Positions 1 to 47,061 of a stretch of DNA of 47,061 nucleotides are shown here, in pieces. The stretch covers positions 1 through 47,061 of the forward strand of contig JAGOZU010000016.1 of assembly GCA_018058545.1 (NCBI GenBank). Direction: 5' to 3'. A program made the position numbers and the translations under genes. Source of the DNA: Promineifilum sp. GTDB taxonomy: Bacteria; Chloroflexota; Anaerolineae; Promineifilales; Promineifilaceae. Under the pieces are notes generated by a model. That model made no database searches, was not told where the DNA came from, and worked only from the letters and a program-made list of their open reading frames with translations. The stretch's first letter is position 1. Each line of letters begins with the position of its first letter.

Positions 1-2
1 TG

Positions 3-353
<351 letters not shown>

Positions 354-376
354 CAGCGAGCTGAACGAGGCGAGAT

Positions 377-685
377 ATGTCGAAACAGAGAATCCGTATC
401 CGGTTGAAGGCGTACGATCATCGTGTTCTGGATCAATCTGCCAAGCGCATTGTCGGCACGGCCGAACGCACCGGCGCTCGTGTCATCGGCCCTGTGCCGT
501 TGCCGACCCGTCTGGAGCGCTTCACAGTTCGTCGCAGCCCCTTCATTGACAAGGACTCGCAAGAACATTTCGAGATCAGAACCCACAAGCGGTTGATCGA
601 TGTGATCAACCCCGACTCGAAGACGATTGATACGCTGATGCGGCTGAACCTGCCGGCCGGTGTGGACATCGAGATTTCGCTCTAA
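377..685 (+). CDS. rpsJ: 30S ribosomal protein S10
   Basis: This 102-residue protein is a full-length S10, a 30S head protein that in other bacteria also joins NusB in antitermination. The start [15 protein letters not shown] and the segment [16 protein letters not shown] are diagnostic. A purine-rich GAGGCGAG Shine-Dalgarno lies just before the ATG. It is the first complete gene of the S10 block, preceded by tuf and followed 34 bp later by rplC. Confidence 0.98.
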
Positions 686-719
686 ACACGAACGGCTATC
701 GAGCGCCGGGAGGTTACTC

Positions 720-1385
720 GTGAAAGGTTTGATTGGTAAAAAAGTGGGCATGACGCAGATCTTCGATGATTCCGGCGTCGTGACGCCCGTGACAATAATC
801 CAGGCCGGGCCTTGCTTTGTGACCCAGGTCAAGGATGAGGCAACAGACGGCTATAGCGCAGTGCAACTGGGTTACGGCGAAGTCTCGCTGAAGCGACTGA
901 CCAGAGGCCAGCAAGGGCATCTGGGCGTGCTGAAGGGCGAGAAGAAGAGCCGCGGCCGCAAGGACAAGGGCATTCCCGCCGTCCGTCATTTGCGCGAGTT
1001 CCGCACCGGCAAAGTCGCAGAATTCCAGGTCGGCCAGGAGCTGACGGTGGCGCAGTTTGAAATCGGCGAGAAAGTCGACGTGGTCGGCAAGACCAAGGGC
1101 CGCGGATTCACCGGCGTCGTGAAACGCCACGGCTATGCCGGTGGTGTCAAGACCCACGGCCAGTCGGATCGTTGGCGCGCGCCCGGCTCAATTGGGTCCG
1201 CCACCGAGATGTCTCGTGTACCCAAGGGTAAAACGATGGCCGGCCGGATGGGCAACGAGCGGCAGACCGCCCAGAACCTGGAGGTTGTCCAGGTTGACGC
1301 GGAGCGGAACCTGATCGCCATTAAAGGCGCGGTTCCGGGCGCTAAGGGTGGCCTGGTTATTATCCGGGACGCGAAAAAGGGCTAG
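720..1385 (+). CDS. rplC: 50S ribosomal protein L3
   Basis: This is a 221-residue L3, an early assembly protein of the 50S subunit near the peptidyl transferase centre. The frame is open further upstream, but the GTG at 720 is chosen: it gives the canonical start (M)[14 protein letters not shown], and GGGAGG lies about 6 bases before it. The conserved loop that reaches into 23S rRNA is seen as [17 protein letters not shown], and the glutamine of HGQSDRW is in place. It follows rpsJ and precedes rplD in the standard order. Confidence 0.97.
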
Positions 1386-1449
1386 GGACTATCGGCCTCG
1401 CGTCGGATAGCAAGTTGCCGGACGACTTAACGTCTTGGGAGACAGTATC

Positions 1450-2121
1450 ATGGAACTTCCAGTTTATAACATGGCCGGAGAACAGGTGAGCACCTTTGAG
1501 CTTCCGGCTTCGATTTTTGAAGCGAACATCAATCGCGACCTGATGCATCAAGCGCTGGTGCGGCAGATGGCCAATGCCCGTCTGGGCACACACAAGGCCA
1601 AGACTCGCTCCGAGGTCAATCGGACGACGGCGAAAGCCTATCGGCAGAAGGGCACCGGCCGCGCGCGTCATGGCAGCCGCAAGGCGCCGATCTTCGTCGG
1701 TGGCGGCAAGGCGCATGGCCCACGGCCGCGCAAGTACACCAAGAATATGCCGCGCAAGATGCGTCGAGCGGCCCTTTGTTCGGCTTTGTCTGTCAAGGCG
1801 GATACAGGTGACATCGTTCTGATTGACAAAATCGCCATGGATGCACCCAAGACCAAGGTCATCGCCGGCATGCTGAAGACGCTGACCAATGGCGAAAGCA
1901 CCCTGTTGCTTCTGGCGGATCGGAATGAGACGGTTGAGAAATCCGCGCACAACCTTCCTGATGTGAAGGCGCTGCGGGCTAATTATCTGAACGTTCGCGA
2001 TCTGTTGGGCTATAACAAAATCGTAATATCTCTATCGGCGCTCGACGTCGTCTCCAGCTTCCTGGAACAGGAAATGGAAGATGAGTGGGTGGACGCCGGC
2101 GACGAGACGGTGGAGGGATAA
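1450..2121 (+). CDS. rplD: 50S ribosomal protein L4
   Basis: This is a 223-residue L4, a 50S protein lining the exit tunnel; in Escherichia coli it also represses its own S10 operon. The ATG at 1450 gives MELPVYNMAGEQ with GGGAGA just upstream. The extended-loop motif QKGTGRARHGSRKAPIFVGG is intact. The C terminus is somewhat longer than usual and acidic (EQEMEDEWVDAGDETVEG). The gene ends one base before the rplW start, with the rplW Shine-Dalgarno inside its last codons. Confidence 0.97.
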   Translation: MELPVYNMAGEQVSTFELPASIFEANINRDLMHQALVRQMANARLGTHKAKTRSEVNRTTAKAYRQKGTGRARHGSRKAPIFVGGGKAHGPRPRKYTKNMPRKMRRAALCSALSVKADTGDIVLIDKIAMDAPKTKVIAGMLKTLTNGESTLLLLADRNETVEKSAHNLPDVKALRANYLNVRDLLGYNKIVISLSALDVVSSFLEQEMEDEWVDAGDETVEG

Positions 2122-2122
2122 G

Positions 2123-2416
2123 ATGCATTGGCGCGATATCATCCGCCGGCCGGTAGTCACTGAGAAGGGCAACTTCCTGGCCGATGTCAATAATCAATAC
2201 ACGTTTGTCGTGCACTCGCGCGCGAACAAGTTACAAGTGAAACAGGCGATTGAACTGGCCTGGCCGAATGTCCGCGTAGACAAGGTTCGCATAGCCAATA
2301 TGCCTGCCAAACGCGCCCGTCGCTTGCGTCGCATCACTGTGCGTAAACCGGGCTGGAAGAAGGCCTACGTCACACTGCAACCCGGCAATCGGATCGACTT
2401 GTTCGAGGGCGTATAA
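2123..2416 (+). CDS. rplW: 50S ribosomal protein L23
   Basis: This 97-residue L23 sits at the polypeptide exit and docks signal recognition particle and trigger factor. The ATG at 2123 is chosen over upstream in-frame codons because it gives MHWRDIIRRPVVTEK, the family start, and GGAGGG lies 5 bases before it inside the end of rplD. The fold is complete through ANKLQVKQAIE and the basic RRITVRKPGWKKAYV. It is coupled to rplD with a 1-base gap. Confidence 0.97.
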   Translation: MHWRDIIRRPVVTEKGNFLADVNNQYTFVVHSRANKLQVKQAIELAWPNVRVDKVRIANMPAKRARRLRRITVRKPGWKKAYVTLQPGNRIDLFEGV

Positions 2417-2446
2417 GTTGGCGCCTGAACTGTTGGAGAAATTACC

Positions 2447-3286
2447 ATGCCTGTAAAAGTATTTAAGCCAACTTCGCCCGGTCGTCGCGATATGAGTGGC
2501 TTTACATTTGAAGAGATCACCCGCACCAAGCCGGAGCGGAGCCTGGTCAGTGGCCTGAAGAAGCGCGGCGGCCGCAATGTACGTGGCAAGATCACCGTGC
2601 GTCATCATGGCGGCGGCCACAAACGACTCTATCGTGAGATCGATTTCAAGCGCGACAAGGCCAATATTCCTGCTCGCGTCTCGACGATTGAATACGACCC
2701 GAATCGTTCGGCTCGCATCGCTTTGCTGGTCTATGCCGATGGTGAGAAACGCTACATCCTGGCTCCTTTGGGCGTCAAGGTCGGCGATACGCTCGTCAGC
2801 GGCCCCAAGGCGGAGATTCGCCCGGGCAACAGCTTGCCGCTGCGGAATATCCCGCTCGGCACGACGATTCACAACATCGAACTATACGTTGGCCGTGGCG
2901 GTCAATTGGTCCGTTCGGCCGGCGTCTCGGCCCAACTGATGGCCAAGGATCATCCCACCCTCGCGACTGTCCGCCTTCCATCCGGCGAAGAGCGCTATGT
3001 CTCTCAGGAGTGCATGGCGACGATTGGCCAGGTGGGGAATGTTGAGCATGGCAACGTCAAGCTGGGCAAGGCCGGCCGCAATCGACACAAGGGTGTTCGG
3101 CCCTCCGTTCGTGGCTCCGTGATGAGCCCGCGGGACCATCCCCATGGTGGTGGTGAAGGCACCTCCCCGATCGGTATGGCCGCTCCGAAGACCCCTTGGG
3201 GCAAGGTGGCTCTGGGCAAGCGGACGCGCAACAACAAATCGACGGACAAGTACATCTTCCGTCGCCGGGGAAAGAAGCGTCGTTAA
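2447..3286 (+). CDS. rplB: 50S ribosomal protein L2
   Basis: This 279-residue L2 is a full-length primary 23S rRNA-binding protein at the peptidyl transferase centre and subunit interface. It shows [16 protein letters not shown] at the start, [19 protein letters not shown], and the strictly conserved [14 protein letters not shown] near the C terminus, including the histidine of that motif. The ATG at 2447 has GGAG at 2434-2437. It sits between rplW and rpsS. Confidence 0.98.
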
Positions 3287-3345
3287 TTGGGTACGGCCAT
3301 GGCCATTAAGATAGTGTGCCGCCGGCCGGAAAGTGAGGACTGAAT

Positions 3346-3627
3346 ATGTCACGTTCGTTGAAGAAAGGGCCATTTATCGATCCGAAACTGATGAAGAAGG
3401 TTGACGATCTGAATACCGCGAAGAAGCGCCAGGTCATTCGGACATGGTCGCGGTCCAGCACCATCTTTCCACAGATGGTCGGTCACACGATCGCCGTCTA
3501 TGACGGTCGCCGCCATATTCCGATCTACATTACGGAAAACATGGTTGGCCACAAGCTCGGTGAATTTGCACCGACCCGCACATTCCGCGGTCACGTTGCC
3601 AAGTCCGAGAAGAAGGGCCGGAGGTAA
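3346..3627 (+). CDS. rpsS: 30S ribosomal protein S19
   Basis: This 93-residue S19 pairs with S13 in the 30S head near the A and P sites. It starts [15 protein letters not shown] and carries the conserved [20 protein letters not shown] and the [15 protein letters not shown] tail. GAGG lies about 8 bases before the ATG. Its last codons contain the GGAGG Shine-Dalgarno of rplV, which starts 2 bases after the stop. Confidence 0.98.
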
Positions 3628-3629
3628 TC

Positions 3630-3998
3630 ATGGCCGATACATTTGAAGTCAAGGCAATTGCGCGCCACATCCCGATTTCGACGCAGAAGGTGCGTCTGGT
3701 CGTGGACGCGGTTCGTGGCAAGGAGGCCGGCAAGGCGCTGGACACGCTGCGTTTCATGCCCCAGCGCGCGGCTGAGCCGGTATTCAAGCTAATCGCGTCG
3801 GCCGTGGCCAATGCCGAAGAGAACTACGGGCTGGAGATCGATGAACTGGTCGTTAGCCAGATTTGGGCTGATGAAGGCCCTCGTCATCGCAAGGCGCCGC
3901 ATGGCGGCCGCTTTGCCGGTCGTGGCCGCTTTCGGCCCATCGTCCGCCGTTCGTCACATATCACGGTCGTGCTGGCCGAACGCGAGGTAGCCGGCTAG
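3630..3998 (+). CDS. rplV: 50S ribosomal protein L22
   Basis: This 122-residue L22 is a tunnel protein whose hairpin, with L4, forms the constriction site. The conserved ARHIPISTQKVRLVVD near the N terminus and the hairpin segment GPRHRKAPHGGRFAGRG followed by RSSHITVVLAE identify it. It is translationally coupled to rpsS. A small inverted repeat (4014-4029) lies in the spacer to rpsC. Confidence 0.97.
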   Translation: MADTFEVKAIARHIPISTQKVRLVVDAVRGKEAGKALDTLRFMPQRAAEPVFKLIASAVANAEENYGLEIDELVVSQIWADEGPRHRKAPHGGRFAGRGRFRPIVRRSSHITVVLAEREVAG

Positions 3999-4013
3999 GC
4001 CCGGTTCTTACGA

Positions 4014-4029
4014 ATCCGGATTTCCGGAT
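4014..4029 (+). repeat. Small hairpin in front of the rpsC ribosome-binding site
   Basis: ATCCGG at 4014-4019 pairs with CCGGAT at 4024-4029 around the four-base loop ATTT. It lies directly upstream of the GGAGG of rpsC. No U-run follows, so it is not a terminator. It may only shape access to the rpsC start. Confidence 0.45.
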
Positions 4030-4039
4030 GGAGGATTAA

Positions 4040-4705
4040 GTGGGACGTAAAGTACATCCAGTAGGCTTTCGCTTGAAGTCGATCCGGGATTGGAACGCCC
4101 GTTGGTATGCCGAGGGCAGTCGCTATCGCGAATTGCTGCAAGAAGATATGGCCATTCGCAAGATGATCAAGACCGATCTGGCTCAGGCCGGCGTGGCTCA
4201 TGTCGAAATCGAGCGATTCCCGAACCAGGTTCAGTTAACGATTCACACGGCTCGCCCGGGAATCGTCATCGGCCGCAAGGGCGCCGCCGTCAAGGATTTG
4301 CGACAGAAGCTTAAGGATATGACCGGCAAGACCGTGCGCGTCGAGGTTGAGGAGATTACCCAGCCCGACTCCAGCGCCCAGCTCATCGCCGAGAATATCA
4401 CCGGCCAGCTGGAGCGCCGGATTCAGCACAGCCGCGCCATGAAACGGGCCATCCAGCAGGCCATGCGCGCCGGGGTCAAGGGCGTTCGCATCGAAGCCAG
4501 CGGCCGTTTGGCCGGTTCCGAGATGGCTCGCAAGGAAAAGCTGTGGGAAGGCCAAGTGCCGCGCAACATGATTCGCGCCAACATGGATTACGGCTTTGCC
4601 GAGGCGCTGACGACCTATGGTCGGATCGGCGTCAAGGTTTGGGTCTATAAGGGTGAGATCTTGCCCCAGCGCGTGGAAGCCACGGACGTCTATATTAGTG
4701 AATAA
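4040..4705 (+). CDS. rpsC: 30S ribosomal protein S3
   Basis: This 221-residue S3 forms the mRNA entry channel of the 30S head and has helicase activity with S4 and S5. Translation starts at a GTG preceded by GGAGG and gives MGRKVHPVGFRLKSI. The KH domain motif GIVIGRKGAAVKDLR and the C-terminal RANMDYGFAEALTTYG are present. It is followed by an unusually long (87 bp), highly structured spacer before rplP. Confidence 0.97.
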   Translation: MGRKVHPVGFRLKSIRDWNARWYAEGSRYRELLQEDMAIRKMIKTDLAQAGVAHVEIERFPNQVQLTIHTARPGIVIGRKGAAVKDLRQKLKDMTGKTVRVEVEEITQPDSSAQLIAENITGQLERRIQHSRAMKRAIQQAMRAGVKGVRIEASGRLAGSEMARKEKLWEGQVPRNMIRANMDYGFAEALTTYGRIGVKVWVYKGEILPQRVEATDVYISE

Positions 4706-4709
4706 ACAC

Positions 4710-4777
4710 GCTCAGAAGATGAATGATAGTCGAATGGCCATCATTCGGTGCTGTGAAACAGCGCAACCTGAGTTTTT
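4710..4777 (+). promoter_or_regulatory. Candidate structured RNA (three-way junction) between rpsC and rplP
   Basis: An outer stem pairs CTCAG (4711-4715) with CTGAG (4768-4772). Inside, hairpin 1 pairs GAATGAT (4721-4727) with ATCATTC (4740-4746) and can continue by G-C, U-G and C-G pairs to a GAAU loop. Hairpin 2 pairs GTGCTGT (4748-4754) with ACAGCGC (4758-4764) around GAA. TTTTT follows at 4773-4777, and the rplP Shine-Dalgarno GGAG begins 4 bases later. The pairings are seen directly. A role in regulating or attenuating the downstream genes is inferred. Confidence 0.5.
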
Positions 4778-4792
4778 AGCGGAGAAAGTCTT

Positions 4793-5209
4793 ATGTTAAT
4801 GCCCAAACGCGTTAAATATCGCAAGCAGTTCCGGGGCCGCATGCGGGGCATGGCCAAGGGTGGAACCACGCTGCTCAACGGCGAATACGGTCTGCAGGCC
4901 CTCGATCCCGGTTGGATCACCAGCCGCCAGATTGAGGCGATTCGCCGGACGATCGTTCGTCAGATGCGCCGTCGTGGCAAGTACTGGGTTCGAATCTTTC
5001 CGGACAAGCCGGTCACCCAGAAAGCGGCCGAGACTCGCATGGGTAAGGGTAAAGGCTCGGTCGACCATTGGGTCGCCGTGGTCAAGCCCGGCCGGATTAT
5101 TTTTGAGATTTCCGGCGTGCCGGATGATATCGCCCTGGCGGCTCTGCGCTCGGCCGGCTATAAACTGCCGATTCGGACGCAGGTTGTGTCGCGCGAGGAG
5201 GCCCTCTAA
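4793..5209 (+). CDS. rplP: 50S ribosomal protein L16
   Basis: This 138-residue L16 contacts A-site tRNA in the 50S subunit. It starts [17 protein letters not shown], the usual family start, and has GYGLQAL-like [15 protein letters not shown] and the [15 protein letters not shown] motif. GGAG lies about 9 bases before the ATG at 4793. Its stop codon overlaps the rpmC start by one base (TAATG), so the two are translationally coupled. Confidence 0.97.
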
Positions 5210-5625
5210 TGGCTAATATCGTCGAACTCAATCAGATGAGCAACGACAAGCTCGAGAGGACGCTCGAGGAAGCTCGCGAGGAGATGTTCAACCTGCGCTT
5301 CCAGAAGGCTTCGTCCCGGCTTGAGAACACGGATCGCCTGCGCCAGGTTCGCCGCGATATCGCGCAACTGGAGACAGTACTTCACCAGCGCGAATTGGCG
5401 ACGGCCGCTGCCGCGACTGATTCCGAGATCGCGCCGGTGCTGAAGGGCAAGGAATGGCAAGCCAATGCGCGCTTTAACTATGAAGATAGCGCCTGGCAAG
5501 TTGAATTTAATGAGAAGGGCGGCAAGGGCCTGGCAACTGCCTGGGTCAATTTGAACAAGGCTCGCCCCAAGGGTCGTTCGGCCAAACAGCCGCGGCTGGT
5601 AGTTCGTCACGAGGTTGCGCGCTAA
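5209..5625 (+). CDS. rpmC: 50S ribosomal protein L29 with a C-terminal extension
   Basis: Residues 1 to about 65 are a normal L29 (start [16 protein letters not shown], then [18 protein letters not shown] and [18 protein letters not shown]), a helical hairpin near the tunnel exit. The protein is 138 residues, about twice the usual 60-75. Residues ~66-138 form an extra segment with an acidic/aromatic part ([19 protein letters not shown]) and a basic tail ([17 protein letters not shown]). No stop or frameshift separates the parts, so the tail is translated. I do not recognise the extension as a known domain. The gene is coupled to rplP. Confidence 0.93.
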
Positions 5626-5664
5626 GCCATACGGCTGCGCACCGCATAGCGGAGAGATATTAAG

Positions 5665-5916
5665 ATGAGAGATCAGCGTAAACGACTCGTGGGCGTCGTG
5701 ACCAGCGACAAAATGGACAAGACCATCGTTGTCTCCGTGGCGACGACCATGCGTCACCCCATTTATGGCAAGGTCATCAGCCGCGTCAAGAAATACAAGG
5801 CACATGACGAGAACAACGAGAGCCAGATCGGCGATCGGGTGATGATTATTGAGTCCCGCCCTTATAGCCGGGAGAAGCGGTTCGCGCTCGTTTCCGTTTT
5901 GGAGCGAGCTGACTAA
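5665..5916 (+). CDS. rpsQ: 30S ribosomal protein S17
   Basis: This 83-residue S17 is an OB-fold 30S protein and primary 16S rRNA binder. It begins [20 protein letters not shown] and has the family segments [19 protein letters not shown] and [24 protein letters not shown] precedes the ATG. It lies between rpmC and rplN as expected. Confidence 0.97.
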
Positions 5917-5928
5917 GCGAGGTTCCCA

Positions 5929-6300
5929 ATGATACAGAAGGAAAGTCGTCTCAACGTAGCCGATAATTCGGGCGCTCGCGAACTCCTGGTCATTCAGGTC
6001 ATGGGCGGGTCCCGGCGCCGATATGGCACCATTGGCGATGTCGTGACCGCGACGGTGAAGAAGGCCACGCCCAATGCGTCGGTCAAGAAGAGCACCGTTG
6101 TGAAGGCCGTCATCGTTCGCACCAGCAAGGAATATAAACGCGAGGATGGCAGCTACATCCGTTTCGATGATAACGCGGCCGTCATCCTGGACGCTGAGGG
6201 CAAGAACCCGGTCGGAACGCGTATTTTTGGGCCGGTGGCTCGCGAACTGCGCGACAAGGGCTTCGGGCGAATTTTGTCCCTGGCGCCGGAATCCTTATAG
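5929..6300 (+). CDS. rplN: 50S ribosomal protein L14
   Basis: This 123-residue L14 forms bridges to 16S rRNA at the subunit interface. [20 protein letters not shown] at the start and [20 protein letters not shown] at the end are diagnostic. GAGG lies about 7 bases before the ATG. It starts 12 bp after rpsQ and precedes rplX. Confidence 0.98.
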
Positions 6301-6333
6301 CCACGAGGGCATGAGGACTGGAAAAGGTAAGCC

Positions 6334-6657
6334 ATGCGAATCAAGGTAAACGATACGGTAGAAGTGATCTCCGGCAATTTCAAGGGCGTGCGCGGCACTG
6401 TGCAGCGTGTCTATCCCCGGAAGCAGATGGTTGTCATCTCCGGAGTGAACGTCATTAAAAAGCACCAGAAGGCTCGTCCGACCGGCGGCCGCTCGCGTGC
6501 CCAAGGTGGCATCATCGAGTTCGAAGCGCCCATCCACGTCTCGAACGTGATGTTGGTCGAATCGGCAACCGGCGAAAAGACGCGCGTCGGCGTTCGCCGC
6601 GATGAAAACAATCACGTCGTCCGCTATGCCAAGAAGACGGGCGCGGAGCTGGATTAA
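6334..6657 (+). CDS. rplX: 50S ribosomal protein L24
   Basis: This 107-residue L24 is an assembly initiator of the 50S subunit with a KOW motif. The KOW region is VNDTVEVISGNFKGVRGTV, followed by INVIKKHQK-like VNVIKKHQKARPTGG and IIEFEAPIHVSNVML. It is full length. A 119-bp spacer with a strong hairpin separates it from rplE. Confidence 0.97.
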   Translation: MRIKVNDTVEVISGNFKGVRGTVQRVYPRKQMVVISGVNVIKKHQKARPTGGRSRAQGGIIEFEAPIHVSNVMLVESATGEKTRVGVRRDENNHVVRYAKKTGAELD

Positions 6658-6705
6658 CGACAGGAATTATTTATAGGTGAGCCAGGCAGCCCAGAGCGGC
6701 CCGGA

Positions 6706-6734
6706 ACCCCAATCGGCTTAATATCCGATGGGGT
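6706..6734 (+). repeat. Strong hairpin in the rplX-rplE spacer
   Basis: The left arm ACCCCAATCGG (6706-6716) pairs with CCGATGGGGT (6725-6734) through ten base pairs, with one bulged A at 6711 and the loop CTTAATAT. No U-run follows, so an intrinsic terminator is unlikely. It ends 42 bases before the rplE start. A role in autoregulation or mRNA processing is a guess. Confidence 0.55.
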
Positions 6735-6776
6735 AGGGAAACGCGGCGGCCTGCTACTCAACCTGGAGGAACAAGA

Positions 6777-7346
6777 ATGGCAACGAATTTTAAGCCGCTG
6801 CCCGAGCAGTATCGCGAAGAAGTGGTTCCGGCGCTCATGAAGGAGTTTGATTACTCCAGCATCATGCAAGCGCCCAAAATCACCAAGGTCGTGGTTAATG
6901 TCGGCTTGGGTGAAGCGCTCGATAATGCCAAGGCGATTGAGTTTGCGGTGGCCGACATCACGGCCATCACCGGGCAGAAGCCGGTGTTGAATAAGGCCAA
7001 GCAGTCCATCGCCGGCTTTAAGCTGCGTGAGGGGCGTATTATTGGCTTGAAAGTCACGCTGCGAGGCGAGCGGATGTGGGCGTTCCTGACTCGCCTGATC
7101 CATGTTGCCTTGCCCCGTACTCGTGACTTCCAGGGGATTTCACCCGATGCTTTCGATGGCCGCGGTAACTACACGCTTGGCCTTCGCGAGCAACTGATAT
7201 TCCCGGAAATCGATTACGACAAAATCGACAAGATTCGAGGCATGGAAGTGACCATCGTCACCACCGCCCGGACCGATGAAGAAGGACGACGACTGTTGGC
7301 ACTGATGGGAATGCCTTTCCGGCGCGAAGTCGCTGAGGCGGCATAA
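6777..7346 (+). CDS. rplE: 50S ribosomal protein L5
   Basis: This 189-residue L5 binds 5S rRNA and contacts P-site tRNA. It has [14 protein letters not shown], the [19 protein letters not shown] stretch and the C-terminal [25 protein letters not shown] precedes the ATG at 6777. It follows the structured spacer after rplX and precedes rpsN. Confidence 0.97.
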
Positions 7347-7375
7347 GCGCGAAAGAGGCGCTTTGGAGAATACAG

Positions 7376-7558
7376 ATGGCGAAGAAATCAATGATCGCAC
7401 GAGAGACGAAGCGGAAGTATAAGGTTCGCGTTCGAAACCGCTGCCAGTTGTGCGGCCGCCCGCGCGGCTATATCCGCCGGTTCGGTCTGTGCCGCATCTG
7501 CTTCCGTGAGCAGGCTCTGAAAGGCAATATCCCTGGTGTCGTTAAGTCGAGTTGGTAG
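7376..7558 (+). CDS. rpsN: 30S ribosomal protein S14, zinc-binding type
   Basis: This 60-residue protein is the short, zinc-containing form of S14. The ligands are visible as CQLCGRPRG (C23 and C26) and CRICFREQ (C39 and C42), with the conserved [10 protein letters not shown] segment. It is therefore the zinc-dependent form, not the longer zinc-free one that some bacteria induce on zinc starvation. GGAG lies about 8 bases before the ATG. Confidence 0.97.
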
Positions 7559-7570
7559 TAGAGGTGCGCT

Positions 7571-7978
7571 ATGTCTATGACTGATCCGATTGCCGACATG
7601 CTGACGCGGATGCGTAATGCCCTGGAACGGCAGCAACCGACTGTGGCCATGCCACACTCAAAGTTAAAAGTCTCGATCGCCGATGTTCTGCGGAACGAGG
7701 GCTATATCGAGAGCTATGAAGTCGTGGAGACTGAAAAGTTCCCGACCCTGGTCATTCGCCTGCGCTACGTCGGCGGCCGTCGTGACCGTCGCTCGGTCAT
7801 CAATGGCCTCCAGCGCGTCAGCACGCCCGGTCGTCGCGTCTACGTGGGCAAACGACAGATTCCCTGGGTCCTGAGCGGTCTGGGTGTGTCCATCCTGACG
7901 ACCTCACGAGGCGTCATGACGGACCAGAAGGCCCGCCAACTGGGGTTGGGTGGCGAATTACTCTGTAAGGTTTGGTAG
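7571..7978 (+). CDS. rpsH: 30S ribosomal protein S8
   Basis: This 135-residue S8 binds 16S rRNA centrally; in E. coli it represses the spc operon. MTDPIADMLTRMRNALER near the start and the C-terminal ILTTSRGVMTDQKARQLGLG are family hallmarks. GAGG precedes the ATG. A TATAAT-like hexamer overlaps the stop region (7980-7985). Confidence 0.97.
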   Translation: MSMTDPIADMLTRMRNALERQQPTVAMPHSKLKVSIADVLRNEGYIESYEVVETEKFPTLVIRLRYVGGRRDRRSVINGLQRVSTPGRRVYVGKRQIPWVLSGLGVSILTTSRGVMTDQKARQLGLGGELLCKVW

Positions 7979-7985
7979 TTATAAT
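7957..7985 (+). promoter_or_regulatory. Possible internal promoter before rplF
   Basis: A perfect TATAAT at 7980-7985 lies 17 bases after ATTACT (7957-7962), which matches only half of the -35 consensus. It would start a transcript about 50 bases before rplF. The -10 is good, the -35 poor, and chance occurrence is possible. Confidence 0.25.
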
Positions 7986-8044
7986 TCGACACAAGTCCGG
8001 TTCGAGTGCGCATCGGGCGCGCCGGGCCGGGGAGGTTTGATGGT

Positions 8045-8587
8045 ATGTCGCGAGTTGGTAAGTCGCCAATACAACTGCCCAAAGGTGTCAGCATCGACAT
8101 CTCCGGCTCGACGGTCGCTGTGAAGGGACCGAAGGGCGAGCTGTCACGGATGCTCCACCCTGAAATGGCGATCGGCCTGGAAGACGGAGTGTTGAGTGTG
8201 ACTCGACCGTCGGATAGCCGGCAGCATCGCTCTTTGCACGGGCTGACCCGCGCCCTGTTGAACAACATGGTCACTGGAGTCAGCGCCGGCTACAACAAGG
8301 TGCTGCTCATCGAAGGCGTCGGCTATCGCGCCGAGATGAGCGGGAATCGGCTGGTGCTCTACGTCGGATATTCCCATCCGGTCTACTTTGAGCCGGATCA
8401 CGGGATTTCCTACGCCGTCGAGGATCGCGGCCGCAAGGTGATCGTCAGTGGAATCGACAAGGAGTACGTCGGTGAGATTGCGGCGCGTATCCGCAAGCAA
8501 CGTCCGCCGGAGCCTTATAAAGGCAAGGGTATTCGCTACGAAAAAGAGATCGTCCGGCGTAAGGCAGGCAAGACCGGCAAGGTCTAA
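8045..8587 (+). CDS. rplF: 50S ribosomal protein L6
   Basis: This 180-residue L6 is a two-domain 50S protein near the factor-binding site. The ATG at 8045 is preferred: it gives [15 protein letters not shown] and follows GGGGAGG. An ATG at 8040 is in another frame. The C-terminal signature [22 protein letters not shown] is intact. It lies between rpsH and rplR. Confidence 0.97.
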
Positions 8588-8620
8588 TCCGCGCGTCAGC
8601 GAATCAGGATATAGAATATC

Positions 8621-8983
8621 ATGGCAAATAATGTGAACGATCCCCGGAAACGGCGTCAGCGCCGCATCCGAATGAAAATCTCCGGCACCCCGGAGCGTCC
8701 GCGGCTAAACGTCTTCCGCAGCCTGAACCACATATACGCTCAGGTGATCGACGACGTCGCCGGCCACACCCTGGCCTCGGCCTCGACCGTGGACAAGGAT
8801 ATCGCCGAGCAGATCGCCGGCAAGAAGAAAGGCGAGCAAGCCGCAATCGTGGGCAAGATCGTCGCCCAGCGGGCGCTCGACGCAGGCATTCAGGAAGTCG
8901 TCTTCGATCGAGGCGGCTATATCTACCATGGCCGGGTGAAGGCCTTGGCTGATGGCGCGCGCGAGGGCGGCCTGAAGCTTTAA
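8621..8983 (+). CDS. rplR: 50S ribosomal protein L18
   Basis: This 120-residue L18 binds 5S rRNA together with L5. The N terminus is basic ([20 protein letters not shown]), followed by [17 protein letters not shown] and the C-terminal [20 protein letters not shown]. Its length is normal. The spacer to rpsE holds a short GCGGG/CCCGC hairpin (8985-9001). Confidence 0.97.
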
Positions 8984-9014
8984 TGCGGGGCGTCGTCCCG
9001 CCTAGGAGTCTACG

Positions 9015-9544
<530 letters not shown>

Positions 9545-9545
<1 letters not shown>

Positions 9546-9727
9546 TGGCCAAGTTACGCATTACCTATAGCAAGAGCGCAATCGGTTATACCGTGCGCCA
9601 GAAAGCCACCGTTAAGGCGTTGGGCTTCACGCACCTCTACCAAACGGTTGAGCATGAAGACACGCCGGCCATCCGGGGGATGATCCAGAAGATCAACCAC
9701 CTGCTGACGGTTGAAGAGGTCCGGTAA
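9545..9727 (+). CDS. rpmD: 50S ribosomal protein L30
   Basis: This 60-residue protein is a complete bacterial L30: [20 protein letters not shown], then [20 protein letters not shown] and a helical end [16 protein letters not shown]. Its start overlaps the rpsE stop (TAATG), and its Shine-Dalgarno is the G-rich end of rpsE. It is followed after one base by the rplO start. Confidence 0.97.
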
Positions 9728-9728
9728 G

Positions 9729-10187
9729 ATGAAACTTAATGATCTACGCCCCAACGAGGGCGCAAAGAAATCTCGCAAGCGCGTGGGCCGGGGTATCTCG
9801 GCCGGTCAGGGCAAAACCGCCGGTCGTGGCACCAAGGGTCAGGGCGCGCGCAGCGGTGGCGTCAAGGGCGCTTACTTTGAAGGCGGCCAGCTGCCGTTGG
9901 CGCGTCGTCTGCCTTTCAAGCGCGGATTCACCAATATTCGTCGTGTCGAATATCAGGCCGTTAACCTTCATCGGTTGGCCGAGTTCGATTTTGGCGGGGA
10001 AACGGTGACGCCTGAGCTGATGGCCGCGACTGGGTTGATCAAGAAGGCTTCCGAGCGGGTAGTCGTCCTGGGTGACGGCGAGATCGAGGGAGCGGTCAAT
10101 GTTCAGGCCCATCGCTTTTCGGCCACGGCCAAAGAAAAAATTGAAGCCGCCGGCGGCAAGGCGGAGGTAATTCCATTCAGCGCCTAG
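9729..10187 (+). CDS. rplO: 50S ribosomal protein L15
   Basis: This 152-residue L15 is a late-assembly 50S protein. The ATG at 9729 gives [20 protein letters not shown] and is placed after GAGGT inside rpmD. The glycine/arginine-rich tail [20 protein letters not shown] threads into 23S rRNA in homologues. The C-terminal globular part ends [14 protein letters not shown]. The gene precedes secY. Confidence 0.97.
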
Positions 10188-10198
10188 TCCTGACAGGC

Positions 10199-10217
10199 CG
10201 GCGATCGCTATTCGCCG
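10199..10217 (+). repeat. Hairpin in the rplO-secY spacer
   Basis: CGGCGA (10199-10204) pairs with TCGCCG (10212-10217) around a seven-base loop. No U-run follows. It lies 31 bases before the secY start and could influence secY translation or mRNA stability, but there is no direct evidence. Confidence 0.4.
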
Positions 10218-10248
10218 ATACTGCTCATGACTTTGTGGGAGACACGTA

Positions 10249-11622
10249 ATGATAGAATCAATGCGCGCAGCCTTCACCTTGCCCGACCTGCGGCGGCGCA
10301 TCCTGTATACCATTGGGATGCTGGTCATCTATCGCCTGTTGGCCAATATTCCGGTTCCCGGACTTGACCTCCAGGCGTGGCTGCTATTTACGTCGCAGCG
10401 GACCGGAAACTCGGTAGTTGACTTTCTTGACCTGTTGTCGGGCGGCGCGGTCAGCAATTTTTCGATCATGGCGATGGGCGTCTATCCATACATCACCGCA
10501 TCAATTATCATCCAATTGCTGACGCCGATTATCCCGCAGCTTGAAGAACTGCAATCGGAAGGCGAAACGGGCCGCAACAAGCTGAATCGATACACCTATT
10601 ACCTGACTGTGCCGCTGGCCTTTCTGCAGGCCATCGGTCAGATTCGTCTCGTCGGTTTCAGTCTGGCCGGCGGCGTCGAGTCGATCATGCCCAACTTCGG
10701 CTTTAGCGCGGACAACTTATTGCCGACCCTGACGACCCTGGTGGCCATGGTCGGCGGCACGATGTTCGCCATCTGGATCGGCGAGCGCATCACCGAGGAA
10801 GGCGTCGGCCAGGGTATCTCGCTGATCATTTTCGGCGGCATCGTGGCCGGTATCCTGCCTTCTTTGGCCCAGATGTTTACGCTCGAGCAAACATCGGCGC
10901 GTGTGTTCTCGATACTCACCTTCTTTATCTACCTGGTCCTGACAGTGCTGGTCATCGTCATTATCCAGGAGGGTGAGCGAAGAATCGCAGTGCAGTATGG
11001 CCGGCGAGTGAGAGGACGCAAGATTTATCAGGGTCAGAGCACCCATGTACCGTTGAAGGTCAATACGGCCGGCATGATCCCGATTATCTTCGCCCAGTCG
11101 ATCCTGACTTTCTTCCCGCTCATCGCCGGACTGTTCATTACCGGCAGCGGTGGGTTCGTTGACCGGATAGCAAGCGGCGTCGCCCAGTTCGGAACGGTGA
11201 CCGATCCGACTGTCGCGCCGTTTGCCTTCACAGCCTACTGGATTCTTTACTTTTTGCTGGTCGTCGCCTTCACGTTCTTTTACACCGACGTCATGATCCG
11301 GCAGCAGAACCTGCCCGAGACGTTGCAGCGCCAGGGCGGTTTCATCCCCGGCATTCGGCCCGGCAAGCGGACGGAGACATACATCATGTCCGTCGTGCGC
11401 CGGATCACGCTGGTTGGCGCGCTGTTTCTGGGCGTCATCGCCATCATGCCCGGCATCATGGCCGTCGTGGCGAAACTGCTGCGGATCGAGGGCCTGGAGC
11501 AAAGCGTGCTGGTCATCAGCGGCTCCGGCTTGATCATCGTCGTGGGCGTCGTTATCGACACCATGCGCCAGCTGGAAGCGCAGTTGCTCATGCGCCATTA
11601 TGAGGGCTTCATCAAGTCATGA
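10249..11622 (+). CDS. secY: Preprotein translocase subunit SecY
   Basis: SecY is the channel subunit of the Sec translocon, with about ten transmembrane helices in 457 residues. The N terminus (FTLPDLRRRILYTIGMLVIY) leads into TM1. The plug region and TM2 signature follow as LLSGGAVSNFSIMAMGVYPY. The cytoplasmic loop RRIAVQYGRRVRGRK and the C-terminal LMRHYEGFIKS are conserved. It is full length. GGGAGA precedes the ATG. Its stop overlaps the adk start by four bases (ATGA). Confidence 0.98.
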   Translation: MIESMRAAFTLPDLRRRILYTIGMLVIYRLLANIPVPGLDLQAWLLFTSQRTGNSVVDFLDLLSGGAVSNFSIMAMGVYPYITASIIIQLLTPIIPQLEELQSEGETGRNKLNRYTYYLTVPLAFLQAIGQIRLVGFSLAGGVESIMPNFGFSADNLLPTLTTLVAMVGGTMFAIWIGERITEEGVGQGISLIIFGGIVAGILPSLAQMFTLEQTSARVFSILTFFIYLVLTVLVIVIIQEGERRIAVQYGRRVRGRKIYQGQSTHVPLKVNTAGMIPIIFAQSILTFFPLIAGLFITGSGGFVDRIASGVAQFGTVTDPTVAPFAFTAYWILYFLLVVAFTFFYTDVMIRQQNLPETLQRQGGFIPGIRPGKRTETYIMSVVRRITLVGALFLGVIAIMPGIMAVVAKLLRIEGLEQSVLVISGSGLIIVVGVVIDTMRQLEAQLLMRHYEGFIKS

Positions 11623-12191
11623 GGTTCATCATCTTGATCGGCCCGCCGGGAGCTGGAAAAGGCACCCAGGCCAAGATGCTGGAACAGTCACTTGGCTTGC
11701 CGCAAGTGTCGACGGGCGACTTGTTTCGTTATAATCTGAAGAATGAGACCGCGTTGGGGAAGTTGGCCCGAAGCTATATGGACAAGGGCGAGCTGGTACC
11801 CGATGAGGTGACGGTGGCGATGGTGAAAGATCGTCTGGCACAGCCGGATGCGGCCGAAGGGGCCATTCTCGATGGCTTCCCGCGCACCCAGGCTCAGGCC
11901 GACGCGCTGGAACTGCTGTTGGGCGAGATCGGTGGCCGAATCAACGTCGTGCCCAACATCGTCGTCGAATATGAAGAATTGATTCAGCGCCTGTTGAAGC
12001 GAGCGCAAATCGAGGGGCGCGCTGACGATTCGGAAGATACAATCCGAACCCGAATGCGCGTCTATGAGGCACAGACGAAGCCGCTGCTGGACTATTACGA
12101 ACAGCGCGGTCTGGTGGTCAATGTGAACGGCGGACAAAGTATCGAGGCCGTTCAGCAGGAGTTGCATCGGGTGATCGAGCAGGCTCCCTGA
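11619..12191 (+). CDS. adk: Adenylate kinase, short form
   Basis: This 190-residue enzyme interconverts ATP + AMP and 2 ADP. The P-loop GPPGAGKGTQAKML (residues 8-21), the AMP-binding QVSTGDLFRYNL and the DGFPRTQAQADAL motif are intact. The LID is short (GRADDSEDTIRTRMRVYE directly after KRAQIE) and lacks the zinc-binding insertion of ~215-residue bacterial forms. It is coupled to secY by a 4-base overlap. After it the usual map and infA are absent. Confidence 0.97.
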   Translation: MRFIILIGPPGAGKGTQAKMLEQSLGLPQVSTGDLFRYNLKNETALGKLARSYMDKGELVPDEVTVAMVKDRLAQPDAAEGAILDGFPRTQAQADALELLLGEIGGRINVVPNIVVEYEELIQRLLKRAQIEGRADDSEDTIRTRMRVYEAQTKPLLDYYEQRGLVVNVNGGQSIEAVQQELHRVIEQAP

Positions 12192-12198
12192 TGGCTAT

Positions 12199-12220
12199 TG
12201 CCCGGGCCGGTGTCCGGGCA
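12199..12220 (+). repeat. Hairpin between adk and rpmJ
   Basis: TGCCCGG (12199-12205) pairs with CCGGGCA (12214-12220) around an eight-base loop, directly before the rpmJ Shine-Dalgarno GGAG. There is no U-run. It occupies the junction where map and infA are usually found. Confidence 0.45.
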
Positions 12221-12233
12221 GGAGAATTGAATC

Positions 12234-12347
12234 ATGAAGGTAACATCATCAATCAAGCGGCGTTGTCCGAAATGCAAAATCGTCAAGCGTAATGGCGTGG
12301 TGCGTGTGATCTGTTCCGATCCGAACCACAAGCAGCGTCAGGGTTAA
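12234..12347 (+). CDS. rpmJ: 50S ribosomal protein L36
   Basis: This tiny 37-residue protein is L36: [20 protein letters not shown], then [17 protein letters not shown]. The zinc ligands C11, C14, C27 and H32 are all present, so it is the zinc-binding type. GGAG lies 9 bases before the ATG. It is followed 12 bases later by rpsM, the normal spc/alpha junction, but preceded directly by adk. Confidence 0.97.
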
Positions 12348-12359
12348 GGGAGATAGAGA

Positions 12360-12743
12360 ATGGCTCGTATCGCAGGGGTTGATATTCCGCGCAACAAGCG
12401 CGTTGAGATCAGTCTGACGTACATTTATGGCATTGGCCGGACGTCCAGCCACCAGATTCTCGCGGCGGCCGAAGTGAGTCCGGACACGCGAGTTCGCGAC
12501 TTGTCCGAGGCCGAAGTGACCCGCTTGCGCCAGATCGTCGAGAAGGAATACACGGTCGAAGGCGATCTGCGTCGCGAAGTGGGGATGAACATCAAGCGCC
12601 TGGGCGAGATCGGCAGCTACCGTGGCCTGCGCCATCGGCGGCACTTGCCCGCTCGCGGCCAGCGCACCCGCACCAATTCGCGGACGCGCAAAGGCCCCAA
12701 GAAGACGGTTGCCGGGCGCGGACGTCGCAAGGGCGGCAAATAA
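12360..12743 (+). CDS. rpsM: 30S ribosomal protein S13
   Basis: This 127-residue S13 binds the 30S head and contacts P-site tRNA and the 50S subunit. [20 protein letters not shown] at the start, [10 protein letters not shown] and the basic C-terminal tail [18 protein letters not shown] are typical. GGGAGA precedes the ATG. A strong hairpin lies between it and rpsK. Confidence 0.98.
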
Positions 12744-12759
12744 TAATTGTTGAGATCTG

Positions 12760-12795
12760 CCGGCATATGGGGCGAATTACCGTCCCATACGCCGG
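12760..12795 (+). promoter_or_regulatory. Long hairpin in the rpsM-rpsK spacer
   Basis: CCGGCATATGGG (12760-12771) pairs with CCCATACGCCGG (12784-12795), with a single A-C mismatch. The stem continues by G-U, C-G and G-C to a six-base loop AATTAC, about 14 pairs in all. No U-run follows, so it is not an intrinsic terminator. It stands 21 bases before rpsK, just upstream of its Shine-Dalgarno, and could be a cis-regulatory element of the alpha operon part (rpsK-rpsD-rpoA-rplQ). Confidence 0.55.
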
Positions 12796-12816
12796 GTAGT
12801 CGGAGCATAAGGAAAG

Positions 12817-13212
12817 ATGGGACGCAGAAGACAAGCACAAACGACGCGCAAGAAAGCCAAAAAGATGGTGCCAAAGGGGCAGGCCCATATCTATGCCGCC
12901 TTTAATAACACCATTGTGACGATAACTGATACCAAGGGTAATACCGTGTCCTGGTCCAGCGCCGGGGCGGCCGGCTTCAAGGGTTCTCGCAAGAGCACGC
13001 CCTATGCCGCTCGCCTGGCCGGTCAGAATGCGGCTCGTGTCGCCGTCGAGAACGGCGTGCAGGAAGTGGACGTCGTCGTCAAAGGGCCTGGCCCGGGTCG
13101 CGAGGCGGCCATTCGTTCGATTCAGGCGAGCGGCATTCGTGTGACCTCGATTCAGGACATCACGCCGGTACCCCACAACGGCTGCCGGCCGCCGAAGAAA
13201 CGTCGTATTTAA
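12817..13212 (+). CDS. rpsK: 30S ribosomal protein S11
   Basis: This 131-residue S11 is a platform protein next to the mRNA exit. [20 protein letters not shown], the [20 protein letters not shown] segment and the end [12 protein letters not shown] are diagnostic. AAGGA precedes the ATG. It lies between rpsM and rpsD. Confidence 0.98.
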
Positions 13213-13280
13213 TCATTCGTGTTGTTGAGAGGGAAGAAGGGTGGCCAAGCCTGTAAACCTCTCCCGACCCTGACCGCTCG

Positions 13281-13295
13281 GCGACAAGATGTCGC
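13281..13295 (+). repeat. Hairpin upstream of rpsD
   Basis: GCGACA (13281-13286) and TGTCGC (13290-13295) pair perfectly around AGA in the 118-bp rpsK-rpsD spacer. S4 represses its own synthesis through leader structures in other bacteria, so a regulatory role is possible but not shown here. Confidence 0.35.
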
Positions 13296-13330
13296 TTGTG
13301 GCGGACGGTACTTAATAGGAGGTACCCAAG

Positions 13331-13969
13331 TTGGCGCGATATACTGGCCCTGTTTGTCGGCTCTGCCGGCGCGAGGGCGAAAAATTATTCCTGAAGGGGT
13401 CTCGTTGTCTGACCCCCAAGTGTTCGGTCGAGCGTCGCGGCTACCCGCCCGGTCAGCATGGGCGCGAGAATCAGTTCCGCCGCGGCCGCGCGTCTGACTA
13501 TCTGTTGCAGTTGCGCGAAAAGCAAAAGGCGCGTCGTATTTACGGCGTCCTGGAGCGTCAGTTTAATCGATATTTTGAGCGTGCGTCGGCTCAGAAGGGC
13601 CTGACAGGCTACAACCTGTTGGCCATCCTGGAGCAGCGCCTCGATAACGTCGTCTACCGGCTGGGTCTGGCCGATTCGCGTCCCCAGGCTCGCCAGCTGG
13701 TTCAGCACGGCCATATCATGCTGAATAATCGCAAGACAAATATCCCATCGGCTCTGGTTTCCACAGGCGATGTCGTGTCCGTTCGGTCGGAGAGTAGCCG
13801 CAATACCTATTTCAAGGATTTGCGCCAGAATCTGGACGACCGTCGCGTTCCACGCTGGTTGGCGGTTGAACCCGCGAACCTGTCCGGTCGTGTGTTGCAC
13901 GTCCCGACTCGCGAGGACATCGACGTTTCGCTCAACGAGCAGTTGATCGTCGAGTACTACTCCCGTTAA
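13331..13969 (+). CDS. rpsD: 30S ribosomal protein S4, zinc-binding type
   Basis: This 212-residue S4 is an early 16S rRNA binder and, in E. coli, the alpha-operon repressor. The start is TTG at 13331, supported by AGGAGG eight bases upstream and the family start (M)[18 protein letters not shown]. Cysteines C9, C12, C26 and C31 form the N-terminal zinc site. The S4 RNA-binding domain follows ([20 protein letters not shown]). Use of TTG is unusual but well supported. Confidence 0.96.
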
Positions 13970-14081
13970 CGGCAGTTGCTCATCTTGAAACAATCCGATG
14001 TATGGGAGTCGACGAGCACGATGGGAAGGAATTTATTCATAACTATCCCGCCGGCGGGTTCCCCACAGGGAGGTAATTGCC

Positions 14082-15047
14082 TTGACTATCAATAATCTTG
14101 TCATGCCGAAGGTCGAAGGGACGGCTATGTCGTCTGAATATGGCCGTTTCGCGATAGGTCCGCTGGAGCGAGGCTATGGCACCACGCTGGGCAATGCGCT
14201 GCGGCGTGTCTTGCTGGCGTCGTTGCCCGGCGCGGCCGTCACGTCCGTTCGTGTCACCGATGTGCCGCATGAGTTTTCGGCCATCCCCGGCGTGCGCGAA
14301 GATATGATGCAGTTCATTCTGCATATCAAACAGTTGCGCTTGCAGCTGGTCAATACGGATATCGCCCGCATGCGCCTGGAAGTGCAGGGCGCCGGCCCGG
14401 TCACCGCGGCCGACATTCAGGTTCCGCCGGAAGTTGAGATCATCAACCCCGACCTGTACCTGTTTACGGTCGATTCCGATGATACGTATCTGGAGATCGA
14501 GCTGATGGCCGAGACCGGCCGCGGCTATTCGCCCGCCGAGGAACGCGGCCGCTTGCCCATCGGCGAGTTGCCCGTCGACGCTATCTTCAGCCCGATTCGT
14601 CGGGTGGCCTATGAGGTCGAGAAGACCCGCGTCGGCCAGGCGGCGGACTACGATCGCACAGTCATGGAGATCTGGACCGACGGCACGATCAAGCCCGAGG
14701 AATCTCTCGCCCAGGCCGCGCAGCTCCTGATCCAGCACTTGCGACCGATCGCCGGCGTGAGTGAGGATACGTTCATCTCCGTCGAGGAAGATCGGGAAGA
14801 GGAGACGATTCCCAACGAGATCTACGACACGCCGATCGAGTCGCTTGACCTGAGCGTCCGTGTCTTCAACTCGTTGAAGCGCACGGGTATCACCAAGGTC
14901 GGCGAGATGCTGGAGATGCTGGATCGTGGCGAAGAAACGATGCTGGCCATTCGCAACTTCGGCGATAAATCGCTGGATGAGCTGAAGCAGCAGCTGCGGC
15001 TTAAGGGTTATTTGCCCGAAGAAGATGATGCCAAGCGGTCGGCCTGA
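14082..15047 (+). CDS. rpoA: DNA-directed RNA polymerase alpha subunit
   Basis: This 321-residue alpha subunit nucleates RNA polymerase assembly. The N-terminal dimer domain has [20 protein letters not shown] and LPGAAVTSV. The C-terminal domain (from about residue 245) has [20 protein letters not shown] and [15 protein letters not shown], which bind UP elements and activators. TTG at 14082 is chosen because GGGAGG lies 8 bases before it; ATG at 14103 is an alternative. A CCCGCCGGCGGG palindrome (14047-14058) lies just upstream. Confidence 0.97.
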
Positions 15048-15076
15048 GCCTCCGATGGCTGTTAGAGGAGTTTACG

Positions 15077-15496
15077 ATGCGTCATAAAGTACATGGCCGC
15101 CGGTTGAATCGTGACACCGGCCATCGCAATGCACTGCGGCGGAACATGATCGCCGACTTGCTGGTATTTGAACAGATCACCACCACCGAAGCCAAGGCGC
15201 GAACCATTCGCCCGGCCGCGGAGAAAATGATCACCTTGGCCAAGCGCGGTCTGGCTGATGGCGAGGCCGCGTCCGCCGTCCATGCCCGCCGTCTGGCGGC
15301 CGCGCGGCTGCCCAACTCGCGGATGTTGGAGGCCGAGGACGGCACCTTTGAAGAGATAGACGTTGTGCGCAAGCTCTTTGACGAGATCGCGCCGCGTTAT
15401 GCCGACCGGCCAGGTGGCTATACCCGCATGGTCAAGATCGGCCGTCGCTCTGGTGACAACGCCGACATGGCCGTGCTGATGCTGGTCGAGGATTAG
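15077..15496 (+). CDS. rplQ: 50S ribosomal protein L17
   Basis: This 139-residue L17 surrounds the tunnel exit. [20 protein letters not shown] and the C-terminal [20 protein letters not shown] are diagnostic. An internal segment (residues ~75-98, [20 protein letters not shown]) makes it a little longer than the minimal L17. AGAGGAG precedes the ATG. It ends the alpha operon block and is followed by truA. Confidence 0.97.
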
Positions 15497-15508
15497 TAAT
15501 CGATACGT

Positions 15509-16291
15509 GTGACGCCTGAGTCGGAGGACAAGCACGGCCACGTCCGCGGAACCTATCGGGCTGTCGTTCAATATGACGGCACTGCGTATTATGGTTTCCA
15601 GCGACAGCGGCGCGGTGTGCCTTCGGTTCAGGCGGAACTTGAACAAGCGCTGACTCGCGTAACAGGCCAATCGGCCCGGGTTAACGGGGCAGGGCGGACA
15701 GACACCGGCGTTCACGCGCTGGGTCAGGTCATAGGCTTTACAATTGAGTGGCCAAACCGGCATGGAGCTGAGGCGCTAATTCGAGCGCTCAACGCCAACT
15801 TGCCGCGAGACATCGCCGTAACGGAACTCGTCGAGACATTTGCGGGTTTTCACCCGCGATTTGACGCCCGACGACGGACGTATGAGTATCACATTCTCAA
15901 CGTCTCGATGCGACAACCGTTGAGCAGGCATCGTGCCTGGCAAGTGGCGCAAATGCTGGATCTGGAATCGATGAACGCGGCGGCCGCCTTGCTGGTCGGA
16001 ACGCACGATTTCGCGACGTTCGGACGGCCGACGGTGGGCGATTCCACCGTGCGTGAGGTGTTTGTCGCGGAATGGCGGCGAGAGGGCGAACGGTTCATCT
16101 TTCGCATTTGCGCCAACGCCTTCCTGCAGCGCATGGTGCGCAGCGTGGTCGGCTCGCTCAAAGAGGTGGGCTGCGGCAAGTGGTCGGTCGACGATTTCAC
16201 GGCGGCGATGACTTCGCGGCAGCGAAGCCGTTCGGCGACAGCCGCGCCGGCTCATGGCCTGTACTTGGTATCAGTAGAATATAACGATTGA
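15509..16291 (+). CDS. truA: tRNA pseudouridine(38-40) synthase TruA
   Basis: TruA makes pseudouridine at positions 38-40 of the anticodon arm. The 260-residue protein contains YDGTAYYGFQRQ, the catalytic-aspartate motif NGAGRTDTGVHALGQ and the closing region FLQRMVRSVVGSLKEVG. GTG at 15509 is taken as start; the conserved part begins ~14 residues later (TYRAVVQYDG), so the exact start is uncertain. It stands 12 bp after rplQ, a common bacterial arrangement with rplM-rpsI next. Confidence 0.95.
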   Translation: MTPESEDKHGHVRGTYRAVVQYDGTAYYGFQRQRRGVPSVQAELEQALTRVTGQSARVNGAGRTDTGVHALGQVIGFTIEWPNRHGAEALIRALNANLPRDIAVTELVETFAGFHPRFDARRRTYEYHILNVSMRQPLSRHRAWQVAQMLDLESMNAAAALLVGTHDFATFGRPTVGDSTVREVFVAEWRREGERFIFRICANAFLQRMVRSVVGSLKEVGCGKWSVDDFTAAMTSRQRSRSATAAPAHGLYLVSVEYND

Positions 16292-16306
16292 AATGGACCT
16301 GATTAT

Positions 16307-16324
16307 CCGGCCACCAGCCGGTGG
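16307..16324 (+). promoter_or_regulatory. Two mutually exclusive hairpins at the rplM ribosome-binding site
   Basis: Stem A pairs CCGGC (16307-16311) with GCCGG (16317-16321). Stem B pairs CCACC (16311-16315) with GGTGG (16320-16324). They share bases and cannot form together. Stem B covers the start of the rplM Shine-Dalgarno region (GGTGGAGAGG), so a switch between them could control rplM-rpsI translation. The pairing is seen, the function is inferred. Confidence 0.35.
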
Positions 16325-16335
16325 AGAGGAATATG

Positions 16336-16764
16336 ATGAAAACTTACGTGACGAAACCGGCAGACATTGAGCGCGCCTGGTACGTTGTGGATGCCGAAGG
16401 GCAAACGCTCGGCCGTCTGGCGTCGGGTATCGCGACGGTTCTTCGCGGCAAGCACAAGCCGATCTACAGTCCTTCGGTGGACTGCGGTGATTTCGTGGTT
16501 GTGATCAATGCCGACAAGATCGCCGTCACCGGCAATCGGATGGACCAGAAGAAGTATTACCGGCACTCGCTCTACATCGGTGGCCTGTCGGAAATTACCC
16601 TGCGCGACCAGTTGCAGAAGCACCCGGAGCGCGTCATCGAGTCGGCCGTGCGCGGCATGTTGCCCAAGAACACGCTTGGCCGCAAAATGTTCAAGAAGTT
16701 GAAGGTGTATGCCGGCAGCGAGCATCCACATGAGGCGCAGCAGCCACAGCCCCTGGAGCTGTAG
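16336..16764 (+). CDS. rplM: 50S ribosomal protein L13
   Basis: This 142-residue L13 is an early 50S assembly protein, the same length as in E. coli. [20 protein letters not shown] and the motif [20 protein letters not shown] are typical. Two adjacent ATGs (16333 and 16336) compete; 16336 is preferred because its distance to GGAGAGG is about six bases. An upstream in-frame GTG at 16321 overlaps that site and is rejected. It forms a pair with rpsI. Confidence 0.96.
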
Positions 16765-16797
16765 TTCACGGATCACAGCCAGGCAAGAGGAATTATT

Positions 16798-17205
16798 ATG
16801 AGTGAATATTTCGAGGGAATCGGCCGCCGTAAAGAGGCATCCGCGCGCGTGCGCATCTACCTTCGGGAAGCGGACGCGGCCGAAGGCCCGTCCTTCATCG
16901 TCAACGACAAGCCGGTCGAAGAGTTCTTCCCGCGCTATGGCGATTTCCAGACCCTTATCGGCCCGCTGGAAGACAGTGAGTTGATGGGCAAAGTCGATGT
17001 GACGGTTCTGGTTCAGGGTGGTGGCATCACCGGCCAAACCAGCGCTGTCCGTCTGGGGCTTGCTCGCGCGCTCGTCAAGTATGACGAGAACCTGCGCACG
17101 CCCTTGCGCGCCGGGGATCATCTGACACGCGACGCTCGCGTGAAGGAACGCAAAAAGCCCGGCCTCAAGCGCGCCCGCAAGGCTCCGACCTATACCAAGC
17201 GTTAA
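16798..17205 (+). CDS. rpsI: 30S ribosomal protein S9
   Basis: This 135-residue S9 has a C-terminal tail that contacts P-site tRNA. FEGIGRRKEASARVRIYL, the segment GQTSAVRLGLARALVKYDEN and the end KKPGLKRARKAPTYTKR are hallmarks, including the terminal lysine-arginine. AGAGGA precedes the ATG. It closes the ribosomal protein cluster. Confidence 0.98.
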   Translation: MSEYFEGIGRRKEASARVRIYLREADAAEGPSFIVNDKPVEEFFPRYGDFQTLIGPLEDSELMGKVDVTVLVQGGGITGQTSAVRLGLARALVKYDENLRTPLRAGDHLTRDARVKERKKPGLKRARKAPTYTKR

Positions 17206-17268
17206 TTCGCGCCTGGTGCAAGGCTCGGCCGGATGGCGACTGTCATCGGGCCGGCCACTCATTGAAAT

Positions 17269-18720
17269 ATGACCATCACGATTGTTGGTCTTGGCCCGGG
17301 AGATGCCGGCCTGATTACCCGTCAGGCTTGGCATCTCCTTTCCGCGGCCGATGAAGTCTATCTCCGAACCGGTCGCCACCCCGCGGCTGCCCAACTGCCC
17401 GCCCATCTCCAATTGCATACCTTCGATGATGTCTACCGCGATTCGGAGGAGTTCGCCGAGGTCTACCGGCGCATCACCGCAGAAATCCTGCGATTGGGGG
17501 CCGAGAAGGACCTTATTTATGCCGTTCCCGGCAGCCCGTACGTGGGTGAGACGACAGTGACTGCCATCGTCGAGGGCGCGGCGACAATCGGAATTCCCGT
17601 TGAGGTCATAGCCGGCTTGAGCTTTGTCGAACCTATGCTGGCCTCGGTGGGCGTCGATGGCCTGGACGGCATCCAATTGTTTGACGCCATCGATCTTGCG
17701 GCGATGTCTTTCCCACCCCTTAACCCGGACGTTCCGGCGCTGCTGGGCCAGGTCTACAGCCGCATGGTGGCCGGGGACCTTAAGCTGTCGCTGATGAGCA
17801 TTTACCCGGCCGAGCATCGGGTCGCTTTGGTTCATGCCGCCGGGGATGTCTCCCGCGATGTCGAGTGGATGCCGCTGTATGAGATAGACCGCAGCGAGCG
17901 CATCGCCCACCTGACGAGCCTGTACATCCCGCCGCTGCCCGTCAAAGCCGGGTTGCCGGCGCTGGCCGAAACCGTCGCTATTTTGCGTAGCCCGGGCGGT
18001 TGTCCCTGGGACCAGGAACAGACGCCCCAGAGCATGCGCGGGGGCTTCCTGGAGGAAGCCTATGAGGTGTTGGCCGCGCTGGACGCCGACGACAGCAAGA
18101 ACCTGTGCGAAGAATTGGGGGATTTGCTCTATCACATCCTTATGCAGACGCAGATGGCAACCGAGGGAGGCGACTTCACCCTATCCGATGTCATCGCCGG
18201 CATCGAGACCAAGCTCAAGCGTCGCCATCCTCATGTCTGGGGCGACTGGCAGGTCAGCAGTTCGGCCGAAGTGTTGCGCAATTGGGAGTTGTTGAAGCAG
18301 CAGGAGAAAGCGGAGCGCCCCAGCCAACCATCTTCATCTGAACTGGACGGGATCCCTGTGAATTTGCCCGCGCTGGCGAGGTCACAGAAGATCCAGACCC
18401 GGACGGCCAGGACGGGTTTCGACTGGCCCGATATCTCCGGTGTCTACGACAAGTTGACCGAAGAGATTCAGGAGTTACGCGAGGCAGCCACGCCGGACGA
18501 GCTACGTCTTGAATTGGGCGATGTTTTATTTGTCGTCGCCAATTTGGGGCTGTGGCTGGGTGTTGAGGCGGAGTCTGCCTTGCGCGAGGCGAACGAGCGT
18601 TTTGGCCGCCGTTTTCGTCTGGTTGAGCGTCTGGCGGCCGATCGCGGCCTTACCCTCAACAAACTGTCCTTTGCCGAGCTTGACCATCTATGGGAGGAAG
18701 CTAAGGCTACCCTTGCGTAA
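17269..18720 (+). CDS. mazG: YabN-type fusion: tetrapyrrole-methylase domain plus MazG NTP pyrophosphohydrolase
   Basis: The 483-residue protein fuses two families. Residues ~1-215 are a SAM-dependent tetrapyrrole-methylase-like domain (ITIVGLGPGDAGLITRQAW, then VPGSPYVGETTV). Two MazG modules follow: ~230-330, with CPWDQEQTPQSMRGGFLEEA and the metal-binding ELGDLLYHILMQ, and ~370-470, with EEIQELREA and ELGDVLFVVANLGL. MazG hydrolyses (d)NTPs to monophosphates and is thought to be house-cleaning. The same fusion occurs as YabN in Bacillus. The methylase substrate is unknown. It begins 63 bp after rpsI. Confidence 0.93.
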   Translation: MTITIVGLGPGDAGLITRQAWHLLSAADEVYLRTGRHPAAAQLPAHLQLHTFDDVYRDSEEFAEVYRRITAEILRLGAEKDLIYAVPGSPYVGETTVTAIVEGAATIGIPVEVIAGLSFVEPMLASVGVDGLDGIQLFDAIDLAAMSFPPLNPDVPALLGQVYSRMVAGDLKLSLMSIYPAEHRVALVHAAGDVSRDVEWMPLYEIDRSERIAHLTSLYIPPLPVKAGLPALAETVAILRSPGGCPWDQEQTPQSMRGGFLEEAYEVLAALDADDSKNLCEELGDLLYHILMQTQMATEGGDFTLSDVIAGIETKLKRRHPHVWGDWQVSSSAEVLRNWELLKQQEKAERPSQPSSSELDGIPVNLPALARSQKIQTRTARTGFDWPDISGVYDKLTEEIQELREAATPDELRLELGDVLFVVANLGLWLGVEAESALREANERFGRRFRLVERLAADRGLTLNKLSFAELDHLWEEAKATLA

Positions 18721-18780
18721 ACGGCCGTTGCTGATAAAGTAGCCGATGAACCTTTCTGATCCAGGTTCTTCTAAACGATT

Positions 18781-19413
18781 GTGACGGCAGTACTGAATGT
18801 TACCCTTCTGGCTCTGGCCGGTTTGTCGATATTAGGAGCCTTCTACTATGCAGTAAGAGGGATCGGCTCCAAGTCTGATGCCCAACGCCAGGCTTATAAT
18901 GTCGGGCAGGTGGAGGCCAAGCGTGTCGGCCGGATGAATCTGGTTCGCGCGGCCTTTCTCTTCATCCTTGGTTTGCTCTTTTTGGGCGCATTTGCTGCCC
19001 GACCGTATATCGCCCGCGTTGTGACGATTGCCAGGCCTACCCCGGTCGTGCCCACCGTCGATGCGGCCGCGACACAGGAAGCCGCCACCCGCGCTGCGCC
19101 AACTGTTGAGCCGACGGTCGAGGCCTCACCAACCAGCCCGCCCGCTTCGCCGTCTCCGGAAGCGACGATTATGCCGACAGATACTCCGACGCCGGCCACA
19201 GCCGTGGTCAGCAGCGGCGTGGGGGTTTGGCTGCGAGGCGCGCCCAGCACCACTGGCGAGCAGCTGGAATGGCTTCTGGACGGGACCGTGGTGACCTTGT
19301 TGGCCGGGCAGGAGACGGCCGATGAGTTGCTATGGCAACAGGTTCGCACCGAGAAAGGCGTGGAAGGGTGGGTCGCCGGCGATTTTCTGGCCCCCAACGA
19401 ACCCGAACCCTGA
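18781..19413 (+). CDS. Membrane-anchored SH3-like domain protein
   Basis: This is a 210-residue protein of unknown function. Two hydrophobic segments (about residues 3-25 and 55-80) are followed by a long proline/threonine/alanine-rich linker (~84-145). A bacterial SH3-like domain ends the protein (~147-205: GVWLRGAPSTTGEQLEWL, then GTVVTLLAGQ and GVEGWVAGDFL). The topology suggests that linker and SH3 domain are outside the membrane, where such domains often bind cell-wall material. The GTG start has no clear Shine-Dalgarno. It is convergent with the ABC exporter that follows. Confidence 0.75.
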   Translation: MTAVLNVTLLALAGLSILGAFYYAVRGIGSKSDAQRQAYNVGQVEAKRVGRMNLVRAAFLFILGLLFLGAFAARPYIARVVTIARPTPVVPTVDAAATQEAATRAAPTVEPTVEASPTSPPASPSPEATIMPTDTPTPATAVVSSGVGVWLRGAPSTTGEQLEWLLDGTVVTLLAGQETADELLWQQVRTEKGVEGWVAGDFLAPNEPEP

Positions 19414-19464
19414 TCGCTCCCCGTTGTTTATTCCTCTTTGGTTAGGTAACTTGTTCGCCAAGAG

Positions 19465-21279
19465 CTAATCGTCGGCCGCTTCGACCCACGTTGGGACGCG
19501 CATGGCCTGGGGCGATTGGTGGCGGAAGTAGGTGTCGTATAGCTCCGCGTAGTGGCCGCCGGCCGCCATCAGCGATTGGTGGCTGCCTTCCTCGATGATC
19601 CGCCCCTTTTGCAGGACGATGATGCGGTCGGCCGAGCGCACCGTCGACAGGCGGTGGGCGATGATGATGGCTGTGCTGTTGGCGATGATCAGGTCGAGCG
19701 CCTGCTGAATTTGTGATTCCGTGAACGGATCCACGCTGGCTGTGGCCTCGTCGAGGACGAAGATGCTCGGCGCTTGCAGCAGCACCCGCGTCAGGGCGAC
19801 GAGTTGGCGCTGGCCCATTGACAGACGACTGCCGCGCTCGCCGACGTCGCTGTAGATGCCGTCGGGCAATGTCTCCAGCCATTCTCCGTTGCCGATGCGT
19901 CGGGCCATGGCTTTGATTTGTTCATCGGAAGCCTCCGGGACGGCGTAACGAATATTGTCGGCCACCGTTCCGGCAAAGAGGAACGGCACTTGCGACACGA
20001 TACCGATTTGGCTGCGGTAGCTCCGTAAGTCAAACGTGCGAATGTCCCCGCCATCGACGGTGATCTGTCCTTCCTGGAACTCGTAGAAGCGGGCGATCAG
20101 CTTGATGATGCTTGATTTGCCCGCGCCGGTGTGGCCCACGAGGGCGACGCTCTCCCCCGGCTGGATGTGCAGGTTGAAGTCGTCGAGGATTTGCTCCTGT
20201 TCTGAATAGCGGAAGGTGACGTGGTCGAAGCGGATGTCTCCCTCCAGCTTGCCCACAACGATGTCATCAGTCTGGATGACGCTCGATTCGGCGTCGATGA
20301 GGCCGAACACGCGCTCGGTGGCGGCCAGGCCGGCCTGGAATTGGCTCCAGAAGGCCGACAGGTTGGTGACCGGGAACCAGAAACGATCGACTGTGGTGAC
20401 GAAGAGGTACCAGGAAGCGATGGAAATAGCTCCGGCAATGGCGCTTTGGCCGCCGAAATAGACCAGCATCGCGGTTCCCAGACCGGCCAGGGCGTTCAGG
20501 GTTGGGAAGATATTGGACAGTACGAACGCGCGCCGAATGTTGATCCGGTAGGTTTGGTCGTTGACCTGCATGAATTCTTCGTAGATGGCTCCTTCCTGGC
20601 GGAAGTTCTTGGCCACCCGGATGCCGCTGACCGCTTCCTGAATCTCCTTGTTCACCTCCGCCAGGGCGCGCGAGCTTTGGCGGGTGACGCTGCGCGCCAG
20701 CCGGCGGAAGGCCAAGGCGACCACGGCGACGATGGGGGTCATGGCCAGGACGGCCAGCGTCAGGCGCACGTCGATCGTCACCAGCACAAAAATCAGGATG
20801 AAAGCCACGGCCAGTTGGTTGATTACGTCCATGGCGATGGTGACGACATCGCCGAATTCCTGGGTATCGCTGGTGATGCGGCTGACGATGCGGCCGGTGG
20901 AATATTCGTCAAAGAAGGACAGGGCTTGTCTCATGGCGGCGTCGAAGGCATCGTCGCGCATGGTCATGAGGACGTCGGCGACGACCTGGGCTGTCAGATA
21001 GCGCCGAATGAGCGACAAACCCCACACACCGACGCCGACCACGAGCACCAGCAAGGCCAGACCGACAGGAAAGTCGGCCGATGAGGCGCTTTCCAGACTT
21101 TTGGCGATGGCGATCGGCATAGCCGCGCCCAGCCCGGCCATGATGAAGATGGCGATGGTGATGATCACCATCTTCCATTTGTAGGGTTGGAAGTAATGGA
21201 GGATCCGGACGACCAGTTCCTTGTCACTGTAGACACGGTCGTAGCGTTCGGCATCCAGCCCACGGGTTAGTGCTGCCAT
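19465..21279 (-). CDS. ABC exporter, fused membrane and ATPase half-transporter
   Basis: This 604-residue protein has a six-helix exporter membrane domain (residues ~30-330) followed by an ATPase domain (~355-590). Walker A is VGHTGAGKSSIIKL, the signature loop LSMGQRQLVALTR, Walker B IFVLDEATASVD, and the switch histidine is in IIAHRLST. It resembles MsbA/MdlB-type multidrug or lipid exporters and would work as a dimer. The substrate cannot be read from sequence. It lies 15 bp downstream of the arginase gene on the same strand, so the two probably form an operon. Confidence 0.93.
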   Translation of the reverse strand: MAALTRGLDAERYDRVYSDKELVVRILHYFQPYKWKMVIITIAIFIMAGLGAAMPIAIAKSLESASSADFPVGLALLVLVVGVGVWGLSLIRRYLTAQVVADVLMTMRDDAFDAAMRQALSFFDEYSTGRIVSRITSDTQEFGDVVTIAMDVINQLAVAFILIFVLVTIDVRLTLAVLAMTPIVAVVALAFRRLARSVTRQSSRALAEVNKEIQEAVSGIRVAKNFRQEGAIYEEFMQVNDQTYRINIRRAFVLSNIFPTLNALAGLGTAMLVYFGGQSAIAGAISIASWYLFVTTVDRFWFPVTNLSAFWSQFQAGLAATERVFGLIDAESSVIQTDDIVVGKLEGDIRFDHVTFRYSEQEQILDDFNLHIQPGESVALVGHTGAGKSSIIKLIARFYEFQEGQITVDGGDIRTFDLRSYRSQIGIVSQVPFLFAGTVADNIRYAVPEASDEQIKAMARRIGNGEWLETLPDGIYSDVGERGSRLSMGQRQLVALTRVLLQAPSIFVLDEATASVDPFTESQIQQALDLIIANSTAIIIAHRLSTVRSADRIIVLQKGRIIEEGSHQSLMAAGGHYAELYDTYFRHQSPQAMRVPTWVEAADD

Positions 21280-21294
21280 AAATTAACTCGAAAA

Positions 21295-22185
21295 TCAGAG
21301 AATTTTCAGGCCGAGCAGGGATGCAGCCAGGCCGACGGCCAGCTCGGCCGTCTTGTTCATGTCGTCCAGGATGGGATTGATCTCGACGATGTCCAGCGAC
21401 TCGACACGGCCACTGTCCCCCAGAATTTCCATCAGTAAATGCGCTTCCCGATAGGTCAGGCCTCCGGGAACGGGGGTTCCCACGCCGGGCGCGAAGGATG
21501 GATCAAGGCTGTCCATGTCGAGGCTGACGTGGATGCGGGGCAAGTGGCGCAGGCGATCGAGGGCTTGCCGGGCCACGACCGCCATACCGAACTCGTCAAC
21601 GTGGCGCATGGTAAAGGCATGGATTCCACTGCGGAGGAGGCGTTCCCGCTCGATGGTGTCCAAATTGCGCAGGCCGATTTGGACGACTTGCTGAGGCATC
21701 ACTGTCGCGCCGGGAGTGCCGATATTGACCAGTTCGTCCGGCCCCTCACCGACAAGAGCGGCGACGGGCATCCCGTGGATGTTGCCGCTGGGCGATGTCT
21801 CCGGAATGTTGAAGTCGCTGTGAGCGTCGATCCAGATGACTCCGATGGGGCCGCGCGTGGCCGCCGCAGCCACCGAACCCATGCTGATGCTGTGGTCTCC
21901 GCCCAGAAAGATGGCGAATTCGCCATCGGCGATCCAGGGACAGGCTCGCTCATAAACCGTTTGGCAAACGGCGGTGATGGCGCGTCGCCGTTTGCCGCTG
22001 CCTTTGGCGGCGTGTTCTTCGGGATTCAGGACGGTGACGTTGCCTTCATCCTGGATGACATGCCCCAGTTGCTCCAGACGGCCTTTCAGGTTGGCGTAAC
22101 GCACGGCGCTTGGCCCGGTGTCGACGCCTCGCCGACTCTGGCCCAAGTCCATGGGCACGCCCAGTATGTGGATGTTGCGTTGCAT
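21295..22185 (-). CDS. rocF: Arginase
   Basis: This 296-residue protein belongs to the arginase/ureohydrolase family (arginine to ornithine and urea). The metal ligands are all visible: H98 in GGDHS, D120, H122 and D124 in DAHSDFN, and D223 and D225 in SLDMDSLDP. The substrate-loop segment [12 protein letters not shown] is arginase-like rather than agmatinase-like. The frame is open for 34 more codons upstream, but ATG at 22185 gives the family start [11 protein letters not shown] and has GAGGAA before it. The family is clear; exact substrate is inferred. Confidence 0.9.
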
Positions 22186-22313
22186 GATTCCTCGATTGAG
22201 TGGGTTACTCAGGAGGGTGTATTGTGGCCCATAGTCTTTACAGAGGCAACCATAATGCCGGCAAGTTATTACTGTTTGTAAATACATCTATCAGTTATGT
22301 AGCAGCGCGTGGT

Positions 22314-22341
22314 TTGTCTGTCAGGGGTGGCGACATATAAT
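22314..22341 (+). promoter_or_regulatory. Sigma-70-type promoter for trmB, implying a leaderless mRNA
   Basis: TTGTCT (22314-22319) and a perfect TATAAT (22336-22341) are 16 bases apart. Transcription would begin near 22348, at or next to the ATG at 22349. The upstream ATG at 22340 overlaps the -10 box and cannot be used on this transcript. The hexamers are seen; the start point is inferred from normal spacing. Confidence 0.6.
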
Positions 22342-22348
22342 GGGGCCG

Positions 22349-23362
22349 ATGGTTTTTCATGAATGGTACAAGGTGGAACAGTTGCCTTGGCCGGCGGATT
22401 GGGCTGCCCTCTTCGGCCGCGCCGCGCCGCTGATCATCGAGATCGGCTTTGGCAGCGGTTTGTTTTTGGTCGACCTGGCCCGAAGGCGACCTGATGTCAA
22501 TCTGGTGGGGCTGGAGATCTCAATTCCCTCGATTCGTAATGCAGGACACAAGATCCGGCGCGGCGACTTGTCGAACGTGATCCTGATGCAGGCCGATGCC
22601 GCCGCCGCGCTCCATGCCTTGTGCGAGCCGGGGAGCGTGGCCGGGGTCATCATCAATTACCCTGATCCCTGGCCAAAGAAAGATCATCTCGATCGTCGTC
22701 TCATCGATGATGAATTTCTGCGTCTGCTGGCCACGCGCATGGCGCCGGGTTCCGATCTTGACGTCGCCACCGACCACGACGACTATGCCGAACAGATCGC
22801 CGCTTGCCTGTCGCGCTCGCCCCATTTCGACAGTCGAATGGAGGCTCCCTTCTCCTTTGACGATCCGGGGCGGCTGCGGACGAAGTATGAGCGAGTTGCC
22901 TTGGAAGAGAAGCGCGTCCCCCGCTATTTCAAGTGGCGACGTAACGACGCACCTGCCGAAGACAGTTTTCCCATCCCCCAGGAGTTGCCTATGCCGCACG
23001 TCGTTTTGCGCCTGCCGGCCGATTTGGCCGAGATCGGCCGCTGCATCCAACCCGGCGCCGTCGAACTGGAATCCGCCCGCATCCGTTATATCGAAGTCTA
23101 CCAATCGTTGCGCGACGGCAAATTGCTGATCGAAACTTATATCAATGAGGATCCGATCCGGCAGCGTCTGGCCCTGGAGATTCGCTCCCGGCCGACGGGG
23201 GAGATCGTTATTGCGCCGGGCGAGGTGGGATTTCCACGGCCGACTCGCGGCGTCCACCTGGCGATTCGCTACCTCGTCGACCGATTGCGCGAGGAATTTC
23301 CATCGTTGGTTATCGTCCACAACACCTTGCAGGAGGAGATACATGCCGACCGTCCACACTAA
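22349..23362 (+). CDS. trmB: tRNA (guanine-N7-)-methyltransferase TrmB with long C-terminal extension
   Basis: TrmB methylates G46 of tRNA with SAM. The SAM-binding motif EIGFGSGLFLVDLA (residues 31-44), then VGLEISIPSI and the family signature NYPDPWPKKDH (103-113), are intact. The 337-residue protein is over 100 residues longer than common TrmB. The core ends near residue ~205, and residues ~210-337 are an extra region. I recall that Aquifex-type TrmB also has a C-terminal extension; whether this one is related is unknown. ATG 22349 is chosen because an earlier in-frame ATG overlaps the -10 box. The 3' end overlaps the next gene by 20 bases. Confidence 0.9.
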   Translation: MVFHEWYKVEQLPWPADWAALFGRAAPLIIEIGFGSGLFLVDLARRRPDVNLVGLEISIPSIRNAGHKIRRGDLSNVILMQADAAAALHALCEPGSVAGVIINYPDPWPKKDHLDRRLIDDEFLRLLATRMAPGSDLDVATDHDDYAEQIAACLSRSPHFDSRMEAPFSFDDPGRLRTKYERVALEEKRVPRYFKWRRNDAPAEDSFPIPQELPMPHVVLRLPADLAEIGRCIQPGAVELESARIRYIEVYQSLRDGKLLIETYINEDPIRQRLALEIRSRPTGEIVIAPGEVGFPRPTRGVHLAIRYLVDRLREEFPSLVIVHNTLQEEIHADRPH

Positions 23363-24134
23363 CGGAATCACCATGCACTATGAGACAGCGGGGCAGGGCG
23401 AACCGTTGCTTTTTTTGCATGGCTTAGGCTCGCGCTGCGAGGATTGGGCATTCCAGTTTCCGGTCTTCGCCGAGCGCTATCAAGTCATCGCGGCGGATAT
23501 GCGCGGACACGGCCGCAGCGATAAACCGCGCGGCCCCTACAACGTTCCGATGATGGCGGCCGATGTCAACGGCCTTCTCGCCGCGCTTGATATCCCCGCT
23601 GCCCATATCGTGGGACTGTCCATGGGCGGCATGATCGCCTTTCAGATGGCTGTGGACAATCCCGAACGGGTGCGCAGCATGACCATCGTCAACAGCGGCC
23701 CGGCGCTGGTGGCCAACTCATTCGGGGAGTGGTTACGTATTCGGCAGCGGGTGCTGCTGGCCCAACTGTTTGGCCCGGCCCGCACCGGGGTCTTCCTGAG
23801 CAAGCGGCTATTTCCGAAGCCTGATCAGGTGGCGTTACGTCGCCAGTTCATTGAGCAATGGGCGCTAAACGACCGCGACGCCTATCTGGCCTCCTTGCGT
23901 GCTCTGGTCGGCTGGAGCGTTCTCGATCGCATCGGCGCGATTCGCTGCCCGCTGCTGGTCATCTCCGGGGATCGTGATTACACGCCGCTGGAAGTGAAGA
24001 GGCAATACACGGCCCTGATAGAAGGCGCGCGATTGGTCGTCATAGAAGATTCAGGCCATGCGACACCCATCGATCAGGCGGATCAATTCAATGCCTGCGT
24101 GTTGGGCTTTTTGGATGAGATCAAAACGCATTAA
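23343..24134 (+). CDS. Alpha/beta hydrolase
   Basis: This 263-residue alpha/beta-hydrolase has LLFLHGLGSRCEDW (oxyanion-hole region), the nucleophile elbow GLSMGG (S93), the acid in SGDRDYTP (D212) and the histidine in DSGHATP (H239). A complete triad suggests an active esterase, lactonase or related enzyme; the substrate is unknown. ATG 23343 follows AGGAGGAG and lies inside the end of trmB, so the two are translationally coupled. The frame is open further upstream but that part is the shadow of trmB. Confidence 0.9.
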   Translation: MPTVHTNGITMHYETAGQGEPLLFLHGLGSRCEDWAFQFPVFAERYQVIAADMRGHGRSDKPRGPYNVPMMAADVNGLLAALDIPAAHIVGLSMGGMIAFQMAVDNPERVRSMTIVNSGPALVANSFGEWLRIRQRVLLAQLFGPARTGVFLSKRLFPKPDQVALRRQFIEQWALNDRDAYLASLRALVGWSVLDRIGAIRCPLLVISGDRDYTPLEVKRQYTALIEGARLVVIEDSGHATPIDQADQFNACVLGFLDEIKTH

Positions 24135-24163
24135 GGCTACGATTGTTTAAATGAGGGAAACTG

Positions 24164-24922
24164 ATGAGAGTACTGATTGCCGGGGAAATACCCTTTATCG
24201 ATGAGGTCGAGCGCCTCTGCCGCCGCGCCGGCCACGATTTGCGCGTCTTTCTGGTGGAAGACTTCCTTAGCATGGTGGAGGCGGACTATGACCAGTCGAG
24301 CCTGGGTGATATCGAGATCGCCATCGAGTTGCATAATGAGTCGGCGGCGATCAAGGCGGAGATTCTGTCGGCAATGGGTGAATATCTGCCCGAAGATGCC
24401 TTGATCCTTACTTCAGCCCTGGCGACCAGCGTCACGATGGCCGCGTCATGGGTCGATCATCCCGAGCGGGTGGTCGGCTTTGGCGTGCTGCCGCCCGTGC
24501 CCGACGAGGGAATCATCGAGCTGGCGGTGGCGATGCAGACGGCCGAACCGGCGCTGACGCAGGCGGAGTTGTTCTGGCGGGGGTTAGGGCAGGAGACCCT
24601 GCTGGTAGCCGACGGGCCGGGCCTGGTTAGGGCCAGGACGGTGTGCTGTCTGATTAACGAGGCAGCGTCGCTGCTGATGGAGGGAGTTGCCTCGGCCGAA
24701 GATATCGACAAGGCGATGCGCCTGGGGATGAACTATCCCATTGGTCCACTGGCATGGGCCGATCTCATCGGTCTGGATGCGGTGCTGGGCGTCATGACCG
24801 GATTGTTCGAGGAGTGGGGAGATGACCGCTACCGCCCCACACCTCTCATTCGCCGAATGGTGGCGGCGGGTTTGCTCGGCCGCAAGACCGGGCAGGGATT
24901 TTTCCCGTATGAGGATGCCTGA
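24164..24922 (+). CDS. 3-hydroxyacyl-CoA dehydrogenase-like protein, degenerate N-terminal domain
   Basis: This 252-residue protein follows the layout of 3-hydroxyacyl-CoA dehydrogenases. The C-terminal domain (~150-250) is well conserved: INEAASLLMEGVASAEDIDK, then PIGPLAWADLIGLD and GRKTGQGFFPY. The N-terminal NAD domain is altered: the glycine-rich GxGxxG is replaced by IAGEIPF (residues 5-11). The catalytic-histidine motif (usually HFFNPVP) reads GVLPPVP, with G107 where His is expected. It may be a non-catalytic or differently acting relative. It lies 29 bp after the hydrolase gene and converges on the selenoprotein gene. Confidence 0.75.
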   Translation: MRVLIAGEIPFIDEVERLCRRAGHDLRVFLVEDFLSMVEADYDQSSLGDIEIAIELHNESAAIKAEILSAMGEYLPEDALILTSALATSVTMAASWVDHPERVVGFGVLPPVPDEGIIELAVAMQTAEPALTQAELFWRGLGQETLLVADGPGLVRARTVCCLINEAASLLMEGVASAEDIDKAMRLGMNYPIGPLAWADLIGLDAVLGVMTGLFEEWGDDRYRPTPLIRRMVAAGLLGRKTGQGFFPYEDA

Positions 24923-24936
24923 CACTCCCGGCTTGG

Positions 24937-25215
24937 TTACGATGCTTGCGGGTACGGCTCGACGTCCCGGCCGATAATCTGCTGAAAGAGATTCAGAATT
25001 TCACCCGGTTCGGCGTGTCGACCGATCTCCTTTTTGGAGAATAGCACACGGCCGTCAACCGTGAAGCGAAACATGCCTTTGCTGCTGGTGATGAGGGTGA
25101 AGCTCTCGATGACGTGCTGGTAATTGCGCATGATGTCATCCGCCACACGGGCGGCGCGAGGCCAATAGTTTCAGGGCACGCAGTATTCAAGGGTGATGAT
25201 GTGTTTTTTTATCAA
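24937..25215 (-). CDS. SelW-like (Rdx family) selenoprotein, TGA read as selenocysteine
   Basis: Read from TTG at 25215, the frame encodes MIKKHIITLEYCVPUNYWPR, with TGA at 25171-25173 as residue 15. The continuation RAARVADDIMRNYQHVIES and the end GRVLFSKKEIGRHAEPGEIL match the Rdx/SelW/SelT-like thioredoxin-fold family, whose redox motif is CxxC or CxxU. TGA stands exactly where the second Cys or Sec belongs (C12-x-x-U15). GGAG lies nine bases before TTG. The 92-residue length is typical. A hairpin follows the TGA. If selenocysteine were not inserted, only 14 residues would be made. A Cys-to-stop mutation is the alternative; intact coding after the TGA argues against decay. Confidence 0.82.
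25140..25173 (-). promoter_or_regulatory. Selenocysteine codon and candidate bacterial SECIS hairpin
   Basis: On the - strand, UGA (25173-25171) is followed by a hairpin in which CCGCC (25154-25150) pairs with GGCGG (25144-25140) around the loop CGUGU. The loop begins 22 bases after the UGA and has G as its second base. Bacterial SECIS elements are generally described as a short stem within about 16-37 bases of UGA with a G early in the loop. The lower stem is weak (two extra pairs). Confidence 0.65.
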
Positions 25216-25266
25216 AATAGGTCGCTCCGATATGAAAGAAGATCATAGACCTTGGCGGTGTGGGAG

Positions 25267-25419
25267 TCAAATGACAGATTGCGAATGATGAACTGGCTTG
25301 TTATCGACAACTGGTTCTCTTCGAGTGTGGGGTGAGCCTGAACCGCAAACACAGCGCTGAGCTTCGAACGTGGCGATTGCTTTTTCCAGCTCCTGCCGGC
25401 TAACGTTTGCCTTGCCCAC
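25267..25419 (-). pseudogene. Possible gene remnant with a coiled-coil-like segment
   Basis: A 50-codon - strand frame from GTG 25419 reads [20 protein letters not shown], then becomes low-complexity and unrelated (CVCGSGSPHTRREP) before TGA. The first part resembles the ELEQAIAALEAQR coiled-coil segment I recall from many Chloroflexota regulatory proteins. The end looks frameshifted. It has no Shine-Dalgarno and may be chance, so I offer it only as a possible decayed fragment. Confidence 0.25.
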
Positions 25420-25436
25420 ACCAATTATTATATAAA
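25407..25436 (+). promoter_or_regulatory. Possible promoter for smc
   Basis: TTGCCT (25407-25412) and TATAAA (25431-25436) are separated by 18 bases and point toward smc, whose ATG is ~110 bases downstream. The reverse strand of the same AT-rich patch contains TATAAT, which could serve the selenoprotein gene, but no good -35 is seen there. Confidence 0.35.
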
Positions 25437-25553
25437 TAGCTGGGTCCGTACGCGATCCTGCACCGGACGAAGTTGCCGGGCGGCCGGCGCGGGCACGTGG
25501 GACGAGCGACCGGCAGTGGTACGGCCGCGCGCGGCGATCCCCAAAAACATCTT

Positions 25554-28500
25554 ATGAAATTGCGCAAACTCACCCTCCAGGGGTACAAGACATTTGCGTC
25601 GAAGACGGAATTCGTCTTCGATAGCGGTATCACGGCAATTGTCGGGCCAAACGGCAGTGGCAAGAGCAATATCGCCGATGCGCTGCGGTGGGTATTGGGC
25701 GAACAGAGCTTCGGCACTCTGCGCGCCCGGCGTTCGGCCGACATGATCTTCGCCGGAAGCCAGCAGCGTTCGCGCGCCGGCATGGCTCAGGCGACCATCA
25801 CGCTGGACAACAGTGACGGCTGGCTGCCCATTGACTACGCAGAGGTCGAGATCGCCCGGCGGTCGTTTCGTTCGGGCGAGAATGAATATCTGATCAACGG
25901 CCAGCAAGTGCGGCTGAAGGATGTCGCCGAACTGCTGGCCACCAGCGGCCTGGGCGAGCGAACCTACACCATTATCGGTCAGGGCCTTGTCGATCAGGCC
26001 CTCTCCTTGCGTTCGGACGAGCGGCGTGCCCTCTTTGAAGAAGCGGCCGGCATCACTCACTACAAAGTCCGTCGCGCGGAGACGTTGCGCCGCTTGGACG
26101 AAACCCAGCGCAATCTCCAGCGCGTCCATGATATTTTGGAAGAGCTGCGGCCGCGCGTCGTCTCTCTCAAGCGTCAGGCCACCCGCACCCGAAATTACGA
26201 GCAGATATCGGCTGATCTGCGGGAGTTGCTTCGGGTCTGGTACGGTTACAAGTGGGAGCAAGCCAAGGGCGATTTGAGAGCGACGCGGCAGGCAGCGGCG
26301 GCGGTCGAGAGCGCCTGGACGATCGCTCGCAATAAACTGCTGGCCCACCAGAGCCAAATCGATGAAGCTCAAGGGCGGCTGGGCGGGGGGCAACAACTGG
26401 CGGCCGAACTTCAGGTCGCGCGCGACCGATTGCGGCAGGAGCTGGAGGGCGCGCGTCGCCGGCAGGCCGTTTATCGCGAGCGCCGGGTCGCGCTCGAGGG
26501 TCAAATCGAGGAGACGTCGAGCGAATTGCCCTCGCTTGAACAAGCTACGGCGGCGGCTCGCGCGGAGGTAGAGGCGGCCACGACCGATCTGGTTGCGGCG
26601 CAAGCCGAACTTCAAGGCCATCAATCCCGTTTGCAGGAATTTCGTGTCACCTTCGAAGGCCAACAAACGCGGATAGCGAAACTGCGAGCGGAGGTCGATC
26701 GGGCGGAAACGGAGCGACGGCAGAGCCGGACGGCGATGGCGCAGGCCGAGGGTCAGTTGGCCCAATTACGCTTGCGTCTGGAGGAGTTGACGGCAGAATC
26801 TGATCAGGTCGGTGGCGTTTCCTCGACGGACGCGCCGACGGATGACGCTCTGGCCGCGCTGGACTCGAACACGGCCGCCGCGCGTGATGAGGTGATCCGC
26901 CTTCAAACGGCCCGCAACGACGAAAACCGCGCCCGAAGCGCCGATATCGGACGGCTTAAGGAACTGCGCCACGCCGCTCGCGAGGCTGAGCAACAGCTCA
27001 ACAAACTGCGGAATGAGCTGGCCCGGCAGGAGGAGCGGGTGGCTTTGCTGGAGCGGCAGAGGCAACGCGAGATACCTCTGGAGTCCAACCGGGTCATTGG
27101 CCGTTTGGCATCGCTGGTGAATATTCCGGCAGCATACGAGCAAGCCATCGCGGCCGCTTTGGGCGACCGTCTGTCCGCCTGGCTGGTTAACGATACCGAA
27201 AGCCTGTGGCAGGCCGTAGCCGGTTACGGGACAAATCGCGACGGCAACGAGGCGCGTCTCTCTCTGGCCGCCTTCGATTTGCCGGAGGTGACTGTTGCCA
27301 ACAGGCCGGATGTGGCCGGGGAACGCGGCGTCATCGGCTGGGTGGACGATGTCGTGACGTCTGGCACGGCCGCGTCGCTGGTCAAACGGTTGCTGGGGGA
27401 CGTATTGCTGGTTGAAGACGCGAGGACGGCTTATCGGCTGGCTACCGGTTGGCCGCCCGGCTTCACCGCTGTCGCGCCGGACGGCCTTGTCGTTCGCGGT
27501 GGCGGGTATGTCGAAGTCGGTGGCGCGGCCGGTGGTGGCTTCCTGGCTCAGGAGGATCGCCGTCGCCATGAAATGGCCCGGCTGGACGAGATGCGCGCCA
27601 CGCAGGAGAAGCGCGAGGCCGAAACAAACCGCCGGCAGGCCGAGATCGATGCCTTACAGGAGAAGGTGGACGAGCGGGCGAACGAGGAACGGCGTTTGGT
27701 TCGACTGGAAGGCGAGGCGAGTCAGACGCTCAATAGCGTCCGTGGGCAATTGGAGCGAGCGCGCCAGCAGCGGGATTTCGATGCTCGCCGTCGCCGGGAA
27801 CGCGACGTCGCTCTGGGGCAAGCCCGGGAGCGCATCACCCAAACCGAGGCGGTTATTGCTCGGAGGACCGAAGCCTTGACAGGGTTGGAAAGCGACCTGT
27901 CAGCAGCACAGGAACAGCTGGCGGCACTGCCTGTGGGCGAGGTGGAACAACAGCAACAAAGCCTTCGCCAGTCGCTGGCCGCGGCCCAGACGATTCTTGC
28001 CGGACGACAGGCGGTCGTCGACAGCCGTCGCTCCACATTAAATCAAGGTGAGGGTCAACTCGGCCGCGTACGTCAACGATTGGCGTCCCTGCGTGCTCAG
28101 CTTGAGAGTCTGGGGCAGCAGGAAGACGATGCCGAGACGGCCGCCATGGAGGCTGAGTTGGCCGATATTGAGGCATCGCTTGTTCCGCTGACGGCCGAGA
28201 TGAATGCCGATCGCGCCTTCCTCAGTCGCTTGCAGGCGGATTCGACCGGATTGCAGCGCCAAGCCCACGACCTGGAAACCCAATTGACCCAGTCACGCAT
28301 CCGCCAGACGCAGTCCGAGAATCAGATCGAAGGATTGCAAGAGCGCATCCGGGCCGATCTGGGACTGGTATCTTTGAACTTCGACGCTGAGCAAACCGGC
28401 GCGACGCCGTTACCCATGCATGAAGTGGTCGAAGATTTGCCGGTGGTGAACGAATTGCCGGCCGATATCGAGGATAGCATTCATCTCTATCGCGGCCAGA

Positions 28501-29120
28501 TGCAGCGCATGGGACCGATCAATCCCGACGCCCCGGCCGAATTGGCCGCCACCGAGGAACGCTTTGACTTCCTGACGCAACAGATCGGCGACCTGACCGA
28601 GACGGACGGGCAGTTGCGCGGGGTCATCGCCGAGCTGGATGAACTGACCTCCAAGGCGTTCTCGAAAACGGTTGAGCAGGTCAACGAGATCTTTGACGGC
28701 ACCTTTCAGCAACTGTTTGGCGGTGGGTCAGGGCGGCTGGTGATGACCGATCCCGATGATCCGACCAGCAGCGGCGTGGAGATTATCGCTCGACTGCCAA
28801 ACCGGCGGGAGCAGGGGTTGGCGCTACTCTCTGGTGGCGAACGTTCGTTGACGGCCGCCGCGCTTATCTTTTCTCTGCTGAAAGTCGCGCCGCCACCCTT
28901 CTGCGTGCTCGATGAGGTTGATGCGGCTCTCGACGAGGCCAATGTCACCCGCTTCCGGGACGTCTTGCGCGAGCTTGGCCAACAAACGCAATTTATCCTG
29001 ATCACCCATAATCGAGGCACCGTCCAGGCGGCCCAGACCCTCTATGGCGTCAGCATGCAGCCCGACAGCTCCAGCCAGGTCATCTCGATCAAGCCGGAAG
29101 AATATTTCCACCGCGCGTGA
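25554..29120 (+). CDS. smc: Chromosome segregation protein SMC
   Basis: SMC is the condensin-like ATPase that compacts and segregates the chromosome with ScpA and ScpB. The 1188-residue protein has Walker [10 protein letters not shown] (31-39) and long coiled coils (~170-500 and ~680-1000). The hinge lies at ~507-675 ([20 protein letters not shown], then GGGYVEVGG). The ABC signature [18 protein letters not shown] (~1091) and Walker [17 protein letters not shown] (~1115) close the head. The ATG at 25554 gives [14 protein letters not shown], the family start. The frame is open 27 codons further upstream but that sequence is not SMC-like. tadA follows after 35 bases. Confidence 0.96.
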
Positions 29121-29155
29121 TTTCCTGTGCAATCGGCGACTAACGAATAATCGCG

Positions 29156-29620
29156 ATGATTGAAGAACATGAACAGTGGATGCGGCTGGCTCTGGAGCAA
29201 GCCCGGCAGGCGATGGCGTTGGGAGAGGTACCGGTCGGCGCGGTGGCCGTGCTGAACGGCCGTGTCATCGGATCAGGCTTCAATCGCAAGGAGAGCGACC
29301 AGGACCCGACGGCCCATGCCGAGATGATCGCGCTGCGCGAGGCGGCCGCGTATCTCAATAACTGGCGGCTGATCGACGTCACCCTTTACTGCACGCTGGA
29401 GCCTTGCCCCATGTGTGCCGGGGCCATGATTCAGGCTCGCCTGCCCCGTCTGGTATATGGCGCGAAGGATACGCGCTTCGGGGCCGACGGCACCATTATC
29501 GATGTGTTGGGCCGACCAGAGTTCAATCATCGGGTCGAGGTCGCCCCCGGTGTGCTGGCGGATGAGGCCGGCGATTTGTTGCAGGAGTTCTTTCGCCGGT
29601 TGCGCGGCGAAAATCGTTAA
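29156..29620 (+). CDS. tadA: tRNA-specific adenosine deaminase TadA
   Basis: TadA deaminates A34 of tRNA-Arg(ACG) to inosine. The 154-residue protein has the zinc/catalytic motif TAHAEMIALREA (HAE) and the PCPMCAGAM motif with its two cysteines. The N-terminal substrate segment MRLALEQARQAMALGEVPVG is also typical, and length is normal. It lies 35 bp after smc and just before tRNA-Ser. Family members with guanine deaminase activity exist, but the sequence details favour TadA. Confidence 0.94.
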   Translation: MIEEHEQWMRLALEQARQAMALGEVPVGAVAVLNGRVIGSGFNRKESDQDPTAHAEMIALREAAAYLNNWRLIDVTLYCTLEPCPMCAGAMIQARLPRLVYGAKDTRFGADGTIIDVLGRPEFNHRVEVAPGVLADEAGDLLQEFFRRLRGENR

Positions 29621-29636
29621 AATCACCTTGATGATC

Positions 29637-29665
29637 TTCACGAATTCGCCGGTTGTTGATATACT
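29637..29665 (+). promoter_or_regulatory. Promoter of tRNA-Ser
   Basis: TTCACG (29637-29642) and TATACT (29660-29665) are 17 bases apart, matching a sigma-70-type promoter well at the -10 and spacing. Transcription would start near 29672, seven bases before the mature tRNA end. Confidence 0.55.
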
Positions 29666-29678
29666 TGTATGACAATTT

Positions 29679-29768
<90 letters not shown>

Positions 29769-29776
29769 AATTTGAA

Positions 29777-29801
29777 TCCCTGCCTTCGGGCGGGGATTTT
29801 T
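29777..29801 (+). terminator. Intrinsic terminator after tRNA-Ser
   Basis: TCCCTGCC (29777-29784) pairs with GGCGGGGA (29789-29796) around a TTCG tetraloop, with one T-G pair, followed by TTTTT. The two As before the stem can pair with the first Ts. It begins 9 bases after the tRNA CCA. Confidence 0.9.
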
Positions 29802-29881
29802 ATTTTGACCGTTCAATGTCAACGCATCATGTCGCGGCGGTGCGGCTGAACGGATGAACATTCGCCGCCTGTGCGGGCTTT

Positions 29882-29906
29882 TATAATTCCCAGGCCCGGC
29901 TATAAT
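29882..29906 (+). promoter_or_regulatory. Tandem -10-like boxes upstream of the SARP regulator
   Basis: Two perfect TATAAT hexamers (29882-29887 and 29901-29906) lie 19 bases apart, 65-90 bases before the regulator start. Neither has a good -35, so activator dependence or alternative start points are possible. The TGTAAC repeat found at 33216 and 40483 is absent here. Confidence 0.35.
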
Positions 29907-29970
29907 CGCTTGGGTTGAGCCATAATTTCCGCTTCCGTCAATGGGGCCTGTTTCCCCGCATGAAGGTGTG

Positions 29971-32900
29971 ATGGTCCGCCCGGTCACTGTTGTCCGCACA
30001 AAAATAACACCCCCTCGTTTGGGTTCCCGAACGCTGGAGCGGCCGCGCCTGATGGGCATCCTGGCTGATTCCCTCAACCATCGTCTGACGCTGGTGCAGG
30101 CCGGAGCGGGCTTCGGCAAAACGACGGCTTTGGCGTCACTGGCCCGGTTGGGCCATCCGCTCATTTGGTATCAGATGATGGAGGAGGACCGCGATCCCCT
30201 GGTCTTCCTGCTTCATCTGAGCCATGCGGCCCGTGCGGCCATTCCCGATTTGGGCGATCATCCTGTCTCGCTCTTTGAATCCTGGGACGGGGCCGGCGGC
30301 CCATTGCCCTCGACCCTCGTCCTGGATGAATGGCTCAACGCGATTGGCGCGGCCATCACCGAGCCGGTGTTTCTGGTGCTGGACGACGTGCACCTGGTGT
30401 TGCCCGCCCCGGAGATCGCGCATCTGATCGACCGCCTCGTTGCCCTCGCCCCGGCCGACCTCCATATCATTCTGACCGGCCGCCAGCCTGTCGCGCTGCC
30501 CAACCTGTCGCGCTGGAAGGCGCAGGGGACGGTCATGACGATCGGGCGTTCGGCGCTGGCGTTCAACGCGGCCGAGATCTCCGCCCTGTTTTCAGAAGCC
30601 TACGGCTATGCGCTGACAGCCGATGAGGCGGCCTCGCTCTATGAGGCCACCGAGGGCTGGGCCATCGCCCTGCAGCTCATCCGGCAAAGCCTGCGTAGCG
30701 GCCGGCTCGCCTCCGTCGAGGATGTGCTCTCGAACCAGACGGCCTCGCTCGACACCTTGTTTCATCTATTGGCGACGGAGATCTTTGAGGGGCAACCGGC
30801 CGATGTCCAGGAGTTCCTGCGGGTGACGTCAGTCTTGCGCGTCATCACCCCCGAGGCCTGCGATGCCCTGCAAACCGGCGGCCATAGCGTCGCCATGCTG
30901 GCCTATCTCCGGCGCATCGATCTGTTTATCGACGATCTGGGCGATGGCAGCATGCGCTATCATCACATTTTCCATAACTTCCTGGAGCAGCTGGCTTCGC
31001 CGGAACAACGTCTGAACAATCATGTTTTGGCGGCGAACTATTTTAAGGCGAGGGGCGATTTGGATGAGTCTCTCTACCACATGTTCAAGGCCAGCGACCG
31101 GGAGGGATCGGCCTCCTTGCTCGATACGTATGGCGTTCAGCTATTGGCCACCGGCCGGCTGGATACGCTGGCCGGATATCTGGGCGGTCTCCAGCCGGAG
31201 GTGCTGCAACACCATCCACAACTTCTGTTCTACCTGGGTGAACTGGCCCGGCTGCGCAGCCGGTTCCAGGAGGCGTTGGGCTGGTATCAACAGGCTGAGG
31301 CGGGTTGGCGGGAACGCGGCCAGCCAGGGGGGATCAGTCGGGCGTTGCGCGGGCAGGCGCGTGTTTATCTCGATACGGTGAACCCCAGCCAGGCGGAGGC
31401 ATTGCTGGAGAAGTCGATTCGTCTGAGCGAGGGATCGGAGGGCACGGAGATGCGCGCCCGCCTCTACGAACTGTTGGCCGAGAATAAACTCAATGCCGGG
31501 CAAATCGAGGAGGCCGAGGCATTGAGAAACCAGGCCGAGGCCTTGCGCAGCACCAGCCCATCCGATTCACAATTGCTGTTTCGCGTGCTGCTACGGACAG
31601 GGCGGCTGGACGAAGCCCGTCGAAAGCTGGAGGAACGGGCCGAGGCCGAGCGCCTTGAGCCGGTCCTGACCCCGCGCGCCCATCGTGAAACCCATTTGCT
31701 CCTGTCGCTCGTCTACTCGTTGCTGGGATTGGGAAACGAAGCGTATGAGTACGCCCGGATCGGTGCTCGCCGGGGGGTGGATTTGCAATCGCCGTTCATG
31801 ACGGCCGTCGGCCATCTGCGACTAGGCCATGCCATCATGTTGCTCGATGATCCCGATGGGTATGATCTGGCGCGCCGGCAGTATGAGATGGCGATCGAGA
31901 TCAGCCGACGGCTCTCCGTGCAGCGACTGATGGTGGAGGCGTGTTGGGGGCTGTGTCGCGTCTACGGCTACAGCGACAACTTGCCCCAGGCGCAACAGAC
32001 GGCCATCGAGGGGATCGAGATCGCCCGCGCTGCCGGAGATGAATGGATCGCCTCCCTGATTCGCGTGGCGATGGGAGCCGGTTTTGCGCTGGCCGGCCGC
32101 TTTGAGGAAGCATTGGAATGGCTTGGTCGCGCCTTGCGAGGCTTCCAGGAATGCAGCGACCAGTTCGGCGTGTGCGCAACTCGCTTGTGGCTATGTCTGG
32201 TTCATTGGCGGCAAGGCAAGATCGAGGTGCTGGATCAACTCCTGCCCGCGACGCTGGCGGCCTGTGAGGAAAACGGCTACGACTTTCTGTTTACGCGGCC
32301 GACCCTGCTGGGGCCGCCCGACGAGCGCATCTTTACGCCCTTGCTTGTCCTGGCTCGCGACCGCCGTCGACAGGACACCTACGCCGCCAGATTGCTGTCC
32401 ACCCTGGGCTTGTCGCGTATCACCCACCATCCCGGTTATTGTGTCAAAGTCCATGCGTTGGGCGGCTTCGCGACATATCGCGGACGAACCTTTGTCCAAC
32501 CCAACAGTTGGCGGCGAGCCAAATCGCGACAGCTTTTCCAGCTCTTGCTGACTTATCGCCATGGCGTGCTGGACCGCGATCAGATTCTTGAGTATCTCTG
32601 GCCGGGGATGGATCCGGCGGCCGCCGGTCGGAATTTTAAGGTGACGCTCAATTCTCTCTATCATGTGCTGGAGCCGGGCCGCGATCCCGGTTCGGAATCC
32701 GCGCTCATCTATCGGGACGGCAGCACCTATGGCATTCGCCCCGGTGCGGATATCTGGTTGGACAGCGAGGCATTTGATGAGCTGGTTGTCAAGGCCAATG
32801 CCGCTTTCAGCCGCCGTCCGGAGCAGGCTGTCGCACTATTGGAGGAAGCGATCGCGCTTTATAAGGGAGACTACCTGCCGGAAGCGCTCTATGAGACATG

Positions 32901-33198
32901 GGCGGCGGGCGAGCGCGAACGACTGGAGGTTCTGTTCCTCTCGGCCGCTGACCGGCTGGCTGAAATTTACGTCGACGGCGAACGCTATGACGAGGCGATT
33001 GAATTGTGCCATCGGGTGCTAGCGGCCGATAATTGCTGGGAGAGAGCCTATCGCCATCTGATGTTGGCCTATCAGAGCCTCGGCGATCGCGGCCAGGTGG
33101 CGCGCGTCTACCAGCGTTGCGTGCAAACGCTCCAGGATGAACTCGATGTGACCCCCGCCGAGGAAACGACCGCGCTCTATCTGAAGCTCACAAGCTGA
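29971..33198 (+). CDS. STAND ATPase fused to a SARP-type transcriptional activator domain
   Basis: This 1075-residue protein combines a MalT-like signalling ATPase with a C-terminal SARP module. Walker A is QAGAGFGKTT (43-52) and Walker B FLVLDDVHLV (134-143). A MalT-type helical region and TPR-like helices fill ~280-800 (QEALGWYQQAEAGWRERG and similar repeats). A winged-helix OmpR-like DNA-binding domain lies at ~824-915 (ALGGFATYRGR, then RAKSRQLFQLLLTYRHG and LWPGMDPAAAGRNFKVTLNS). The BTAD helical domain covers ~925-1070. ATG 29971 is chosen because conserved sequence begins there; an ATG at 29941 lacks a ribosome-binding site. It directly precedes a SARP-type promoter, so it probably activates the genes that follow. 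The inducer is unknown. Confidence 0.9.
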   Translation: MVRPVTVVRTKITPPRLGSRTLERPRLMGILADSLNHRLTLVQAGAGFGKTTALASLARLGHPLIWYQMMEEDRDPLVFLLHLSHAARAAIPDLGDHPVSLFESWDGAGGPLPSTLVLDEWLNAIGAAITEPVFLVLDDVHLVLPAPEIAHLIDRLVALAPADLHIILTGRQPVALPNLSRWKAQGTVMTIGRSALAFNAAEISALFSEAYGYALTADEAASLYEATEGWAIALQLIRQSLRSGRLASVEDVLSNQTASLDTLFHLLATEIFEGQPADVQEFLRVTSVLRVITPEACDALQTGGHSVAMLAYLRRIDLFIDDLGDGSMRYHHIFHNFLEQLASPEQRLNNHVLAANYFKARGDLDESLYHMFKASDREGSASLLDTYGVQLLATGRLDTLAGYLGGLQPEVLQHHPQLLFYLGELARLRSRFQEALGWYQQAEAGWRERGQPGGISRALRGQARVYLDTVNPSQAEALLEKSIRLSEGSEGTEMRARLYELLAENKLNAGQIEEAEALRNQAEALRSTSPSDSQLLFRVLLRTGRLDEARRKLEERAEAERLEPVLTPRAHRETHLLLSLVYSLLGLGNEAYEYARIGARRGVDLQSPFMTAVGHLRLGHAIMLLDDPDGYDLARRQYEMAIEISRRLSVQRLMVEACWGLCRVYGYSDNLPQAQQTAIEGIEIARAAGDEWIASLIRVAMGAGFALAGRFEEALEWLGRALRGFQECSDQFGVCATRLWLCLVHWRQGKIEVLDQLLPATLAACEENGYDFLFTRPTLLGPPDERIFTPLLVLARDRRRQDTYAARLLSTLGLSRITHHPGYCVKVHALGGFATYRGRTFVQPNSWRRAKSRQLFQLLLTYRHGVLDRDQILEYLWPGMDPAAAGRNFKVTLNSLYHVLEPGRDPGSESALIYRDGSTYGIRPGADIWLDSEAFDELVVKANAAFSRRPEQAVALLEEAIALYKGDYLPEALYETWAAGERERLEVLFLSAADRLAEIYVDGERYDEAIELCHRVLAADNCWERAYRHLMLAYQSLGDRGQVARVYQRCVQTLQDELDVTPAEETTALYLKLTS

Positions 33199-33215
33199 CC
33201 CCCGGTTGGCAGCGC

Positions 33216-33249
33216 TTGTAACCTGCCTGTATCCCTTTTCTGCTATCTT
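33216..33249 (+). promoter_or_regulatory. SARP-type promoter 1 (before the acyl-CoA cluster)
   Basis: TTGTAAC (33216-33222) and CTGTATC (33227-33233) form direct repeats 11 bases apart, followed by an extended -10 TGCTATCTT (33241-33249). Spacing and most bases are the same as at 40483-40516. SARP regulators bind heptamer direct repeats with 11-base periodicity next to the -10. It starts 18 bases after the regulator stop. The predicted transcript begins near 33256. Confidence 0.7.
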
Positions 33250-33346
33250 GAATATGCCAACTGAGAGGAATCCGTCGCGAAATCGAGCCGGCTTTCACTC
33301 CTTGGCCATAATGAAAAGCCGTCACCCTTCGTTGAGGTGGTTTAAT

Positions 33347-33553
33347 TTGGAAGACAATTCACTCGCGATCACATCCTTTGTCGTTCGGTTTGTCCATTCG
33401 AGACCGCCGGAGAACACAACCTTTCGCGGTTCGATTCTCAACGTGCAAACCAACGAAGAGATCTCGTTCCGCCATTGGGAGGAGGCGGTCGAATTCATCC
33501 GCCGCTACGTTCATCTCTCTCCGGAGCAAAACGGCGATCCGCAACAGCCATAA
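33347..33553 (+). CDS. Small conserved-looking protein of unknown function
   Basis: This predicted protein has 68 residues: MEDNSLAITSFVVRFVHSRP, then ENTTFRGSILNVQTNEEISF and RHWEEAVEFIRRYVHLSPEQ. I recall similar short proteins with a W/FRGxIxxVQ...EExxF motif in Chloroflexota but cannot name a family. TTG at 33347 is preferred because GAGGTGG ends six bases before it. ATGs at 33311 and 33254 are in frame but lack a ribosome-binding site, and 33254 lies at the predicted transcription start. It is the first gene after SARP-type promoter 1. Confidence 0.55.
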   Translation: MEDNSLAITSFVVRFVHSRPPENTTFRGSILNVQTNEEISFRHWEEAVEFIRRYVHLSPEQNGDPQQP

Positions 33554-33615
33554 ACTATTCAGCCGGCGTGATGCCGTTGCCCGGCTGTAACACCCATAAT
33601 CAGACAGGTAACTTC

Positions 33616-34611
<996 letters not shown>

Positions 34612-34617
34612 GGCAGC

Positions 34618-36165
<1,548 letters not shown>

Positions 36166-36180
36166 TGAAAGGAGAAACTG

Positions 36181-37236
36181 ATGTCTTCCATTTCTAATTT
36201 GCCCGGAATTTCGTCGCGGATGGTTCCCACCGCTCGCATCAACACCCATGTCCTCACGTATGGGGATGAGAGCGGCGAACCGGTGGTGTTAATTCACGGC
36301 AACGCCTCTTCCAGCATTTATTGGGAAGAGGTCATGCTGGCCTTGCCGGCCAACTATTACGCCATCGCGCCTGACTTGCGCGGCTATGGCGATACCGAGG
36401 ATCTGCTGATCGACGCTACGCGCGGCGTGAAGGACTGGACCGAGGACCTGAAGGCGCTCTCCGATGTGTTCGGTGACCGGCCGGCTCATTTGCTGGGCTG
36501 GTCGTTGGGGGCCGGGCCGGCGATGCAGTTCGCGTTGGATTACCCGCAGCTTGTCAAGTCGATCACCCTGGTGGCCCCCATCAGCCCCTATGGTTTCGGC
36601 GGCACGAAAGACATCGAGGGAACACCCTGCTATGATGACTTTGCCGGCAGCGGCGGCGGCAGCGTCAACCCTGAGTTCATTCGTCGCATGCAGATCGGCG
36701 ACCACAGCGATGAGGACCCCAACAGCCCGCGCAACGTCATCAACACCTTCTATTACAAGCCGCCCTTCCGCGCCGAACGGGAAGAGGCGCTGCTCGATTC
36801 GTTGTTGCTGGAAAAGACGGGAACCGACCGCTATCCCGGCGACTTTGCGCCTTCGGGCAATTGGCCCAATGTCGCGCCGGGGGTCTGCGGTCCCATCAAC
36901 GCCACCAGTCCGAAATATTTCAATTTGTCCGGTATCGCCGATGCCACTGTCAAGCCGCCCATCCTGTGGATACGCGGTGACAGCGACCAGATCGTCTCCG
37001 ATACTTCATTTTTCGACTTCGGCACGCTGGGCAAATTCGGCTTTGTTCCCGGCTGGCCGGGCGAGGATGTCTTCCCGCCGCAACCCATGATCGCGCAAAC
37101 GCGTGCCGTGCTTGACCGCTATCAGGCCAATGGCGGTGTGTACCAGGAAGTCGTCATTGCCGACGCCGGCCACAGCCCGCACATCGAAAAGCCTGAGGCG
37201 TTCGTTCAGGCTCTGTTGAATTTCCTGGCAGGATAA
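36181..37236 (+). CDS. Alpha/beta hydrolase
   Basis: This 351-residue hydrolase has VVLIHGNASSSIYWEEV near the oxyanion hole, the nucleophile elbow LGWSLGAG (S108), the acid in RGDSDQIVSD and the histidine in DAGHSPHIEKP, so its triad is complete. A cap insertion of about 130 residues (approximately 135-260) is larger than in the other two hydrolases here. GGAG lies six bases before the ATG. It could release a CoA ester or cleave an ester or lactone before or after the ligase step; the substrate is unknown. Confidence 0.9.
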   Translation: MSSISNLPGISSRMVPTARINTHVLTYGDESGEPVVLIHGNASSSIYWEEVMLALPANYYAIAPDLRGYGDTEDLLIDATRGVKDWTEDLKALSDVFGDRPAHLLGWSLGAGPAMQFALDYPQLVKSITLVAPISPYGFGGTKDIEGTPCYDDFAGSGGGSVNPEFIRRMQIGDHSDEDPNSPRNVINTFYYKPPFRAEREEALLDSLLLEKTGTDRYPGDFAPSGNWPNVAPGVCGPINATSPKYFNLSGIADATVKPPILWIRGDSDQIVSDTSFFDFGTLGKFGFVPGWPGEDVFPPQPMIAQTRAVLDRYQANGGVYQEVVIADAGHSPHIEKPEAFVQALLNFLAG

Positions 37237-37248
37237 CAAGGAGTTACC

Positions 37249-38007
37249 ATGCGATTAAACAATAAAGTCTGTGTAGTCACCGGCGGCGCAGCCGGTATCG
37301 GCAAGGCCACGGCGGCCCGGTTCATCGAGGAAGGCGCGACAGTCGTCATTTGCGATCTCAACGAGGAGCAGGGACGGCAGACGGCGGAGGAGATCGGCGC
37401 CACCTTTTTCAAGGTCAACGTCGCCGATCGCCAAGCCGTCCAGGCCTTTATCGAAGCGGTGGTGGAGCGTTACGGCCGGGTGGATGTGCTGGTCAACAAC
37501 GCCGGCGTGCTGCGCGACGGCACGCTGGTGAAGGTCAAGGACGGGGAGCTGGTGAAGCAAATGTCCGAGGCTGACTTTGATCTGGTCATCTCCGTCAACC
37601 TCAAGGGCGTTTTCAATTGCACGCAGGCTGTCGCCCCCGTGATGATCCGCCAGAAAAGCGGCGTTATCCTGAATGCGTCTTCGATCGTCGGGCTGGACGG
37701 CAATTTCGGCCAGACAAACTATGTGGCCACAAAATCGGCTGTCATCGGCATGACCAAAGTGTGGGCGCGTGAGCTGGGCCGTTCGGGCATCCGCGTCAAC
37801 GCCGTCGCTCCGGGCTTTACGGCTACTGAGATGGTGGCCGCCATGCCCGAAAATATCCTGGACGGCATGAGATCGCACACCCCGCTGGGGCGTCTGGGTA
37901 CGCCTCGCGATATCGCCAATGCCTACCTGTTCCTGGCGTCCGACGAAGCTGATTTCATCACCGGGGAAGTATTGCGCGTCGACGGCGGCATCGTCGTGGG
38001 GACATGA
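37249..38007 (+). CDS. Short-chain dehydrogenase/reductase (FabG-like)
   Basis: This 252-residue classical SDR has the cofactor motif TGGAAGIG (11-18), D36 at the end of the second strand (favours NAD over NADP), NNAG (83-86), and catalytic S145, Y158 and K162 in NASSIVG and NYVATKSA. The C-terminal FITGEVLRVDGG is typical. It probably oxidises or reduces a hydroxy- or keto-acyl intermediate. It starts 12 bases after the hydrolase with AAGGAG before the ATG. Confidence 0.93.
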   Translation: MRLNNKVCVVTGGAAGIGKATAARFIEEGATVVICDLNEEQGRQTAEEIGATFFKVNVADRQAVQAFIEAVVERYGRVDVLVNNAGVLRDGTLVKVKDGELVKQMSEADFDLVISVNLKGVFNCTQAVAPVMIRQKSGVILNASSIVGLDGNFGQTNYVATKSAVIGMTKVWARELGRSGIRVNAVAPGFTATEMVAAMPENILDGMRSHTPLGRLGTPRDIANAYLFLASDEADFITGEVLRVDGGIVVGT

Positions 38008-38055
38008 TCTGATTTTTAGATCTCCTGCATCCAAATAATAAGGAACGATAGCTGG

Positions 38056-39627
38056 ATGGCCTACGAAAGCCGTTATCCATTGCACGCGGCCGATTTGCTC
38101 AGCCGACGAGCCGAATTGACCCCTGATAGACTCGCCTTGCTGGATTTGCACACCGGCGAGGAATACACCTACCAGCAGCTCAACGAGCGGGCCAACCGGC
38201 TGGCCAATTTCATGCGCTCGCTGGGGGTTGAGAAGGGCGACCGGGTCTCCATCCTGGCCCAAAATTGCATCCACTACGTCGATTTGCTCTATGGTCTGGG
38301 CAAGATCGGCGCGATCTTCGCCCCGCTCAACTGGCGTCTGACCGCCCATGAGTTGACCTATATCGCCGGTGATTGCCGCCCCAGGGTGTTGGTCTGTGGC
38401 CCGGAATATATTGATATTGTGGAGGCATTGCATCGGGAGCTGGACTTTCCGGTCATCGTGGGCATCGAGGGAGCGACGGCCAATGACGCTTCCGGGGTTC
38501 AGTTCGTCGCTTATGAGGATGGCCTGGCCGCCGTGGCCGATACCGAGCCCGAGCGCCCCCCGCTGACAGGTGAGGATATCGCCTGCATCCTTTACACGTC
38601 AGGGACTACCGGGCGGCCGAAAGGGGCGATGATCTCCCATCGTCAGGTCTTGTGGAACAGCATTAACACGGCCATCAGTTGGGGGCTGACGGAGCACGAC
38701 ATCTCACCGGTCATGACGCCGATGTTTCATGCCGGCGGCCTGTTCATTTTCCTGACCCCGCTCTTCTATGTCGGCGGCAAGATACTGTTGGCGCGCTCTT
38801 TCGATAGCGAGGTGTCGCTGGAGTTCATCCAGTCCGGGAGATGCACGGTCGTGCTCGGCGTGCCCACGCTGTTCCAGATGTGGATGAACAGCCCCGCCTT
38901 TGCCGGCGCTGATTTTAGCCATGTGCGCTACTTCATCAGCGGCGGCGCGCCCTGCCCGGTCTCCCTGATCAAGGCCTGGCGCGAGGCCAAGGGCGGCTAT
39001 TTGCATCAGGGATACGGGTTGACCGAAGTCGGCGTGAACTGTTTCACCATGACCGACGAGGAGTCCATCACCCGGATGGGGTCGGTCGGCAAGCCTATCT
39101 TCCACAGTCATATGCGCATCATCGATGAGGATGGCCGCGATGTGCCCCGAGGGCAGACCGGGGAGCTTGTTATCTATGGCCCCCACGTCTGCTCCGGCTA
39201 CTGGGGCGATCCCGAGGCCACACGCCATGCCATCAAGGACGGCTGGTTCCATACCGGCGATATGGCCCGGCAAGACGAAGATGGCTACTACTATTTGGCC
39301 GGACGGTACAAGGACATGATCATCAGCGGCGGCGAGAACGTCTATGCCGCCGAGGTGGAATCGGTCTTCCTTGAGCATCCGGCCGTTAATGAGGCGGCGC
39401 TGATTGGCGCGGCCGATGAAAAATGGGGCGAAGTTGGCCTGATGGTAGTGGTGCTGCGCTCCGGTGGTGCGGCCACGGCCGAGGAGCTGATCGGGTTTTG
39501 TCGCGGCCGTCTGGCTCGCTACAAGGTGCCGAAACATGTCATCTTCGCCGAAGCGTTGCCCTATTCTCCCTACGGCAAGGTGATAAAAGCGGAGTTGCGC
39601 GAGAAATATATCAATCACCGAGCGTGA
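38056..39627 (+). CDS. Acyl-CoA synthetase (AMP-forming), second copy
   Basis: This 523-residue ANL enzyme has YTSGTTGRPKGAMISHR as P-loop (canonical, unlike the first copy), HQGYGLTEVGVN as A5, HTGDMARQDEDGYYYLAGR and YKDMIISGGENVYAAEVE as A7/A8, and the A10 lysine in SPYGKVIKAELRE. It is clearly paralogous to the 34618 enzyme but diverged, so the two may act on different acids or steps. It follows the SDR gene after 48 bases. Confidence 0.93.
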   Translation: MAYESRYPLHAADLLSRRAELTPDRLALLDLHTGEEYTYQQLNERANRLANFMRSLGVEKGDRVSILAQNCIHYVDLLYGLGKIGAIFAPLNWRLTAHELTYIAGDCRPRVLVCGPEYIDIVEALHRELDFPVIVGIEGATANDASGVQFVAYEDGLAAVADTEPERPPLTGEDIACILYTSGTTGRPKGAMISHRQVLWNSINTAISWGLTEHDISPVMTPMFHAGGLFIFLTPLFYVGGKILLARSFDSEVSLEFIQSGRCTVVLGVPTLFQMWMNSPAFAGADFSHVRYFISGGAPCPVSLIKAWREAKGGYLHQGYGLTEVGVNCFTMTDEESITRMGSVGKPIFHSHMRIIDEDGRDVPRGQTGELVIYGPHVCSGYWGDPEATRHAIKDGWFHTGDMARQDEDGYYYLAGRYKDMIISGGENVYAAEVESVFLEHPAVNEAALIGAADEKWGEVGLMVVVLRSGGAATAEELIGFCRGRLARYKVPKHVIFAEALPYSPYGKVIKAELREKYINHRA

Positions 39628-39646
39628 TTGATCAATGGAGGTTCAC

Positions 39647-40459
39647 ATGCCCTTTCTTCAATCAAACGGCGTCAATCTGTACTATGAGATTCATGGCAAC
39701 GGAGCGCCCCTGATTCTCATCCCCGGCCTCGGTTATGGCGGCTGGATGTGGCACAAGATGATCCCCGGTCTGGCCGAACAGTTTCAGGTTATATCGTTCG
39801 ACAATCGCGGATCGGGGCAAAGCGACAAACCCGCCGGACCCTATACGGCGCAGATGCTGGCGGCCGATACCGTCGGCGTCCTGGATCACTTGGGGGTTGA
39901 GAAGGCCCATATCATGGGGCACTCGATGGGCGGGTTCATTGCCCAGGCGCTGGCTATCGACTATCAAGATCGGGTGGACAGGTTGATCCTCTCCGCCACG
40001 AATTTCGGCGGCCCTCGTCATGTCCCCATCACACCCGAAGCGATGGCCGTGCTGGTCGATATGTCGGGCGATCCGATTGAGCGGTTGCGGCGGGGTATCG
40101 TCATCAGTTGCGCGCCCGGTTTTGCCGAGCGACAGCCCGAGGTCGTTGAGGAGTGGATCAACTACCGGATCGTCAACCCCATCGATCCGGCCGGTTACCA
40201 GGCCCAGTTGTCCATCGGCCTGTCGTTGATTCCGGAGGCCGCCTGCTTCGAGCACAAGCTGGCGACGCTGGATATGCCAACCCTGATCCTGTTTGGCGAG
40301 CACGACAAAGTGGTTCCCCCGGGTAACGCCGAATTGCTGGCCGGAAAAATCAAGTCGGCCCAAATCAGGATATTGCCTGACGCAGGACACTTCTTCCCCT
40401 TTGAAGTCCCGGATGAAGCCAACGCCGCCGTTGCGCGGTTTTTAGGCGGGGTGGGGTGA
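39647..40459 (+). CDS. Alpha/beta hydrolase
   Basis: This 270-residue hydrolase has LILIPGLGYGGWMWHKM, the nucleophile elbow GHSMGG (S93), the acid in FGEHDKVVPPG and the histidine in PDAGHFFPFE. It resembles 3-oxoadipate enol-lactonase-like or esterase family members but assignment is not possible. ATG 39647 with GGAGG six bases upstream is chosen over an ATG at 39635 that overlaps that site. It ends the acyl-CoA cluster and is followed by the livK promoter. Confidence 0.9.
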   Translation: MPFLQSNGVNLYYEIHGNGAPLILIPGLGYGGWMWHKMIPGLAEQFQVISFDNRGSGQSDKPAGPYTAQMLAADTVGVLDHLGVEKAHIMGHSMGGFIAQALAIDYQDRVDRLILSATNFGGPRHVPITPEAMAVLVDMSGDPIERLRRGIVISCAPGFAERQPEVVEEWINYRIVNPIDPAGYQAQLSIGLSLIPEAACFEHKLATLDMPTLILFGEHDKVVPPGNAELLAGKIKSAQIRILPDAGHFFPFEVPDEANAAVARFLGGVG

Positions 40460-40482
40460 CAATAGACGGCATTCTCATGATC

Positions 40483-40516
40483 TTGTAACCGGCCTGTAAC
40501 TGGCCGGTGCTATAAC
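40483..40516 (+). promoter_or_regulatory. SARP-type promoter 2 (before livK)
   Basis: TTGTAAC (40483-40489) and CTGTAAC (40494-40500) are direct repeats 11 bases apart, followed by TGCTATAAC (40508-40516) as extended -10. The distance from first repeat to TGC is 25 bases, exactly as at 33216. Transcription would begin near 40523, giving a leader of ~64 bases with GGAGG before livK. Confidence 0.72.
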
Positions 40517-40586
40517 CAACATGCAGCTATTGCTGCAGAAAACCTTGACGAAGTCTGTAGAAACTTTAAATGTTGGAGGAGAATAG

Positions 40587-41990
40587 ATGAATACTCGTCG
40601 AACAGTCTTTTTGCTTTTGTCTCTGCTGACCGTTCTGGCCCTCGCCCTGAGCGCCTGCGGCGGCACCGCGCCGGTTGAAACCGTCCAGCCGACGGTCGAA
40701 GCGGTTGTCGAAGAAGTTGTCGAAGAAGTGGCTCCTACTGAGGCCCCGACCGAGGCCCCTGCTGTGGAGCCGACGGAAGCGCCTGCTGAAGAGCCTACCG
40801 CCGAAACCGCGGATCAACCCTTTGCCGGGGAAGATCTGGTGATCGGTCTGATGACCGACAAGTCCGGCGCGCTGGCCATCTATGGCCCCAGCCAGACGAA
40901 CGGTTTCTATCTGGGTCTTGAGTACGCCACTGGCGGCACGATGGAAGTCGCCGGCCGGCCGATCGTCGTTGTCGAGAAGGACAACGCCAGCAACCCCGAA
41001 ACGGCCGTCCAACAGGCTCGTGAACTGATCGAGGCCGAGGGAGCCGACATCCTGGTCGGTAACATATCCTCAACGGCCGCCTTGGCCACCATCCCCGTCG
41101 CTGAGGAAAACAATGTGATCCTCATCTCCGAGCCTGCGGCCGCGCCGCAGATCACGGGCGACAACTTCAGCCCCAACTCGTTCCGCACCAGCCGCACCAG
41201 CTTCCAGGACGCTCTGGTCATGGGTAATGGTCTGCTGGAGATGGGCGACACGTTTGTCCAGATCGCTCCCGAGAATGCCTTCGGCATCGGCTCGGCTTGC
41301 TCGTTCTACGCGGTCGTCTCGGCCGGTGGCGGCAAGTTCGTCACCAATGACACGGCTGAGGGTTGCGGCACGGTCTACGCGCCGATCGACACCACGGACT
41401 TCACGTCCTACATCAACCAACTGCTCGATTCCGACGCCGACGTGCTGATCGTCACTTGGGCCGGCGCGGGCTTCGCCCCGATGTTCCAGCAGATGAGCCA
41501 GCTTGGCGTCTTCGATGAGATGGTCGTCGGCACGGGCGTGGGCGACAACCAGACCCTGGCGGCCGGTTATGCCGACGCTATCGGTGTGGTTGGTGTCCAG
41601 GTCTATCATTACTCCCTGCCGAACAACGAGATCAACGATTGGCTCGTTACGCGCCATATGGAAGAGTACGGCACGCCGCCCGACCTGTGGGCTGCCGGCG
41701 GTATGATGGCCGCCATCATGGTTGTCGATGGCCTGAAGGCCAGCAACGGTGATGCCAATGCGGATGTGCTGCGCGCGATCTACGAGGACAACTTCACCTT
41801 CGAAGGCCCGAAGGGCACGGTCATGATCCGTCCGTCCGACCACGTGGCTCTGCAGAACCTGTACTTCGTCCGCGTGACCAACGTCGACGATCCGGAGTTC
41901 CGCTTTGTCGAACTGGTGAAGGAATTCGGTCCGGAAGAAACCGCGCCGCCTTGCATGCTGGTGGGCGATTACGCCGCTCGCTGCCAGTAA
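40587..41990 (+). CDS. livK: Branched-chain-amino-acid-type ABC transporter, substrate-binding lipoprotein
   Basis: This 467-residue protein starts with a lipoprotein signal (TVFLLLSLLTVLALALSAC, lipobox LSAC, C24). A flexible T/E/P/V-rich linker (25-78) leads to a Leu/Ile/Val-type periplasmic-binding domain (from ~80: VIGLMTDKSGALAIYGPSQT). The domain family also binds aromatic and other carboxylic acids, amides and urea, so the ligand is not fixed; the adjacent CoA ligases favour a carboxylic acid. GGAGGAG precedes the ATG. An intrinsic terminator after it would let it be expressed above the transporter genes. Confidence 0.92.
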   Translation: MNTRRTVFLLLSLLTVLALALSACGGTAPVETVQPTVEAVVEEVVEEVAPTEAPTEAPAVEPTEAPAEEPTAETADQPFAGEDLVIGLMTDKSGALAIYGPSQTNGFYLGLEYATGGTMEVAGRPIVVVEKDNASNPETAVQQARELIEAEGADILVGNISSTAALATIPVAEENNVILISEPAAAPQITGDNFSPNSFRTSRTSFQDALVMGNGLLEMGDTFVQIAPENAFGIGSACSFYAVVSAGGGKFVTNDTAEGCGTVYAPIDTTDFTSYINQLLDSDADVLIVTWAGAGFAPMFQQMSQLGVFDEMVVGTGVGDNQTLAAGYADAIGVVGVQVYHYSLPNNEINDWLVTRHMEEYGTPPDLWAAGGMMAAIMVVDGLKASNGDANADVLRAIYEDNFTFEGPKGTVMIRPSDHVALQNLYFVRVTNVDDPEFRFVELVKEFGPEETAPPCMLVGDYAARCQ

Positions 41991-42012
41991 GCCTGTTTCA
42001 TGATATAAAGGG

Positions 42013-42041
42013 GGGGAGACGGAAATCGTCTCCCTCTTTTT
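42013..42041 (+). terminator. Intrinsic terminator (probably partial) after livK
   Basis: GGGAGACG (42014-42021) pairs perfectly with CGTCTCCC (42027-42034) around GAAAT, extended by a G-T pair and followed by TCTTTTT. It lies between livK and livG, a common place for a leaky terminator that keeps binding-protein levels above those of the membrane complex. Confidence 0.85.
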
Positions 42042-42098
42042 ACATACGCCAGGTTATTGGGGTGGATTTGTCAACCCCGTGGGGCCGGGAACTGACTT

Positions 42099-42878
42099 AT
42101 GGATGATTCGTACCTATTGGAAACCCGGGATTTGCGCAAGGCCTTTGGCGGCTTGGTGGCCGTCGATGGGGTCAGCATGGTGGTGAAGCACAACACATTG
42201 CACACCATCATCGGGCCGAATGGGGCCGGCAAGACGACTTTCTTCAACTTGCTGAGCGGCAATATTCGCCCCACCAGCGGCAAGGTCATCTACAAGGGCT
42301 GGGACATCACCGATCAGCCTACTCATCAGCGCGCCCACATCGGTATCGGCCGCTCCTTCCAGATCACCAACGTCTTCCCCAATTTGAGCGTGATGGAGAA
42401 CGTCCGGCTGGCGGCACAGGCCGTGGGCAAGGACAGCTTCAAGTTTTGGTCGCACCATCGCGCCTTCCGTCGCTATGAGGAACAGGCGCTGTCGATCCTG
42501 GAGCAGGTGGGGCTGGGGCAACAGGCCGGATTACCCGCCCGTTTGCTGCCCCATGGCGGCAAGCGCAAGCTGGAGCTTGGCATCTTGCTGGCTTCGGACC
42601 CCGACCTGTTGCTGCTGGATGAACCCACGGCCGGAATGGCTCGCGAGGAGATTCCGATGCTCATGGACGTGATTCAGAGCGTCCGGAATTCGGGCAACAA
42701 GACAATTATCCTGGTCGAACACAAGATGGACCTGGTGATGAACGTGTCCGACCGGATATCGGTGATGCATCAGGGACGACTTCTGGCCGAGGGCAACCCG
42801 ACGGAAATCGCCGGCAATCCGACCGTCCAGAAAGCCTATCTGGGCGATCTGTATGGCGACTTGACGGAAGTGAAGTAA
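42099..42878 (+). CDS. livG: Branched-chain-amino-acid-type ABC transporter ATPase
   Basis: This 259-residue ATPase of the LivG type has Walker A GPNGAGKTTFFNLLSG, the Q-loop FQITNVFPNLSVMENVRL, Walker B DLLLLDEPTAGM and the switch histidine in ILVEHKMDL. The signature loop is unusual: LPHGGKRKLELG in place of an LSxGxQR-type sequence. The LivG-specific C terminus (GNPTVQKAYLG) is present. livF starts directly after its stop codon. Confidence 0.9.
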   Translation: MDDSYLLETRDLRKAFGGLVAVDGVSMVVKHNTLHTIIGPNGAGKTTFFNLLSGNIRPTSGKVIYKGWDITDQPTHQRAHIGIGRSFQITNVFPNLSVMENVRLAAQAVGKDSFKFWSHHRAFRRYEEQALSILEQVGLGQQAGLPARLLPHGGKRKLELGILLASDPDLLLLDEPTAGMAREEIPMLMDVIQSVRNSGNKTIILVEHKMDLVMNVSDRISVMHQGRLLAEGNPTEIAGNPTVQKAYLGDLYGDLTEVK

Positions 42879-43595
42879 ATGGAACCAACACGATCCAATG
42901 TTCTGGAAGTCCGGGATATTAAAACATTTATCGGGCAGTTCCACATCCTTGATGGCGTTTCCGTCGACGTCCCGGACGGCAGTATCACCGTGCTCCTGGG
43001 GCGAAATGGCGCGGGCAAAACGACGACGCTCAAGTCCATCCTGGGTCTGACGCCGCCGCGCAATGGAACCATCCTTTTAAACGGGAAGGAGATCCAGGGC
43101 GAACCGGCCTACCGCATCGCTTCCAAAGGCATCGGCTATGTGCCGGAGCATCGCGCCATCTTCCGCGACCTGTCCGTGGAAGAGAACTTGCGCATCGCCG
43201 AACGGAAGGCCGGCGATCTGAAACGTCGGGAAGAATTCATATTTGACCTGTTTCCCGATCTGAAACGATTGATCAAATTGCCGGGCGGCAATCTGTCCGG
43301 CGGGCAGCAACAGATGCTGGCGGTGGCGCGCGCGCTCGTGCCCGAAAATCATCTGTTGTTGATTGACGAACCCAGCGAAGGCCTGGCTCCGGTGGTGATC
43401 GAGCAGATGATGGAGTCCATTCGCGCGCTCTCGGCGCACACGACCGTCCTGCTGGTGGAGCAAAACTTCATCATGGCCAGCATGCTGGCCGACCGCTATA
43501 CAATCATTGAGTCCGGCCGTTCGGTCAAGAGCGGCATGATGGCCGATCTCGTTCAGGACGAGGCGACAATCCAGCGTTATCTGGGAGCCGCCTAG
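42879..43595 (+). CDS. livF: Branched-chain-amino-acid-type ABC transporter ATPase
   Basis: This 238-residue ATPase is LivF-like: Walker A GRNGAGKTTTLKSILGL, a canonical signature NLSGGQQQMLAVARAL, Walker B HLLLIDEPSEGLAP and the switch region LLVEQNF (Gln in place of His, usual in LivF). It starts on the base after the livG stop and ends 10 bases before livH, so the ATPases are made together and would form a heterodimer. Confidence 0.93.
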   Translation: MEPTRSNVLEVRDIKTFIGQFHILDGVSVDVPDGSITVLLGRNGAGKTTTLKSILGLTPPRNGTILLNGKEIQGEPAYRIASKGIGYVPEHRAIFRDLSVEENLRIAERKAGDLKRREEFIFDLFPDLKRLIKLPGGNLSGGQQQMLAVARALVPENHLLLIDEPSEGLAPVVIEQMMESIRALSAHTTVLLVEQNFIMASMLADRYTIIESGRSVKSGMMADLVQDEATIQRYLGAA

Positions 43596-43605
43596 AGGAG
43601 TCCCC

Positions 43606-45114
43606 ATGACTTCGATTTTGAAAAATAACCGATCCATCCTGATCGCTGTCGCGCTGACGGTTCTCATATTTGCCGGCATCGTCCAATCGATGGAGCCGCG
43701 GGTATGGGTATCGATCATGCTCTCCGGCGCGACCCTGGCCTCGCTCTATTTCCTCGTTGCCTCGGGTCTGTCGCTCATCTTCGGCTTGATGGATGTGCTG
43801 AACTTCGCCCACGGCGTTTTATTCGTGCTGGGGGCGTATGTGGGTCTTGCCACCTTCATGAACCCGCGCCTGCTGTTCAACACGCTGCCGATTTTCTTCA
43901 TCCTGATCGCTGCGATCATGCTATCGCAGCATCTGGCTCGCCTCTTCTGGCCGCGCATCCACGGCCAACGGGCTATTCGCCTGGCGTCCATTGCCCTCAT
44001 GTTGCTGGCGGCCGCGCTCCTGTTTTTCGCCTTGCGCGGCTTTCCCATTCGCGCCCTCAATGCCTTCAATATCACTGCCGTGGGTGGGGCCGTCCTGACG
44101 GCCGACGCCCAGGAACCCATGGCTATGATGTTCCGGCGCCTGGCCCTTTTGGCGCTGGCGGGCATCCCGCTTGGCATCCTGCTCTCGCCCAAGGAGCGCC
44201 AGGATGAGGTTCCCTTGCGGCCGTTCACCCAAACGTTATTGATCGCCGGGCTGGCGGCGGTCATCGGTATTGTCCTATTGCTGGTGCGTGATGCCGGTGA
44301 GCAATGGCTCCTCGGCTTGTCCACGGATATACGCTTCATCCTGGCCCTGATCATGGGCACGATCGCCGGCGCGTTAGGTGGCGTGGGTATCGAGACCGCG
44401 CTGATACGGCCATTCTACGGCAATCCGGTGACCCAACTGGTGCTGACGCTCGGCCTGAGCATCGCGGGCATCGACCTCATTGAGGCCATGTTTGGCGAAG
44501 AGGCCAACCCGCCGATGCCGACGCCCTCCATGTTTGGCGGGAATTGCCGGTCGGACTCGCTTACTGCCTGGCTTAGCGAGCATTGTCAGTCGATTGACGT
44601 GCTGGGCCGGGCTTTCCCGACCTATCGTCTGTTTATCATCGTCGTGGGCGTCCTTGTTTTCATCGGCGTCGGCCTTATGTTGCGACGCACGCGGCTGGGC
44701 ATGATCATTCGGGCGGGGGTGCAGGATAGCGAGATGGTGCAGGCGCTGGGCATCAATGTGCGCCGGGTATTCACGCTCGTCTTCGCTCTGGGTTCGGCCC
44801 TGGCGGCCATGGGTGGGGTTATCGCCGCGCCGTACCTGGGCGTGTTCCCCGGCATGGGGGCTATCTATCAGCTCCAGGCCTTCATCGCCGTGGTCATCGG
44901 CGGCATGGGCAGCTTCATCGGCGCGGCCGTCGGCACGATCATCCTCGGCATGGCCCGCGCCTTCGGCGATCATTTCGTCGCCGCCGGCATTACCTTGCCG
45001 TTTATCGATACCGTCATCAAAGGCAGTCCCGCCATCGCACGCGCCTCGACGGTGCTCATCATGGCCATCGTCTTGTTGGTGAAACCCTCCGGGATTTTTG
45101 GGAAGAAGGAGTAG
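43606..45114 (+). CDS. livH: Branched-chain-amino-acid-type ABC permease with a large membrane insertion
   Basis: The core is LivH: SGATLASLYFLVASGLSLIF, then GLMDVLNFAHGVLFVLGAYV, and later GTIAGALGGVGIETALIRPF and RAGVQDSEMVQALGINVRRV. At 502 residues it is about 200 longer than common LivH. The extra part (~85-245) contains several further hydrophobic segments (FFILIAAIMLSQHLARLFW, LASIALMLLAAALLFFALRG and others). A second, shorter insert precedes YRLFIIVVGVLV (~305-335). The frame is continuous. GAGGAG precedes the ATG. Confidence 0.9.
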   Translation: MTSILKNNRSILIAVALTVLIFAGIVQSMEPRVWVSIMLSGATLASLYFLVASGLSLIFGLMDVLNFAHGVLFVLGAYVGLATFMNPRLLFNTLPIFFILIAAIMLSQHLARLFWPRIHGQRAIRLASIALMLLAAALLFFALRGFPIRALNAFNITAVGGAVLTADAQEPMAMMFRRLALLALAGIPLGILLSPKERQDEVPLRPFTQTLLIAGLAAVIGIVLLLVRDAGEQWLLGLSTDIRFILALIMGTIAGALGGVGIETALIRPFYGNPVTQLVLTLGLSIAGIDLIEAMFGEEANPPMPTPSMFGGNCRSDSLTAWLSEHCQSIDVLGRAFPTYRLFIIVVGVLVFIGVGLMLRRTRLGMIIRAGVQDSEMVQALGINVRRVFTLVFALGSALAAMGGVIAAPYLGVFPGMGAIYQLQAFIAVVIGGMGSFIGAAVGTIILGMARAFGDHFVAAGITLPFIDTVIKGSPAIARASTVLIMAIVLLVKPSGIFGKKE

Positions 45115-45152
45115 AGCGCCCCACGCGCTTGAATTTCACCCCGGGAGAACTT

Positions 45153-46259
45153 ATGGAAGAATCCTTGTTGCTATCCCAGAAGTCATCGATCAAATCCCGT
45201 TTGATCGAATGGTGGCCATATTTGCTCATCCTGGCTTTGCTGGTGTTGTTCCCGTTTGTGGCCGGCATGACGATCGGCAATCCCTCAGCCGCGCCCGAGG
45301 GGGTGGGGTTTTTCAATGGCCTGATGCTGCGCGCCGAGAGCGGCGCGGCCAAGTTCTGGCAGGGCATGATCATCCAGATGCTCATCCTGGGCATCTTTGC
45401 GATGAGTTATGACCTGTTGCTGGGCTATACGGGCATCCTGTCGTTTGGCCACGCGATGTTCTTCGGCACGGGTGGCTATGCCATTGCCATCCTCATCGGC
45501 CGTAATTTCAACTGGTCGTTCGGCATGGCGTTGGCAGCCGTGATCGTCATCGCCCTGGCCCAGAGCCTCATCTTCGGCGTGTTATCGTTGCGGGTGAAGG
45601 GCGTATATTTGGCGATGGTCACACTGGCCTTCGCCGAGATGTTCTTTATCCTGGCCGAGGCGGGCGACTTTCGTGTCTATACCGGCGCGGATGACGGGTT
45701 GCACGGTTTCCCGGTTCCGGCCTATCTCAGCGCCACGGAGCACCGCACGCGGTTCTACTTCCTCACTCTGGTCTTCTTCGCCGCCGTGTTCCTCATTATC
45801 AAGCGGCTGGTCGATTCCCCGACCGGCAAGGTCATGGTCGCCACCCGCGAGAACGAGAACCGGGCGACGATGATCGGCTTCAATACCTTTTGGTACAAGC
45901 TGACCGCCTTTGTAGCCGCCGGCGTGTTTGCCGCTCTGGCCGGGGCGTTATCGGCGCTCTATCGAGTCAGTGTTACACCGTCGATGCTATCGCTCGGCCG
46001 AACGATCGACGCCCTGGCCATGACGATCATCGGCGGACTGGGCACGCTGGTCGGCCCCATCCTGGGCGCGTCGATCATCCAGTTGCTTGGCTACTGGCTG
46101 GAACGCTGGTTCGGCTCCAACTGGACGCTGATCTACGGCCTGATCTTCATGCTGATCGTGATCTTCCTGCCCTATGGCATCGTCGGCACGTTCCGCGCTC
46201 GCTCCTTCAGGATCAAGGAAGGGTGGGAGCAGATCAAGAAGCTGCTGTCCGGTAAATAG
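45153..46259 (+). CDS. livM: Branched-chain-amino-acid-type ABC permease
   Basis: This 368-residue permease of the LivM type has SYDLLLGYTGILSFGHAMFF, the coupling region ATRENENRATMIGFNTFWYK and IIGGLGTLVGPILGASIIQL. About eight to nine hydrophobic helices are visible. ATG 45153 with GGGAGA upstream is preferred to TTG 45129. It completes the livKGFHM set and ends 65 bases before the DUF1684 gene. Confidence 0.92.
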   Translation: MEESLLLSQKSSIKSRLIEWWPYLLILALLVLFPFVAGMTIGNPSAAPEGVGFFNGLMLRAESGAAKFWQGMIIQMLILGIFAMSYDLLLGYTGILSFGHAMFFGTGGYAIAILIGRNFNWSFGMALAAVIVIALAQSLIFGVLSLRVKGVYLAMVTLAFAEMFFILAEAGDFRVYTGADDGLHGFPVPAYLSATEHRTRFYFLTLVFFAAVFLIIKRLVDSPTGKVMVATRENENRATMIGFNTFWYKLTAFVAAGVFAALAGALSALYRVSVTPSMLSLGRTIDALAMTIIGGLGTLVGPILGASIIQLLGYWLERWFGSNWTLIYGLIFMLIVIFLPYGIVGTFRARSFRIKEGWEQIKKLLSGK

Positions 46260-46324
46260 GCGAGCGGCCGTCGGCGATGCCGGTGTGGATGTTCGCCTCT
46301 CGGGCATTGCAGGAGCGATTTTGA

Positions 46325-46861
46325 ATGAACCAAAAACTGCACCAGTTCCGCGTCGAGGTCGACGACTTCATGCAGTTCCATCCCCATTCTCCGCTGGAGG
46401 AGGATCGACGCTCCAATTTCAAGGGGCTGGATTACTATGAAAGTAACCCGGCTCTGACCTTTACGGTGACGGCCGAGCGGTTGTCGGACGATGAGCCGCT
46501 AATTGAGATGGAAACCAGCACGGGCGATGTTCGCCAATTTCGCCGCTGGGGAACGTTTGAGTTCGAGGTCGACGGCGAGACGGCACACCTGACACTCTAC
46601 AGCGATCCCGTCGTCGAGGACTTTTTCCTGCCTTTCAGAGACGCCACGAACGGAGGTGAGACGTATGGAGCGGGGCGCTACCTGGATAATCACCGGCCGG
46701 GACTGCTGCGGCTTGATGAGGACAGGTTCGAGGTTGACTTCAACTATGCCTATAATCCGTACTGCGCTTACTCATCCTACTTCTCTTGCCCGCTCCCGCC
46801 GCGGGAGAATTGGTTGACGGTGCCAATCCGGGCCGGAGAGAAAGAGTACCGGCCGGGTTGA
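46325..46861 (+). CDS. DUF1684 family protein
   Basis: This 178-residue protein matches DUF1684, which has no known function. Landmarks are FKGLDYYESNPALTF, the FLPFRDATNGGETYGAGRYL motif and DFNYAYNPYCAYSSYFSCPL followed by PPRENWLTVPIRAGEK. No signal peptide is visible, so it is probably cytoplasmic. AGGAG stands nearby upstream. It precedes the radical SAM gene. Confidence 0.87.
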   Translation: MNQKLHQFRVEVDDFMQFHPHSPLEEDRRSNFKGLDYYESNPALTFTVTAERLSDDEPLIEMETSTGDVRQFRRWGTFEFEVDGETAHLTLYSDPVVEDFFLPFRDATNGGETYGAGRYLDNHRPGLLRLDEDRFEVDFNYAYNPYCAYSSYFSCPLPPRENWLTVPIRAGEKEYRPG

Positions 46862-46890
46862 TGGAGGTACAACGATCGCTCGCTTAACGA

Positions 46891-46896
46891 TATACT
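46891..46896 (+). promoter_or_regulatory. Possible -10 box before the radical SAM gene
   Basis: TATACT at 46891-46896 lies ~44 bases before the ATG at 46940. The matching -35 position is TACAAC, which is weak. It is only a possible promoter. Confidence 0.25.
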
Positions 46897-46939
46897 GGAC
46901 GCGAGACCCTGTTATCACTCCTCGAACGTGATAGACAAA

Positions 46940-47061
46940 ATGTCACCGCTTCTGCCACCCGACGCGCCCCCTGCTTTTCACCTCCTGGCCAAACCGACCG
47001 GCGCCACCTGTAATCTCGACTGCGCCTACTGCTTCTTCCTGTCCAAGGAGATGCTCTATCC
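46940..47061 (+). CDS. Radical SAM protein, anSME-like (3' end outside the window)
   Basis: Only the first ~40 codons are inside the window. They read FHLLAKPTGATCNLDCAYCF and then FLSKEMLYP. The CxxxCxxC triad that binds the radical-SAM iron-sulphur cluster is present. The AKPTGATCNLDCAYCFFL context is characteristic of anaerobic sulfatase-maturating enzymes and related SPASM proteins. The start is uncertain: ATG 46940 and GTG 46928 are both in frame and neither has a clear Shine-Dalgarno. No sulfatase is seen in the window. Confidence 0.85.
   Translation, partial: MSPLLPPDAPPAFHLLAKPTGATCNLDCAYCFFLSKEMLY

Follow-up and report, generated by a model that had tools for sequence, protein, structure and literature searches.

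Does the TGA within a short minus-strand frame of this Promineifilum sp. contig interrupt a small gene, or does it specify selenocysteine (Sec) in a longer one? When the TGA at 25171..25173 of the window (the whole stretch of 47,061 nucleotides analysed here) is read as U, the minus strand from 25215 to 24937 yields 92 residues followed by TAA (LIKKHIITLEYCVPUNYWPRAARV...YPQAS), with U15, encoded by 25173-25171, closing a CVPU (CxxU) motif. The assignment of 24937..25215 (minus strand, 92 codons plus TAA) as a SelW-like selenoprotein gene is based on the frame, homology and conservation, and that of the TGA as Sec15 on the frame, the relatives and a Cys/Sec alignment column. On these sequence grounds, we are close to certain that the locus is functional and encodes a selenoprotein of the SelW-like (Rdx) family. 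The gene is probably transcribed on its own; Sec would be inserted into its product with the help of SelB and an mRNA hairpin, and the CVPU motif would serve a redox role. Under the standard code, the longest leftover frame comprises 69 amino acids (24937..25146, GTG start), exactly the fragment with which gene callers had been expected to be left.

The start codon is a TTG at 25215, preceded at a distance of 9 nt by a Shine-Dalgarno-like GGAG sequence (25225..25228, minus strand). Most members of the genus use an ATG one codon downstream, where the window has ATA (25210-25215, minus strand). Further upstream, a candidate sigma-70-like promoter (TTGACT-17-TATGAT; 25242..25270, minus strand) was identified by its match to the consensus, with one such match found and 0.5 expected in shuffled sequences. 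The adjoining gene, which encodes a 3-hydroxyacyl-CoA dehydrogenase, is convergent and has been retained as a neighbour in five genus members. It is part of a plus-strand group (22340-24922) that also includes genes for a trmB-like methyltransferase and an alpha/beta hydrolase and in genus members likewise adjoins the SelW-like gene. The divergent smc gene of the window (25551-29120) was not found in the flanks fetched for these relatives.

Profile searches place the predicted product in the Rdx family. The Pfam model Rdx (PF10262) matches residues 7-77 with 54.9 bits (gathering threshold 22.6; E 1e-14), thus spanning the TGA and bearing out, with exact coordinates, the earlier note's proposal of a 92-residue Rdx/SelW-like protein read across this codon. 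NCBIfam TIGR02174 (CXXU_selWTH) also matches across the TGA and exceeds its cut-off (42.0 bits). The equivalog model NF041051 (SelTWH_Campy), again aligning across the TGA, reaches 83.7 bits and fails its cut-off of 88, and because of this shortfall of 4 bits, any more precise assignment to a subfamily is tentative. The prediction that the TGA would fall on a Cys/Sec column of Rdx/SelW proteins was confirmed by an alignment to solved SelW-like structures, in which the corresponding residue is a Cys (YCvpC, or YCTQC in 2fa8). An AlphaFold model of the protein (pLDDT 91.9) displays a thioredoxin-like fold with the order beta-alpha-beta-beta-beta-alpha. Its best match in the PDB is the SelW-related protein 2fa8 (Foldseek E 2.5e-8, TM 0.78-0.81), and the top of the ranking lists SelW-related bacterial proteins, followed by MIEN1, thioredoxins and mouse SelW. 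A Cys-containing paralogue was not found in this genome, which has a single Rdx gene.

Decoding of UGA as Sec in bacteria involves an mRNA hairpin (bSECIS) whose apical loop carries a G at one of its first two positions, with G or U frequently coming next, and lies 16-37 nt from the UGA (PMC13188914). The window contains a predicted element of this kind, CCGCC[CGUGU]GGCGG (25140..25154, minus strand), which fits the published rule in both its loop, CGUGU, and its distance of 21 nt past the UGA, and which is conserved, covarying and depleted of synonymous changes. Taken alone, it is unremarkable, being matched by 22% of synonymous resamplings, and the region around the UGA, folded as a single sequence, was not significantly stable (shuffle z ~0.2), for which reason comparative tests were adopted. 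It is thus comparison between species alone that argues for the predicted hairpin. Such a hairpin is present, about 17 or 21 nt past the UGA, in all 39 sequences tested, window included, with a mean stem score of 15.8 compared to 7.6 under synonymous resampling; 19 of the 39 fall individually below the 5% level. A set of 119 comparisons among eight species of the genus revealed no synonymous difference in codons +6 to +10, compared to 42% elsewhere in the gene. No other run of five codons past the TGA has so low a value, and only 30 of 20,000 random five-codon sets were as low. Moreover, standard pairs occupy each of the 80 pair cells in 16 sequences with the 21-nt register, and three of the five pairs have undergone two-sided changes, whereas sliding the partners along as a control left at most 66% paired; the selection of these rows for their register favours the pairing percentage, not the two-sided changes.

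In one genus member (L066, from genome G405), the stem reads CCACC/GGUGG, such that a G-C pair is replaced by A-U and the helix is kept; both altered stem codons change the amino acid, from Ala to Thr and from Ala to Val. A longer alternative hairpin with the loop CCGCC, seen in L012 and L014 but disrupted in L013 and L032, was abandoned in favour of CCGCC/GGCGG. Within this one protein family, the apical loop occurs in two registers, 17 or 21 nt past the UGA, with one of them comprising L015-L020, L022, L034-L045, L047, L049-L052 and L055, and the other, which includes the window (21 nt), L012-L014, L021, L032, L033, L046, L048, L053, L056, L057 and L059. We see about even chances that the SelW-like genes of the Chloroflexota and their relatives use two bSECIS registers (17 or 21 nt), mostly with a GU-bearing loop, and that the RNA element can override the protein sequence. 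If true, the two registers would provide a small natural data set on the tolerance of SelB.

A TGA inside a family-wide reading frame could also have arisen by a recent nonsense mutation or represent a miscalled TGC or TGT, leaving a remnant that is translated from the GTG or not at all, and a standard-code caller indeed finds just a 69-residue ORF. However, each of the eight genus genomes keeps the TGA, which was also found at the CxxU position in all 11 relatives recovered by a scan of GTDB contigs, comprising three Promineifilum MAGs (73-76% identity) and members of the Acidimicrobiia, Acidobacteria, Gemmatimonadales and Actinomycetota. Since the same codon recurs in independently sequenced species, the sequencing error that the earlier note had named as grounds for rejecting its reading does not apply. 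Nor is the region decayed in relatives, with coding intact on both sides as proposed: pN/pS amounts to 0.19 before and 0.30 after the TGA (genus set, including three duplicate rows), reflecting purifying selection on both flanks, the pattern expected of a gene translated across the TGA. Together with the conserved hairpin, these observations make a pseudogene or error exceedingly improbable. A similarly minute chance remains for the idea that the real product is the GTG-initiated frame of 69 residues past the TGA. This frame is open, but its product would contain neither the first strand nor the CxxU motif, and it would account neither for the selection acting on the codons before the TGA nor for the start codon and GGAG site that precede them. 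In four of the relatives from the Acidimicrobiia/Actinomycetes (L015 to L018), the next stop-type codon near the usual C-terminus is again TGA, so that one short mRNA would contain a UGA for Sec and another that probably serves for termination. Searches of phage families returned no match, and plasmid records contained distant Rdx matches only (at most 37% identity).

UGA readthrough is known in other bacteria, and the codon might accordingly be read by another route, for instance as Trp or Cys through a near-cognate tRNA or a change in the genetic code. Against this, the genome contains a full set of Sec genes, as the earlier note had anticipated from the sequence. The window corresponds to C56, one of the 185 contigs that make up a draft genome of 3.6 Mb (97.9% complete, 0.44% contaminated), in which profile searches detected selA on C11 (539.8 bits) and, on C175, both selB (341.8 bits) and selD (373.8 bits, one in-frame TGA), all above their cut-offs. 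The selC gene sits elsewhere, on C121, where a tRNA-Sec with the anticodon TCA scores 62.2 bits (gathering threshold 47) and is called tRNA-SeC by ARAGORN, which found no tRNA at the selA, selB and selD loci. The location of these genes on contigs other than that of the window, in a draft assembly, counts to some extent against our explanation. The selD gene (L010:1092-2024) is itself a selenoprotein gene, with its in-frame TGA in the context ...SCAGU... (CAGU), and a GC-rich hairpin, GCUCC[GGC]GGAGC, was recognized by eye 17 nt past this UGA. Because selD, too, combines an in-frame TGA with a downstream hairpin, the genome would, by sequence criteria, assign Sec to UGA at two or more positions.

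The distribution of the gene points in the same direction. A survey of 400 Chloroflexota genomes, with forms sorted by stop content as given in the search output and genome lists compiled by hand, returned a match in 182 genomes. Among the matches listed, the TGA form occurs in 128 genomes, 127 of which possess selA, compared to 195 of the 272 others (Fisher P 1e-13, relatedness ignored), and stop-free forms only were found in 14 genomes, with selA present in eight and absent from six. The sole TGA-form genome without selA among these matches (G329) is 77% complete, which renders the missing gene uninformative. Given this near-perfect co-occurrence, the complete machinery including tRNA-Sec(TCA), the SECIS hairpin and the position of the TGA on a Cys/Sec column, decoding by another route appears very improbable.

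Frame, homology, the conservation of TGA and hairpin, and the genes for the Sec machinery lead us to infer that the gene is translated as a selenoprotein. SelB carrying Sec-tRNA(Sec) would bind the hairpin just past the UGA and Sec would be inserted at position 15, giving rise to a small product that would adopt a thioredoxin-like fold. Other members of the family suggest by analogy that its CVPU motif would close reversibly into a selenenylsulfide and take part in redox reactions of thiols and selenols. A role as a small thioredoxin-fold selenol/thiol redox protein is therefore the most likely one by this analogy.

SelW-like CxxU selenoproteins have been described in bacteria since 2005-2006 (PMC1088965, PMC1794560, PMC13188914). 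Excerpts of the report on the Sargasso Sea set present them as its most abundant selenoprotein family and name no substrate for the bacterial members, whose function they call unclear (PMC1088965). The family was listed in a 2006 table of bacterial selenoprotein families, with Cys homologues being rare in Sec-using organisms (PMC1794560), an observation with which our phylum survey is consistent, and a 2026 review treats it as a high-confidence family (PF10262, CxxU) (PMC13188914). The gene is thus a further member of a long-known family, found in a Promineifilum-like representative of the Chloroflexota; the earlier note was right to identify a hidden SelW-like selenoprotein, but the surprise it implied was overstated. 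While our general understanding does not change, a gene liable to truncation by standard gene finders was correctly spotted, and Chloroflexota selenoproteins are little described in the literature we found. As about one third of the sampled genomes carry the TGA form (among the matches listed), Chloroflexota annotations are probably often wrong at this gene.

Compared with known systems, the window protein shares with the bacterial SelW-like family (PF10262) its length, a CxxU motif near the N-terminus, a TGA at the Sec position, a bSECIS just downstream and a thioredoxin-like fold. Cys-type SelW-related proteins such as Atu0228 (PDB 2fa8) and SAV_2001 (3dex) have the same fold, align with it and carry a CxxC motif in the same place, but they contain Cys instead of Sec and are ~30% identical to it. 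Mammalian SelW (2npb) and MIEN1/C17orf37 (2ljk) belong to the same superfamily, with sequence-profile matches of E 3e-4 and 2e-7, respectively, but are distant in sequence. In eukaryotes, moreover, the SECIS is located in the 3' UTR, unlike in the bacterial selenoprotein genes considered here. Relative to the bacterial family, nothing essential differs, and the motif is flanked by the residues found in this genus (YCVPU-N/D-YW).
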